Assembly (NCBI RefSeq): GCF_029964055.1
Contig: NZ_CP124836.1
Span: 1,612,001-1,676,000, forward strand
Direction: 5' to 3'
Length of the DNA: 64,000 nucleotides
Source of the DNA: Arthrobacter sp. EM1
GTDB lineage: Bacteria > Actinomycetota > Actinomycetes > Actinomycetales > Micrococcaceae
Part shown: positions 1 to 64,000 of the stretch, in pieces
How positions within the stretch are numbered: the first letter of the stretch is position 1
How the letters are laid out: each line of letters starts with the position of its first letter
Program-made: the position numbers and the translations under genes
Notes under the pieces: generated by a model
Database searches by the model: none
What the model was told of the DNA's origin: nothing
Seen by the model: the letters and a program-made list of their open reading frames with translations, nothing else

Positions 1-1120
1 CCACGATGGACCGTCCTTCCGGGGTTTCGTCGGCCAGGCTGCAGACCCGGGCCGCTTCCACAAGCCGGGCCGGCTCAACACCATGGGCGGGGAAGAAATT
101 CACGGCCCGGCGGTTGCCGTAGGTGATGGTTCCGGTCTTGTCGAGCAGGAGGGTGGTGATATCTCCGGCGGTCTCCACGGCGCGGCCGGAGGTCGCCAGC
201 ACGTTGTGCTGGACCAGCCGGTCCATCCCGGCGATGCCGATCGCCGGGACCAGGGCCCCGATAGTGGTCGGGATCAGGCAGACCAGCAGCGCAACCAGCA
301 CAATCGGCGACGGCGTTGCGCCGGCGAGGGCGGCGAACGGCGCCAGTGACATGGTCACGGCCAGGAAGACGATGGTCAGTGATACCAGCAGCACGTGGAG
401 AGCAATCTCGTTGGGCGTTTTCTGCCGCACGGCGCCCTCGACGAGCTTGATCATCCGGTCGACAAACGTCGCGCCGGGCTCGGCGGTGATGCGGATGACG
501 ATCCGGTCCGAGAGGACCTTTGTACCGCCGGTGACGGAACACCGGTCGCCGCCGGATTCGCGGATCACCGGCGCCGATTCGCCGGTGATCGTCGATTCGT
601 CGACGCTGGCCAGGCCCTCGATGATTTCGCCGTCCGAGGGGATGACGTCTCCCGCTTCGCAAATGACGACGTCGTTGAGCCGAAGCTCGGTGCCGGGGAC
701 CTCTTTGATGGCTCCGTCGGGCTGCCGGAGCCGGGCCAAGATTCCCTGGCGGCTGGCGCGGAGGCTGTCGGCCTGGGCCTTGCCGCGGCCCTCCGCGATG
801 GATTCGGACAGTGTGCCGAACAGTGCGGTGAGCCATAGCCAGGCGGTGACCGCAATGCCGAAGGCCGACGGCCGGTAGAAGGAGAGCGCAGTGCACAAGG
901 CGGCGCCCACCAGCACTGTGAACATGACCGGGGAATGGATCATCTGCCCGGGCGCGAGCTTCCGGACTGCGAGAGGCAGGGCGGCCATAACGCTTGCGAA
1001 CGTCAGTTTTGCCGGGGTTTTTGTGTGGTGTTTGTGTTCGCCGGGGGTGCCGAGGGGGTTGCCGTCGGCGTAGGTTCGGGTGGCGGTGTCCGCGGCGGGT
1101 GCCGAGCTGGACCGGGTCAT
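1..1120 (-). CDS. kdpB: Potassium-transporting ATPase ATP-binding subunit KdpB (3' end cut by window)
   Basis: This is the P-type ATPase subunit that hydrolyses ATP to drive K+ uptake through KdpA in the cytoplasmic membrane. About 373 codons are present and the C-terminal half lies beyond the window. The sequence shows two N-terminal membrane helices, the actuator motif TGES, a second helix pair and the phosphorylation motif DKTGT near the cut end. The ATG at 1120 overlaps the kdpA stop by four bases (ATGA), which implies translational coupling. kdpC and kdpDE are expected further left but are not visible here. The family assignment is certain. Confidence 0.97.
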
Positions 1121-2784
1121 TTGAGGAGTCCTTCTGCGAGGGGCCCGAGGGCAAGGGCAGGGAAGTAGCTCACGGCGGTCATAATTACTGTCACGCCGAG
1201 CAGCAGGGCGCCGAACAGCAAGCCGTGGGTGGGGACGGTACCGGCGGAGGCGGGAACCTTGCCTTGCCGGGCCAGGGAGCCGGCCAGGGCGAGCACCAGG
1301 ATAATCGGCAGGAAGCGGCCAAACAGCATTGCCAGGCCCATCATGACCGAGAGGTACGGCCCTGATGTGGTGATGCCGCCGAAAGCGGACCCGTTGTTGT
1401 TGGCCCCGGATGTGAAGGCGTAGAGCACCTCACTGAACTGATGGGGACCGGTCGACGGGGCGTTGGCAACTGCATCCGGCAGCAGGACGGTGATACCGGA
1501 CAGGGCCAGCACCAGCGTGGGAGTGATCAGGATGTACATGGCTGCGAGCTTCATTTCCGTTGGGCCGATCCTCTTGCCCAGGTACTCCGGGGTCCGCCCC
1601 ACCATCAGGCCGGCGATGAAGACGGCGATGATCGACAGAATAAGCAGGCCGTAAAGCCCCGAGCCGGTTCCGCCGGGGGCTACTTCGCCGAGCATCATGT
1701 TGACCATGGCTACTGCGCCGGCCAGCGGCGGCAGGGAGTCATGGGCGACGTTGACCGCGCCGGTGGAGGTCAGCGTGGTGGCCGCGGCGAAGATCGCGCT
1801 CGGCGCGGGACCAAAGCGTTGTTCAAATCCTTCGCCCAGCCCGCCGGCCGCAGCGGTCGCAGCGCCCTGGCCCGAAGCCACGGCCCATCCCATCAGGGTG
1901 GTGGAAGCAAGCCACAGGGAGCCCATTACCGCAGCCACGGTGTAGCCCTGCTTCTGGTCGCCGACCATCCGGCCGAAGGCGTATGGCAGGGCCGAAGGGA
2001 TGAGCAGGATCAGGAACACCTCGAAGAAGCTGATGACGGCGTTCGGGTTCTCGAACGGGTGGGCGGAGTTGGCATTGAAGTAGCCGCCGCCGTTGGTCCC
2101 GAGGACCTTGATGGCTTCCTGGGACGCCACCGGGCCGCCGGGAATGGTCTGGCCGACTCCGGTGAACTGGTTCGTGACGTCGGTCGGCCAGAAGTTCTGC
2201 ACCACGCCGCCGAGGACCATCACCACTGCCGCGATGAACGCGATCGGCAGCAGGATCCGGAACGACGTCCGGGACAGATCCACCCAGAAGTTGCCCAGCC
2301 GTTGCGTCCTCGTTCGGGCGATGCCGCGGATGAGGGCGACGGCGACGACGATGCCGACCGCTGCGGAGAGGAAGTTCTGGACCGCAAGCAGGGCCATCTG
2401 AACGAAAATGCCCACGGTGGCCTCCGGCACATACGTTTGCCAGTTCGTGTTGGTCACAAAGGAAACGGCGGTGTTCATGGCTATCCACGGGTCCACGCCG
2501 GGCAGGGAGCCGCTGCCAGGCAGGACGCCCTGGAGGCGTTGGAGGCCGTACACGGCCAGGAGGGATACAGCAGAAAACGCCAGAACGCTGCGCAGGTAGA
2601 CGGACCAGGTCTGCTCAGTACCCGCGTCGATTCCGGCAAGCCGGTAGAAGAGGCGCTCGGGACGGCTGGATTTTGTGCCCTCGAACACCCGGGCCAGATA
2701 GATACCAAAGGGCTTGTGCAGGGCCGCCAGCACCAGCAGGAGTCCGGCCACCTGGACGATGAAAGACGCAGCATTAAAAGTCAT
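1117..2784 (-). CDS. kdpA: Potassium-transporting ATPase potassium-binding subunit KdpA
   Basis: KdpA is the channel-like subunit of the Kdp complex and selects and conducts K+ across the membrane. The 555 residues match the usual family length, with about ten hydrophobic helices and KdpA hallmarks such as a TNTNWQ motif near residue 108 and a [18 protein letters not shown] stretch near residue 230, part of a selectivity-filter loop. The gene follows kdpF by six bases and overlaps kdpB by four. GGTGAG lies upstream of the ATG. Expression is probably KdpDE-controlled, as in other bacteria; the possible operator lies upstream at 3093-3131. Confidence 0.97.
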
Positions 2785-2791
2785 AGTCTGC

Positions 2792-2890
2792 TCACCACTT
2801 TTCCGGGTGGATCAGGACGGCCAGCAGGTAGCCGAAGAGGCACAGTCCGGCAATCAGCAGGACCAGCCACATGACCGCGTCGGCGCTCAT
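2792..2890 (-). CDS. kdpF: KdpF, small subunit of the Kdp ATPase
   Basis: A 32-residue single-helix protein (MSADAVMWLVLL... ending LIHPEKW) sits immediately before kdpA. Its size, its position and the ending that resembles the family's xxxPExF/W tail identify KdpF, a lipid-like stabiliser of the KdpABC complex in the membrane. The ATG overlaps the stop codon of the small ORF upstream (ATGA at 2887-2890), and six bases separate its stop from the kdpA start, so translation of the cluster is probably coupled. Confidence 0.85.
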   Translation of the reverse strand: MSADAVMWLVLLIAGLCLFGYLLAVLIHPEKW

Positions 2891-3006
2891 TGGCCGCCCT
2901 CCGGCCGTTCGTCGGCGGTGCCGACCATCCCGGCCACAACATGGCCTATCCACATAACGAAACCCATTGACACCATGAGGATTCCGATAACAGCCAGGTC
3001 GGCCAT
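2887..3006 (-). CDS. Small membrane protein leading the kdp operon
   Basis: A 39-codon ORF starts MADLAVIGILMVSMGFVMWI and ends in a charged tail (ADERPEGGQ). It would form one membrane helix. A good ribosome site (GAAAGGAACC, six to seven bases before the ATG at 3006) and a four-base ATGA overlap with kdpF support it as a real translated gene. It is not KdpF itself, which follows directly. I do not recognise a named family. It may be a second accessory micropeptide of the Kdp pump or simply a leader that couples translation into kdpF. Confidence 0.7.
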   Translation of the reverse strand: MADLAVIGILMVSMGFVMWIGHVVAGMVGTADERPEGGQ

Positions 3007-3092
3007 CGCAGGTTCCTTTCATCCATTCCCCGTTTGCGGGGCTAGTGAAAGTCAACTCCCAGCGACGGCCGAATATCCGGTTCCTGATGGTT

Positions 3093-3131
3093 TCTTAACG
3101 CCCGGAGGATGAATCTTGACGCTGTCTTAAC
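3093..3131 (-). promoter_or_regulatory. OmpR/KdpE-type direct repeats upstream of kdp
   Basis: Read on the minus strand, GTTAAGA (3131-3125) is followed exactly 11 bp later by GTCAAGA (3120-3114) and 21 bp after that by a further GTTAAGA (3099-3093). Eleven-base direct repeats are the usual operator form of OmpR/PhoB-family regulators, to which KdpE belongs. The block lies about 90-125 bp before the first kdp-operon start codon, and a similar repeat occurs before the neighbouring permease gene. The assignment to KdpE is inference. Confidence 0.55.
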
Positions 3132-3194
3132 GCGCACGGAGGATTCGGGTCCGTGCTGCTTTAAGTGCTGCGCACGACGTCAGGCGTCCGGCCA

Positions 3195-5171
3195 TCAGCC
3201 GACGTGGACCCAGGGCCGTTTGGTGACATCGGGTTCGGCCTCCCGGAGCACCTCACGGGTCACCGGGGCGATCTCGCCCTCACCGAACGCGAGGAAGCGC
3301 AGCAGGTTGGTGACCGGGTTTCCCTCGGTCCAGCGGAAGTAGATATGCGGCATCAACCCGGTCACGTCCCGGATGTGGAGCAACACCGAGGCGATGGTGT
3401 TCGGCACAACGGGTCCGTGGACTTCCAGGACCCTGTACCCGTGCCGGGTCACCCCTCGCACCTCCAATGCCGTTTCAAAGTCAGAGGAATCGTCGACGAC
3501 CACTTCCAGGAACAACGCCTGGTAGTCCACCGGCAGATGGCTGACCTGGATCGCCGATGTCAGCTTGTCCCGGTAGGCCGTGGCGCTCAGGCGCAGCGGC
3601 TCGTGCGCGATGATGGCAATGGGCCCGTCCAAATCGTCAGACATAAATTCCAGTGACTGCCGGTCCAGATGGACCTGGGTGGCGTGAAGTTCGAAGGCCC
3701 TCCGGACGCGTGAGAGCAACGAGATCACGATGATGCCCACAATAAAGATCGCTGCAATCCGGATGCCTTCGGGGCGCTCAATGATGTTGGCCACCGTTGT
3801 GTAGATGAACACCGCTGCTATAACGCCAAAACCCAGAGTCCGCTTGCGTTGCCTCGCGCGCCGGGCTGAGAGCGCCACGGCAACCGCTGCCGAGGTCATC
3901 AGCACCAGGACGCCGGTGGCGTAGGCACCGCCCTGCGCGTCGACGTCGGCATTAAACAGCCATGTGATCAGGAATCCGACCAATGTGAACACCAGGACCA
4001 ACGGACGCACGGCACGCGCCCACCCCGGGGCCATCCCGTAGCGGGGAAGGTACCGCGGGACGAGGTTGAGCAGCCCGGCCATCGCGGACGCGCCGGCGAA
4101 CCAGAGAATGGCGATCGTGCTCACGTCGTAGACAGTGCCGAACCCTGCCCCCAGGTATTCGTGGGCCAGGAAAGCCAGGGCGCGGCCGTTGGCCTGGCCG
4201 CCCGGTTGGAACTCCTGCTCCGGGATCAGGATCACAGTCGTGAAGCTGGTGGTGATCAGGAAGCTGCTCATAATGACGGCGGCGGTTGTCAGCAGCCGCC
4301 GGGCACCTTCGATCCTGCCGGCCGGATTCTCCTCGGTGTCACCCGGCTTTCCCTGGACTTGCGGCATCACGGCCACTCCGGTCTCGAAGCCGGACAGGCC
4401 CAGTGCGAGTTTGGGGAAGACCAGCAGGGCGATGCCGACCACCATAAACGGGTTGCCATGGGAGGTTGTCAGGGCGGTCCACCAGTCCCCGACGGCAACG
4501 GGGTGGGCCAGCACTTCAAGGACTGTGGTGATGACCACCACGACGTTGAGGCTGAGGTAAATGCCGACCAGGACGACCGCGACGCCCATGGCCTCCTTAA
4601 ACCCGCGGAGGAAGACCGCGCCGAGCATGGCCAGCAGGAAAAGAGTCACCGGCACGTTTTGGCCTTGCAACCAGCCCGGAACGAACGGGTTCTGGATCGC
4701 ATGGGCTGTGGCGTCGGCCGCAGACAACGTCATGGTGATCATAAAGTCCGTAGCGGCGAACCCCAGCAGAACGAGCACAAAAAGCTTGCCGCCCCAACGG
4801 GGCAGCAGCCGCTCCAGCATGGCGATGGAACCCTCGCCGCGGTGGCTCTCCCCGGCAACCCGGCGGTAGACGGGAAGGGCGCCCAACAGTGTGACAGCCA
4901 CCAGTACCATCGTCGCCAGCGGCGAGATCACACCGGCGGCGAGCGCTGCGATGGCCGGCTGGTAGCCCAGGGTTGAGAAGTAGTCGACGCCGGTCAGGCA
5001 CATCACCTGCCACCATGGATGCTTCTTCAGATGCGATTCACTCACGGCACCGGGCCCTTGGTGGGTGCCCTTTGCGTCCTGTAGGCCGAACAGGAGCCAA
5101 CTCCTTAAGTTTTCACGGGCACCCGGCCGCGCCGCCGAGGGGTCCGCAGGCGGCCTGCTCATTGTGGTCAT
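3195..5171 (-). CDS. APC-superfamily permease with C-terminal cytoplasmic domain
   Basis: This 658-aa membrane protein resembles actinobacterial APC-type permeases ([20 protein letters not shown] near residue 50, followed by about twelve hydrophobic segments to roughly residue 480). The last 150 or so residues are soluble and probably cytoplasmic. The substrate cannot be read from the sequence; amino acids or K+ (the KUP/KimA branch of the superfamily) are both possible. Its neighbour is the kdp operon, and its upstream region carries the same 11-bp repeat as kdp, which favours a role in potassium homeostasis. The ATG at 5171 has GGAGAGG five bases upstream. Confidence 0.8.
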
Positions 5172-5257
5172 CCGTGCCTCTCCGCGCGATGCCCGGCATC
5201 GTGTGTCACTGCCGACCCTAACACCGGGCTCAGTCGCCGCTGCCGGACCCGCAGAAG

Positions 5258-5275
5258 TCTTGACGGATCCTTAAC
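5258..5275 (-). promoter_or_regulatory. Direct repeat matching the kdp operator, before the APC permease
   Basis: On the minus strand GTTAAGG (5275-5269) is followed 11 bp later by GTCAAGA (5264-5258). This reproduces the pair upstream of kdp (GTTAAGA-N4-GTCAAGA) almost base for base. It lies about 90 bp before the permease ATG. The likely reader is an OmpR-family response regulator; KdpE is the natural candidate. Confidence 0.5.
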
Positions 5276-5389
5276 ACCCGCCCGCAGCCGCGGTGCCCAT
5301 AGTGCGCCGCGAGCGTTGGTTTGCACCGTCCGGCGGTGTGCGGCGCTATTTCCCGTGACAGCGCCTCCCGGCCGTGCTATTCCTGAGGT

Positions 5390-7090
5390 GTGAGTGGCAC
5401 GGGCCCTGGGGCCGCGGACTTTTCCAATGCCCCGCCGGCTACCCTGGCCGGCAGCTTAATGGTGGTCCCGGTGCACGTCCTGGAGCTTCGGGCCGAGGTG
5501 TCCTTTGATGCAGTCCGGGGCACGTCGGTGGCCGCGGCGACGATGGATTATCGGGTGGGTCCCACCGGGGGCAACCCGTTTTTCGATTTACGTCAGAGTG
5601 TGGACAGCTGCTGGCTGGACGGGGTGCCGCTCGATCCGGAAATGATCGGCGGGTGCGACGTCGGTGCTGGACCGGCCGGCTCCGTCCGGGTCCTGCGCCG
5701 GTTCCAGGACCGCGGGTCCGTCCACAGCCTTCGGTTCCGCTACCGGTTGGGGTTGCCGCACGCTGAGCTGGGCGGGGCCTCGCCGCCGGTGCTGGAGTGG
5801 TCCGACGGTCCCGCGCTGCGTTGGACGCTGGGCATGTCGGACCTCTTCGCGGGCCGCTACCTGGAAGCCTGGTTCCCCTCCAACCTTCCGTTCGACCAGT
5901 TCCCCGTCACCCTCAACATCACCCTGACAGGGACGGAGGTGGCGCACGTGCTGATCAGCAACGGGGACGTTGCCGTTGGCGGCCCGGGACGCTGGTCCGT
6001 TGCATTCCCGGCGTCGTTCACCACCCTTTCGCACCTTGTGGAGCTCCGCCCGGCGGCCACCGTCGAAGGCCAGAAGTCGACGGTGGTATTACCGGTCTCG
6101 GGCACCGCCGTCACTGTCGAGGCCTGGAAATGCTCCGCCGGACCGGAGGACCTCGGCCATGAGCTGGGCAGGATCGAGAGTCTGCTGGCGCAGAACGAGG
6201 CGGACTACGGCAGGTTCCCGGGGAACCGGTTCGTCTGCTTCTTCAACGGCAACCGCGGTGGGATGGAATACCACCATGGGGCCACCACATCCCGGCGGGC
6301 GCTGGCCCACGAGGTTTTCCATTCCTGGTTTTCCCGCGGGGTCATGCCGGCCTCGCAGGCCGACGGCTGGTGGGACGAGGCCTTCACCTCCTACCATGAG
6401 CACGGCGCCGGCCAATTGGAGGCTTTCGACTTCAATGAAGCCCCGGTGGAACTGTGTTCCCGGCGTCCCTTTGACCGTCGGACCGCGGTCAATGCCTATC
6501 CGGACGGTAGCCGATTCTTCCGCGGGCTGGCCGACGCGCTGGGGGTGGAACGCCTGCGCGCCTGCATGCGGGCCGTATACGCCCGGCATTGCAGCGCTCC
6601 GCTTTCCACGATCGGGCTGGAGGCCGACATCCTGGTTGCGGGCGGTGAGCCGTCTGTGGTCGATGCTTTCCACCGGTTTGTTTACGGGCTTCCCGACCCG
6701 TCGCCGGCTCCGAAGCTTCGGCTCCATGGGTTGGCGGCCCGGGGTGCAGGGGACCGGATCCGGGTCAGTGTGAGCAACGACTCCGGGGGCGGTCCGTGCA
6801 GGCACTTTATGGTGGTGTTTTCGCTGGCCGGTGCCGCTACTGGCGCGGAGCGGGCGGCGGGGGCCTGCCGGAACATCGCCGCTACTGGAGGCTTCGATCT
6901 CCAACCAGGGGAAGAACGAGAAGTCTGGACGACGGCATCGGAAGCCCTCATTCAGAGGTCCTGGACCGGGACGATGCTGGTGGCCTCGGTGCATGCCCGC
7001 GGCTGCGACCCCTCGCCCCGGACCAGGGTATCGGCGCTGTTGCCCCCGGCGCAGGCAACTAGTGCGTCGCAGTTCCCTGCACCGGCATGA
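5390..7090 (+). CDS. M1/M61-like zinc metallopeptidase
   Basis: The 566-aa product carries HEVFH at residues 307-311 and a glutamate in WWDEAF at residue 330, giving the HExxH-X18-E zinc site of gluzincin aminopeptidases (M1/M61 type). The N-terminal third looks like the beta-rich domain of these enzymes. I see no signal peptide, so a cytosolic or non-classically exported enzyme is likely. The GTG at 5390 has only a weak ribosome site (GAGG very close to the start). Its 3' end overlaps the convergent SARP gene by 32 bp. It may belong with the unknown operon at 8-17 kb, which holds further peptidase-like genes, but that link is only positional. Confidence 0.75.
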   Translation: MSGTGPGAADFSNAPPATLAGSLMVVPVHVLELRAEVSFDAVRGTSVAAATMDYRVGPTGGNPFFDLRQSVDSCWLDGVPLDPEMIGGCDVGAGPAGSVRVLRRFQDRGSVHSLRFRYRLGLPHAELGGASPPVLEWSDGPALRWTLGMSDLFAGRYLEAWFPSNLPFDQFPVTLNITLTGTEVAHVLISNGDVAVGGPGRWSVAFPASFTTLSHLVELRPAATVEGQKSTVVLPVSGTAVTVEAWKCSAGPEDLGHELGRIESLLAQNEADYGRFPGNRFVCFFNGNRGGMEYHHGATTSRRALAHEVFHSWFSRGVMPASQADGWWDEAFTSYHEHGAGQLEAFDFNEAPVELCSRRPFDRRTAVNAYPDGSRFFRGLADALGVERLRACMRAVYARHCSAPLSTIGLEADILVAGGEPSVVDAFHRFVYGLPDPSPAPKLRLHGLAARGAGDRIRVSVSNDSGGGPCRHFMVVFSLAGAATGAERAAGACRNIAATGGFDLQPGEEREVWTTASEALIQRSWTGTMLVASVHARGCDPSPRTRVSALLPPAQATSASQFPAPA

Positions 7091-7820
7091 CCAAGCCGAC
7101 CTTCCTGAATAACTCCGGCGAGGGGCGCAACCCCAGTTCGGTCCACAGCAGGCGGGCATATCCGTTGAGCTGCCGCCTGGCCTCGAATACGTTGCCTTCG
7201 CCCAGATGAGCATCGATCAGGAGCCGCTGCGCGGACTCACGCAGCGGCTCCTCGGCAACTACCGCCAGCAAGACGTCGATGGCTTCGATGTAGCGTTCCC
7301 GTTCACGAAGCCTGCGCGCGGTTACCTCGGACGCGTGCAGGCGCATCTGACGCAACTGCTCGCGGGCCAGCAACAGCCAGTCCTCGTCCCAGCCCGGAAG
7401 AAGTTCCTCCGCATGTGCCAGAAACTGCGAATGTTCGGGTTCACCGCGCACATCGGTCAGTACCCGTTCTGCCTGTCGGCGCAGGCGGTGCACATCCACC
7501 TCGACGTCGTCGGCTAGCCACACCCGGTCCGAATCCCCATCGATCAGGCGCGAATCGGCGCTGCGGATCCGCCAGAGTGCCGTCCGGAGGCTTCCGCGGC
7601 AACGTTCGGACGTTGAGTCGGACCACAGCCGTTCGGCCAGCACCGTCCGGTCGCAGTCGTGTGCCCCGAGCTTGTCCAGCGAAAGGTAGGCGATAACGCG
7701 GCGGGCGTGCAGGGGCAACGACACCGGGGCGTTGGCGATGCGCAAGGAGAACCCTCCGAGTAGCGAAAGGCTGACCCGCCCGTCAGAGTGTGCCACGACG
7801 GGACGATGTGATGGGTGCAT
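7059..7820 (-). CDS. SARP-family transcriptional activator (BTAD domain)
   Basis: This 253-aa protein has an N-terminal OmpR-like winged-helix domain (about residues 15-105, LSLLGGFSLRI start) and a bacterial transcriptional activator domain (about 110-245, with the R-ERYIEA and LGLRPSPEL signatures). Such short SARPs activate neighbouring gene clusters, often specialised-metabolism or developmental ones. The gene diverges from the unknown operon beginning near 7.85-8.26 kb and is the obvious candidate to control it. GGGGAGGG precedes the ATG at 7820. Direct repeats at its own promoter suggest autoregulation. Confidence 0.85.
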   Translation of the reverse strand: MHPSHRPVVAHSDGRVSLSLLGGFSLRIANAPVSLPLHARRVIAYLSLDKLGAHDCDRTVLAERLWSDSTSERCRGSLRTALWRIRSADSRLIDGDSDRVWLADDVEVDVHRLRRQAERVLTDVRGEPEHSQFLAHAEELLPGWDEDWLLLAREQLRQMRLHASEVTARRLRERERYIEAIDVLLAVVAEEPLRESAQRLLIDAHLGEGNVFEARRQLNGYARLLWTELGLRPSPELFRKVGLVMPVQGTATH

Positions 7821-7849
7821 CAGGGCCCTCCCCGGATACGCGGCCGTGA

Positions 7850-8176
7850 ATGGATCACTTTGATCATCAGACTCCGACGTCCACCCGGTGTCAACACTAT
7901 GTCAACGCGGACGGAACGTTGACGCTGCAAACGATGGCCGGGCGGGAAGCTGCAGAAGTGGAATATACCGACTACCAGATCATTGTTATCCGGGCCAGGC
8001 GGGACGGGGGCCAGCTGATCGTCCGCATCCTGACCGGCGGGAACCCCGCCGACCCGGCGCGCCAATGGGTCTTCGCCAGCGTCGACGAGGTGTGTGTGCT
8101 GGTCGAGCGACTGCTGGAGGAACTCGGCGGTCCCGGTCCCCGGAGCGCGGCGGTCCCGCCGCGGGGCGGCGGCTGA
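7850..8176 (+). CDS. Small hypothetical protein
   Basis: This 108-codon ORF lies between the SARP gene and the large operon. The central part (EVEYTDYQIIVIRARRDGGQ through FASVDEVCVLVERLLEEL) alternates beta- and helix-forming residues and looks like a folded domain, while the C-terminal tail is Gly/Pro-rich. No family is recognised. The ATG at 7850 has no clear ribosome site and lies within the SARP promoter region; a start at the ATG near 7934 (MAGREAAEVE) would leave the repeats outside the gene. The start is therefore uncertain. Confidence 0.5.
   Translation: MDHFDHQTPTSTRCQHYVNADGTLTLQTMAGREAAEVEYTDYQIIVIRARRDGGQLIVRILTGGNPADPARQWVFASVDEVCVLVERLLEELGGPGPRSAAVPPRGGG
7866..7923 (-). promoter_or_regulatory. 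Probable SARP promoter with GTTGAC repeats
   Basis: On the minus strand TTGACA (7894-7889), a 17-bp spacer and TCTGAT (7871-7866) form a plausible promoter for the SARP gene. GTTGAC occurs at 7906-7901 and again 11 bp on at 7895-7890, overlapping the -35 element; an inverted copy lies at 7918-7923. Eleven-base direct repeats overlapping a -35 hexamer are the known architecture of SARP binding sites. The same block lies at the start of the plus-strand unit, so it could serve both directions. Confidence 0.5.
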
Positions 8177-8257
8177 CGCCGGAAGATACGCAGGATTGAC
8201 GGCCCGGAAGACACCGGACCCGATCATGGGATCAAGAGGAATAATGGAGGTGGGAAA

Positions 8258-10648
8258 ATGAGCGTCGATTCCTATTCGGCTTCTTCCGGAGAAGCCGGGA
8301 GCTATACCTCCCCGTTTGCGGGGCTTTCGCATTTCACCGACCAGGCAGCCCCGGGGGCCGAAGCTCCTTCCGAGGAGTCCGGTGACGCCTTGTTCGAAGC
8401 GATCTATTACACGGATTCCCCCTTTGGCGCCGAGGCTGACAGCGAAGCCGACGTCGAGCGGGAAACGGCTGAAGCACGCGATTTCCTCGAAACCCTCCAT
8501 GACGAGGAATTTGAGGACGCCCTCGAACAGCTGCTCAACGAGGGAGCCTCGCGTGTGCTGGCCGATGCCCAAGAATGGTCTGCGGCGCCGACGGATGCCG
8601 GAACCCGCGAGGCACTCGATGAGTGGATCGATCCGCTGACAAATGAATGGGAAAACTCGATCAACAGGATCGGCGGGGGCCTGGAAAATACCGATTTGAC
8701 CAGACTGAGCGAGCAGGAACTGGACGAGCTCCTGGACTCCCTGGAGCCGGCGCCCACCCTCGGATCGGAGGTCTTCGACAACTTTCTGGGAAAGCTGCTG
8801 CGAAAGGCGAAGTCCTTCATCAAGGAGAGGGTCCGCCAGGCAGGGAACTTCATCAAGAACCCGGTGAAGGGCGTTATCGACCTGGCGAAGAGCGGGCTGC
8901 AGACGATCAAAAGCGGCATCCAGACCATCGGCAAGCACCTGATCGGACCTATCCTCAACAGGCTCAAAGGAATCGGCTTGGCCCTGCTCAAGGGCGTGGT
9001 TAAGAAGCTGGCAGCCCCGCTGACCCGCTTGCTGCCCTCCTATGTGCGGCCGGCCGTGAAGATCCTTATGACCAAGCTTGGTCTTGACGAGGCAGGGGAG
9101 TTCCCGGCGACCGAAACCGAGGAAATTGCGGGGTCCGCCGGAGCGCTGGCACAGAATTTTGACACCGAACTTGTAAACCTGCTGTACCCGGTCGAATCCG
9201 CCGGTGAAGAATCCGGGGAATTCGACGAATCCGAATACATCGAGCCCGAGTTCGATGAGGCTGCCGGGCTGGATGATGCGCGCGCCCGGTTGGCCAGCGC
9301 GCTGAGCGAGCACACCGGAACCGAGCCGCCAACGGCCGAAATTGAACAGTTCCTGCCGGTTGTCCTTGCCATCCGGCCGCTGCTCAAGCTGGGACTGAAA
9401 CTCACCGGCGCCCGGGGGAAGCTCATCAACCTGATTGCCACTCCGCTGGCGAATCTGATCAAGGGGATGGTGGGACCGGAGGCGGCACGGCTCATCGCCA
9501 AGGCCGGGGTCGACGTCGGATTCACCGCCCTGGGCCTGGAGACAAGCCCGCAGCAGGAACAGACCCTGTCCGGGGAGGCCCTGGCCTCCACGGTAGAAGC
9601 GACGGCGATGGAAGTTCTCGACGAGATCACCGATGAAGCGCTCGAGGACCCCCTCCAGGTCAGCGCCGCGGTCCAGCGTGCGTTTTCGCGGGCCGCCGCG
9701 GCCTACCTGCCCGACCGGCTCCTGCGGGCAGATCTGCCCGAACGTGAATCTGCCGGCGCAGAGGGCTACTGGATCCTGATGCCGCGCTCGCTGCGGCCGC
9801 GGTACCGGTTCCGCAAATACTCGCAGGTCTTCGCCGTCCCGATCAGCCGGCAGCAGGCCCGGGCATTAAGATGGTCCGACGGCGGGACGATGGAAACGTA
9901 CCTGTTGGACCGGGGCGTTGACCGTTGGCCCGTACAGGCGGAGATCGACCTTTACGAGACGCTGCCGGGCACGATACCGGGCCACTTCACTCGAGACGAA
10001 GGGTTGCCTGCCGGCGAGCACCCGGTCGACAACGAATTCCAGCCCCTGACAGCGGAAGCCGCGGGCCTGCTGTTGCGGGAACCCGGGCTCGGACGCGCGC
10101 CGCTGGCGCTGCATCGATTCCCCCTGGCACAGCAGCCGGTGCCGGGACAGCGCTACTTCCGGATCCGCGCCGGGCAGCTGCCGGCACGCAAGAGCGCCCG
10201 GCCCAGACGACTGCTCGTCATTGACTGGGATCCGGCCGGCAGGCAACTGCGGATAGCGATCAGGCTCTCGGAGCGCCGGGCCCGGGCGCTGCTGGCATCC
10301 ATCCAACGCTCAGCCCCCTCGGGGCAGCGGGATCTGCCTGCCGTACTCTCGGAACTTCGTGCCATCTACCTTCCACACCTGACAACGAAAATCAGCCGAC
10401 GGCTGCTGCGCTCCTCCCTGGTGAGCGATCCTGCTGCAGCGAACCGGATCGCCGCAGCCATGGCAGCGTCAACGGGTACCGCAATCTCCAAATACCTGGT
10501 CCAGCGGGGCGCGCAGCTGGGCGCCGCCGTCGCGGACCCGGCCTCCGGCGTCACCCTCACCGTGACCTTCACATCGGTTACCGGACATCCGACAGCCGCC
10601 CTGCGGCCGCCAACCGTTTCGGCGAAGCCGGGATGGCACCATGTCTGA
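8258..10648 (+). CDS. Large unknown protein with acidic N-terminus and cationic amphipathic stretches
   Basis: I do not recognise this 796-aa protein. Residues 1-110 are Ser/Gly/Glu-rich and strongly acidic. Residues about 172-275 are a long run of Lys-rich amphipathic helix with short repeats (FLGKLLRKAKSF, SGLQTIKSGIQTIGKHLI, LLKGVVKKLAAPLTRLL), the character of membrane-active peptides. A second, more hydrophobic amphipathic block lies at about 365-425. The C-terminal half (505-796) looks globular and Arg-rich. There is no signal peptide. GGAGGTGGGAAA directly precedes the ATG, so translation should be strong. It opens the operon and overlaps the next gene by eight bases. A membrane-disrupting or scaffold protein is conceivable; nothing proves either. 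Confidence 0.7.
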   Translation: MSVDSYSASSGEAGSYTSPFAGLSHFTDQAAPGAEAPSEESGDALFEAIYYTDSPFGAEADSEADVERETAEARDFLETLHDEEFEDALEQLLNEGASRVLADAQEWSAAPTDAGTREALDEWIDPLTNEWENSINRIGGGLENTDLTRLSEQELDELLDSLEPAPTLGSEVFDNFLGKLLRKAKSFIKERVRQAGNFIKNPVKGVIDLAKSGLQTIKSGIQTIGKHLIGPILNRLKGIGLALLKGVVKKLAAPLTRLLPSYVRPAVKILMTKLGLDEAGEFPATETEEIAGSAGALAQNFDTELVNLLYPVESAGEESGEFDESEYIEPEFDEAAGLDDARARLASALSEHTGTEPPTAEIEQFLPVVLAIRPLLKLGLKLTGARGKLINLIATPLANLIKGMVGPEAARLIAKAGVDVGFTALGLETSPQQEQTLSGEALASTVEATAMEVLDEITDEALEDPLQVSAAVQRAFSRAAAAYLPDRLLRADLPERESAGAEGYWILMPRSLRPRYRFRKYSQVFAVPISRQQARALRWSDGGTMETYLLDRGVDRWPVQAEIDLYETLPGTIPGHFTRDEGLPAGEHPVDNEFQPLTAEAAGLLLREPGLGRAPLALHRFPLAQQPVPGQRYFRIRAGQLPARKSARPRRLLVIDWDPAGRQLRIAIRLSERRARALLASIQRSAPSGQRDLPAVLSELRAIYLPHLTTKISRRLLRSSLVSDPAAANRIAAAMAASTGTAISKYLVQRGAQLGAAVADPASGVTLTVTFTSVTGHPTAALRPPTVSAKPGWHHV

Positions 10649-11894
10649 TTCCAGTACCACCGCCGCGAGGGCGGCCCTCGGTGTCGAAATCCGGCACTGG
10701 CGCCGAGCGTGCGTCGATTTGGGCGACCTGGAGGTTTCGGCGTCACCGGCGGCGTGGAAGGAGCTCGAGTCTTACCTTGGCCTGAACCTCCGCCGGAGCC
10801 TGACCTCCGTCGTTGTTCGCCTCACCGCCCACGCTGATCGTGCCCTCTTTTCGCTCAAGGCCGCCGAGACCGTTGGCGAACTCGCCGCCGTTAGGTCGGA
10901 GTTGCTGATCCTGCGGCGGCGCTATAGCCGGGCCGAAGCTGTCATCGATTTCTACGGCGACGCAGTCAACACCCGGACAAATCCGGTCGTGGCATCGGTG
11001 CTGCGGGGCCTTGACGCGCTTGCCGTTTACAGCATGGACCAGGTTCTCCGGCCGTTGAACATCGACACTCCGCCGGCGCTTTGCTATCTGGACAAGGGCT
11101 TGGGCGCCTCCATCCTGCGTGCCGGGGCGCGGCTGTGGGATTCCTCCCTGTCGCCGGCCGCTGCCATCAAGATCACCAGGCACAACCTCTGGCAGCCGAC
11201 TTCCCTGGTCCACGAGACCGGTCACCAGGTGGCACACCTGACAGGGTGGACGACGGAACTGGGCACAGCACTCTACAAGGCCTTGGCACCGCACAACACA
11301 CTGGTGGCCGAAGTATGGCGGGCCTGGGCTGCGGAGGTGGCCGGCGACGTGTACGCCTTTGCCTTGCTGGGCTACGCGCCGGTACCAGCGCTGGCGACGG
11401 TTGTTGACGGCCCTGCCCAGCTCGTCTATCGCATGCTCCCGGGCGATCCGCACCCCATATCGGCGCTGCGGGTCCAGTTTAATGTGGCGCTCTGCCGCTC
11501 CTGGTACGGAGCCGGGCCCTGGGACGTGCTGGGCGCCGGGTGGCTGGCCCGGTACCCGCTGGGACAGGCTCCCCGCGAGGTTGCCGAGATCATGGCCGAG
11601 AGCATGCCCCTGCTGCCGACCATCGTGGATGTGTGCACGCGCCAACCGATGCAGGCATTCCACGGCGTTCCGCTTGCTGCGCTCGCAGACCCTCGGCGGC
11701 TGTCCCCGGCCGAACTCGACCGCTTGGCCCAGCGGTCAGGGGACTCGCTTTACACCTCGAACCATCTGCAGCGGTTGGAGCCGCTGCGGATATTGGCCTT
11801 GAGCGTACTCCGCGGCCTCGAGTCCCAAAACACGCCAACCGAAATGCGAACGTGGCTGAGCCGCCTCGGCGGCGAGCGGCCCATCGCCGCATAA
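10641..11894 (+). CDS. Putative zinc metallopeptidase (HETGH) of the unknown operon
   Basis: The 417-aa product carries LVHETGHQVAH, an HExxH zinc motif at residues 191-195, followed by WAAEVAGDVYAF, whose Glu232 (or Glu224) could be the third ligand. The distance from the motif is larger than in M1/M61 enzymes and I cannot name a peptidase family. The N-terminal 160 residues are helical. No signal peptide or membrane helix is seen. Translation is coupled to the preceding gene (8-bp overlap) and the next ORF follows after 17 bp, so it is a core member of the operon. The motif is clear; catalytic activity is inferred. Confidence 0.7.
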   Translation: MSDSSTTAARAALGVEIRHWRRACVDLGDLEVSASPAAWKELESYLGLNLRRSLTSVVVRLTAHADRALFSLKAAETVGELAAVRSELLILRRRYSRAEAVIDFYGDAVNTRTNPVVASVLRGLDALAVYSMDQVLRPLNIDTPPALCYLDKGLGASILRAGARLWDSSLSPAAAIKITRHNLWQPTSLVHETGHQVAHLTGWTTELGTALYKALAPHNTLVAEVWRAWAAEVAGDVYAFALLGYAPVPALATVVDGPAQLVYRMLPGDPHPISALRVQFNVALCRSWYGAGPWDVLGAGWLARYPLGQAPREVAEIMAESMPLLPTIVDVCTRQPMQAFHGVPLAALADPRRLSPAELDRLAQRSGDSLYTSNHLQRLEPLRILALSVLRGLESQNTPTEMRTWLSRLGGERPIAA

Positions 11895-11911
11895 GCAGGA
11901 GAGATGACACC

Positions 11912-12481
11912 ATGACCGAGCAATACACCCCGCAGGGATCTGCCGAGCAGTTCGCGCAGAACGTCGCCCAATTGGTCAGCGCCTTCGGACGCGGCCCGCA
12001 GCAGGAGCTCCGGCCGGAGCAGCAGCAACTCATTTTGCAGTTCCGCGCCCTCCGCAACGGTCTGGGAAACTTCGGTCGGCACGGGGAAACCCCGGACAAG
12101 GCGATCCTCGCATCCCCTGATATCAGTCCCGGCGATGCACGGAACGCACGCTACACCTTGACCTTCGTCGAGGCACTGCCAAGCCGCGCGGCCAGCATCC
12201 TGCTGCGCTACCCGCATCCGCCGTTCGAGTCGTTCTACTCCGTAGGCGACGTCGACAACGAGTACTGGGAACTTGTCATCGCGGACCCGGAGGTGGCTTC
12301 CGTTGAAGTCTGGGATGCCCATGGCGAGCCGCTAGCCGTGGGAGTCCCGCACTTCCACGACAAGGGCAGGAACCGCAGCAAACAAAAGACCTCGGTCACC
12401 GGCCGCCCGGTCCCGTCCAGCCCAGTATCCGAGACTCCCTCCCGCCGCCAGCCCGGCGGCTCAGCCACCGTGAAGGACTAG
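11912..12481 (+). CDS. Unknown 189-aa protein of the operon
   Basis: No family is recognised. Residues 1-60 are Gln-rich and helical; about 75-145 look like a beta-sandwich (RYTLTFVEALPS, ELVIADPEVASVEVWDAHGE); the last 40 residues are a Ser/Pro/Arg-rich disordered tail. The middle part could be an accessory or carbohydrate-recognition-like fold, but no motif supports more than that. The ATG at 11912 has AGGAGA eight bases upstream. The gene sits 17 bp after the metallopeptidase gene and two bases before the next gene. Confidence 0.65.
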   Translation: MTEQYTPQGSAEQFAQNVAQLVSAFGRGPQQELRPEQQQLILQFRALRNGLGNFGRHGETPDKAILASPDISPGDARNARYTLTFVEALPSRAASILLRYPHPPFESFYSVGDVDNEYWELVIADPEVASVEVWDAHGEPLAVGVPHFHDKGRNRSKQKTSVTGRPVPSSPVSETPSRRQPGGSATVKD

Positions 12482-12483
12482 CC

Positions 12484-13827
12484 ATGTTCCGGACATTAGT
12501 CGGACTAATCCCCGATCCAGTTTCACCAGCGCCCGCATGGAAACTTGAAGAAAAGGCCAACGCCGTAATGGCCGTCCACCCGCTGCAGCTCAGCAGATGG
12601 CTGGAAGAAGTGTGGTCTCAAGGCGGAATTGCCAACCCTGCCTGGCAGGCGATCCTCGGCGGCGGAGGTTCGGTGCCGGTGCCGTTGGGGGATCCGGACG
12701 CCGTTACCAAGACCACGCTGCCCCAGTTGCTTCGCGATACCCTGCTTTCCGGCATTGACCCGGCGCCAGGTTCGCCAACTCCGTTGCAGCCCTACAACCC
12801 AACATCCGCATTTCAGAAGCTGACGCCCCCGCCGGTATGGGAGAACCTGCTCTACGCCTACTTGGTGGAAGCGACCGGCGTTTTCGAGATCCTGGGCGAA
12901 GTGGTGCGGCGCTACGCATGGGGTGAGAGCCTTCCGGCGCCCAGTGTGGATACCCTGGTTTGGGCACGGAATACCGAGCAGCTGTTCTTCCGCGATCCAC
13001 CGCTTTTCGGAATGGGCGGGCTGATGACCAGCCAGCTGCGGCCGGACGCCAGCATCAACCGGCGCAACATCTATTGGCGAATGTTTGGGCTGGACCTGCC
13101 GCACGCTCCAACGAAGGCCGTGGAAGGCCAGCCCTGGAAGCTCAACATCGGCACCGCCGGCAACACCAGATTCCTTGAACTATGGAACGAACTGCTCAGG
13201 CAGGTCTGGATGGGCATCGAAAATGACAGAAACTCCTCGGGCTCCAATTCCACGGATCCCACGTATATCGGCTACCTTTGCCAAACCATCGGCGAAATGC
13301 TGCAGCTCCGACGGCGCGGCGGAATGGTTTCTCAGGAGGAATTTGCCTACGTCACAATGCTCAGCTGGTTCCACCTGACCGTTGAATACGATACGTCACT
13401 GGTCGTGGACCTGCATGCCAATGCCGGTGGGCTGGGGAATGCAGCCGACCGGCTGTCGGCCATCGGCAAAGTGGTGGGGATCGCCCCCTCGAGGCAGGCG
13501 CGTGAGCTGTTCGAACTCGCAGACCTCGTGTCCACCCTGATGTGGCTCATCGAATTGGGCATGTTCAACGCCACGGACAAGGCGACACTGCTCTACAAGA
13601 AGGACGGCGTGGCCAACCCGAAGATTGCCGAAACCATGAACCGCATCATCGACCTCTGGCAATCGGGCACCGGCGAGCGGGTCAAGGACCTGGCGATCAC
13701 CACCCGCCGCCCCCAACTTGACCTGCGTTCAGCGCAGCCCACCAGGCTCCCGGGCCCCGGGGCTTCCGTTCCAGTGACGGTCCCGTCTAGTAATGGAAAC
13801 CGGGCCCCAGCCGGGCCCCGGCTCTGA
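12484..13827 (+). CDS. Unknown 447-aa protein of the operon
   Basis: No domain is recognised. The protein is mainly helical with many Trp residues (WLEEVWSQGG, WARNTEQLFF, RRNIYWRMFGL) and ends in a Pro/Ser-rich tail of about 40 residues. No signal peptide is present, and the more hydrophobic segments (LSWFHLTVEYD, LADLVSTLMWLIEL) look like buried helices rather than membrane spans. AAGGAC precedes the ATG, and the gene begins two bases after its upstream neighbour, so it should be translated from the same mRNA. Function unknown. Confidence 0.65.
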   Translation: MFRTLVGLIPDPVSPAPAWKLEEKANAVMAVHPLQLSRWLEEVWSQGGIANPAWQAILGGGGSVPVPLGDPDAVTKTTLPQLLRDTLLSGIDPAPGSPTPLQPYNPTSAFQKLTPPPVWENLLYAYLVEATGVFEILGEVVRRYAWGESLPAPSVDTLVWARNTEQLFFRDPPLFGMGGLMTSQLRPDASINRRNIYWRMFGLDLPHAPTKAVEGQPWKLNIGTAGNTRFLELWNELLRQVWMGIENDRNSSGSNSTDPTYIGYLCQTIGEMLQLRRRGGMVSQEEFAYVTMLSWFHLTVEYDTSLVVDLHANAGGLGNAADRLSAIGKVVGIAPSRQARELFELADLVSTLMWLIELGMFNATDKATLLYKKDGVANPKIAETMNRIIDLWQSGTGERVKDLAITTRRPQLDLRSAQPTRLPGPGASVPVTVPSSNGNRAPAGPRL

Positions 13828-13841
13828 GCGAAAGAACGACC

Positions 13842-16800
13842 ATGGAAAAGCTTGAAATGTCCAGCATATTTGCGCCCCCGGCGCATCTGGTCCCGGACGT
13901 TGGCACCGAGTCATGGCCCACTCCAAGCGTGTTCTCCCTCCCAGACGGGGGCAGCGAAACGTCATGGGATGAGACAACCGACGAATATGCCGACGAATAT
14001 GCCGGCCAGACAGAATGGAACGAGAGTACCGGCGAAGCGGCCTGGAATGAGCTTGGCTGGGACGAAACCGCCGACGAGTCAACGGACGAGGCCGCTGATG
14101 AATTCGCCGACGAGGCAACGGACGAGGCCGCTGATCAATTCGCCGACGAGGCAACGGACGAGGCCGCTGATCAATTCGCCGACGGCGCCGGGGAACTGGG
14201 CGGTCAGGCGCAGGAAAACGGCGAGGTTGAGGAATCCGAACTTGCCTCAATGCTCGCAGCAGAGCCGCTGCTGACAGGCCAGCATCATGAGGGATTCGAA
14301 ACCGGACTTGTACTGGTCCCGAGCCCCGGCAATCAAGGGAAGGGGGAAGAGCATTGGGACCCGCACAACACCGGAGTCCCCATTTACGCGACCGGCGCCG
14401 GCGTCCGGAAGGAAAAGCTCTCCAGGAACTTCACCGTGGGCGAACTCGCCTCCAGCGGGGGCCGGGCCGATGACCGGGCGAGGATTTCCGCGGAGCTTGT
14501 GACAGCGCTCCAGGCCATCCGTGACCGGGCGGCCCGGCCAGTTAAGATCACATCGGGATACCGTTCCTGGGCCCGGAACGTTGCGGTCTACCGCAGAGCT
14601 GGGAAGAGCCCAACGCTCAGCCGCCACTGCAGCGGCCAAGCGGCGGACATCAAGATCGCCGGCCTGAACGGAATGCAGATCGCGAAGCTGGCGCTCGACG
14701 CCTGCGGTGAAGGAATCGGCGTCGGCATCGGCGGGAACTTCGCGCACGTTGACGTGCGCGGCTCCTGGGCCAAATGGACTTACTTCAGCGGCGACAAGAA
14801 CCGCAAGGCGCTCGCGGAAATCGAAAGCTACAGGCGGCACCGGAAATCCGCACCGCCGCGGCCACTACCGCCAGTCCATCCGGGAACCGCATCAGATGTG
14901 GCGGCCGGCAGGCTGGTCGTTAATGAGTTGCCCCTACTGGCATCACACGCGGGCACGCATCCCGATCTTGTGCTGAAGTGGAATGCCATGACCCGCCCGT
15001 CCGTCGTCGACGTGGTAGTGCACCTGCATGGGCACACGCCCAGCGGATATGCCCTGAACATCGCGAAGGAGAAGGAGCCGTTCAGCGGGCTGGACATCGC
15101 AAACCCGGAGCAGCCGGGCGGACCTGCCCGGACCCGACCGACGCTCTTGGTGTTGCCGCGCGGCAACCACGCCCCCCGGACCAAGGCCGGGCACAACAAC
15201 CAGCGCTATACCTTTCCGGCGCTGACCCAAGCGGGTGGGCTCCAAGCCCTTGTAGCGGCCGCCCTTGAGAGATTCACCGCGAGCACGGGCGCCACGGTGG
15301 CGGTGGACAGGCTGATCCTTACGGCGCATTCCGGCGGCGGGGCGGCGCTGATGTCAATCCTTGACCACAACAACCCGCACGAGATTTACACGTTCGATGC
15401 CCTCTACACCGACCCGGCACGGTTGATCGGCTGGGCCCAGCGCCGAATGGCGGCCGGAACGGGCGCCCTCCGTGTTATCTACCGGCCAGGGGAGCAAACG
15501 GCCCGACACAGCGAGGCCGTGCACGCAGCCCTTCGGAATACCGCCTCGCCCAGCTTCCGGGTCGAAGGCACCAGGGTCAGCCATGGCAACATTCCCCGCC
15601 ATTTCGGCTGGAGATTCCTGGTGGATCCGTCCGCTGATGTACCGGACGTTGTGAAGCTGGCGGCGGGCAGCATCCTCCCGGAAGCGCCCGCCGCCGAATG
15701 GACAACGGTCGGGGAGAGGGACGAAGCCGCGTTCACGGATGAATCAGCGTATCTGGACGAGGCGCTTTACGCGGACGAGGGCGCTGAAGTTGAAGAAATG
15801 CAGTCGCTGCCGGCGATGGAGGCAGTGGAGGGAGCCGAATCGGTGGAGGCATCGGAGTCCTTTGACGAAGCGGGTCCTTTCGCACTGGAGGCTGCACCCT
15901 TCGCTTTATTGGAGGCGCCCTCACCCCGGGCTCCGGTATGTGGCGCGCTGCGGGGCGACGAACCCAAGTTTCGGCTAGGCGGTGCATCAACGAAGGAGGG
16001 GGTGGCAGAACCCCGGACCACCCAGGACCCGCGCGTCTACGGAGTTCAACTCTGGGACTACAAGGTCAATGACTATGCCTTGCGCGCCAGGCACCTTCAG
16101 GCTCTGCAAATCCTGGTGGCAAAGATCGCCGCCGATGTTCGCTCGGGCCGCTTCTCCGACGCCGGGTGGAAAATCAGCGTCGATGGTTTTGCCTCGAGAA
16201 CGGGCAACGTTGATCACAACCTGAGTCTTTCGTTTTGGCGGATGACGACGGTGGCGCGTTGCCTGGAATGTCTGCTGGCCGCGGCCGGCATTCCGCCGGG
16301 ACGAGTGACCATGGGGGACCAGCGCGGGTTGGGTTTCCAAGACGCGGTCCCCAACGTCGAGGACCCGCGCAGGCGCCTTGTGCAGGTATCAGTTCACCCG
16401 CCGGGGCTCAGGCCCCCGCCCGTGCGGCCATCGTCGGATCGTTTCGAGATCTGTTTCACCTCGCTGAAGAACCAGGTCCAGTCCCTGCCGATACCCGGAA
16501 CGGCGGGTATGCTCGGTGTCGCTCGAACCACCGCAGCGTACCGGATACGTGATATCCAGACCCGCCAGGTACAGGCATACAGCTATACGGGACTCGGATT
16601 TATGCTGCAGGTTCCGGTGGACAAAATCATCCCCGCAGGGGTCAAAAAGCGCCTACCCAAACCGTTGCTGGATATGATCGGAAAGCTCCTGGCCAAGGTG
16701 GTACCCGGCGGGGGCAAACCCGGGACGGGCACCTGTACGCCTTTTGGCGTGTTCGTCTTTCCGACGCCGGACCCGGTACGCATTCCTGGCCCCGTTATCG

Positions 16801-17075
16801 GCGTTCGTTCGTTCGCCGGCGACGCCGACCTGATGGTACCGGCACCGGGACTGGGGAACGTGCAGATCCGGTTCAACAATTCGATCTTTCGTCTGCACAG
16901 CAAGGCCCTCGTCAATCCGGACCCGCTTGAGGTCAACGTATCGCGGGCGCTCTCCGCCAAGGCGATTATTGGCACACAGGGCACCGCCACGATGGTCGGC
17001 CCGGTCTCTCACGAGGACAGCAGCGAGATGGAGGCAGGGCTGGACGTTGCCGAAGGCATCTTCGCGGAACACTAG
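13842..17075 (+). CDS. Multidomain M15 peptidase / hydrolase-like / OmpA-like protein with acidic repeats
   Basis: This 1077-aa protein combines several parts. Residues 1-135 are very acidic, including three 12-residue repeats (DEATDEAADQFA type). Residues about 190-310 are an M15-type D,D-peptidase with SRHCSGQAAD (His262, Asp269) and HVD (His302, Asp304). About 385-590 resembles an alpha/beta hydrolase with a TAHSGGG nucleophile elbow (Ser497). A second acidic linker (630-690) precedes an OmpA-like peptidoglycan-binding domain (about 734-853, with DGFASRTG and PNVEDPRRRLVQVSVH). The last 220 residues are unassigned. No signal peptide is visible although the M15 and OmpA parts both point to peptidoglycan. 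It ends the operon. Confidence 0.75.
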   Translation: MEKLEMSSIFAPPAHLVPDVGTESWPTPSVFSLPDGGSETSWDETTDEYADEYAGQTEWNESTGEAAWNELGWDETADESTDEAADEFADEATDEAADQFADEATDEAADQFADGAGELGGQAQENGEVEESELASMLAAEPLLTGQHHEGFETGLVLVPSPGNQGKGEEHWDPHNTGVPIYATGAGVRKEKLSRNFTVGELASSGGRADDRARISAELVTALQAIRDRAARPVKITSGYRSWARNVAVYRRAGKSPTLSRHCSGQAADIKIAGLNGMQIAKLALDACGEGIGVGIGGNFAHVDVRGSWAKWTYFSGDKNRKALAEIESYRRHRKSAPPRPLPPVHPGTASDVAAGRLVVNELPLLASHAGTHPDLVLKWNAMTRPSVVDVVVHLHGHTPSGYALNIAKEKEPFSGLDIANPEQPGGPARTRPTLLVLPRGNHAPRTKAGHNNQRYTFPALTQAGGLQALVAAALERFTASTGATVAVDRLILTAHSGGGAALMSILDHNNPHEIYTFDALYTDPARLIGWAQRRMAAGTGALRVIYRPGEQTARHSEAVHAALRNTASPSFRVEGTRVSHGNIPRHFGWRFLVDPSADVPDVVKLAAGSILPEAPAAEWTTVGERDEAAFTDESAYLDEALYADEGAEVEEMQSLPAMEAVEGAESVEASESFDEAGPFALEAAPFALLEAPSPRAPVCGALRGDEPKFRLGGASTKEGVAEPRTTQDPRVYGVQLWDYKVNDYALRARHLQALQILVAKIAADVRSGRFSDAGWKISVDGFASRTGNVDHNLSLSFWRMTTVARCLECLLAAAGIPPGRVTMGDQRGLGFQDAVPNVEDPRRRLVQVSVHPPGLRPPPVRPSSDRFEICFTSLKNQVQSLPIPGTAGMLGVARTTAAYRIRDIQTRQVQAYSYTGLGFMLQVPVDKIIPAGVKKRLPKPLLDMIGKLLAKVVPGGGKPGTGTCTPFGVFVFPTPDPVRIPGPVIGVRSFAGDADLMVPAPGLGNVQIRFNNSIFRLHSKALVNPDPLEVNVSRALSAKAIIGTQGTATMVGPVSHEDSSEMEAGLDVAEGIFAEH
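14081..14184 (+). repeat. 36-bp tandem repeat coding for acidic 12-residue units
   Basis: Three in-frame units of 36 bp begin at 14081, 14117 and 14153 (each opening AACGGACGAGGCCGCTGAT) and encode TDEAAD(E/Q)FADEA-like repeats. They differ by only a few bases, so they are recent or conversion-maintained and prone to change in copy number. Confidence 0.85.
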
Positions 17076-17153
17076 ATACTCCGCTCGTTCCGCAACGCAC
17101 GGCGGGCGGAACATTGGATCTGAAGCGCACGCAGCAGTGGTTCCGAGCGTGGG

Positions 17154-24781: not shown

Positions 24782-26038
24782 ATGCCCGCAAAGATATTTA
24801 ACCTTGACTCGTCAAAGAAGTTCGAGGACCAGGAGAAAATAGGCCATAACCGATGGCATCCGGAAATCCCTGCCATTGCCACGGTCAAGCCTGGTGAGTC
24901 GTTCCGGGTGGACTGCCGGGAATGGTTCGACGGCGCGATCGTCAATGACGACTCGGCAGACGATATCCTGAATGCTCCCCTGCTGACCGTCCATAAACTC
25001 AGCGGCCCCTTCGCCATCGAAGGCGCAAAACCAGGGGACCTGCTGGTGGTTGATATTCTCGACGTTGGTCCCATTCCGCAGGAAGATTCCGGCCCGCTCG
25101 CCGGGCAGGGCTGGGGCTACACCGGTATTTTCTCCAGAAACAATGGTGGCGGATTCCTGACCGATCAGTTCCCGGACGCTTATAAGGCCATTTGGGATTT
25201 CACCGGACAGATCGCAACATCGCGGCACGTTCCCGGCGTTTCCTTTACCGGGCTGATCCACCCGGGACTGATGGGCACGGCGCCGTCGGCTCAACTGCTC
25301 GCGAAGTGGAACAAGCGCGAAGGTGACCTCATTGCCACCAACCCCAACCGCGTCCCACCCCTGGCGCTGCCGCCCGAGGCCGGGCACGCTGTACTCGGAC
25401 ACCTGCCCGAGGCGGATTTTAGCCGGGTCGCAGCGGAAGCGGCCAGGACTGCCCCGCCGCGTGAAAACGGTGGAAACCAGGACATCAAGAACCTGTCCAA
25501 GGGCAGCCGGATCTTCTATCCGGTCTTCGTTGACGGCGCCAACCTCTCGTTGGGTGATCTGCATTTCTCCCAGGGCGACGGCGAAATCACCTTCTGCGGC
25601 GCCATCGAAATGGGCGGTTTTATAGACCTCCGGGTGGACATCATCAAAGGCGGCATGGACACCTACGGCGTCAGCGAGAATGCCATCTTTATGCCCGGCA
25701 ACGTCGACCCGCAGTTCTCGCAGTGGCTGGCCTTCTCCGGAACGTCGGTGACACTTGACGGCGAACAGCGCTATCTGGACTCGCACCTGTCCTACCAGCG
25801 GGCTTGCCTCCACGCCATCGATTATCTGAAGAAGTTCGGCTACAGCGGAGAGCAGGCCTACATGATCCTGGGAGCCGTGCCCATTGAAGGCCGGCTCTCC
25901 GGTGTTGTGGATATCCCCAACTCCTGCTCGACTGTCTACATCCCCACAGCCATCTTCGACTTCGATGTCACACCGTCGGCTGCGGGCCCGCACAAGATAG
26001 ATCCCGGCATGGGCGTGCCCATGTCCCGGAACGGCTGA
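24782..26038 (+). CDS. fmdA: Formamidase
   Basis: The 418-aa product belongs to the acetamidase/formamidase family (FmdA), which hydrolyses formamide to formate and ammonia in the cytoplasm. Family features include HNRWHPEIPA, WGYTGIFSRNNGGGFL, GLIHPGLMGTAPS, DLHFSQGDGEITFCGAIEMGG and the C-terminal VDIPNSCSTVYIP. The length matches the family. AAAGGAG precedes the ATG. With AmiS it gives the cell nitrogen and formate from formamide. Confidence 0.95.
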   Translation: MPAKIFNLDSSKKFEDQEKIGHNRWHPEIPAIATVKPGESFRVDCREWFDGAIVNDDSADDILNAPLLTVHKLSGPFAIEGAKPGDLLVVDILDVGPIPQEDSGPLAGQGWGYTGIFSRNNGGGFLTDQFPDAYKAIWDFTGQIATSRHVPGVSFTGLIHPGLMGTAPSAQLLAKWNKREGDLIATNPNRVPPLALPPEAGHAVLGHLPEADFSRVAAEAARTAPPRENGGNQDIKNLSKGSRIFYPVFVDGANLSLGDLHFSQGDGEITFCGAIEMGGFIDLRVDIIKGGMDTYGVSENAIFMPGNVDPQFSQWLAFSGTSVTLDGEQRYLDSHLSYQRACLHAIDYLKKFGYSGEQAYMILGAVPIEGRLSGVVDIPNSCSTVYIPTAIFDFDVTPSAAGPHKIDPGMGVPMSRNG

Positions 26039-26044
26039 TCGCCT

Positions 26045-26073
26045 GGGCCGGGGCGCCCGCGGCGCCCCGGCCC
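26045..26073. terminator. Perfect 13-bp GC hairpin after fmdA
   Basis: GGGCCGGGGCGCC-CGC-GGCGCCCCGGCCC begins seven bases after the fmdA stop. The stem is perfect and extremely stable but lacks a T-tract on either side. It lies between two converging genes and probably blocks read-through in both directions. Confidence 0.6.
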
Positions 26074-26200
26074 ACAGCACACCCAGCGTCACCCGGCCCG
26101 CCGCCGGAGGGAGCCGGACCGCCATCTTGGGCACGCTGGGTTGAGGCCTGCGCGGGCGCCGGCTCGCCCGTCAGCCGCAGGTCCGGGATCCGCCGCCCCG

Positions 26201-26623
26201 CTACTCTGCTGACGGCCGTTGCCGCTGCCGTTTTGTCGCCGAGCGCTGTTCCTTTGCCGCGAGTCGCCGGCGGTTGGAACCCCGCGTCGGTTTGGTGGCG
26301 CGGCGCCGCGCAGCCTCGGGCGCAAGGCCGCCTGCTATGAGGCCGGCGAGCTTTGCCAAGGCGATTTCGCGGTTGCGCAGCTGGGAACGCCGCTCGGAAG
26401 CGGTAACTGTGATGCTTCCGGCGATGAGGCGGGAATCCAGCCGGGTGACCAGCATCAGTCGTTGATCGTCCGAAAGCACCGCGGAGGCGACGACATTCCA
26501 CGTGAGCTCGACGCGGCTGTCCGAGGTGTTGACGTGCTGACCTCCCGGGCCGGACGAACGCGAGAACCGCCAGCCCAGTTCCGCCGCGGGAATCGTGAGC
26601 GCGGCCGACACCTCCAGATCCAT
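26201..26623 (-). CDS. arfB: Ribosome-rescue peptidyl-tRNA hydrolase ArfB
   Basis: This 140-aa release-factor-like protein carries the catalytic GGQ loop (RSSGPGGQHVNTSDSRVEL) near residue 28 and a long basic C-terminal tail (RRRLAAKEQRSATKRQRQR) that enters the empty mRNA channel of stalled ribosomes. It lacks the stop-codon recognition domain of RF1/RF2, as expected for ArfB/YaeJ. The length is typical. It is transcribed convergently with fmdA. Confidence 0.93.
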   Translation of the reverse strand: MDLEVSAALTIPAAELGWRFSRSSGPGGQHVNTSDSRVELTWNVVASAVLSDDQRLMLVTRLDSRLIAGSITVTASERRSQLRNREIALAKLAGLIAGGLAPEAARRRATKPTRGSNRRRLAAKEQRSATKRQRQRPSAE

Positions 26624-26749
26624 CCGCTAAGCCTCGCACAATATCGGCGCAGTTGGAGCCTCGCCATGGGCGAATCCACGGTCCCGGCAACGGCGGTCGG
26701 TGTCCGGGCCTGCGCCAACCAGCGAGCGGGTGTTATGCCCGACAAACAC

Positions 26750-26785
26750 TTGCACAATACGTTAGCCAAGGCTAACGTATTAATT
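26750..26785 (+). promoter_or_regulatory. Promoter-operator of the leaderless arsR-type gene
   Basis: TTGCAC (26750-26755) and TAACGT (26773-26778) are separated by 17 bp. A perfect palindrome, ACGTTAGCCAAGGCTAACGT with one extra matching base on each side (26758-26779), fills the spacer and overlaps the -10. Transcription would begin about seven bases on, at or next to the GTG at 26786. A repressor bound here would exclude RNA polymerase. Confidence 0.65.
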
Positions 26786-27106
26786 GTGCCTGATCTTCTG
26801 GAAGTTGCCACGGAGCCAACCAGGCGGGCACTGCTTCGACTCTTGGCAGCGGGGGAGAAAACGGTAACGGAGCTCTCCGCAAACTTTCCTGTGAGCCGCT
26901 CTGCGATCTCGCAGCATCTGTTGCTTTTATCCGATGTCGGTCTCGTCTCGGCCCGAAAGGACGGCAGGAACCGGTACTACGGTTTGGACTCCTCGGGGAT
27001 GGTCCGGCTGCGTGAACAATTCGACTCCTTCTGGACCAACGAACTGGATCTGCTGGTCGCTGACGCCGGCCGGCTCCGCCCACCTTCACGGCAAGGGAAG
27101 AACTGA
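26786..27106 (+). CDS. ArsR-family transcriptional repressor
   Basis: This 106-aa winged-helix protein (PDLLEVATEPTRRALLRLLAAGEKTVTELSANFPVSRSAISQHLLLLSDVGLVSARKDGRNRYYGL) belongs to the ArsR branch commonly paired with SRPBCC-domain genes. No metal-binding cysteine motif is seen. I place the start at GTG 26786 although the frame is open to an ATG at 26735, because the operator and promoter occupy 26750-26785. The mRNA would then have no leader and no ribosome site. Its stop shares a base with the next ATG. Confidence 0.85.
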   Translation: MPDLLEVATEPTRRALLRLLAAGEKTVTELSANFPVSRSAISQHLLLLSDVGLVSARKDGRNRYYGLDSSGMVRLREQFDSFWTNELDLLVADAGRLRPPSRQGKN

Positions 27107-28083
27107 TGTCCTACACAAAAACTGTTTTCCTCCCGGTTGACCCGGATACCGCCTTCTTGCTCATCACGGAGCCTGAACGGCTTCGCCGTTGGAAGGCCGT
27201 CGCGGCCAGGGTCGAGCTTCGCATCGGTGGAAGCTATCGCTGGACCGTTACCCCGGGACATGTGGCGCTGGGGACGTTTGTGGAAATCGAGCCGGGTAAA
27301 CGTGTCATCTACACCTGGGGATGGGAGGGGGACACCCAGTTGCCGCCGGGTGCCTCGACTGTGACAGTGACCCTGGAAGCGGTCGACGGCGGAACGACTG
27401 TCCAGCTGATCCACGACGGGCTAACCGCGGAGCAGGAGATCGGCCACGCCCAAGGCTGGAACCACTTTATGGCGCGACTCGTACTTTTGGCCACGACCGG
27501 CGACGCCGGTGACGATGACTGGGCGGCAGCCCCGGATCCGATCGATGAGCTTGCCAGCGCCGAAGCCACCCTCGCCGTAGTCCAACGCATTCTCCGCGGA
27601 CTCAAGGACTCTGACATGGGAGCCCGCACGCCCTGCGCAGGCTTCACCGTGGAAGGCCTCCTGAACCATCTCTTCGGGTCGATTGCATCGATCGGCAGTG
27701 CACTCGGTGTTTCCGTTCCTGCCCAGCCGACGGCCCCGCCCGAGGTTAGAATCGCCGACGCAGCGCAAATCGTCCTGGAAGCTTTCCGGGCCCGGGGCCT
27801 GGCGGGAAGCGTGGACATGGGCTTCGCGGAACTTCCCGCCACGATGGTGGCAAATATCCTGAATGTGGAATTCCTGGTCCACGCCTGGGACTTTGCGAAG
27901 GCCACCGGGCAGGAGCTCACCGTCTCGCCGGTACTCGCGGACTACGTGCTGGGCCTTGCCCGGAACACGATCAGTTCTCACCAGCGCGGCGGCGACTTCG
28001 CCCCGGGGACGCTTGTCGATGAGTCGGCGGCGAGCATGGAGCGCCTCGTTGCGTTCACCGGCCGTGAGGTCGCCGGCATCTGA
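27106..28083 (+). CDS. SRPBCC (AHSA1-like) protein fused to a TIGR03086/DinB-like domain
   Basis: Of 325 residues, about 1-140 form an Activator-of-Hsp90-like SRPBCC domain (FLPVDPDTAFLLITEPERLRRWKA, GWNHFMARL), a hydrophobic-cavity fold. About 150-325 form a helical TIGR03086 domain related to mycothiol-dependent isomerases (RTPCAGFTVEGLLNHL, VEFLVHAWDFAKATGQ). Both halves are usually separate proteins in actinobacteria. The gene is translationally coupled to the ArsR gene, which probably represses it. The ligand or substrate is unknown. Confidence 0.8.
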   Translation: MSYTKTVFLPVDPDTAFLLITEPERLRRWKAVAARVELRIGGSYRWTVTPGHVALGTFVEIEPGKRVIYTWGWEGDTQLPPGASTVTVTLEAVDGGTTVQLIHDGLTAEQEIGHAQGWNHFMARLVLLATTGDAGDDDWAAAPDPIDELASAEATLAVVQRILRGLKDSDMGARTPCAGFTVEGLLNHLFGSIASIGSALGVSVPAQPTAPPEVRIADAAQIVLEAFRARGLAGSVDMGFAELPATMVANILNVEFLVHAWDFAKATGQELTVSPVLADYVLGLARNTISSHQRGGDFAPGTLVDESAASMERLVAFTGREVAGI

Positions 28084-28237
28084 TAAGCCAACTCACGGCA
28101 GGAGCACACAATGCCAGGGCGGCCGCATCTGCTGCATCCCTTGCACAATCCCGCCTCCTAATAGTTCGCACGGGCGGGGCGGTCTCAGCGTCCATGCCGG
28201 GCCGTTCGAAAGGCGAACGCAGATGAAAGGACATGTT

Positions 28238-28564
28238 ATGAGCAAGTTCATCTATCTCTACAAGGGTCCGGCCACACCGATGGACCAGTTCACCCCGGAG
28301 CAGTCAGCGGAGCAGACTGCCGCCTGGGGCGGCTGGGTGGAGAAAATCGGGCCGGCCCTGCTCGATATTGGCGCACCGTTTACGCCTTCCCGTACAGCGG
28401 TGGTGGACGACGGTGCCGTGGCGGACTCTTCGGATCTGAACGGCTATTCGATAGTGGAAGCCGAAAGCCTCGCGGCGGCTAGAGCCCTGGCGGACGGACA
28501 CCCCTTCCTGTCCGAGCGGAAAGGGACGTTCACCTTGGAGATCTTCGAGCTCGGCGAGATGTAG
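28238..28564 (+). CDS. YCII-related protein
   Basis: This 108-aa YCII/DGPF-type protein (MSKFIYLYKGPATPMDQF ... GYSIVEAESLAAARALADGHPFL) has the dimeric alpha-beta-barrel fold and no confirmed activity. GAAAGGACAT precedes the ATG, and a hairpin with CGTTCG/CGAACG arms lies just upstream at 28203-28219. Such genes often accompany SRPBCC and ArsR genes, as they do here. Confidence 0.8.
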   Translation: MSKFIYLYKGPATPMDQFTPEQSAEQTAAWGGWVEKIGPALLDIGAPFTPSRTAVVDDGAVADSSDLNGYSIVEAESLAAARALADGHPFLSERKGTFTLEIFELGEM

Positions 28565-28701
28565 CGCCGCAATGAGTGGTGCCCCGGCGAACCGAGCGAG
28601 CTGCGTGCGGGTTTCCTCCGCCCGCTTCTCTGGCTCTCATCGAGCAAGGAGACGAGAATGGCCTGGTGCCAGCCGCTCGCCCCGCCGGGGACGGCAACCC
28701 G

Positions 28702-29958
28702 ATGAACGCCGCCGCCCTAACGATTCAGCGCATCTATCTGACGTTGACGCTGGGCAATACCCTTGCGGCCTCGTTCATATGGGGGATCAACACCCTCTTC
28801 CTGCTCGATGCCGGGCTGAGCAACCTTGAGGCTTTTGCCGCGAACGCCTTTTTCACCGCCGGGATGGTGCTGTTTGAAGTGCCCACCGGTGCGATCGCCG
28901 ATGGCTGGGGACGCCGGGTTTCCTTCCTGCTCGGCACCGTCACGCTGGCGCTATCCACCTACCTCTATTACCTGCTGTGGCAGCTTTCCGCCCCATTCTG
29001 GTTGTGGGCAGTGGTTTCCGTTGTGCTCGGCTTGGGATTCACCTTTTTCTCCGGGGCGGTGGAAGCGTGGCTCGTCGACGCGTTGCGGTTTTCCGGATAC
29101 GAAGGCGACCTGGAGACGGTACTCGGCCGGGGATTGATGGTCTCGGGCATCGCAATGCTTGCTGGCTCGGTGGCCGGCGGTGTCATCGCCCAGGCCACCA
29201 ACCTCGGCGTGCCGTTTATGCTGCGGGTGGGAGTGCTGATGGTGATGTTCGTTGTGGCCTTTAGGCTCATGCACGACGTCGGGTTCACTCCGGAACGGAA
29301 GGGACACCCGCTTCAGGCGACCCGTGCCGTACTCTCCGCCTCGATTGAGAACGGCATGAAGAATCCGCCCGTCCGGTACGTGATGTTCGCCGCGCCGTTC
29401 AGTGCCGGCGTCGGGATCTATGTCTTCTACGCGCTCCAGCCGTACCTGCTGGAGCTTTTCGGCGACCCGCACGCGTACTCCGTGGCCGGGGTGGCGGCGG
29501 CAATCGTGGCAGCTGCCCAGGTGATTGGCGGTTGGTTGGCGCCACGGCTGCGGCGCCTTGTGCAGCGGCGGACGACCTTACTCATTCTGAGCAGCGTTAT
29601 GGGGGCGGTAATCCTGGTCACTCTTGGGTATATCCAGGTGTTCTGGGTGGCCCTGGTGCTGCTGGCACTCTGGGCCCTGGTAACGTCCGCGGGCACCCCG
29701 GTGCGGCAGGCTTACCTCAACGACATGATCGCCTCGCGGCAACGGGCAACAGTGCTTAGCTTTGACTCGCTGATGGGATCAAGCGGCGGTGTGGTGGTGC
29801 AGCCGATGCTCGGCCGGGCAGCAGATGTGTACGGCTACTCCGCGTCGCTGGCGGTCGGCGGCATCATCGGGCTAGTCGCCGCGCCTTTCCTGCTGGCCAG
29901 CCGCCGCCAGCGCCACCGGGCCGATCAGGCCGCCGCGCCGACCGATTCCGCGCAGTAG
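28702..29958 (+). CDS. MFS transporter
   Basis: The 418-aa product has twelve hydrophobic helices and the MFS loop motif after helix 2 (GAIADGWGRRVSF). Helix 1 (LTLTLGNTLAASFIWGINTLFLLDAG) and FEVPTGAIAD resemble the drug:H+ antiporter branch often annotated as tetracycline-resistance-like. The substrate is unknown. I prefer the ATG at 28702; the frame is open further upstream but that part is not membrane-like. Confidence 0.85.
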   Translation: MNAAALTIQRIYLTLTLGNTLAASFIWGINTLFLLDAGLSNLEAFAANAFFTAGMVLFEVPTGAIADGWGRRVSFLLGTVTLALSTYLYYLLWQLSAPFWLWAVVSVVLGLGFTFFSGAVEAWLVDALRFSGYEGDLETVLGRGLMVSGIAMLAGSVAGGVIAQATNLGVPFMLRVGVLMVMFVVAFRLMHDVGFTPERKGHPLQATRAVLSASIENGMKNPPVRYVMFAAPFSAGVGIYVFYALQPYLLELFGDPHAYSVAGVAAAIVAAAQVIGGWLAPRLRRLVQRRTTLLILSSVMGAVILVTLGYIQVFWVALVLLALWALVTSAGTPVRQAYLNDMIASRQRATVLSFDSLMGSSGGVVVQPMLGRAADVYGYSASLAVGGIIGLVAAPFLLASRRQRHRADQAAAPTDSAQ

Positions 29959-30142
29959 TGATTCCGTGCAGTAATGATTCCCGCGGCCCGCCCGTGCTCT
30001 GCGTTGATCACCAGCAGGCAATAGTCATTTTGGCGCGGATCCAGGGACCGCCCCGCTTTCTGGCAGGTCCCGGACACCTTACGTTGAGCAGCCCTTCGGG
30101 CCTAGAGTTGGGCTTCAATAACCACGGCGACAGGAGAGTCAC

Positions 30143-30445
30143 ATGATTACCCTGCAGATCGAACACCAGGTCCGGGACTTCGGCATGTGGAGGAGGGCTT
30201 TCGACAGTGACCCGCTGGACCGGGCCGCTTCGGGAGTGCGGTCGTTCCGGATTTCGCGGCCGCTGGACCAAGAGGACTACGTCATGCTGGAGATGGATTT
30301 TGATACCCAGGAAGAGGCTGTGGATTTTTTGGGCCGTCTGCAGAACGACACCTGGAAGACCGGTGTGACGGCTCCGGCGTTGGTTGGAGAGCCCTCGACC
30401 AGGATTATAGAGATGGTAGCCATTAAGAAGGTGGCAGCCCGCTGA
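30143..30445 (+). CDS. Small conserved hypothetical protein (antibiotic-monooxygenase-like fold)
   Basis: This 100-aa protein (MITLQIEHQVRDFGMWRRAFDSDP ... DYVMLEMDFDTQEEAVDFLGRL) has the beta-alpha-beta-beta pattern of dimeric ferredoxin-like/ABM-type domains. No catalytic residues can be assigned. ACAGGAGAGTCAC precedes the ATG, an excellent ribosome site. It stands 23 bp before selO and is probably cotranscribed with it. Confidence 0.65.
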   Translation: MITLQIEHQVRDFGMWRRAFDSDPLDRAASGVRSFRISRPLDQEDYVMLEMDFDTQEEAVDFLGRLQNDTWKTGVTAPALVGEPSTRIIEMVAIKKVAAR

Positions 30446-30468
30446 GGCGCCACAGTTAGTCTTGGAGT

Positions 30469-31932
30469 ATGACTGCCACAGCTTCCTCACCTGTCAGCTT
30501 TGACGGCCGTTTTGCCCGGGAGCTGGGGGAGATGTCCATCCCCTGGCAGGCGGACGAGGCCCCGGACCCCCGGCTCGTGGTCCTCAACAAGCCCTTGGCC
30601 GGAGAGCTTGGCCTTGATCCCGCCTACCTTCGCGGTTCCGATGGGCTGCGGCTGCTGATCGGCAATCTGGTCCCCGACGGTGCGACTCCTGTGGCACAGG
30701 CGTATACCGGCCACCAGTTCGGCTCGTTGGCCCCTCGGCTGGGCGACGGGAGAGCGCTCCTGCTCGGCGAATTGATGGACGTGGAAGGCCGTCTCCGCGA
30801 TGTTCATCTCAAGGGCTCCGGGCGCACCCCTTTTGCCCGCGGCGGCGACGGACGGGCAGTGCTGGGGCCGATGCTCCGCGAATACATCGTCAGTGAAGCG
30901 ATGCATGCCCTGGGCATCCCCACCACACGGTCCCTGGCGGTAGTGGCCACCGGGCAGCAGGTGCAACGCGAAACGATGCAGCCAGGGGCCGTGCTGACGC
31001 GGGTGGCAAGCAGTCATCTGCGGGTGGGCAGCTTCCAGTACGCCAGGGGGACAGGGGACATCGGCCTGCTGCGGCGGCTCGCCGACCACGCCATCACCCG
31101 CCTCCATCCCGCCGCGGCCGCAGCCAGGCACCCCCATCTGGCCTTGTTCCAGGCAGTGATCAGCGCCCAGGCGTCGCTGGTTGCGCAATGGATGTTGGTG
31201 GGGTTTGTTCACGGCGTTATGAATACCGACAATATGACAATCTCCGGCGAGACCATCGACTATGGCCCCTGCGCCTTCCTGGACGCCTTTATTCCGGCGA
31301 CGGTCTTCAGTTCGATTGACGAGACCGGACGTTATTCCTACCGCAACCAGCCCGCCATTGCGGAGTGGAACCTCACGCGGCTCGCAGAGTCCCTCTTGCC
31401 GCTCTTCCACGACGAGCAAGAGCAGGCGATCGCCCTGGCGCAGGAGTCGCTCGCCGGGTTCCGGCAGCAGTACGGCGCTGCCTGGTCGGCCGGGATGCGG
31501 GCGAAGCTTGGCTTGGCTGCCGGCGTCGAAGACGATGTGGCTGCCACGATGGTGGACGAGCTGCTCAGCATCCTGCAGGCCGGGCGTGCCGACCACACCG
31601 CCTTCTTCCGAAGCCTTGGTGCTGCCGCCCGCGGCAACACCGGGCCGGCGAGGTCTCTGCTTCCCGACCCGGCGGCTTTCGATGCATGGGTGGAGCGTTG
31701 GAGTGCCGAAGATCCGGACGCGGATGCAATGGACCGGGTCAACCCCGCCTATATCCCGCGCAACCACCTTGTAGAGGACGCCCTCGCGGCCGGTACCGGC
31801 GGCGACCTCGCACCGTTAGGGCAACTTCTGGCCGCGGTGACCAACCCCTTCGTCGAGCGCCCGGGCCTGGAACGCTTCGCTGCAGCGCCGCCGGTCGAGT
31901 TTGGCCCCTACCGGACCTTCTGCGGAACCTAG
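30469..31932 (+). CDS. selO: Protein adenylyltransferase SelO (YdiU/UPF0061)
   Basis: The 487-aa pseudokinase-fold enzyme transfers AMP from ATP to Ser, Thr or Tyr residues of proteins and has been linked to redox stress. Family signatures are [53 protein letters not shown] with the metal-binding DYGPCAF, and the C-terminal TFCGT. The length is typical. This is the form without a C-terminal selenocysteine. Confidence 0.93.
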
Positions 31933-32059
31933 CACCTCGCCACCGGCCGGTCTGCGGGTTCATTGCTGGCGTCCGGCGCCAGGTCCTCCGCGGCCCTGCC
32001 GGTTACTGGCGAGTCCGTTTCAGCGGCGACACCGAGGATACCCCCGTCAGTATTTTGAC

Positions 32060-32148
32060 TACCCCCGGGGGTATCTGGGAGACTCGTGGCGTAGAACGGC
32101 CTTCGGCAGAATCGGCCGCTTGCCAGATACCCCCGGGGGTATTAGTGT
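32060..32148 (+). promoter_or_regulatory. Two CsoR/CstR-type palindromes before the MBL-rhodanese gene
   Basis: TACCCCCGGGGGTA (32060-32073) and ATACCCCCGGGGGTAT (32127-32142) are perfect GC-centred palindromes of the type bound by CsoR-family repressors (copper-sensing CsoR, persulfide-sensing CstR). The second exactly fills the 17-bp spacer between TTGCCA (32120-32125) and TAGTGT (32143-32148), so bound repressor would block the promoter. No csoR/cstR gene is in this window. The rest of the 31933-32195 gap shows nothing else. Confidence 0.7.
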
Positions 32149-32195
32149 TAAACCTAGTTCACGGGGACACCCCGACACATGACGAAGGAGAGCAC

Positions 32196-33602
32196 ATGCT
32201 TCTGGAACGCATTTACGACGAGGACCTTGCCCAGGCCAGCTACCTGATCGGCTGCCAGGCCAAGGGCGAAGCGGTAGTGGTGGACGGCCGCCGCGACATC
32301 GCGGTGTACCAGGCACTTGCTGCGAAAAACGGCATGAAGATCGTGGCCGTGACCGAGACCCATATCCACGCCGATTACCTCTCCGGCACCCGTGAGCTCG
32401 CCGCCGCTACCGGCGCGAAAATCTACGTTTCCGGGGAAGGCGGACCGGACTGGCAGTACGGATTCGACGGCGAACGGCTGCTCGATGGCGACAAGATTGT
32501 TCTTGGCAACATCAGCATCCAAGCGCTGCACACCCCGGGCCACACGCCGGAGCACCTGTCCTTCCTTGTAACGGACGGGGCGTTCAGTGACCATCCCGGG
32601 TACCTGCTCTCCGGCGACTTCGTCTTCTCCGGCGACCTGGGCCGGCCGGATCTGCTGGATGAGGCCGCCGGCGGTGTGGATACCCGATTCGCAGGAGCCA
32701 AGCAGCTCTTCACCAGCCTGCGGGAAAAGTTCGTGACCTTGCCTGACTACGTCCAGGTCCACCCTGCCCACGGGGCGGGCAGCGCCTGCGGAAAAGCCCT
32801 CGGCGCAATCCCGTCCAGCACTGTCGGGTACGAACGGCGCTTCGCCTGGTGGGCCCCGTACCTCTCGGCGAATGACGAGCAGGGCTTCATTGACGAGCTA
32901 CTCGAGGGCCAGCCGGACGCGCATGCGTACTTTGGCCGGATGAAGCGCGAAAACCGGCAGGGACCGGCGCTACTGGGCGCCCGCGCACCGCTGCAGGAGC
33001 TCACCCTGGCGACGCTCGCCACCGATCTCGCCGCCGATACTGTGACATTCGTTGACACCAGGCCCAACGACCAGGTTCATGAAGGTACCGTCATCGGCTC
33101 TGTGAACATCCCGGCCGGGAAGTCCGTGGCCAGCTTTGGAGCCTGGGTGGTCAACCCGGAAACGGACAAGAACCCGCTGGTGTTGCTGGCTCCGGACCAG
33201 GCTTCCGCGCAGGAGATGTGGGACCATCTGGTCCGCGTCGGCATTGACTCGGTGGCCGGCTATGTCACCGGCTTCGAGGGTCTGCCCGTCAGCATTCCGA
33301 AACTCATCCAGCCGGAGGAACTCGCGGGCTGCGACGCGGCCATGGTCCTGGACGTCCGCAACCGCACCGAACACGCGGCCGGACACATCCCCGGCTCGCA
33401 CCAGCTCAGCGGCGGCCGGGTGATGTGGAACCTCGACCAGCTCCCCGCCGAAGGAACCATCGTGAGCTACTGCCAGAGCGGCGTCCGGAACTCCGTCGCG
33501 GCCAGCGCCCTGCGCCGCGCGGGCTACGACGTCGTGGAACTGGACGGCAGTTACGCCGCCTGGGTATCGCGGCAGCCGCTGGATGCCGTCTCAGCGAGCT
33601 AG
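32196..33602 (+). CDS. MBL-fold persulfide dioxygenase-like protein with two rhodanese domains
   Basis: This 468-aa protein begins with a metallo-beta-lactamase domain of the ETHE1 persulfide dioxygenase kind (ETHIHADYLSG, His56/His58/Asp60; HTPGHTPEHLSF; SGDFVFSGDLGRPDL) and ends with two rhodanese domains. The first (about 275-360) lacks the active-site cysteine; the second has SYCQSGVR with Cys426. This architecture matches CstB-type enzymes that oxidise low-molecular-weight persulfides in the cytoplasm. The CstR-like operator upstream fits sulfide or persulfide induction. Confidence 0.88.
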   Translation: MLLERIYDEDLAQASYLIGCQAKGEAVVVDGRRDIAVYQALAAKNGMKIVAVTETHIHADYLSGTRELAAATGAKIYVSGEGGPDWQYGFDGERLLDGDKIVLGNISIQALHTPGHTPEHLSFLVTDGAFSDHPGYLLSGDFVFSGDLGRPDLLDEAAGGVDTRFAGAKQLFTSLREKFVTLPDYVQVHPAHGAGSACGKALGAIPSSTVGYERRFAWWAPYLSANDEQGFIDELLEGQPDAHAYFGRMKRENRQGPALLGARAPLQELTLATLATDLAADTVTFVDTRPNDQVHEGTVIGSVNIPAGKSVASFGAWVVNPETDKNPLVLLAPDQASAQEMWDHLVRVGIDSVAGYVTGFEGLPVSIPKLIQPEELAGCDAAMVLDVRNRTEHAAGHIPGSHQLSGGRVMWNLDQLPAEGTIVSYCQSGVRNSVAASALRRAGYDVVELDGSYAAWVSRQPLDAVSAS

Positions 33603-33625
33603 CTTCACACCCTGACACCGCCGTC

Positions 33626-33649
33626 GGCGGCCCTGGCGACAGGGCCGCC
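33626..33649 (+). terminator. Hairpin between the MBL-rhodanese and MFS genes
   Basis: GGCGGCCCTG-GCGA-CAGGGCCGCC is a perfect 10-bp stem in the 76-bp gap, followed by GTCGGTCTTCTGC. It could be a terminator or an attenuator that lowers expression of the transporter gene. Confidence 0.45.
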
Positions 33650-33678
33650 GTCGGTCTTCTGCTCAAACCACGTGAGGC

Positions 33679-35001
33679 ATGCTGATGTCCGGCACCACCG
33701 ATTCACGCCTGCAGCGGCGCAGCCCCAGCGGCATCACGTTGGGGCTGCGGCAGAACCTTGCGCAGTTTATGCTCCTCGTCGCAGTTAATGCCCTCGTCGG
33801 AGGAACCCTGGGCCAGGAACGCACAGTGCTCCCGCTGCTGGCCGGGCAGGTCTTCCACCTCGGCCTCTACACCAGCGCGTTGACGTACATCCTGGCCTTT
33901 GGCCTCGCCAAGGCCGCCACCAACTATTTCGCGGGCACCCTCTCGGACCGCTACGGCCGCAAACCCATTCTGATAGCCGGCTGGATAGTTGCTCTGCCGG
34001 TTCCGCTGATGCTTATTCTTGGGCCGAGCTGGGGCTGGATCGTCGCCGGCAACGTGATCCTGGGCATTAGCCAGGGCCTCACGTGGTCCACCACAGTCGT
34101 GATGAAAATGGATCTGGTGGGACCATCCGGGCGCGGGCTGGCGATGGGCCTCAACGAAGCCGCCGGCTACCTCGGCGTCGCCGGCACCGCCCTCGCCACC
34201 GGCCACATCGCCGCCACCTACGGTCTGCGGCCCGGGCCCTTCCTGCTCGGCGCCGCCTACATCGCTCTCGGCCTCGGGCTGTCGGTCTTTGCCGTGAAGG
34301 AAACCCGGGACTACGCCGGGGTCGAAGCCGCCAATCACACGGCCCACCGCAAAGCGGCCGGCGCCGAGCTGAGCAACCGCCAGATCTTCGCGTTCACCAG
34401 CTTCCAGGACAAATCCCTGTCGTCGGTAAGCCAGGCCGGCATGATCAACAATCTCAACGACGGCCTCGCCTGGGGACTCTTCCCAGTTATGTTTGCCGCC
34501 GCCGGACTGACGATCGAAAAGATCGGTCTTCTCGCTGCGGCCTATCCCGCCGTCTGGGGTGCGGCGCAACTCTTCACCGGTGCATTGTCGGACAAATACG
34601 GGCGCAAAGGGCTGATCGTCGGCGGCATGATGGTCCAGGCCGCCGCCCTGGCAGTGATCGCCGTCGGCCATGACTTCGCCACCTGGCTGACCGCCGCCGT
34701 TCTTCTCGGTCTCGGAACTGCCATGGTTTACCCGACCCTGCTTGCGGCTATCGGAGATGTCGCCCATCCCCGGTGGCGGGCCAGATCGGTCGGCGTCTAC
34801 CGGCTTTGGCGCGACGGCGGCTTCGCTGTCGGCGCACTGCTCTCCGGCATCGTCGCGGACGCCATGGGCATCCCGGCCGCCGTCGGCGTCGTTGCAGGAC
34901 TCACAGCGCTGTCCGGACTGTTTGTGGCTGTGCGTATGCGCGGCGCCGACCATCACGGCGGCCGGGTGCCCGCACCAGTCCGCGGCCCGAACGCGGCGTG
35001 A
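33679..35001 (+). CDS. MFS transporter linked to the persulfide gene
   Basis: The 440-aa product has twelve hydrophobic helices. MFS motif A (GTLSDRYGRKPIL) occurs in the first half and again in the second (GALSDKYGRKGLI). The family is common next to rhodanese and MBL genes in actinobacteria, and a sulfur-compound exporter is a reasonable guess, but the substrate cannot be read. The ATG at 33679 and a second two codons on both lie near GTGAGGC. Confidence 0.83.
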   Translation: MLMSGTTDSRLQRRSPSGITLGLRQNLAQFMLLVAVNALVGGTLGQERTVLPLLAGQVFHLGLYTSALTYILAFGLAKAATNYFAGTLSDRYGRKPILIAGWIVALPVPLMLILGPSWGWIVAGNVILGISQGLTWSTTVVMKMDLVGPSGRGLAMGLNEAAGYLGVAGTALATGHIAATYGLRPGPFLLGAAYIALGLGLSVFAVKETRDYAGVEAANHTAHRKAAGAELSNRQIFAFTSFQDKSLSSVSQAGMINNLNDGLAWGLFPVMFAAAGLTIEKIGLLAAAYPAVWGAAQLFTGALSDKYGRKGLIVGGMMVQAAALAVIAVGHDFATWLTAAVLLGLGTAMVYPTLLAAIGDVAHPRWRARSVGVYRLWRDGGFAVGALLSGIVADAMGIPAAVGVVAGLTALSGLFVAVRMRGADHHGGRVPAPVRGPNAA

Positions 35002-35083
35002 CACAATCAACACAGCGCCAGCGATGGCCTCCCGTGGACTGCTGCGGTTAGCGGGCCGTGCGGACCGGAGCGAAAGGAGCGCC

Positions 35084-36292
35084 GTGATCAGCCCGACCCA
35101 CCCTCACTGCGGAAGCAACAAAGAGTCAGCGGCCGGAACCGCCAGCAACCCGGCGTATCCTCAACTGCGTCTCAATATCGAGGCCCTTGACAACAACATC
35201 CGAGTCATGGCGGCCTGGTGCCAGGAGCGGGGAGTTGAACTTGCTCCCCACGTTAAGACAACGATGTCCGCGCCAATCATCAACCGCCAGGTGGCTGCCG
35301 GGGCCGTTGGCGTCACGGTTGCCACCCTGGATCAAGCGCAATTGGCCATCGGCTGGGGACACCAGCGCGTCCTCGTCGCCAACGAGATCGTTGATCGGCA
35401 CGGCCTCCTGCGCCTCCGTACCCTGCTGGAGGAGGATTCCGGTCGGCACATCTGCTGCTTCGTGGATTCTGCTGCCGGTGTTGCGGCGGCAGCCGAAGTC
35501 TTCGCCGGGGCCGCCGCAGGCCTTGAGGTGCTGATTGACGTCGGCACTCCCGGCGGGCGCACAGGCGTCCGGAACCTCCCGCAGGCGCTGCGCCTGGCCG
35601 AGTTGATCCATGGCACCGCGGGACTCCGGCTCGTCGGTGTTGCCGGCTACGAAGGGGTAGTACCCAACAGCCGGACCCAGTCGACGCTCGACGCCGTCGA
35701 CCGGCACTGCCGGCTGGTGCGGGACGCGTATTATGCTGCCGCGAAATACTTCGACACAGTCGCTCCCATCTACACCATGGGCGGCTCCGCCTTTCCGGAC
35801 CGCGTTGCCGCTCACCTTCCCGACGACAGCCAAGTGCCCGGCACCCGAACGATCCTGCGCTCCGGCTGCTACGTCACCCACGACCACGGGACCTACGCAA
35901 GTGTCAGTCCGGTTCCGGGGCTGGTGCCGGCACTTTCGGTCCGGGCCGTCGTAGTGTCCGTTCCCGAGGCGGGAACCGCCGTCGTCGGCGCCGGCAAACG
36001 GGACCTTCCCTACGACGCCGGAAAGCCGGTCTTCCTGGCGGCCCTGACTGCGGACGGCGGCCCACGAGACGGCGCAACAGCCCTGGTGCGGACCCTTTTT
36101 GACCATCACACCGTCCTGGCCGAAGCGGAGGGCCTTTCCGTCACGGATGTGGTCGACTTGGGGATCTCCCATCCGTGCTCTGCTTTCGATCGATGGCCAG
36201 AGTATGTGGTCACCGACGGCAACGGACAACCCACCGGGGTATGGCACACCGACTTCAACAGATCGTCCCTGGCATCGCCCCCGGGCAGCTAG
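35084..36292 (+). CDS. D-threonine aldolase / D-serine dehydratase-like PLP enzyme
   Basis: This 402-aa fold-type III PLP enzyme has an alanine-racemase-like N-terminal barrel with the Schiff-base lysine at APHVKTTM (Lys58) and a C-terminal domain with SHPCSAFDRW (His363, Cys365), the metal-binding pair of eukaryotic-type D-serine dehydratases. It probably acts on a D-beta-hydroxy amino acid; the exact substrate is open. The GTG at 35084 has AAAGGAG four bases before CGCC. Confidence 0.85.
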   Translation: MISPTHPHCGSNKESAAGTASNPAYPQLRLNIEALDNNIRVMAAWCQERGVELAPHVKTTMSAPIINRQVAAGAVGVTVATLDQAQLAIGWGHQRVLVANEIVDRHGLLRLRTLLEEDSGRHICCFVDSAAGVAAAAEVFAGAAAGLEVLIDVGTPGGRTGVRNLPQALRLAELIHGTAGLRLVGVAGYEGVVPNSRTQSTLDAVDRHCRLVRDAYYAAAKYFDTVAPIYTMGGSAFPDRVAAHLPDDSQVPGTRTILRSGCYVTHDHGTYASVSPVPGLVPALSVRAVVVSVPEAGTAVVGAGKRDLPYDAGKPVFLAALTADGGPRDGATALVRTLFDHHTVLAEAEGLSVTDVVDLGISHPCSAFDRWPEYVVTDGNGQPTGVWHTDFNRSSLASPPGS

Positions 36293-36326
36293 GGCGGTGT
36301 GCTGGCTCGCCGGCCCAGGGGCACAG

Positions 36327-37232
36327 CTAGCGGCCGAGTCCGCGGCCCAGCGCCCGGGACAGGAGGAGCCGGACGGACTGGGCTACTGACTCGCGCCGGC
36401 ACGGCCCGTTCCAGATGATGAAATTAGCGTGACGCTGCGCTCCGGGGCGGTCATTGAGCAAGGTGGCGTCCCTGATCGCCTGGAGTGTCCCGGCTGCCAA
36501 CGGAAGCGGCGCTTCGTCTGGATGCCAGGTCGAACCGAGCGGGAAGTCCCGAAACGGGCGGGCTGGCATTTCGATGTGCGCACCAAGAACAGCAGCGACC
36601 GGATGGGCCGCAGCGAAATCGCAGAGCGTACGCAGCGAATGCTGAAAGGCCGGAAAGTCCTGCACGTAGAGCCGTCCCGGGTAGACGGTGTCCCCGGTGA
36701 GCAGGATGCCGGTGTCCTCGTCATAGACGGCGATGGCGGACGGATGATGGCCGGGGACGGGGATCAGTTCAAGAATGCGTCCGCCGAGGTCAAACCGGGC
36801 CGTGCCGTGCGGCCAATCGTGGATTCCGAAAAACGCGGCGACGTGCTCGGCACTGTGTCCCACGAGCCTTGTCCGGTGCCGGCCGGTAAACTGCCCGTCT
36901 GCGGCAATGTGATCTCCATGGGCGTGGGAGTGGGCAACAACGAGTTCGTAACCGTCGTGGGGGTGTTCGTGCAGCCAGCGGTCAATAAGGGTGTCCACCG
37001 TTGCACGCAGCGGAAACCTGGTGGGGTCCGCCGTCGCGCCCGTATCAAGAAGGAAGGCGCGCTCGTCGCCGAACAGCAGGTACAGGAACGGAGCTTCGAA
37101 ATTGTCGGTGATGTTTTGCCGGAGCACTATGGTGTTCGGTGCGGCCCGGTGGACCTGGATTGGCGGTGCGGTGCGGCTGGGCCGCGATCGGGTTCCCTCG
37201 TACCAGCGCACGTCAAGATCGAGTTCGGTCAT
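36327..37232 (-). CDS. Metallo-beta-lactamase-fold hydrolase
   Basis: The 301-aa soluble protein has the dinuclear metal motif AHSHAHGDH at about residue 100, a second histidine in VPGHHPSA, and the bridging aspartate in LLTGDTVYPG. It resembles glyoxalase II-like and lactonase-like MBL proteins. The substrate is unknown. It converges with the PLP-enzyme gene, whose stop lies 34 bp away. Confidence 0.82.
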   Translation of the reverse strand: MTELDLDVRWYEGTRSRPSRTAPPIQVHRAAPNTIVLRQNITDNFEAPFLYLLFGDERAFLLDTGATADPTRFPLRATVDTLIDRWLHEHPHDGYELVVAHSHAHGDHIAADGQFTGRHRTRLVGHSAEHVAAFFGIHDWPHGTARFDLGGRILELIPVPGHHPSAIAVYDEDTGILLTGDTVYPGRLYVQDFPAFQHSLRTLCDFAAAHPVAAVLGAHIEMPARPFRDFPLGSTWHPDEAPLPLAAGTLQAIRDATLLNDRPGAQRHANFIIWNGPCRRESVAQSVRLLLSRALGRGLGR

Positions 37233-37597
37233 GGCGTTCCTCGGTGGTCATCGCTAGGTTTCATGTAGGTACATTACTGTCAGCTGGCTACCGGGCGGGG
37301 ACGCACTCCCGCTGCCGGGTAGTGTGACGAGGCCGGAACAACCAGGGGGCCGACGACGGCTGGGGCAGAGAACCCCGGTCTCAGAGGGTTCTCAAGCGTC
37401 GCCGACCCCGTCTCGCACCGGGCCTCGCGGCTCCGGCAAGCAACTGGGGCCAGCCACCTTGAGCAATGTGGGAAGGGCGCCGCCCCTACTACTATTGAAC
37501 ACCCTTCCGGTCGAATCGGGGAGACCCGCTGGTGTCCGGAAGTGTTTTGTCGGCTGGCGGTCCGAGCGCGACAGCAGGGCGGCCCGGACGGCGCCTT
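37233..37597. other. Intergenic region without recognisable gene
   Basis: This 365-bp gap has open frames on both strands, but they are rich in Arg, Pro, Ser and Gly and lack domains, good ribosome sites or a codon pattern like the neighbours. I see no convincing promoter pair, hairpin with T-tract or repeat. It probably carries the promoter of the MBL hydrolase near its left edge. Confidence 0.5.
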
Positions 37598-37783
37598 TCA
37601 CGGCGACAGCACGTCAGGGGTGGCGCCGAGCGCACACTCCTGGTCGCTGCATTGACGGGCGCGCACCCGCCAATCGGGCTGCTTGGAAGCCACGGACCGT
37701 TCATCTTTCCAAATCGGAATGACCCGTGAGCCGCATTCCGGACACGGCGGCTCCACGTGGGCACGCCTTTGCGCTTTGTTCAT
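37598..37783 (-). CDS. Small zinc-ribbon protein
   Basis: This 61-aa protein (MNKAQRRAHVEPPCPECGSR ... ARQCSDQECALG) has a CPEC knuckle and a CSDQEC pair that could bind one zinc ion. It is basic and may bind nucleic acid. GGGGGAAATC precedes the ATG at 37783. Short zinc-ribbon ORFs of this type occur in Arthrobacter-like genomes; no function is known. Confidence 0.6.
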   Translation of the reverse strand: MNKAQRRAHVEPPCPECGSRVIPIWKDERSVASKQPDWRVRARQCSDQECALGATPDVLSP

Positions 37784-37992
37784 GATTTCCCCCAAAGAAA
37801 CTTCCCCGAATCTAGCCTTAACGCCAACGAATGTACAAATCAATTGCTGTCCGTAATTCTTTGGCAACAGTCCCGCACTGGCTCGTGCCCGGGTCTTATC
37901 GGGGCTAATCTCTGGTGAGGGGGAATACCAGGGCACTCCTGTCTGTTGAACACCTATCCGACAAGCATTCCGTAGAAGAGAGAAACACCCCA

Positions 37993-38295
37993 GTGGCAAC
38001 CGATTATGATGAAGTACGCTCCGACGTCAAGGAGTCGCAGGACAGGTCCCTGGAGGCGCTGCAATCTGAGAACGCTCCGGACGCCCGCAGTGTGGTGCGT
38101 GACCTGGATGAGGCGGATTCGCTAGACGGTTCGATTGCGCCGGGCGGAGAGTTCGTCGCCGAGGAACTAGTCGTCCAGGTCATACCCCAGGCGCAGGATG
38201 AATTCACCTGCTACTCCTGCTTCCTGGTCCGGCACCGCTCCCAGATCGCGCGCGAGAAGAACGGTCACCTGTACTGCGTTGATTGCGAGGGCTAG
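37993..38295 (+). CDS. DUF4193 protein, paralogue 1
   Basis: This 100-aa actinobacterial DUF4193 protein begins at a GTG (VATDYDEVRSDV), has an acidic middle and ends in a four-cysteine zinc site (CYSCFLVRHRSQIAREK ... YCVDC). The family is widespread in actinobacteria and uncharacterised. A close paralogue is encoded at 52948-53250. The start was chosen by comparison with the paralogue and the family's usual MATDYD start. Confidence 0.82.
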   Translation: MATDYDEVRSDVKESQDRSLEALQSENAPDARSVVRDLDEADSLDGSIAPGGEFVAEELVVQVIPQAQDEFTCYSCFLVRHRSQIAREKNGHLYCVDCEG

Positions 38296-38317
38296 GCGCG
38301 GGCAGCAGTCTCTGCGC

Positions 38318-39331
38318 ATGACAGTCCTGGACTGGCTGCGGGATTCCGATCCTGCCATTCGCTGGCAAGTGCTCCGAGATCTCGACGGCGCCACAACCGG
38401 CGTTGTGACAGCTGAGCGATCGCGGGTGGCCACTGAGGGGTGGGGTGCCCGGTTGCTGGCACTGCGCGGGGCGGACGGCCAATGGGCCGGGGGAGCCTAT
38501 TTCCCGGCCGCCGCCGTTGGGACCGACGTTCCCGCCGCCGGGTGCCAGCCCTGGACCGCCACCACGTACAGCCTCCTGCAGTTGCGGGACTTCGGCGTCG
38601 ACCCGAAAAACGACCAGATCCGCCGCACCGTCGAACTCGTGCGGGAAAACTGCCGCTGGGAGGAAGGCGCCCAGCCCTATTTCACCGGTGAGGTGGAGCC
38701 CTGCATCAATGGAATGGCAGTCGGGCTCGGCGCCTACTTCGGTGAGGACGTCGAGGGCGTCGTGGCCCGGCTACTAGGGGATCAGCTCAACGACGGCGGC
38801 TGGAATTGCTGGGCGGCCGACGGTGCCGTGGTTTCGTCGGTTGCAACGACGATCAATGTCCTCGAAGGCCTGCTCGCTCACGAGCAGGCAACCGGAGGTT
38901 CAGCTGAAACCAGCGAGGCCCGGCGGCGCGGCGAGGAGTATCTGCTGGACCGGCGGTTGTTCCGACGCAAAAGCACTGGCGAAACAGCCGACCCGGCCTG
39001 GCTGAAGTTCAGCTTCCCGACGCGCTGGCACTACGACGTCCTTCGCGCCCTTGACTACTTCCGCTCCACCGGGAATCCGCCGGACCCGCGGCTAGCCGAC
39101 GCAACCGAGTTGCTTGGCTCGAAGAGGCAGCCGGACGGCACCTGGCTCCTGGAAAACACGCATCCGGGGCAGGTCCATTTCCAGCTCGAAGACGGCGACG
39201 GGCGGCCCAGTCGGTGGAACACCCTGCGGGCCTTGCGCGTCCTTAAGTGGTGCGGAGACGGAGTGCCGGCCCAGGCCCGCCTGCCGGTCTCATTCAGCGA
39301 CGATCCTATGCTGCCCCGCTCCACCTGGTAG
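38318..39331 (+). CDS. Squalene-cyclase/prenyltransferase-fold protein
   Basis: The 337-aa helical protein contains repeats of the alpha/alpha-barrel type (LLALRGADGQWAGGAYFP, LGDQLNDGGWNCWA, LLGSKRQPDGTWLLE) resembling the QW repeats of terpene cyclases and prenyltransferases. The DXDD or DXD catalytic motif of true squalene-hopene cyclases is not seen, so enzymatic function is doubtful. Members are often annotated as prenyltransferase-like in soil actinobacteria. Its 3' end overlaps the next gene by 26 bp. Confidence 0.75.
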   Translation: MTVLDWLRDSDPAIRWQVLRDLDGATTGVVTAERSRVATEGWGARLLALRGADGQWAGGAYFPAAAVGTDVPAAGCQPWTATTYSLLQLRDFGVDPKNDQIRRTVELVRENCRWEEGAQPYFTGEVEPCINGMAVGLGAYFGEDVEGVVARLLGDQLNDGGWNCWAADGAVVSSVATTINVLEGLLAHEQATGGSAETSEARRRGEEYLLDRRLFRRKSTGETADPAWLKFSFPTRWHYDVLRALDYFRSTGNPPDPRLADATELLGSKRQPDGTWLLENTHPGQVHFQLEDGDGRPSRWNTLRALRVLKWCGDGVPAQARLPVSFSDDPMLPRSTW

Positions 39332-39641
39332 CTGTTGTGATCCTGCGGATTGTCCGGGCGCGGGAATGGAATTTTTCGCTTCGTTTATGCCGTTCATGAC
39401 CCTCCGCCAGCGCCGGGCCGGAAGGCGCTGGTTCCCGGACAGGGCTTTGCGCGCTTCCCCCGGCGCACAGGTCGGTGATCAGGCCCATGCCTGCGCATTC
39501 GCGCACTTCGGCGATGCCGGCGACGGCTTTGGACTTGTCGTTGAACGCCGTCGATACTGCCACAACGGTCCCGTCCGGTGCCCGCAGGCGGAATCGGAAG
39601 TGCGACTCTGCGTCGATGAACAATTCAAAAGAGGCGGCCAT
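39306..39641 (-). CDS. YegP-like DUF1508 protein
   Basis: This 111-aa protein starts MAASFELFIDAESHFRFRLRA and matches one DUF1508 repeat (about residues 1-60: beta strands, FNDKSKAVAGIAEVRE). The remaining 50 residues are disordered and basic. YegP-type proteins have no known role. GGAAGG lies six bases before the ATG at 39641, which is why I prefer it to an earlier start. The gene ends inside the 3' end of the cyclase-like gene. Confidence 0.72.
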   Translation of the reverse strand: MAASFELFIDAESHFRFRLRAPDGTVVAVSTAFNDKSKAVAGIAEVRECAGMGLITDLCAGGSAQSPVREPAPSGPALAEGHERHKRSEKFHSRARTIRRITTATRWSGAA

Positions 39642-40033
39642 AACAATCCTTCCGGTCTGCGGTTCCTCCCCGGTCGTCCACACTGCAGAAGACTCACCGG
39701 CTCATCGCTGCGTTGATCTTCCACTGTCCTGGCCGAACAACCACTGAACAACCACTGACTCTCGTCATCTCGTGATCAACAGTCTCTTGCAGGCAACGGG
39801 ACGCCGCAAGAGATGGCATGTAAACCCTGGGTAAAAGCTGAGCCACGACAGTCCGCCGTCACGCCCATCACTCAGGTGACAGGCGTTGCCAGCGTCCACT
39901 GCTGCGCATATCCGGACCCGCGGCCCACCAGGGTCTTATTTCGACATCTGAATGCCGCGCATTGACCAGCCGTCCGTAATATTAAAGAGTATTCAGTCCG
40001 CAACTTGCCAAGTTCATTGATAAGGACTAATGG
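39642..40033. other. Intergenic region with a small tandem repeat
   Basis: This 392-bp gap holds promoters for two divergent genes. GAACAACCACT occurs twice in direct tandem (39735-39745, 39746-39756). An AT-rich stretch (TAATATTAAAGAGTATTC, about 39978-39995) lies some 40 bp before the 2OG oxygenase start and is the likely promoter region. AAGGAC lies directly before the oxygenase ATG. I see no ORF. Confidence 0.45.
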
Positions 40034-41047
40034 ATGACACTCGAATCATTGCCCGTCCTGGACTACTCCCTCTTAAGTGCAGGTCACCGGGAGGCCACGC
40101 GTTTTCGCGATGAGCTGCGCAACGCCATGCACGAGGTTGGCTTCCTCTACCTGGCCGGACACGGCATCCCGCAGGAGCTGACGGACGCCATGCTCGACGT
40201 GTCCCGGCGCTACTTCGAACTTCCCGACGAACAGAAGCTCGCCGTCGAAAATGTCCACAGTCCGCAGTTCCGCGGATACACCAGGGTCGGCGGCGAGCTA
40301 ACCGACGGCGCTGTTGACTGGCGCGAGCAGATCGACATCGGCGTCGAGCGGGCGGCTGTGAGCCCGGGACCCGGCGTCGCCGACTATTGGCGCCTTGAGG
40401 GACCCAACTTGTGGCCGGACGCCATCCCGGAAATGCGGGACATCGTCCTGGCGTGGACCGAACGGCTCAGCGCCATTTCGCTGGACCTCCTGCGAGCGCT
40501 GGCTGTGTCCCTGGGGGCGCCGCAAAACACCTTTGATGCGGCCTTCGCGGCAAGGGCATTTCCGTTGCTCAAAGTGGTGCGGTACCCGGGGGAGTCCGAC
40601 CCGGAACCCAAGCAAGGTGTGGGCTCCCACCGGGACGGCGGTGTCCTGACGTTGCTGCTTGTCGAGCCCGGCAAAGGTGGCCTGCAGGTCGAGTACCAGG
40701 GGCAATGGATCGATGCCCCGCAAGTGCCGGGCACGTTCGTCGTTAATATCGGTGAGATGCTCGAACTGGCGACAAACGGGTACCTCAAGGCCACGCTGCA
40801 CCGGGTAATCTCGCCACTGCGCGGCACGGACCGGATATCACTGCCCTTCTTCTTCAACCCCGCGCTGGACGCGACGATGCCGCAACTCGCCGTGAGCCCC
40901 GAGTTCCAGGCCAAAGCCCGCGGCCTGTCGGTGGATCCGACGAACAGCCCGATTCTGGAAACGTACGGTGACAATGCCCTGCGCTACCGGGTGCGGGCCC
41001 ACCCTAACGTGGTCGCTGCCCACCACTCTGATCTGACGAACGGCTGA
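40034..41047 (+). CDS. 2-oxoglutarate/Fe(II)-dependent dioxygenase (isopenicillin-N-synthase family)
   Basis: The 337-aa product has the DIOX_N domain (GFLYLAGHGIP) and the catalytic 2OG-FeII_Oxy domain with the iron ligands in SHRDGG (His, Asp) and LHRVISP (His), and the 2-oxoglutarate-binding Arg in RISLPFFFNP. Such enzymes hydroxylate or cyclise small molecules in the cytoplasm. The substrate is unknown and no biosynthetic cluster surrounds it. Confidence 0.9.
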   Translation: MTLESLPVLDYSLLSAGHREATRFRDELRNAMHEVGFLYLAGHGIPQELTDAMLDVSRRYFELPDEQKLAVENVHSPQFRGYTRVGGELTDGAVDWREQIDIGVERAAVSPGPGVADYWRLEGPNLWPDAIPEMRDIVLAWTERLSAISLDLLRALAVSLGAPQNTFDAAFAARAFPLLKVVRYPGESDPEPKQGVGSHRDGGVLTLLLVEPGKGGLQVEYQGQWIDAPQVPGTFVVNIGEMLELATNGYLKATLHRVISPLRGTDRISLPFFFNPALDATMPQLAVSPEFQAKARGLSVDPTNSPILETYGDNALRYRVRAHPNVVAAHHSDLTNG

Positions 41048-41217
41048 CCTGCCCGGACCTGGCCGCGGTTGGAAGCCCAAGCCCGCCTACCTCACCCGGG
41101 CAGCAACGAGCCCGCCCTGCGCCGGCTTAGGCATGCCGGACATGGTGCGCTGGCCCGCCGGGTCCAGGGGAACGTCCGGCTGCACTCCGGCCCCGGCTTT
41201 GTGGGCACAATGGGAAC

Positions 41218-43881
41218 GTGACTTCTCCAGCCGCTCCGCTGCCCGCTGCTCCCGGCCCCTTCAATCTGGGAGTCATCGGGGCCGGCTTGGCATTCGCACA
41301 CTCGCTCGGTGAGCTGGCCCGGGCGCTGCAGGGCGGGGGGCCCGGCGCCGCTGCTGTGGTGCAGGCGCCGCCGGGCACGGGCAAAACAACCCTGGTGCCG
41401 CCCTTGCTGGCCAACCTGGAGCTGGGCGCTGCCTGGCGGCCCGGCCCCGGGCCCGCCCCGGGCATCATCGTGACCCAACCCCGGCGCGTCGCCGCCCGGT
41501 CCGCGGCGAGGCGACTGGCGGCTCTGGACGGCAGCCGGGTTGGGGACCGCATCGGATACACAGTCCGCGGGGAACGGCAGACGAGTCCGGGCACCCTGAT
41601 CGAATTTGTCACCCCGGGCATCCTGCTGAACCGGCTGCTCGCGGATCCTGGACTGGAAGGTGCCAGCGCCGTCATTTTGGACGAGGTGCATGAACGCGGC
41701 CTCGAAACCGACTTGTTGCTCGGTATGCTCACGGAAGTGCGCCAGCTCCGGGGCGACCTCGGACTCGTCGCGATGTCCGCCACCCTGGACGCGCCCCGCT
41801 TCGCCGCCCTGATCGGTTCGGCGGGTCATTCCGGAAACCACGACGGCGGCTTGCCGTCACCGGTGGTTGACTGCCCGTCCGCACTGTATCCGCTCGAGGT
41901 GGACTGGGTGCCCGCCGCGGTGCCGCGTCTGGATGAACGCGGGGTCACGCGCGCGTTCCTTGACCACGTGGCGGACACCGCGGCATCGTCGCACTCCCAC
42001 GCACTCGCGGCGGGCCAGGACATGGACGCACTGGTGTTCGTGCCGGGAGCGTGGGAAGTGTCCTATGTTGCCGGCCGGCTCCGTGGCAGGACCGGTGCTG
42101 ACGTCCTTGAGTTGCACGGACAGATTGGACCCGCAGAACAGGACCGCGCCGTCTCCGGGCGGGAAACCGGCGGGCGCCCGCGGATCATCGTGTCGACGTC
42201 GCTCGCAGAATCCTCCTTGACCGTCCCGGGCGTCCGTCTGGTCATCGACTCAGGCCTGTCCCGCGAGCCCCGTCGGGATGTGGGCCGGGGGATGTCCGGC
42301 CTCGTGAACGTTTCCTGCTCCCGGGCCTCCGCCGAACAACGGGCCGGCCGGGCTGCGCGCCAAGGCCCCGGACGCGCGGTCCGTTGCTACGACCAAAAGA
42401 GCTACGGTGCAGCGCCGGCCCACCAGACGCCGGAGATCGCCGTCGCGGACCTCACCGCCTCCGCCCTGATCCTGGCCTGCTGGGGTTCGCCTGGCGGCCG
42501 CGGCCTGTCCCTGCCCGACGCCCCTCCGCAGGCTGCGATGGACGAGGCCGTCGAGGTGCTGCGCGAACTCGGCGCGGTGGCCCCGGACGGCCTCGCCACG
42601 AATCTCGGCAAGGAACTGGCAAGAGTTCCTGCCGATCCCCGGCTTGCCCGCGCCTTGCTGGACGGCGGGGCCGTCGTCGGAATCCGTGCCGCCGCGGAAG
42701 CCGTCGCCGTCGTCGCCGGGGACCAGCGTGCCCCCGGCGCCGACCTGCCGCGGCTGGTAGCCGCGCTGCGCGCTGGCCGGGAACCAGCATCCCGGCGCTG
42801 GCTGGAGGATGTCCGGCGGATGGAGTCGGTCGCTCGCCAGAAGAAGTTCGGCGCCACAACCCTGCCGCAGGCGGCGGTAAGCGCCACTGAATCAGTCGGC
42901 TTCGTCGTTGCCCTCGCGTTCCCGGACCGCGTCGCTCGGCGGGTCGCCGGTGACGGCCCGGAGCGCTACCTGCTCAGCTCCGGGACGCGGGCCGGTCTCC
43001 CCACCGGAAGTTCCCTGGCCGGTCACGAATGGCTCGCTGTCGCCGAAGTTTCCCGGGCCCAGGGACGCGATGCGGCCGGCACCGGAGCCGTCATCCGTTC
43101 CGCTGCGCCGCTGACGGCGGACACGGCGGAGGCCGCAGCCCGGCACCTCCTCACCGAGAGCGTGGAAGCACGGTTCAAGCAAGGCAGGGTCACCGCCCGC
43201 AAGGACCGCCGGCTGGGCGCGATCGTCCTGTCCTCCACTCCCGTGCGTCCCTCTGTTGCTGAAGGGCGCACAGCCGTGGCCCGGGAGCTGGAAAAGGAAG
43301 GACTTGGAACCATTGGATGGTCGACGGCGGCGGACGCACTCCGCCGCCGTCTCGCCCTGCTCCACCGGGAACTGGGTGGGCCTTGGCCGGATGTTTCCGA
43401 GCCGGCGCTGCTGGCCCGGCTCGAGGAGTGGCTGGCGCCGGAGCTTGAGGCGCTGGCCGGCGGCGCCGCCACGAGCGGGATCGAGCTGACGGAGCCGCTG
43501 CGGCGCCTGCTGCCATGGCCCGAGGCCTCCCGTCTAGGGGAACTCGTTCCCGAACGCCTTGAGGTGCCGAGCGGTTCGTGGGTCAGGATCGACTACCCCG
43601 CTGATGGGGACGGCAGTGGCCGCCCCGTCGTCGCCGTCAAACTCCAGGAGTGCTTCGGCTGGGACCGGACGCCGCGGCTGGTGGGCGGCCGGGTACCCGT
43701 GCTCTTCCATCTGCTGTCGCCCGCCCGGCGGCCGTTGGCTGTTACCGATGATCTCGCCTCGTTCTGGTCCGGGCCCTACGCACAGGTCCGTGCCGAGATG
43801 CGCGGACGCTACCCCAGGCATCCCTGGCCGGTGGATCCTTGGACGGCGCCGGCGACCTCACGGACCAAAAACCGGAGCTGA
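41218..43881 (+). CDS. hrpB: ATP-dependent helicase HrpB
   Basis: This 887-aa DEAH-type helicase has motif I at APPGTGKTT (about residue 53), motif II as DEVHERG, motif III SAT, the C-terminal helicase motif QRAGRAARQGPGR, the HA2 region, and a C-terminal HrpB-specific domain (LQECFGWDRTPRLVGGRVPVLFHLLSPARRPLAVT). It is thought to act on RNA. The first 45 residues are longer than in many homologues. The GTG at 41218 is used; the ribosome site is weak. Confidence 0.93.
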   Translation: MTSPAAPLPAAPGPFNLGVIGAGLAFAHSLGELARALQGGGPGAAAVVQAPPGTGKTTLVPPLLANLELGAAWRPGPGPAPGIIVTQPRRVAARSAARRLAALDGSRVGDRIGYTVRGERQTSPGTLIEFVTPGILLNRLLADPGLEGASAVILDEVHERGLETDLLLGMLTEVRQLRGDLGLVAMSATLDAPRFAALIGSAGHSGNHDGGLPSPVVDCPSALYPLEVDWVPAAVPRLDERGVTRAFLDHVADTAASSHSHALAAGQDMDALVFVPGAWEVSYVAGRLRGRTGADVLELHGQIGPAEQDRAVSGRETGGRPRIIVSTSLAESSLTVPGVRLVIDSGLSREPRRDVGRGMSGLVNVSCSRASAEQRAGRAARQGPGRAVRCYDQKSYGAAPAHQTPEIAVADLTASALILACWGSPGGRGLSLPDAPPQAAMDEAVEVLRELGAVAPDGLATNLGKELARVPADPRLARALLDGGAVVGIRAAAEAVAVVAGDQRAPGADLPRLVAALRAGREPASRRWLEDVRRMESVARQKKFGATTLPQAAVSATESVGFVVALAFPDRVARRVAGDGPERYLLSSGTRAGLPTGSSLAGHEWLAVAEVSRAQGRDAAGTGAVIRSAAPLTADTAEAAARHLLTESVEARFKQGRVTARKDRRLGAIVLSSTPVRPSVAEGRTAVARELEKEGLGTIGWSTAADALRRRLALLHRELGGPWPDVSEPALLARLEEWLAPELEALAGGAATSGIELTEPLRRLLPWPEASRLGELVPERLEVPSGSWVRIDYPADGDGSGRPVVAVKLQECFGWDRTPRLVGGRVPVLFHLLSPARRPLAVTDDLASFWSGPYAQVRAEMRGRYPRHPWPVDPWTAPATSRTKNRS

Positions 43882-44075
43882 GGAACGGGCTGTCCCATGC
43901 AGGGTCAGGAGTGGGTGGCTTCCTCGGCGAGGGCGGAGCGGTGCGGGAGGGGCGGCCGGCACTGTAGACGCACGAACACCACAGCGGCGAACCCTTGGGA
44001 ACGAACCACATCGTCACCAGTTGGCTTTGGCCGGTAGTCCGCCCGACCGTGGCACCCGATCCGTTGCTGACGGGG

Positions 44076-45029
44076 TCAACGGTTTCGGTAGTAGTCTCTC
44101 CAGATCAGGCGGTGCACGGGTACCTGCCGCGGCAGCGACCTCAGGCCGGGAATGAACGGCAGTGCGGCCAGCAACGCGGTCAACACGAGCATTGTGACCA
44201 CAACAAGGGCATCGGCATTAGGCGAGGACTTGAATGGTTCCACCTGATAGAGGAGCGAGAAAAGCCACAGCCAGGACTGCCCGGGCGTGTCGCCGGTCTC
44301 GTTCATGACGCCCCACTGGTCCCCGGTGAGGTGTTGGCTGGCCGCAAGGTCCGGGAAATAGGTGCCGTCGCCGAGAAACAGCAGGCTGCGGGTGTAGTCC
44401 ATGTTGTAGAAGTTGCCGCCACCTTCCAGCACGCCGTCCAGATTGCCGTTCCGTGCCATGTCCAGCAGCGCGCCGGTCAGCGCAGGAACCGGGCCGTAGT
44501 CGCCCGCGGCTACGCTGGCCGGGGCGTTGTCCGGGGCGGCGTCGAGGGCATCGGAATAGGCGGCTGTCCAGTCGGAGCGTTGCTGATCCGTGGCGGCAGT
44601 CCAATCGGCTACGGCGGCCGGCGGAGAGGGCAACGTCTCCAGCGGCGCAATCACGAAGTCATTCGCTGTATCCACCCGAATGCGGACGCCCGAGAGGCTT
44701 TGCAGGTCGATGGGACCGATTTTCTGCGCTGCATCCGGAGTCGCGTTGTACGGCGGCCCGTACCCTGCGGTGTCGCTGGTGCTGCCAAGTTCCTTTGCGG
44801 CGGTGGCGACGAAATCAGCCGGGGCGGCAATCGCCCACCCCTTGAGACTGACACTGGGCTCATCAGGTGACCCGAAGATGGCGGACACCCCGAGCACAAG
44901 AAGGCCAACCACGACAACGCCGATGGTCAGTTCCTTGACGAGATCGTACTCGCGGACGCTGCCCGTCCAGGGCCGACTGGCGATGTTGTTCGCCTTACGC
45001 CAGGAGGTGCTGTTGTTCTGCCTCGTCAC
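44076..45029 (-). CDS. Membrane protein of a cytochrome b module, with a subunit-IV-like C-terminus
   Basis: The 317-aa protein has one N-terminal helix (about 33-53), a 190-residue extracytoplasmic domain without a haem motif or iron-sulfur cysteines, and C-terminal hydrophobic segments (WLWLFSLLYQVEPFKSSPNADALVVVTMLVLTALLA...). That last stretch resembles the region after the PEWY motif of cytochrome b subunit IV, but PEWY itself is absent. The GTG start overlaps the cytochrome b stop (GTGA). It presumably completes a membrane electron-transfer complex with the preceding two genes. Confidence 0.65.
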   Translation of the reverse strand: MTRQNNSTSWRKANNIASRPWTGSVREYDLVKELTIGVVVVGLLVLGVSAIFGSPDEPSVSLKGWAIAAPADFVATAAKELGSTSDTAGYGPPYNATPDAAQKIGPIDLQSLSGVRIRVDTANDFVIAPLETLPSPPAAVADWTAATDQQRSDWTAAYSDALDAAPDNAPASVAAGDYGPVPALTGALLDMARNGNLDGVLEGGGNFYNMDYTRSLLFLGDGTYFPDLAASQHLTGDQWGVMNETGDTPGQSWLWLFSLLYQVEPFKSSPNADALVVVTMLVLTALLAALPFIPGLRSLPRQVPVHRLIWRDYYRNR

Positions 45030-45748
45030 CGCGCGACGTCCTTGGTCTTGGTGGACTCCGGAGGTTCAGTGGGCTCCGGGCTGTTGTGCATCAATTGGGC
45101 GTCGCCCTCGCCTGCCTCCAGCGGGGGTGTTACACCGTGCACCCGGACCAGGAGGACGTGCAGAATAACGATGGCCCCGACGGCCAGGGGAAGCAGGGTG
45201 ATGTGCCAGACGAAGATCTGCCCGAGGTTGGCCACATTAAACCAGGCGCCCACCCCGACGGCGTTCAACGCGTCCTTGGCTTCGAAAGCGATCCACTGGG
45301 AATCGAAGTTCGTCTGAAGCAGATACCCGGTAAAGGCAGCGACGATGGAAACGACAAAGGCGACTACTCCGGTAATCCAGGTCAGGACCCGGCCTCCGCG
45401 CCAGGCCGCCATCCAGAATTTCAGCCACAGGTGCACCACCATAAAGATGAAGAACAGTTCCACGCTCCACAGATGGGTGCTGTTGACGAAGCCGCCCAAT
45501 GCGGACACGTGATACCAGTGGGGCCCGTTGAATCCCAGCACGACGCCGGAAATGATGATCCACAGCAGCGAAGCTATTGCCCCCATGCCGAACACATAGG
45601 CCCACGACATCACATAGCTGGGCTGGTCCTCGGGCAACAGCTTCTCCGGCGGAAGCTTCCCAAGCAGCCACCGGCGGGCCCGTCCGGTCCAGGTATGAGC
45701 CTCGCGTTCCTCCGGCAAACCGTGCGCCGTTGTGGCCCGGGCAGTCAT
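45026..45748 (-). CDS. Cytochrome b N-terminal domain protein (b6 type)
   Basis: This 240-aa protein contains four membrane helices with the two pairs of haem-ligand histidines: HLWSVELFFIFMVVH with spacing x13, and HITLLPLAVGAIVILH with spacing x14. The x14 spacing is that of cytochrome b6 rather than mitochondrial cytochrome b. It should bind two b-haems and exchange electrons with quinone. The ATG overlaps the stop of the small membrane ORF before it. No Rieske or c-type cytochrome gene adjoins. Confidence 0.88.
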   Translation of the reverse strand: MTARATTAHGLPEEREAHTWTGRARRWLLGKLPPEKLLPEDQPSYVMSWAYVFGMGAIASLLWIIISGVVLGFNGPHWYHVSALGGFVNSTHLWSVELFFIFMVVHLWLKFWMAAWRGGRVLTWITGVVAFVVSIVAAFTGYLLQTNFDSQWIAFEAKDALNAVGVGAWFNVANLGQIFVWHITLLPLAVGAIVILHVLLVRVHGVTPPLEAGEGDAQLMHNSPEPTEPPESTKTKDVAR

Positions 45749-45912
45749 TTGCGCCGATTCCCGCCGGGAAAGGGTAGGACGAGGGCAACGACGAACAAGA
45801 TGATCATTACGATGATCACGACCAGGTTTCCTGACTGAATAGTAAAGCCATCCCAGCCAAAATAGGTTCCAACCCCTAGCGTGCCAACGCCTGCGGCCAG
45901 CCATCCGGTCAT
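45745..45912 (-). CDS. Small single-helix protein leading the cytochrome b module
   Basis: This 55-codon ORF (MTGWLAAGVGTLGVGTYFGW, then LVVIIVMIILFVVALVLPFP, ending GNRRK) encodes one strong membrane helix with a positive C-terminus. Its stop overlaps the cytochrome b start by four bases (ATGA), so it is translated with the complex. It is probably a small subunit or assembly factor. The ribosome site is weak (GAG about eight bases before the ATG). Confidence 0.62.
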   Translation of the reverse strand: MTGWLAAGVGTLGVGTYFGWDGFTIQSGNLVVIIVMIILFVVALVLPFPGGNRRK

Positions 45913-46109
45913 TGGATGCTCGATTCTCTATCTGTTTCGGATCCCGCATTAACGCAACCACGGGCAAAAATCCGTAGCTAGAGTCTTTCGCCTCCAGTGA
46001 TCCCGAATGTCCGCAGCACCAAGTGCCACATGAAATGCGGAAACTACAGGCCACTGCGGCCATCCGTTCGCCTCTTCAGTTGTCCTGGGTCCGGGGGTAG
46101 GTTGTCCCC

Positions 46110-47132
46110 ATGGCCAAGGAAGAAGCCACCATCACAGTCAGCCGCCCCGACGGCGATCGGGACATACGGATTTCGAGTCCCGGCAGGGTGCTGTGGCCGC
46201 AGCTCGGGCTTACCAAACTGGACCTCGCCCGGTACATTGTCGACGTCGGGGAGGCTTTCCTGGCCGCAAACGGCGGCCGCCCCCTCACACTCCAGCGGTT
46301 CGGCGGCACTATCGACGGCGAGCAGTTCTTCTCGAAGAACCCGCCCAGGGGCGCCCCGGATTTTGTCGGCTCTGTGACGGTGGTGTATCCGAGCGGACGA
46401 TCACATCCCCAGCTTGTGCTCGATGAGGTTTCCGCTGCAGTCTGGGCCGTGCAGATGAATACTGTGGTCTTCCACCCCTGGGCTTCCCGGGCCGGCAATC
46501 CGGACAACCCGGACCAGCTCAGGATCGACCTCGACCCACAGCCGGGCACCGGATTCGATGACGCTATTCCCGCCGCGCAGGAACTGCGTACCGTGTTGTC
46601 TGAGGCCGGGCTGGATGCCTTCATCAAGACCTCCGGCAATCGGGGACTCCATGTCTTCTCGCCGATTGAACCCAGCAGGGAGTTCCTTGAGGTGCGTCAC
46701 GCCGTGATCGCTGCCGCCCGTGAACTGGAGCGGCGTATGCCGGAGAAGGTCACCACCGCATGGTGGAAAGAAGAGCGCGGCGCTCGGATCTTCGTGGACT
46801 TCAACCAGGCGAACCGCGACCGCACCATGGCCGGGGCCTACAGCCCGCGGGCAATCCCCGGGGCGACCGTTTCCTGCCCGATCAGCTGGGCGGACCTCGA
46901 GCACGTCAGCGCCCAGGACTTCACCATCGCCACCGTGCCGGGACGGCTCAGGGCCACCGGAGACCCGTGGGCGGATATGCACGCGAAGCCGGGCACCATC
47001 GACGTTCTGCTCCAGTGGTGGGAACGTGACCTGGCGGCAGGGCTGGGGGAGCTGCCCTTCCCGCCGGATTTTCCCAAGATGCCCGGCGAACCGATGCGGG
47101 TGCAGCCCAGCCGGGCCAGGAACAAGGAGTAA
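46110..47132 (+). CDS. Stand-alone LigD-type DNA polymerase/primase domain protein
   Basis: The 340-aa product is the primase-polymerase domain of bacterial NHEJ ligase D (LRIDLDPQPG metal-binding acidic motif, FIKTSGNRGLHVFSPI, FVDFNQANRDRTMAGAYSPR). It adds nucleotides, often ribonucleotides, at broken DNA ends. The ligase and nuclease domains of full LigD are absent, as is common in Arthrobacter-type genomes where they are separate genes. GGGGGTAGG precedes the ATG. Confidence 0.92.
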   Translation: MAKEEATITVSRPDGDRDIRISSPGRVLWPQLGLTKLDLARYIVDVGEAFLAANGGRPLTLQRFGGTIDGEQFFSKNPPRGAPDFVGSVTVVYPSGRSHPQLVLDEVSAAVWAVQMNTVVFHPWASRAGNPDNPDQLRIDLDPQPGTGFDDAIPAAQELRTVLSEAGLDAFIKTSGNRGLHVFSPIEPSREFLEVRHAVIAAARELERRMPEKVTTAWWKEERGARIFVDFNQANRDRTMAGAYSPRAIPGATVSCPISWADLEHVSAQDFTIATVPGRLRATGDPWADMHAKPGTIDVLLQWWERDLAAGLGELPFPPDFPKMPGEPMRVQPSRARNKE

Positions 47133-47408
47133 CGGCTCAGATACCCCGCATCCCTCGGCCGGTGAACCCGCCAAGCCGACGCAACCGGTCGTCATCAAGG
47201 CCCCGCTTCCGGAGGCGGTCCGGTCCCGCAGGACGCTGGGCTGAGGGGTAGCCGATATCGGGGCAGAACGCCGCGCCGGGAACACACTCGGCCCACCGGA
47301 AGGACAAGGCCGCCGCTACCGGGACGGCGTCAGGGCCATCCGGCCCCTGTCCGGCCGTGGCGCGCCGAATTAGATTGGAAGTGGAACGTCGTGCTGGAAG
47401 GGACCAAG

Positions 47409-48695
47409 ATGATGGCGAAGCGAACCGGGGTGGCAGCGCGGCTGGCCGAAGTGCTGGCCATCGTCTTGGGCACGGCCGAGATCCCGTTGCGGCTGAAGGC
47501 ATGGGACGGCTCGGAGGCGGGTCCGGTCGGCGCCCCGGTCGTCGAGTTCCGCACGCGGCGGGCCCTGCGACGAATGTTGTGGTCCCCGGGCCAGCTCGGA
47601 CTCAGCCGCGCGTATATTTCCGGTGACATCGACGCGCCGGGTAACGTCTTCGCCAGCTTCGGCGCCCTCAGCTCCGCCGGTAAGTTTGCGGAGCCCGGAC
47701 CTTTCCGCCCGCTGACGGTCCGGGAGTTTGGGACGATTCTCAAAAACGCCGCCCTGCTTGGCGCCCTGGGGCCGAACCCGGCGCCGCCCCCGGAAGAGGC
47801 AAAGACCGTGCGCGCCGGCCGGCGGCACACCCGCAAGCGTGACGCTGCGGCGATCTCCCATCACTACGACGTCGGCAATGACTTTTACGCTCTGGTTCTG
47901 GGCCCGTCGTTGGTATATTCCTGCGCGGTGTGGCAGGACGGGAACACCGGGCTGGAAGCGGCGCAGGACGCCAAGCTGGGACTGGTCTGCCGGAAGCTGG
48001 GACTGCGCCCGGGTATGCGCGTGTTGGATGTCGGTTGCGGTTGGGGGAGCTTTGCCCTGCACGCGGCCGAGAACTACGGGGTCGAGGTCGTAGGCGTCAC
48101 GCTCTCGCGTGAACAGGCGGCCATGGCAGCCAAGCGGGTGGCAGACGCCGGTTTGACGGACCGGGTGGCCATCCGGGTCCAGGACTATCGCGACGTAGAC
48201 GACGGGCCCTTTGACGCGATCAGCTCCATCGGTATGTCTGAGCACGTGGGCCGCGAGCAGATGGCCGGCTATGTTGCCAAGCTGCACGGGCTGCTCCGGC
48301 CGGGCGGCCGGCTGCTCAACCACGCCATCTCCTGGAACGCCGGCCCCACCGCGCCGGATCCGGACTCGTTCATCCCACGCTACGTGTTCCCGGACGGTGA
48401 GATGCTCGGCCTCGCGGAGATGGTTGGAGCCCTCGAGTCCGGCGGACTCGAGGTCCTCGACGTCGAAGCCCTGCGCCGGCACTATGCGCTGACACTCCGG
48501 GCCTGGGTGCAGAACCTCGAGGATCACTGGGGTCAGGCCACGCAACTCGCAGGCGAAGGCCGGTCCCGGGTGTGGCGGCTCTACATGGCCGCCAGCGCAC
48601 TGGGCTTCGAAGCCGGAATCACCGGCGTTAACCAGGTACTGGTGCAGCGGCCCGGCGGCGCCGAGCCGCCGCTTCGCCGGACCGCGTGGCTCTGA
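47409..48695 (+). CDS. Cyclopropane-fatty-acyl-phospholipid synthase family methyltransferase
   Basis: The 428-aa protein has the family's N-terminal domain and a SAM-dependent methyltransferase core (SHHYDVGNDFYALVLGPSLVYSCAVW, VLDVGCGWGSFALHAAE, GVTLSREQ, ISSIGMSEHVG). It transfers a methyl or methylene group to unsaturated acyl chains of membrane lipids. AAGGGA lies five bases before the ATG at 47409; a GTG 18 bases earlier is also in frame. The 47133-47408 gap shows nothing else clear. Confidence 0.9.
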   Translation: MMAKRTGVAARLAEVLAIVLGTAEIPLRLKAWDGSEAGPVGAPVVEFRTRRALRRMLWSPGQLGLSRAYISGDIDAPGNVFASFGALSSAGKFAEPGPFRPLTVREFGTILKNAALLGALGPNPAPPPEEAKTVRAGRRHTRKRDAAAISHHYDVGNDFYALVLGPSLVYSCAVWQDGNTGLEAAQDAKLGLVCRKLGLRPGMRVLDVGCGWGSFALHAAENYGVEVVGVTLSREQAAMAAKRVADAGLTDRVAIRVQDYRDVDDGPFDAISSIGMSEHVGREQMAGYVAKLHGLLRPGGRLLNHAISWNAGPTAPDPDSFIPRYVFPDGEMLGLAEMVGALESGGLEVLDVEALRRHYALTLRAWVQNLEDHWGQATQLAGEGRSRVWRLYMAASALGFEAGITGVNQVLVQRPGGAEPPLRRTAWL

Positions 48696-48708
48696 GCCTT
48701 CGCACGCC

Positions 48709-49380
48709 TCAGTTGGCCTGGTGGGCTGCGATGAAGTCCGCGGTGGGTCCGGCCAGTGCTGCCCCGACCTCGTCCGGGCCGCGTTTGGTTCCCGCGACAT
48801 CGAAACTGTGGCCGCCGCCATCGCGCCACTGAAGCACCGCCGACGGGCCAATCCCGGCCACCACCGCCGCCAACAGCTCGGGCGTGGCAAACGGGTCACG
48901 GGTGCCCTGCAGGAAGAGCATCGGAAGGCCCAGCCCGTAGAGGTGTTCATCCCGGAGTTTTTCCGGCTTTCCCGGCGGATGGAGCGGGTAACCAAGGTAG
49001 ACGAGTCCTGCTGCGGGCATTCCGTCGGCAACCGCCATGGAGGCCATCCGTCCGCCGAAGGACTTGCCCGCTGCCCAGAGCGGCTCGCCCGCGGAGCGGG
49101 AAGCCGCCTCGGTCATGGCCGCGCGCCAGGCCGCCATGGCCGCCGGCGGCCGGTCGGGGAACGCCCGGCCAGCCTCCCGGGAGGGGAAGTTAAAACGAAG
49201 TGTGGCTATGGACAGCTGGTTCAGGGCGCGGGCAAAGCCGGTGAGGAACGGATGCTCCATGCCGGCCCCGGCCCCGTGGGCGATAACCAGTGTGGCACTC
49301 GGATTCTCGGGGCGGGCATAAAGGCCCGAAACGGAGGATCCTCCCACAGGGATGGCGACGGGGAACTCGGTGACGGTCAT
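48709..49380 (-). CDS. Alpha/beta hydrolase (KANL3/Tex30-like)
   Basis: This 223-aa single-domain hydrolase has an oxyanion region (VIAHGAGAGMEHPF), a GKSFGG nucleophile elbow (Ser near residue 108), an acidic residue in QGTRDPFA and a histidine in GGHSFDV. The small size and motifs match the KANL3/Tex30 group annotated as dienelactone-hydrolase-like. The substrate is unknown. Confidence 0.83.
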   Translation of the reverse strand: MTVTEFPVAIPVGGSSVSGLYARPENPSATLVIAHGAGAGMEHPFLTGFARALNQLSIATLRFNFPSREAGRAFPDRPPAAMAAWRAAMTEAASRSAGEPLWAAGKSFGGRMASMAVADGMPAAGLVYLGYPLHPPGKPEKLRDEHLYGLGLPMLFLQGTRDPFATPELLAAVVAGIGPSAVLQWRDGGGHSFDVAGTKRGPDEVGAALAGPTADFIAAHQAN

Positions 49381-49450
49381 AACTCCATCATGACGGCTGC
49401 AACGCCGCGGACTACTTCGGCAGGCGCGGCTCGGTCGCTACGCTGTTGTT

Positions 49451-50449
49451 ATGAGCAATACCGAGGTGGCGCCGGAGGAGATTATTTGTGCTGAGGACGT
49501 CGGCTGCGCCGGGGTGGAGATTCTCGTTCCGCGCCGGGTCCCGCTGGGCGGTCCGCGGGCCATGGACGTACGAAGGACACTGCCGCAACGGCGCAGGAGC
49601 CTCATCGGCGCGTGGTGCTTTCTGGACCACTACGGCCCGGACCGGGTTGGCGGGTCCGGGGGCATGCGCGTGCCGCGCCATCCGCATACCGGGTTGCAGA
49701 CGGTCAGCTGGCTGTTCACCGGTGAGATTGAGCACCGCGACTCGGCCGGATTCCACGCGGCCGTGCGTCCCGGCGAGGTTAACCTTATGACTGCAGGTCG
49801 CGGTATCAGCCATTCCGAGTTCTCCACTCCCGCAACGGATGTCCTGCACGGCGCGCAGCTGTGGGTGGCGCTGCCGGACAGGGAACGCGGGATGGAGCCG
49901 ACTTTTGAGCACTACCGCCCCGAACCACTGACCGGACCCGGCTGGATGATGCGGGTCTTTCTGGGATCCATCGCGGGAACAACATCGCCGGTCACCACCC
50001 ACACCCCGCTGCTCGGCGCCGAGATCGTGCTGGACGCCGGAACCAGTCTCAGCCTGGACACCGATCCAACCTTCGAATATGGCCTGTTGGTGGACGCTGG
50101 AACCCTCATCCTGGACGGGCGCCCGGTCCTGCAGGACCACCTCGCCTTCGTGCCGGTCGGACGGACGTCCCTGACGCTGGTGGCCGGAGACGAACCGCTG
50201 CGTCTGCTCCTGATCGGCGGTGAACCGTTGGGCGAGCAGATCGTGATGTGGTGGAACTTCGTGGGCCGCAACCATGAAGAAATCGTCGAGTACCGCTCGC
50301 AGTGGCAGACGGAGATCGGCGCCGGGGATCCAGCTGCTGCCACGGGGACGGACCCGGCCGCACCACGGTTCGGCACGTTCCCCAACGGGGAACCGGCACC
50401 GCTGCCGGCCCCTGCGCTCCCGAACGCCAGACTCCGCCCCCGGGACTAA
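49451..50449 (+). CDS. Pirin family protein
   Basis: The 332-aa bicupin protein has the pirin metal site in the N-terminal cupin (PRHPHTGLQTVSWLFTGEIEHRDS, then GEVNLMTAGRGISHSEFS) and the pirin C-terminal domain. Some bacterial pirins show quercetinase activity, others bind partner enzymes; the role here is unknown. The ATG at 49451 is 70 bp from the divergent hydrolase gene. Confidence 0.9.
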   Translation: MSNTEVAPEEIICAEDVGCAGVEILVPRRVPLGGPRAMDVRRTLPQRRRSLIGAWCFLDHYGPDRVGGSGGMRVPRHPHTGLQTVSWLFTGEIEHRDSAGFHAAVRPGEVNLMTAGRGISHSEFSTPATDVLHGAQLWVALPDRERGMEPTFEHYRPEPLTGPGWMMRVFLGSIAGTTSPVTTHTPLLGAEIVLDAGTSLSLDTDPTFEYGLLVDAGTLILDGRPVLQDHLAFVPVGRTSLTLVAGDEPLRLLLIGGEPLGEQIVMWWNFVGRNHEEIVEYRSQWQTEIGAGDPAAATGTDPAAPRFGTFPNGEPAPLPAPALPNARLRPRD

Positions 50450-50570
50450 GCCTCGTCGGTGCACAGCACAGCACAGCCCGGCCCCCGCCACAGCAGTGCG
50501 TAGCCGCGGCCTGCCGTGCACTGAACCGGGACTGGACGGCCGGTTCAAAACCAGGCTGCGGGCTGCGTCC

Positions 50571-52829
50571 TCACAAGCCTGGCGCTGGCGAACCGCCAGC
50601 CGGCTGGAGCCGCGCTTCGGCGGCGAGAAGGGACTCGATCATTGATGCGGGCACCGGCGGGGAGAGGAAGTAGCCCTGCCCCATCCGGCAGCCCAGGCGG
50701 CGGAGCAGGGCCAGTTGCGCGTCGTCCTGGATGCCTTCGGCGATCGCGTCAAGGTTAAGTTTGTGGGCCAGTCCCAGGATGCCTTCGAGCAGGGCCGCGG
50801 ATGCTGTGTCGGAAGCGCTGGCGGAGAGGAATGAGCGGTCGATCTTGAGGATGTCCGCAGGCAGCTCGGCGAGAGTGCTCAGCGAGGAGTAGCCGGTGCC
50901 GAAGTCGTCGATGGCGATCCGGACCCCGAAGGTCTTTAGCCGGTGGAGCGCCTGGACACCGCCGTCGATGCTGCTGGCCAGAGCCGTTTCGGTGACCTCC
51001 AGCACAATTTTGTCTGCTTCCGCAGCGGGATCCTCGAGAACACTCTCTATCCTGCCGAGGTTCCGCGGACTGGACAATTGCAGGGAGGAGAGGTTGATCG
51101 ACACCCAAAGGTCTTCGCAGTGACTGATCGAGGCCCGCCAGCGGGCGCCCTGCCGGCTCGCCGTGCTGAGCACCCAACCGCCGATCGCCTCGATATCACC
51201 GGTTTCTTCGGCAAGGGCGATGAACTGGTCCGGCTCCAGCAACCCCAGTGTGGGATGGTTCCAGCGCACCAGTGCCTCCACGCCGAGGATTCTCCCGGTG
51301 TCCAGGTCAGCGACCGGCTGATAGGCGAGTTGCAACTGCCGCTCGGGCACTGCCGCGGCCAGCGCGGCACGCAGTGCCGCACTGTGCGTCATCCTGTTAT
51401 AGCCCTCGGCATCGAAGCTCTGGAACCGCCCCTTGCCTCCTTGTTTTGCCATGTACATCGCGAAGTCGGCCTGCCGCAGCAGATCCGCGGGCTCCCCGGT
51501 TTCGGGCCGGTGAAGGGTGGCCCCCATGCTGACTGAAACCTTCAACCGGACGTCTCCGACGGCGAATGGCGACCCGAGAACGTTGTGAATCCGCTCCGCG
51601 ATCGCGGCCGTGGCGGACCCGTCGGCGTCGTCCGCTACGACGATCGCGAATTCATCGCCGCCGAGCCTGGCGGCGAGGTCGCCGGAGCGCACGCAGGCCC
51701 GCAGCCGGCCGGCCAGTTGGATAAGCAGCGCGTCGCCACCCTCGTGGCCCAGCGTGTCATTGACATCTTTGAAGTCGTCAACATCGACGATCAGAAGTCC
51801 TTCGTGCCGGGGCTTGCCTTCGGAAGCGGGCTCGAAGGAGACCGCGAGACGCTCAGTCAGCGCCGCCCGGTTGGCCAGCCCGGTGAGCGGATCGTGGGTG
51901 GCCCGGTGCGTCAGGGCCAGATGGCTGTTGTGGACAGCAGCGGCCATGGAGTTGAAGGCTTCTGCCAGTTCACCCAGTTCGTCGCGCCGGACGACGTCGA
52001 TGCGGTGGCTGTAGTCCCCGGCCTGCAGTTTAAGGACACCGACGTGCATGCCCTCGACGGGCCGGATCAGGAACTTGACCAATCTGCCGCGGAAGTAGAT
52101 GACGGCAGCCGCGGCCAAGGCGAAAAGGGCGCTGCGCGCTGCGATCACTGTCTGCTCCAGCTCAGCACTGTAGGCCAGACCGGAGTCCATCGCTTCAAGG
52201 GCCGACTGCTGGATCTCATCCAGCAGGACGCGGACCCCGGAGCCGGACATGGCAAGGGCCGGTGCGCCGGTCAGGCGGCTTGCCGTGACGCCCTGTACCT
52301 GGTTGCCCCACAGCCCAAGTGCTGCGAGACCGTCCTGCCACTGCGCTTGGGCTGTGGCGGCGGTCCCGCGCATGTCCCTCTCTGCCGGCAGGACCTGGAT
52401 CGCCTCGTCGAAGCGGCGGGACACGTCCAGTTGCTGGCGCAGGAATTCCGTGCGGTCAACCGGAGCATTGGACAGCAGCCGCTGCGCGGCCTGTTCGTGG
52501 GTATCAACTGCAGTGCGCAACTGCGCGACTGTCTCTAACGCGCTGTGGAGTCCGGCGGAAGCGTTTTGAACCTGGTCACCGACGGCCCGAACTCCGGCAA
52601 CCGTAGCGACGGCCCCCAGGAGGAGCGCCACCAGCATTACTGCGAACGCCCTGGACCATTCAGTCTTGAGGCTCCAGGTGCGCCCGGGGCGTCGGGTCGC
52701 GGTGCCTGCGGGAACAGCTTCGGTACCGGCATTGCCGGTGCCGAAGCTGTTGAGGACAACGTCCCCGTCCGGGGCAGCCCCGGCCGCCACCGCAGGCCTG
52801 TCTTCCGGCGTCGTGGTCCAGTTCCGCAT
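50571..52829 (-). CDS. Membrane GGDEF-EAL protein (cyclic-di-GMP turnover)
   Basis: The 752-aa protein has one helix at about 60-85, an extracytoplasmic four-helix-type sensor region, a second helix near 230-250, a HAMP domain (LQAGDYSHRIDVVRRDELGEL), a GGDEF domain with intact RLGGDEF (about residue 393) and an EAL domain with intact EALVRW (about 516) and the later DDFGTGYSSL motif. Both diguanylate cyclase and phosphodiesterase activity are possible. The signal sensed is unknown. Confidence 0.93.
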   Translation of the reverse strand: MRNWTTTPEDRPAVAAGAAPDGDVVLNSFGTGNAGTEAVPAGTATRRPGRTWSLKTEWSRAFAVMLVALLLGAVATVAGVRAVGDQVQNASAGLHSALETVAQLRTAVDTHEQAAQRLLSNAPVDRTEFLRQQLDVSRRFDEAIQVLPAERDMRGTAATAQAQWQDGLAALGLWGNQVQGVTASRLTGAPALAMSGSGVRVLLDEIQQSALEAMDSGLAYSAELEQTVIAARSALFALAAAAVIYFRGRLVKFLIRPVEGMHVGVLKLQAGDYSHRIDVVRRDELGELAEAFNSMAAAVHNSHLALTHRATHDPLTGLANRAALTERLAVSFEPASEGKPRHEGLLIVDVDDFKDVNDTLGHEGGDALLIQLAGRLRACVRSGDLAARLGGDEFAIVVADDADGSATAAIAERIHNVLGSPFAVGDVRLKVSVSMGATLHRPETGEPADLLRQADFAMYMAKQGGKGRFQSFDAEGYNRMTHSAALRAALAAAVPERQLQLAYQPVADLDTGRILGVEALVRWNHPTLGLLEPDQFIALAEETGDIEAIGGWVLSTASRQGARWRASISHCEDLWVSINLSSLQLSSPRNLGRIESVLEDPAAEADKIVLEVTETALASSIDGGVQALHRLKTFGVRIAIDDFGTGYSSLSTLAELPADILKIDRSFLSASASDTASAALLEGILGLAHKLNLDAIAEGIQDDAQLALLRRLGCRMGQGYFLSPPVPASMIESLLAAEARLQPAGGSPAPGL

Positions 52830-52947
52830 GATTCCGCCTCCGGCTCCGCACCGGCACGCGCCGAATCGTCAAGGAAAAGCGTATCGGAACGGGCCGCGCA
52901 AGCCATGACCTGCGTCGCTATCGGGAAAATGTGACGCGGACAGTCCG

Positions 52948-53250
52948 TCAGTTCATGCAGTCAGCGCAGTACGAGTGGCCGGATTTCTCGCGGGCCAGCT
53001 GCGAGCGGTGCCGGACCAGGAAGCACGAATAGCACATGAACTCGTCGTCTTTCTGCGGAATGACGGTGACCGTCAGTTCCTCGCCGGACAAGTCAGCGCC
53101 CGGCAATTCCACACCTTCGGAGGTGTCCGCCTCGTCGAGTTCGCGGGTTACGCTGCGCGCGTCCGGTGCGTTCGCGGAGCGAAGAGCCTCCAGCGAAGCG
53201 TTGCGGGTCTCCGCAACGTCGGATCGGACTTCGTCATAATCGGTTGCCAC
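52948..53250 (-). CDS. DUF4193 protein, paralogue 2
   Basis: This 100-aa DUF4193 protein is clearly similar to the one at 37993-38295 (both read VATDYDEVRSDV and CYSCFLVRHRSQ-AREK). It shares the acidic middle and the C-terminal four-cysteine zinc site (CYSC, YCADC). The GTG at 53250 corresponds to the paralogue's start; an ATG at 53271 would add seven residues. It is a monocistronic gene. Confidence 0.8.
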   Translation of the reverse strand: MATDYDEVRSDVAETRNASLEALRSANAPDARSVTRELDEADTSEGVELPGADLSGEELTVTVIPQKDDEFMCYSCFLVRHRSQLAREKSGHSYCADCMN

Positions 53251-53481
53251 CTGGTTGATTCTCGATTCCATAGTTCTGAGTTTCCCGGGATTGAACGGTA
53301 CAGCATCCACGTGCGCAATAGCTGCGGGCGGGCGCCCCCGGGGCAGTGACCCTCACGACACCTCCGGCTGGCCGTCACCTACATCCCGGGTGTGTAAGGA
53401 TCTTCGCCCGGATGTCATCTGCCGTTTACGCCGGGGTCTTAGCCTGATTACTTAGGCACCAGCCGCCGCAGAGGAGACGTT

Positions 53482-53748
53482 ATGGCAGATATAACCGCAG
53501 TTCTAGGAAGGCTTACGCCCGAGGAAGTTCAAGGCCTCCGGGCCTGCGGGCCGGCCGGTCACCTGCCCAGGGATCTCACGGATGCGCTTGACCGGGCAGC
53601 AGGCGGTCCTGGCTCCGGGCGGGGCTACTACGTTCCCAGCGGCAGTGTCAGCGACACGGGCAGGCCCCACCTGGTGCTGCGCAGCGACGTCTCCGATTGG
53701 CTGTTTGGAAAACCTTCCCTGCTGCCGCAGGGCACCAAAGAGAACTAG
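53482..53748 (+). CDS. Small hypothetical protein
   Basis: This 88-aa protein (MADITAVLGRLTPEEVQGLR ... GYYVPSGSVSDTGRPHLVLRSDVSDWLFGK) has a helical N-terminus, a Gly-rich middle and a short beta segment. No family is recognised. GAGGAGACGTT directly before the ATG is a near-perfect ribosome site, which supports a real gene. Confidence 0.62.
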   Translation: MADITAVLGRLTPEEVQGLRACGPAGHLPRDLTDALDRAAGGPGSGRGYYVPSGSVSDTGRPHLVLRSDVSDWLFGKPSLLPQGTKEN

Positions 53749-53814
53749 GCAACACAGCGTGCGTGCCAGCACCCTGGATCAGGGGTGTCCGTGGCTGCAG
53801 CCCGCAGGGTTCTC

Positions 53815-54318
53815 CTACTGGGTGACCCGGATGAAGAGCGGATCCATCGGCTGGCCGGCAGCGTACTGTCCGTCGAAGAGTTCGGATCCTTCCGGAGATA
53901 TGACGACGTCGATGTGATCCCACACCAGGGACCCGTCGGACTGGTTTGGTCTTGCAGGGCTGAGGAAACCAATAGTGGCGCGGTCCTGGCCGCCGCCGTC
54001 GCCGGTGCTGATGGAGAGCACTCCGCTGCCGCCCGTGAAGGTGATCCAAGGGTCCAGCAACCTGACCAAGAGCATTCCATGGTGGCCGGCGAGCCGGACG
54101 TCTCCGCGGAAGCGCAGCACTCCAGTTCCGCGCGCAACGTCGTAGTCGCAGGAACCGGGGCCGAAGCAGAAAAGCGAGTCATCGGCCTTGGCAGCCCCGC
54201 TGGTTGCTGAAACGGACCCATCAGCCAGGCTGGCGATGTAATCGATGAAGCTGCGCTTGACGCCCCAGCTGAGGCCCAGCGGGGGCAGTCGATCGGCTGG
54301 ATCGGACGCTCGGTTCAC
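53815..54318 (-). CDS. HtaA-domain protein
   Basis: The 167-aa product is essentially one HtaA domain (LSWGVKRSFIDYIASLADGSV ... GVLRFRGDVRLAGHHGMLLVRLLDPWITF). In Corynebacterium such domains bind haem at the cell surface. This protein has neither a signal peptide nor a membrane anchor from the chosen start, so a haem-uptake role is uncertain. The GTG at 54318 has AGGAGAACC upstream; the frame is open further but that part is low-complexity. Confidence 0.75.
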   Translation of the reverse strand: MNRASDPADRLPPLGLSWGVKRSFIDYIASLADGSVSATSGAAKADDSLFCFGPGSCDYDVARGTGVLRFRGDVRLAGHHGMLLVRLLDPWITFTGGSGVLSISTGDGGGQDRATIGFLSPARPNQSDGSLVWDHIDVVISPEGSELFDGQYAAGQPMDPLFIRVTQ

Positions 54319-54552
54319 GAAGGTTCTCCTGTAGGTGAAAGGCTGGTCTCCTCTGAGCCTATCGGCGGATTGCCCGGCAGCTGAACTGTGGCGCCGGGTT
54401 GCCCGGCTCCGGCGCTGTGTTGTGCCGCCGCAGCCCCACCGGTCCGGCGCTGCGGTACCTGCCCTACGTTGCGGGTACTCAGAATTCGCCCGCCTAATAC
54501 TTGGGGCCACAAGGACGTATACCCGACTTTCCACGGAACAAAGGATCGGGTA

Positions 54553-54588
54553 GTTGCACTTCTTGTTGCACCCGGATCCGCGTGCAAC
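54553..54588. promoter_or_regulatory. Palindromic operator between the htaA-like and SARP genes
   Basis: GTTGCAC (54565-54571), ten bases centred on GGATCC, and GTGCAAC (54582-54588) form a 24-bp palindrome with one mismatched pair. A further GTTGCAC half-site lies 12 bp upstream (54553-54559). The site is 106 bp before the SARP start and 247 bp before the HtaA-type start, so it could control either gene. The rest of the 375-bp gap (54319-54693) shows no ORF. Confidence 0.55.
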
Positions 54589-54693
54589 GGTTTACCTAGA
54601 AGGCCGGATGGAATTGAGTCTCAGGGGCGGATCCGAATAGCTCCTTTCGGCGCTTCCAGGCGCGATTAGTTGATAGTTGGGGAGGGGATCAAC

Positions 54694-55635
54694 GTGGAGA
54701 ATCCGAGCGAACCCACGGTGGCAATTTCGGTCCGGCTGTTCGGATCGTTCGAGGTCCGGCGAAACGGCACCGTCCTCAAAGCAGCGGACCTGGGAGGCTG
54801 CAAGCCGCGCCACATCCTGGAGATTCTCCTGCTGAACCTTGGCACACCGGTGTCAAAGGCCCGGCTTGTGGAGATCCTGTGGGGACCCCGGGCCAGCGGC
54901 GGCGCCGTCGCCACACTGGAGAGCTATGTCAGCAGCCTCCGGCGCGCGATCCAGCCAGGCAACACCAAGTCGGGCCCGCTTCGTACCGCAAACTCTGGCT
55001 ACCTGCTGGACCCGCAGCTGGTGACACTGGACTTGTTTGAGTTCCGCGAACTGCTACGCACGGCCCGGAACTCTCCGCCGGCCCAGGCGCATGCACTCTC
55101 GATGCGGGCCCTGGAACTGGCGAGGGAACCGCTGCTGGGCTTTGAACTCGCGGCCGACTGGGCGGAGGAGGCCCGGACCCGCCACGAAGCCGACAAATTG
55201 GGGGCCCAGATTCTCGCGGCTGAAACGGCTGCGTTCCTCGCTCGGCCCCAGCTCGCCATTTCACTGGCGCAGGCCGTAATCCGGTCCGAGCCGCTCAACG
55301 AACGTGCATGGACGGTCCTTGTCGCCGGATACGAGCAGGCGGGCCTGCCGGTTGAGGGCCTCTCAGCGTATGAGCGCTGCCGCCGGCTGTTCGACCGTGA
55401 CCTGGGCTGCGCTCCGGGGCCAGCCTTGCAGACTGCCCACCTGAGGCTGCTGAGGCAACAAGCCGAGGGAAACGCGGAGCTCTCGGAAGTCCTGGCAGCG
55501 GTGCTCTATCTGGGGGAGCGGCTGCATGGCTCCAAATCGGTGCAGCCTGCCGCGGCGGACTCCCGGCGCCTGCAGGAGAACGCCGGCCGGGTGCTCGGCT
55601 CTTTTATGCAACAGGCGCTGGCCATGGCGGTCTGA
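54694..55635 (+). CDS. SARP-family transcriptional regulator (BTAD domain), second copy type
   Basis: This 313-aa SARP has an OmpR-type winged helix (VRLFGSFEVRRNGTVL ... RLVEILWGPRASGGAVATLESYVSSLRRAIQ) and a BTAD domain (about 105-245, EPLNERAWTVLVAGYEQAG, YERCRRLFDRDLGCAPGPAL), followed by 60 extra helical residues. It is only distantly similar to the SARP at 7059-7820. GGAGGGG lies six bases before the GTG at 54694, which I prefer to an upstream TTG. Its target may be the divergent HtaA-type gene. Confidence 0.85.
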   Translation: MENPSEPTVAISVRLFGSFEVRRNGTVLKAADLGGCKPRHILEILLLNLGTPVSKARLVEILWGPRASGGAVATLESYVSSLRRAIQPGNTKSGPLRTANSGYLLDPQLVTLDLFEFRELLRTARNSPPAQAHALSMRALELAREPLLGFELAADWAEEARTRHEADKLGAQILAAETAAFLARPQLAISLAQAVIRSEPLNERAWTVLVAGYEQAGLPVEGLSAYERCRRLFDRDLGCAPGPALQTAHLRLLRQQAEGNAELSEVLAAVLYLGERLHGSKSVQPAAADSRRLQENAGRVLGSFMQQALAMAV

Positions 55636-55824
55636 AGTCCGCTGCGGTGCCGCCGCTTCGGGAACGCACGTGAATGAAAAGCCGCGTCGCATGCCACCGA
55701 TGAGCAGGAACGGGCGTTAGCTTCATCACGCGACGGGCATTCACCGAAAATCCGGGGGCTGCGGGCCCCATACTGGAAAAGGCCCAGCGGACCTCTTTCC
55801 TTTCCGCCCGCACGAGGACAGTTT

Positions 55825-56112
55825 ATGAAAACGATGAGTATTGCAAAAAACGCCGTCACCAGCGAGTACTTCCCCGCGGCAGCAGTGCTCGCCGGCGTGG
55901 CGGTGTTCTGGATCCTAGGACTCTGCGGGGGCCTGTCGCTGTTGAGCGACCACCAGACGCCGTTGACCACGCTTAGCTGGCTTTTGTTCGTTTATGTCGC
56001 AGCCGTCCTCACGCCGCTCGCGGGACTTCTCGCGGCTCTGGACTTGTCACGCCGCTGGCTGCGCCACCGGGCGTCGGGCGTCGCGGGGAACGCCGAAACG
56101 GCGTCAGCTTAG
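55825..56112 (+). CDS. Small two-helix membrane protein
   Basis: This 95-aa protein has two hydrophobic helices (AAAVLAGVAVFWILGLCGGL and SWLLFVYVAAVLTPLAGLL) and a basic C-terminal segment (LSRRWLRHRA). No family is recognised. GAGGACAGTTT precedes the ATG at 55825. It is probably transcribed alone. Confidence 0.6.
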   Translation: MKTMSIAKNAVTSEYFPAAAVLAGVAVFWILGLCGGLSLLSDHQTPLTTLSWLLFVYVAAVLTPLAGLLAALDLSRRWLRHRASGVAGNAETASA

Positions 56113-56125
56113 CCCCCGGGCCGCG

Positions 56126-56746
56126 CTACTCGAAGCGTGCGGGGTCACCCATGCCGCGCCGGACGATTTCGGCAGTGCCGCTGGAATAGTCGATGACTGT
56201 GGTCGGCTCCGCGCCGCAATCGCCGGAGTCGATGACGGCGTCGACCACGTGCTCAAGCCGTTCCTTGATTTCCCAGCCCTGGGTCAGCGGCTCTTCCTCG
56301 TCCGGCAGCAACAGCGTGCTGGAGAGCAACGGCTCGCCAAGTTCGGCGAGCAAAGCCTGGACAACCCGGTTGTCCGGGATACGCACCCCCACCGTCTTCT
56401 TTTTCGGGTGCAGCAGGCGCTTGGGAACCTCTTTGGTGGCGGGCAGGATAAAGGTGTAGCTTCCCGGCGTGACGGCCTTGATGCTCCGGAACACGTCGTT
56501 GTCGATCTGCACGAATTGGCCCAACTGGGCAAAGTCCTTGCAGACCAGCGTGAAGTGGTGTTTGTCATTGAGGTGGCGGATAGTCCTGATCCGGTCCAGC
56601 GCTTCCTTGTTGCCCAGCTGAGCACCGAGCGCGTAGCAGGAATCGGTGGGGTACGCGATCAGCCCGCCGGACCGGATCATTTCCACCGCCTGGCTGATGG
56701 AGCGCGCCTGGGGGTTTTCTGGGTGAACATCGAAGTATCTCGCCAT
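56126..56746 (-). CDS. YciO/Sua5-type threonylcarbamoyl-AMP synthase-like protein
   Basis: The 206-aa YrdC-fold protein (GGLIAYPTDSCYALGAQLGN, IRTIRHLNDKHHFTLVCKD, GSYTFILPATKEVP, VGVRIPDN) lacks the C-terminal Sua5 domain and is closest to the YciO type. Sua5/YrdC enzymes make the threonylcarbamoyl adenylate for t6A tRNA modification; YciO paralogues may have a weaker or different activity. It reads toward the small membrane protein gene. Confidence 0.88.
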   Translation of the reverse strand: MARYFDVHPENPQARSISQAVEMIRSGGLIAYPTDSCYALGAQLGNKEALDRIRTIRHLNDKHHFTLVCKDFAQLGQFVQIDNDVFRSIKAVTPGSYTFILPATKEVPKRLLHPKKKTVGVRIPDNRVVQALLAELGEPLLSSTLLLPDEEEPLTQGWEIKERLEHVVDAVIDSGDCGAEPTTVIDYSSGTAEIVRRGMGDPARFE

Positions 56747-56866
56747 GGCACGAGCTTACCGCCGCCGGTGGCTGGACCGCCTGCCGCAGGGCCCGTGAGT
56801 CATCTTCCGGTCCGCTGGCGGCAGGGTCGGATCGATCCCACGCGGGTGAATGCCAGCTCCGGGCTC

Positions 56867-57553
56867 TTATACAGCGAAAGCCGCGAACATAACTGCCATC
56901 GAAACCGCGGACACAAGTTCCAGGAACGGCGCGCCGCTGCCCGTCCGGTTGCGGCGTCGGGCGCGCCGGAGCAGGAGCACGCCCCACACGGCGCCGGCCG
57001 CCCCGAAGGCTACCGCCAGGACGGGAGCGGACAGGCTTGTCCATTCCGGCAGCGCGGCCGGAAAGGACCCTGCCAGCGACGGCCGCGCACTGGGGCCACC
57101 GTGGTGCGCCGCCAGGTCCGCAAGGCCGGCGGCCGTCGGAGCGGCCGGTGTCCGGTGGGTGCCGCGTAAGTCCATGACCGCCAGCATGTAGGCCATGGCA
57201 GCCATGGTTAGGGCGTTGTACAGCAACCTGCCACGGCTGGCTTCGCCCTCGCGGCGGCCGTGCCATGGTCCGGCGGCGGTGACGTTCAGTACGGCGAGTA
57301 CCATGGGGCGCCGGGAGACGGCGCGGAGCACGAACCACCAGGCGGCAAGGCCAAAGACCATAATCTGGGGGAGCGCGGGCCACCGGTCCCCGGAAGCAAG
57401 CATGGCCGCCATGGCCGCCAGCATCGCGGCATGGAGGCAATATTCAACCCTAGTGGCCGGTGGCGACTTGCGGCTGGCCTGAAAAACCGCGAACAGCGAC
57501 GCTGCCAGCAGCAGTGCCGTCAGCCCCCAGCGCGCGACGTCGTTAGCGATCAA
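56867..57553 (-). CDS. DUF5134-like membrane protein
   Basis: This membrane protein of about 228 aa has six or seven helices; the first reads ARWGLTALLLAASLFAVFQASRKSP and later helices contain MLAAMAAMLASGD and ALTMAAMAYMLAVMDL, a Met-rich pattern seen in DUF5134 proteins. The function is unknown; His and Met residues in the helices could bind metal. No ATG is available at the start. I use the TTG at 57553; an ATT overlapping the preceding stop is the other candidate. Confidence 0.65.
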   Translation of the reverse strand: MIANDVARWGLTALLLAASLFAVFQASRKSPPATRVEYCLHAAMLAAMAAMLASGDRWPALPQIMVFGLAAWWFVLRAVSRRPMVLAVLNVTAAGPWHGRREGEASRGRLLYNALTMAAMAYMLAVMDLRGTHRTPAAPTAAGLADLAAHHGGPSARPSLAGSFPAALPEWTSLSAPVLAVAFGAAGAVWGVLLLRRARRRNRTGSGAPFLELVSAVSMAVMFAAFAV

Positions 57554-57563
57554 CGGAGCCCGG

Positions 57564-58691
57564 TCAATGCTGCTCTTCGTGGTGAATGCGTTCCTCGAGT
57601 TGCCGAAGTGCTGCCCCGCTGCCGCCCCACTGCTTGGCAATGAACTCGGCAGCGATGGACACCGCTGTCTCCTCGGGAGTCCGCGCGCCAAGGTCGAGTC
57701 CCACGGGGCTGTGCAGCCGCGCCAGCGCTTCCTCGTCCACTCCCGCCTCACGCAGCCTCGCGACCCGATGGTCATGGGTCCGGCGCGAACCCATGGCACC
57801 AATAAAAGCCACGGGCCGGCCGCGCAGGGCAACGTCCAACAGTGGAATATCGAACTTCGGATCGTGGGTCAGAACGCACATCACGGTGCGCTCATCCACC
57901 AGGTCCTGTTCCAGCTGCTCGGCGAGGTAGCGGTGCGGCCAGGCGTTGATGACCTCTGCGGCGTCGGGAAAGCGGGCGGGCGTAACGAAAATGGCCCTCG
58001 CATCGCACACCGTGACGCGGTAGCCGAGAAAGGTCCCCAACCGGGCCAGCGCAGAAGCGAAATCGATCGCGCCGAAAATGAGCATTCGCGGCGGCGGCGC
58101 GTAGCTCGCGAAGAAGACCCGCATCCCGGTGTCCAGCCGCTCGCCATCGGGGCCGTAGCTCAGGATGCCGGAGCGTCCCGCGGCGAGCAGGCCCTGGGTG
58201 TCATCGCCCACGGCATGATTTGCCCGCCCGGACCCGAGGTCGCCTTCGAAACCGTCGGACCGCACAATCAGGTGCCGGCCCAGCCAGCTGCTGTCCGGGT
58301 GTTCGATCACTGTCGCGACCCCGACGCGCCGTCCGTCGTCGATGTCCTGCCTGACGGCGTCGAGTTCGGCGAAGCGTTGCCGGGAAACCGGCTCCACGAA
58401 GATGTCGATAATCCCGCCGCAGCTCAGACCGACGGCGAACGCGTCGTCGTCACTGATCCCGTAGCGCACCAGGACGGGAGTGCCGTCCTGCCTGACCTGC
58501 GTGGCCAGCTCGTACACAGCACCTTCGACGCAGCCGCCGGAGACCGAGCCGGCTGCCGTCCCCTCAGCCGTGACAAGCATGGACGCCCCAGGGAGGCGGG
58601 GGGCTGACTCGAACGTGCCCACCACCGTGGCGAGGCCGGCGGTGTCACCCCTCCGCCAGCCCGTCATCATGGCCGCCAGGACATCACGCAC
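57564..58691 (-). CDS. XdhC/CoxI-family molybdenum hydroxylase maturation protein
   Basis: The 375-aa protein has the N-terminal XdhC domain (GSVSGGCVEGAVYELA, then LSCGGIIDIFVEP) and a C-terminal Rossmann domain (RMLIFGAIDFASALA, GAMGSRRTHDHRVARL, GLDLGARTPEETAVSI). XdhC proteins bind the molybdenum cofactor, assist its sulfuration and insert it into xanthine-dehydrogenase-type enzymes. It overlaps the coxG-like stop by eight bases, within the CO-dehydrogenase-type operon. Confidence 0.9.
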   Translation of the reverse strand: MRDVLAAMMTGWRRGDTAGLATVVGTFESAPRLPGASMLVTAEGTAAGSVSGGCVEGAVYELATQVRQDGTPVLVRYGISDDDAFAVGLSCGGIIDIFVEPVSRQRFAELDAVRQDIDDGRRVGVATVIEHPDSSWLGRHLIVRSDGFEGDLGSGRANHAVGDDTQGLLAAGRSGILSYGPDGERLDTGMRVFFASYAPPPRMLIFGAIDFASALARLGTFLGYRVTVCDARAIFVTPARFPDAAEVINAWPHRYLAEQLEQDLVDERTVMCVLTHDPKFDIPLLDVALRGRPVAFIGAMGSRRTHDHRVARLREAGVDEEALARLHSPVGLDLGARTPEETAVSIAAEFIAKQWGGSGAALRQLEERIHHEEQH

Positions 58692-59481
58692 GGTCGGACT
58701 TCAGCCTGCCAATCGCCCGGATCAGGCGGAACGCCGAGAGCCGCCCGGCCACGTAGGAGATGCACGCCACCACGGCTACAAGTGCCAGCACCTTGACAGG
58801 GCTGGAGAGCTGATCCGTTGCAATGCCCTTGGCGAGGCTGAGTGCGTCCAAACTGCCGGCGGTGGCAGATGCCGGGGCGGTTGTCGGGGCAGGCGCGCCC
58901 GCTGCTGGCACGGCGCCCGGCCGCAGTCCCGGAAGTTCCGACGACGGCGCCGGGGCCACCGCTGCGGCCCCGGCTTCCGGGGCGGCCACCGGTCCGGGGA
59001 CCCCGTCTGCCGGAACGGTGCCGGGCGCGGCGGGCGCGGCGATCATGGCCTGCAGATTGCTGGCGAAGAGGGTCATCATCTGTTCGGTGACGCTGCCGAT
59101 CACACCCTTGCCCATCGCGGCGGCCTTGCCGGAAAGCGATAGCTCGGCCTTGACTGTCCCTCGGGTTGTGCCGCCTGCCTCTTCCGTCAGAAGCAGCGTC
59201 ACTGTGGCTTCGGCGGTGCCCTGGCCGCGGGTTTCCTGGGCTTTTCCGCCGAGTACGGCACGGTGTTCGCCGGCATTGCGCTCGATCACGTTGAGCAGGC
59301 CTTTGTACTGCATGTTAACCGGGCCCAGTTTCACGCCCATGCCCACCTGGTAGGCGTCGTCGGAGAGTTTGTTCAGGATTTTGGCGCCTGGGACGCAGCC
59401 AGCCACACGTTCAAAGTCCATAATGGTGTCCCAGACGGTGCCGATCGGTGCTACGACCGCAAAGGTGCTGTCTATTTGCAT
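58684..59481 (-). CDS. coxG: CoxG-like SRPBCC protein with C-terminal membrane anchor
   Basis: In this 265-aa protein residues 1-150 are the CoxG SRPBCC domain (MQIDSTFAVVAPIGTVWDTIMDFERVAGCVPGAKI). A Pro/Ala-rich linker follows, then a hydrophobic C-terminal segment (VKVLALVAVVACISYVAGRL) with a basic tail. In CO-oxidising bacteria CoxG recruits the dehydrogenase to the membrane and handles quinone. The visible anchor fits that. Its ATG overlaps the coxE-like stop. Confidence 0.9.
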   Translation of the reverse strand: MQIDSTFAVVAPIGTVWDTIMDFERVAGCVPGAKILNKLSDDAYQVGMGVKLGPVNMQYKGLLNVIERNAGEHRAVLGGKAQETRGQGTAEATVTLLLTEEAGGTTRGTVKAELSLSGKAAAMGKGVIGSVTEQMMTLFASNLQAMIAAPAAPGTVPADGVPGPVAAPEAGAAAVAPAPSSELPGLRPGAVPAAGAPAPTTAPASATAGSLDALSLAKGIATDQLSSPVKVLALVAVVACISYVAGRLSAFRLIRAIGRLKSDRA

Positions 59482-60751
59482 CAGTTCCCTCTTCCCTTGA
59501 GTGATGGCTGGCTGTCGCCGCGGATTGCGGCCGCCACCGCAGCCAAAGCCGTGTAGCTGTGTCCGCTGACGAAGGCGTCACAGTATGGCAGCGCGGCCGC
59601 CATGCCGCCCGCCAGCGGCTGGTATTCCGGGGCTGCCTTGCGCGGATTGACCCAGATAATCCGTTGGGCCAGGCGCCGCAGCCGTGCCATCTGCGCCGCG
59701 ACGTTGTCGGGGTCCTCCTGCGCCCAGCCGTCCGAGAAAATGACCACCACCGCGCCCCGTGCCAGCCCGCGGCGGCCGTGGTCATCAACGAAGTGCCTGA
59801 TGCTGTCGGCAATACGGGTGCCGCCGGCCCAGTCCGGGGCGGCCTCCGCGGCGCGGGCCAGGGCCTCGTCCGGGTCGCGTAGCGCCAGCTGCCGGGTCAG
59901 ACGCGTCAGCCGGGTGGAAAACCCGAAGGCCTCGGCGCCGGCTGTTGCCACGGCTCCCTGCAGCAGTGAGATGAAGATCCGCGCGTACGGTTCCATCGAA
60001 CCGGAGACGTCGCACAGCATCACGAGCTTCCGGCGCTGCTCACGGCGCCGTGCATACAACAGCCCCGTCGTGTCGGTGCCGGAGCGCCGCGACGCGCGGA
60101 CCGTGGCGCGGACGTCCAGCCGGGCGCTGCTGTGGGTGGACTTGCGGGTGCGGCGGCTCAATCTCGTGGGGGTGGCGAGCAGCAACCCGGACGCCAGCCG
60201 CCGGATTTCCAGGACTTCCGCGTCGGTCAGCTGAGCGAAAGCCATCGCGTGCAACTGCTCATCGGTGGAGGCCATGGCGAGGACTGCTTCCCGTTCCGGG
60301 GCGTGGTTGTCCCCGTCGCTGTCCGGTCCCGCGGCGGCAACCGGCGGCGTCGCCCGCGGGTCGGCCGGCGCGTTGCCCGGGGCACGGTCCTCGGCCGGGG
60401 AGGGCCTGGTGCGTGCCTGCTCCGGGGGGCCGGGCGGCGGGGCGGCCGGGGCGGTGGTGCGCGGCGGTGCAGCGGGGTCGAATCCGGCGCGGAATACGGC
60501 AGCGAAGACGGCATCGAACGCGGGAAGCTGTCCGTGAGCTGACACCAAGACCACCCGGGATGCCCAATAGAGGGTTTCGACGTCGGCCGGAGGGACCAGG
60601 CGGAGAGCCTCGGCCAGCCGGACTGCCCGGTCCGGAGAGCACGATAGCCCGGCCCTGCGCAGGGCGGTGACAAACGCAGCGGACAAGGCGGCCGCCTCCA
60701 CTGCGGGGGGCACGGGGGCCGTATCCTGGACTGTTCCGGCGGTCAACGCGC

Positions 60752-60755
<4 letters not shown>
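59481..60755 (-). CDS. CoxE-like VWA-domain protein
   Basis: The 424-aa protein carries a C-terminal von Willebrand A domain with an intact metal-ion site (CDVSGSMEPYARIF, GGTRIADSIRHF, FSDGWAQEDPD). The middle (about 110-170) is Pro/Ala-rich and disordered. CoxE works with the MoxR ATPase CoxD to assemble the [CuSMoO2] or Mo active site. Start and stop overlap the neighbouring genes, so the operon is translationally coupled. Confidence 0.9.
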
Positions 60756-61671
<916 letters not shown>

Positions 61672-61675
<4 letters not shown>

Positions 61676-62322
61676 AGCTCGCCCTCCAGCCCGGCCAGGA
61701 CCCGCCGGTAGTCCTCGTCGGTGTCGACGTCGAGCGGCACGGGTCCCGGAACGCGAAGTTCGACCGCGTCGTCGGACCGCTGCTCCAGCAGCTTCCAGAC
61801 TGCCTTGTCGCCGTGCAGGGCGGCCAGGTCCGGGAGCATCCGACGGGTAAACGCCAGGGGGTGGCCGACGCCGTCGTCGTAGCGGCAGACGGCGATGCCG
61901 GGGGCATTTTTTCCACCATGATCCGTATCAGCGGCCAGGAGCCGCAGCAGGGCGCGGGCGTCGACGGAACGGACACCCGGCTGGTCACCAAGCAGCAGGA
62001 GCACGGCGCCCGTTTCCGGGTGGAGAGCAGCGATGCCGGCGGCGATCGAGGAGGAACAGCCCGCCCCGAAGTCCGGGTTGAGCACAATCTCGCAGCCTGT
62101 GGTGTCGACCGTGCGCCGGACCTCCCCGGCAGAGCCTCCCAGGACCAGCACGGTCTGCTCAAGGCCGCAGTCCCGGGCGACAGCAAGCACGGCGTCGAGG
62201 AGCACCCCCGTCCCGTAGGGAAGCAGCTGCTTGGCCCGGCCCAGGCGCCGCGACGCTCCGGCCGCCAGGATCAGCCCCGCCGTCCGGTGCCGTGCGGGTG
62301 GACGTTCAGGGGGTGAGGTCAT
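61672..62322 (-). CDS. MobA-like molybdenum cofactor cytidylyl/nucleotidyltransferase
   Basis: The 216-aa protein has the NTP-transferase start GLILAAGASRRLGRAKQLLPY, the LLLGDQPGV motif and the DVDTDEDYRRVL ending of the MocA/CoxC-like group. These enzymes attach CMP (or GMP) to molybdopterin; enzymes of the CO-dehydrogenase family use the cytosine dinucleotide form, so a MocA role is likely. The ATG at 62322 lies inside the end of the XdhC-YHS gene. Confidence 0.87.
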
Positions 62323-63226
62323 AGTGCTCCGGATCTTTGCGGAAGGCGGCACGGCAGCCGGGTGAACAGAAGTAGACGGTCACACCGTTGTGCGCAAGGT
62401 GGATCGAGGAGTCGGCCGCCGCAACGGACATGCCGCAGACCGGGTCGATCGCGGTGGGCGGAACTTCCGCTGCCGTCGCCGGGTCTGCCGTCGCCGGCTG
62501 CCGTGATGTCGACCGCTCCTGGATGAGCTGCGCCAGGATCGAGAGCGCGATTTCGCCGGGAGTGCGGGCCCCCAGCTGCAAGCCGGCCGGGGTGAACACC
62601 CGCGAACGCTGCGCCGGGTCGACGTCAAGGGATTCCAGTACCGCTGCGCCCCGGGTCCCACTGGCCACAAGCGCGACATACGGCACCCCGGCACGCAGTG
62701 CGGACTCAAGCGCGGCCTCCTCCGCCTTGCCGTGGGAGGCCACAATCAGCGCTGCGTCGTCTCCCCGCGGAGCCGCGGATTCGCCGTCCGTGAGTTCCAC
62801 TGCCATTCCGACGCCGGAGCCGAGGCTCTCGAGCGCCTGGGCCACGGGCGTTGTACCGACCACCAGAACCCGGGGCGCCGGGATGCGCGGCTGAAGGAAG
62901 ATCTCGATCGCCCCGCCGCTCAGGCAGGGGTTGGACACCTCAACAGCCCCCTCCTCAGCACTGCGGGACGGCTCGCCGGGGACAACGCGCAGCAGCAGGG
63001 GTTCCTGCGAGGCCAGGACCTGCAGGCTGTACTCCCGCACCGAGGACTCGACGCAGCTCCCGCCGACGAAGCCCTGGATCTCGCCGCCGGGCAGGATGAG
63101 GGCTGTATCCCCGGCGTGGGCGCTGGTGGGGTGCTGGGCCCGGACCACAGTGGCGTGCACAAACGGCTCACGGCGGGAGGCGAGGTCATTCGCCCGGGCC
63201 GCGAGGGAATCTCCAGTCGGTGCCAT
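62306..63226 (-). CDS. XdhC-family protein with C-terminal YHS domain
   Basis: In this 306-aa protein residues 1-120 match the XdhC N-terminal domain (GFVGGSCVESSVREYSL, CLSGGAIEIFLQP), about 130-245 the Rossmann domain (PRVLVVGTTPVAQALESLG, GLQLGARTPGEIALSIL), and the last 45 are a YHS/TRASH metal-binding domain (DPVCGMSV ... YFCSPGCRAAFRKDPEHY). The YHS part could carry copper or another soft metal. It starts two bases after the coxL-like stop. Confidence 0.85.
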   Translation of the reverse strand: MAPTGDSLAARANDLASRREPFVHATVVRAQHPTSAHAGDTALILPGGEIQGFVGGSCVESSVREYSLQVLASQEPLLLRVVPGEPSRSAEEGAVEVSNPCLSGGAIEIFLQPRIPAPRVLVVGTTPVAQALESLGSGVGMAVELTDGESAAPRGDDAALIVASHGKAEEAALESALRAGVPYVALVASGTRGAAVLESLDVDPAQRSRVFTPAGLQLGARTPGEIALSILAQLIQERSTSRQPATADPATAAEVPPTAIDPVCGMSVAAADSSIHLAHNGVTVYFCSPGCRAAFRKDPEHYDLTP

Positions 63227-63227
63227 G

Positions 63228-64000
63228 TCAGATCGGCGGCCTTGCCCGGCCCTGCATGGCGGCCCAGACCCGGGCCGGTGTGCAGGGCATGTCCATGTGA
63301 ACCACCCCGTAGGGGGCCAGTGCGTCGACGACGGCATTCACAATCGCCGGCGGTGAGCCGACGGTGGCGGACTCGCCGATGCCTTTCGCCCCAATGGGGT
63401 GGTGCGGGGACGGCGTGACCGTGAATCCGGTCTCCCAGTCCGGCACCTCCATCGCGGTGGGGATCAGGTAGTCCATAAACGATCCACCCAGGCAGTTGCC
63501 GTCGGCGTCGAACTCGATGATCTCCATCAGGGCCATCCCGACGCCGTCGGTCAGCCCGCCGTGGACCTGGCCCTCGATGATCATCGGGTTGATCCGGGTG
63601 CCGCAGTCGTCGACGGCGATGAAGCGACGGACCTTGACGTGCCCGGTGCCCGGATCGATGTCGACCACGCAGATGTAGGCTCCGAACGGGAACGTGAGGT
63701 TCGGCGGGTCGTAGGTGACCTCGGCGTCGAGGTTGCCATCAACACCCTCGGGCAGCGTCATGGTGCCATGGGCAGCCATGGCGATTTCCGGGATGGTCTT
63801 CCCGGCGCTGGGATCTCCTTTGACGAACCAGCGGCCTTTCTCCCATTCGAGGTCCTCGGGCCGGGTCTCCAGCATGGCTGCGGCGATCAGCTTCGCCTTC
63901 TCCCGCACCTTGCGGGCGACGAGGGCGACGGCGCCGCCGCTCACCGGCGTCGAGCGGCTCCCGTAGGTGCCGAGGCCGAACGGCGTCTGGTCGGTGTCGC
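63228..64000 (-). CDS. CO-dehydrogenase/xanthine-dehydrogenase family large subunit (N-terminal part outside window)
   Basis: About 257 C-terminal codons of a molybdenum hydroxylase large subunit are visible (TYGSRSTPVSGGAVALVARKVREKA, TFPFGAYICVVDIDPGTGHV, DDCGTRINPMIIEGQVHGG, PHHPIGAKGIGESATVGSPPAIVNAVVDAL). The sequence is very close to CoxL-type enzymes. The active-site loop that separates form I (AYXCSFR, true CO dehydrogenase) from form II (AYRGAGR) is upstream of the window edge, so CO as substrate cannot be confirmed. The maturation genes follow directly. Confidence 0.9.
   Translation of the reverse strand, partial: DTDQTPFGLGTYGSRSTPVSGGAVALVARKVREKAKLIAAAMLETRPEDLEWEKGRWFVKGDPSAGKTIPEIAMAAHGTMTLPEGVDGNLDAEVTYDPPNLTFPFGAYICVVDIDPGTGHVKVRRFIAVDDCGTRINPMIIEGQVHGGLTDGVGMALMEIIEFDADGNCLGGSFMDYLIPTAMEVPDWETGFTVTPSPHHPIGAKGIGESATVGSPPAIVNAVVDALAPYGVVHMDMPCTPARVWAAMQGRARPPI

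What the first reader, a model, noticed from the sequence alone, without database searches (positions are those of the whole stretch)
7059..17075. Candidate undescribed system: SARP-linked operon of large acidic, cationic and peptidase proteins
Five large genes (8258-17075) are packed with overlaps or gaps of at most 17 bp and face a SARP activator gene; a small ORF (7850-8176) lies between. Products include an HETGH metallopeptidase, an M15-hydrolase-OmpA fusion, a protein with membrane-active-looking helices and two unknown proteins. An M1/M61 peptidase lies just beyond the regulator. None has a signal peptide, yet M15 and OmpA domains act on peptidoglycan. Two of the large proteins open with acidic low-complexity regions that could be export or packing tags. 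I know of no characterised system with this composition. An envelope-targeting or antibacterial role is inference.
Basis: partly seen in the sequence, partly recalled or inferred. Interest (0 to 1): 0.8.

Follow-up and report, generated by a model that had tools for sequence, protein, structure and literature searches.

The report
Conserved cassette with swappable lytic enzymes
A cassette of four or five neighbouring genes of unknown kind, shared by soil actinobacteria, cyanobacteria and even a methane-making archaeon, sits beside an interchangeable gene for enzymes that break down cell walls and membranes; it looks like a previously undescribed way of arming and deploying antibacterial enzymes, but how it delivers them is unproven.

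Summary
The cassette P0004-P0005-P0006-P0007 plus a downstream 'payload' gene was found, same order and strand, in many actinobacteria, cyanobacteria, Verrucomicrobia, Nitrospinota, Bacteroidota, a gammaproteobacterial bin and a Methanosarcina contig verified as archaeal. A search with P0007 alone again found P0005 next to it. None of the four core proteins has a convincing Pfam, NCBIfam, PHROGs or PADLOC match; AlphaFold models of P0004 and P0007 match no solved fold. P0005 is an intact HExxH...E metallopeptidase (catalytic residues in 44 of 44). The last gene is interchangeable: mainly peptidoglycan hydrolases, also phospholipase D-like, trypsin-like and other domains, often unrelated between loci with similar cores. 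P0004 and many payloads share an N-terminal [ST]PF tag and acidic leader instead of a signal peptide. The SARP link is supported by three 7-bp repeats at 11-bp spacing, the known SARP operator layout. No contractile sheath exists in this genome, and no phage carries the cassette. Best reading: a SARP-controlled system that packages, processes and deploys antibacterial lytic effectors, with a core unlike known delivery systems. The delivery step and toxicity are inferred.

The parts
5390..7090 (+). P0001, M1/M61-like peptidase (566 aa), extended locus
   Evidence: HEVFH-x18-E and GGMEY in sequence; PF01433 E 0.0015, below cut-off; same family (c6) beside the cassette in 10 of 59 loci
7059..7820 (-). 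P0002, SARP-type regulator
   Evidence: BTAD PF03704 over cut-off; cluster c3 present in 32 loci
7878..7906 (+). putative SARP operator: CGTCCAC-CCGG-TGTCAAC-ACTA-TGTCAAC
   Evidence: pairs with at most 2 mismatches also upstream of the cassette in L027-L032 and L064; background 4 sites in 2.08 Mb of strand sequence; layout as in PMC5930380
7850..8176 (+). P0003, small conserved protein; true start probably 7934
   Evidence: profile hits in 30 of 52 loci directly upstream of the P0004 homologue
8258..10648 (+). P0004 (core c1): SPF tags at residues 18 and 54, acidic leader, cationic amphipathic FLG helix (about 173-190), helical body, C-terminal alpha/beta part
10641..11894 (+). P0005 (core c0): HExxH...E metallopeptidase, intact active site
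11912..12481 (+). P0006: small protein of the cassette
   Evidence: homologues in 22 of 53 loci in the same position
12484..13827 (+). P0007 (core c2): all-helical protein without known fold
   Evidence: AF2 pLDDT 83.5; no PDB or viral fold match; in 55 loci
13842..17075 (+). P0008, payload: tag SIFAPP...W...SVF and acidic leader (1-150), M15 peptidase (about 208-306), hydrolase-like domain with AHSGGG (about 355-600), second acidic stretch, OmpA-like part (about 740-840), C-terminal region

Best explanation
The locus is an effector-arming and deployment cassette. A SARP regulator switches on an operon. P0004, P0005, P0006 and P0007 form a conserved handling core; the last gene encodes an interchangeable, cytoplasmically made effector (here M15 peptidase + hydrolase-like domain + OmpA-like part) aimed at the envelope of other cells. 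P0004 and the effector carry the same kind of N-terminal [ST]PF tag and acidic leader, which the core (perhaps P0007) would recognise. The HExxH peptidase P0005 would cut the acidic leaders, releasing the effector and unmasking the cationic amphipathic helices of P0004, which would then act on membranes so that the hydrolases reach their substrate. Shown: gene set, order, recurrence, intact peptidase site, shared tag, payload interchange and domains, putative SARP operator. Inferred: recognition, cleavage, membrane action, release from the producer, and antibacterial effect.
For: Core c1-c0-c2 syntenic in 55 of 58 loci over several phyla; the reverse search with P0007 found P0005 adjacent at every full-length hit in the genus; family divergences correlate at rho 0.86-0.88. 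Payload tally dominated by lytic enzymes. Payloads without homology in 26 of 42 locus pairs whose cores are 60-80% identical. Tag: single motif 38/52 in c1 and 16/70 in payload genes against 5/188 in other genes; bipartite form in 11/42 payloads against 1/203 others, 0.4 expected from shuffles. A profile of three tags found one further protein among 12 other carrier genomes (Thermosynechococcus; by position the gene after its P0007 homologue) and none in 193 other cyanobacteria. A verified Methanosarcina contig (RfcL, MtrH, CDC48) carries a payload with SLT, DUF2272 and PG-binding domains; since Methanosarcina has no peptidoglycan (established knowledge) the target should be foreign. Catalytic residues invariant in 44 of 44. 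Strongest hydrophobic moment in P0004 at the conserved FLG motif.
Against: No delivery machine was identified and no immunity gene was seen. P0004 has no clear transmembrane segment in this genome (max KD 1.45). The tag is divergent in Arthrobacter and Streptomyces payloads and the strict pattern misses many. Payload domains such as OmpA, M15 and glucosaminidase also serve ordinary wall remodelling. Domain hits do not show toxicity. Bacteroidota loci have no tagged payload next door.
Confidence: 0.5

Rival explanations
1. A self-directed programmed lysis or wall-remodelling cassette: P0004 acts like a holin, the payload like an endolysin, the peptidase as trigger.
For: Payloads resemble endolysins (phrog_894) and a sporangiospore wall hydrolase (NCBIfam GsmA, on L082); no signal peptides; many hosts are developmentally complex actinobacteria.
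Against: The archaeal carrier has peptidoglycan-directed domains; payload types are interchangeable in close relatives and include PLD-like and trypsin-like domains; patchy presence, 9 of 150 genomes of the genus.
Confidence: 0.22
2. A loading module for effectors of an extracellular contractile injection system encoded elsewhere.
For: eCIS effectors also use N-terminal signals without a Sec signal peptide (PMC11297309); 6 of 17 genomes have a sheath match over the cut-off.
Against: No sheath in the window's complete genome nor in nine others, Methanosarcina and Jiangella among them; no DUF4157 match; the HExxHxxQ signature of the PVC metallopeptidase (PMC3482391) is not that of P0005 (HETGHQVAH).
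Confidence: 0.07
3. A storage, surface or stress-related protein complex (for example an envelope-bound assembly) in which the hydrolases only make room in the cell's own wall.
For: OmpA-like domains in payloads; acidic proteins and amphipathic helices could be structural.
Against: Variety of lytic domains and archaeal carrier; strictly kept peptidase residues.
Confidence: 0.12

Closest known systems
Extracellular contractile injection systems (PVC/Afp) and their toxins
   Same: Interchangeable effectors with N-terminal signals and no Sec signal; an HExxH peptidase family is a marker of both; found in bacteria and archaea.
   Different: No sheath in this genome or nine others; no DUF4157; a defined [ST]PF tag; core proteins unrelated to tail parts.
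Polymorphic toxin systems
   Same: Conserved trafficking side with exchanged toxin domains; dedicated releasing peptidases (PMC3482391).
   Different: The conserved part is a separate multigene core, not an N-terminal domain of the toxin; no immunity gene seen; no described trafficking domain matched.
Phage holin-endolysin lysis cassettes
   Same: Lytic enzymes without signal peptide beside a membrane-active-looking protein.
   Different: No homologue in phage records or viral contigs; much larger proteins; peptidase and SARP control.
SARP-controlled secondary-metabolism clusters
   Same: BTAD regulator next to the operon; three heptamers at 11 bp as at the PimR operator (PMC5930380).
   Different: No biosynthetic genes in the operon; the product is protein.

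Membership tests
Extracellular contractile injection system | tail sheath gene in the genome | tested here: not met
   PF04984 absent from G000 and nine other carriers; control genomes rang
Extracellular contractile injection system | tail tube gene (PF06841) | tested here: inconclusive
   no match in G000, but no control genome rang
Extracellular contractile injection system | DUF4157/PVC metallopeptidase, HExxHxxQ-E | tested here: not met
   no Pfam match; P0005 reads HETGHQVAH
Phage lysis cassette | homologues in phages | tested here: not met
   P0005 absent from phage records and viral contigs
Phage lysis cassette | endolysin-type enzyme | tested here: met
   P0008 residues 191-327 match phrog_894, E 4e-24
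Polymorphic toxin system | exchange of effector domains beside a conserved delivery part | tested here: met
   exchange shown; that the core is a delivery part is inference
Polymorphic toxin system | cognate immunity gene | not tested
   none obvious among neighbours; no immunity-family search made
Polymorphic toxin system | known N-terminal trafficking domain | tested here: not met
   no Pfam or NCBIfam domain at the N-terminus of P0004 or P0008
HExxH...E (gluzincin-type) metallopeptidase | HExxH plus downstream glutamate | tested here: met
   H191, E192, H195, E232, D236 invariant in 44
HExxH...E (gluzincin-type) metallopeptidase | zincin fold | not tested
SARP-regulated operon | BTAD regulator adjacent | tested here: met
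SARP-regulated operon | heptamer repeats at 11 bp in the promoter region | tested here: met
SARP-regulated operon | activation by the regulator | not testable with these tools
   needs expression data

The most novel reading that the evidence does not exclude
A cross-domain protein-delivery system without a contractile or membrane-channel machine: an [ST]PF-tagged carrier (P0004) and tagged enzymes are assembled by P0007, activated by the P0005 peptidase, and inserted into or onto foreign cells by the carrier's own amphipathic helices.
Probability: 0.3. Interest if true: 0.92.

Novelty: categorically new. Interest (0 to 1): 0.75.

Why it matters
It would add a class of antagonistic machinery with a core outside described families, present in bacteria and at least one methanogen, patchy in distribution, and in actinobacteria tied to the regulators of antibiotic production. 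It gives a recognisable tag and marker gene (P0005) by which payload enzymes, including new lysins, can be found, and it bears on how enzymes without signal peptides leave Gram-positive and archaeal cells.

Tried and rejected
Family libraries gave no convincing match for P0003, P0004, P0005, P0006 or P0007. Weak tape-measure hits of P0004 (PHROGs E 0.09-0.3) were treated as helical noise. Sequence profiles of P0004, P0005 and P0007 against the PDB: nothing; the hydrolase domain likewise. Foldseek of both models: nothing at E 0.001. Plasmid search with P0007: none. eCIS dependence: rejected for this genome. Profile comparison of the P0007 family with its presumed counterparts in two distant subtypes was only suggestive (E 0.08 and 0.06, probability about 1%); for the P0004 counterpart only the FLG segment is supported (E 4e-6). 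The heptamer of this SARP was not found upstream in most other SARP-bearing loci, and two TGTCGAC pairs (L045, L046) lie where no SARP gene was called. Literature searches found no description, but only open-licence papers are held.

Full report
OBSERVATION. The gene layout is as described: SARP (7059-7820, -), a small ORF, then five genes on the + strand separated by an 8 bp overlap and gaps of 17, 2 and 14 bp. The window lies in one complete chromosome of 3.89 Mb (G000); its near twin in the named collection is Arthrobacter sp. H16F315 (99% identity of P0005). GC content is not unusual.

RECURRENCE. P0005 was first sought in 297 genomes of the class (11 with a match), then with a four-sequence alignment in 84,980 species genomes (49 loci). 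Gene calling and clustering of 59 loci show the P0004 family in 55, P0005 in 58 and P0007 in 55, adjacent and co-oriented. Hosts include many actinobacteria, two cyanobacteria, Verrucomicrobia, Nitrospinaceae, Competibacteraceae, Bacteroidota, Fischerbacteria and Methanosarcina. Some MAG placements could be wrong bins; the Methanosarcina contig was checked: the same 253 kb contig encodes archaeal RfcL, MtrH and CDC48. Because these loci were found through P0005, a reverse test was made with P0007: in 150 genomes of the genus 9 have it, and every full-length hit has P0005, and nearly all P0006, next to it; in 396 genomes of the phylum only the own genome and one fragment matched. The cassette is therefore rare and patchy. 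Pairwise divergences of the three core families correlate (rho 0.86-0.88). In the P0005 tree the window groups with Nocardia, Mycolicibacterium and Millisia rather than with the other Arthrobacter set (97/89 support), and Methanosarcina groups within bacteria, next to Fischerbacteria; both suggest transfer. The small genes are real as well: P0003 relatives lie upstream of P0004 in 30 of 52 loci, P0006 relatives in 22 of 53.

CORE PROTEINS. P0005 has invariant H191, E192, H195, E232, D236, H271, P272 and R277 in all 44 full cassettes, so by sequence it is an active HExxH...E peptidase; no solved relative is detectable. P0007 is predicted all-helical with good confidence (pLDDT 83.5, pTM 0.84) and has no fold match in the PDB or viral models. 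P0004 has an acidic leader region with net charge -36 over residues 1-170 (the first 60 residues disordered in the model), a cationic stretch (171-290, net +11) and a mixed alpha/beta C-terminal part; its strongest hydrophobic moment falls on the conserved FLG motif, FDNFLGKLLRKAKSFIKE. It matches no solved fold.

PAYLOAD. Forty proteins, nearly all encoded directly downstream of P0007, were scanned as a set: PG-binding (7), M15 (6), glucosaminidase (5), VanY (4), DUF2272 (3), OmpA (3), M23, phage lysozyme, trypsin, PLD, SLT, NlpC/P60, CHAP, pesticin-like, endonuclease/exonuclease/phosphatase (a few members of the set may be unrelated neighbours). Among locus pairs with 60-80% identical cores, 26 of 42 have payloads without any homology. 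P0008 joins an M15 peptidase, a hydrolase-like domain with AHSGGG that recurs in many payloads, and an OmpA-like part. The hydrolase assignment rests on the motif only.

TAG. P0004 homologues begin with one or two [ST]PF[AL] motifs about 26 residues apart. The same motif opens payloads, in the bipartite form SPFLEEELF...W...ESPFLxAFEQG in the archaeal, Fischerbacteria and cyanobacterial loci and as SIFAPP...W...SVF in P0008. Enrichment against neighbouring genes is strong, and a profile of three tags hit one additional protein, in Thermosynechococcus, among 12 other carrier genomes and no protein in 193 other cyanobacteria. The motif was found by inspection and then counted, so the p-values are not blind; the profile search is the fairer test. 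Many actinobacterial payloads deviate from the strict pattern.

REGULATION. Within the 5' part of the annotated P0003 ORF, upstream of its likely true start, lies CGTCCAC-CCGG-TGTCAAC-ACTA-TGTCAAC (7878-7906): three heptamers with 4 bp spacers, the layout of the PimR operator (PMC5930380). Pairs within two mismatches recur upstream of the cassette in the twin Arthrobacter, in Nocardia, a Pseudonocardiales bin and Nocardioides, against 4 such sites in 2.08 Mb of other strand sequence. The SARP is inferred, not shown, to bind there.

SUBTYPES. More distant loci share the P0005 family but have other partners: an Arthrobacter-genus locus (L020) and rhizobial or Burkholderia megaplasmids (L080-L082) carry acidic glycine-zipper proteins with the FLG segment and a helical protein; L020, L080 and L082 also an aminotransferase-like protein (by eye; no family match); L020 and L080 a sigma-54 activator; L080 and L082 peptidoglycan-directed payloads. 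Homology of the helical protein to P0007 is only suggestive.

MECHANISM. The best reading is a SARP-controlled antibacterial effector cassette in which a shared tag marks carrier and payload, the peptidase activates them, and the carrier's helices open the way for the hydrolases. The archaeal payload argues for foreign targets, since Methanosarcina lacks peptidoglycan (established knowledge). Delivery, processing and toxicity are unproven. Self-lysis is the main rival.

NOVELTY. Tested known kinds (eCIS, phage lysis, described polymorphic-toxin trafficking domains) fail at defining features, so it is not filed under them. 'Categorically new' refers to the core; the payload enzymes are ordinary families. 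Subscription literature and preprints could not be searched.

Noticed in passing
L020:6283-7575 and L020:14890-16338 (same genus as the window); L019:8054-9406: Sigma-54 (RpoN) genes (PF04552, PF04963 over cut-off) beside the distant subtype of the cassette in actinobacteria, in L020 with a sigma-54 activator, although Actinobacteria are reported to lack sigma-54 (PMC3162934).
   Followed up: partly
L080 (Ensifer adhaerens plasmid), L081 (Paraburkholderia phymatum pBPHY01), L082 (Rhizobium sp. CCGE532 plasmid): Subtype of the cassette with acidic glycine-zipper proteins, the HExxH peptidase and, in L080 and L082, a payload with PG-binding and GIY-YIG or DUF2272 and glucosaminidase domains, on megaplasmids.
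   Followed up: partly
window 17154-18335 (-): Three overlapping ORFs in different frames read like pieces of one acetyl-xylan-esterase-like gene; a single 340 aa gene stands in this place in the close relative L027. Frameshifted copy or sequencing error; judged by eye only.
   Followed up: no
window 54670-55635 (+): The only other BTAD (SARP-type) match of the genome lies in the same 64 kb window; its target was not examined.
   Followed up: no
L021, L022, L023: A third arrangement: long EDELE-type acidic proteins, HExxH peptidase, a 380-414 aa helical protein and, read by eye, an M20-like peptidase gene.
   Followed up: partly
L074 (Arthrobacter sp. OVS8): The cassette is broken into many fragments here, as expected for an accessory locus in decay.
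   Followed up: no
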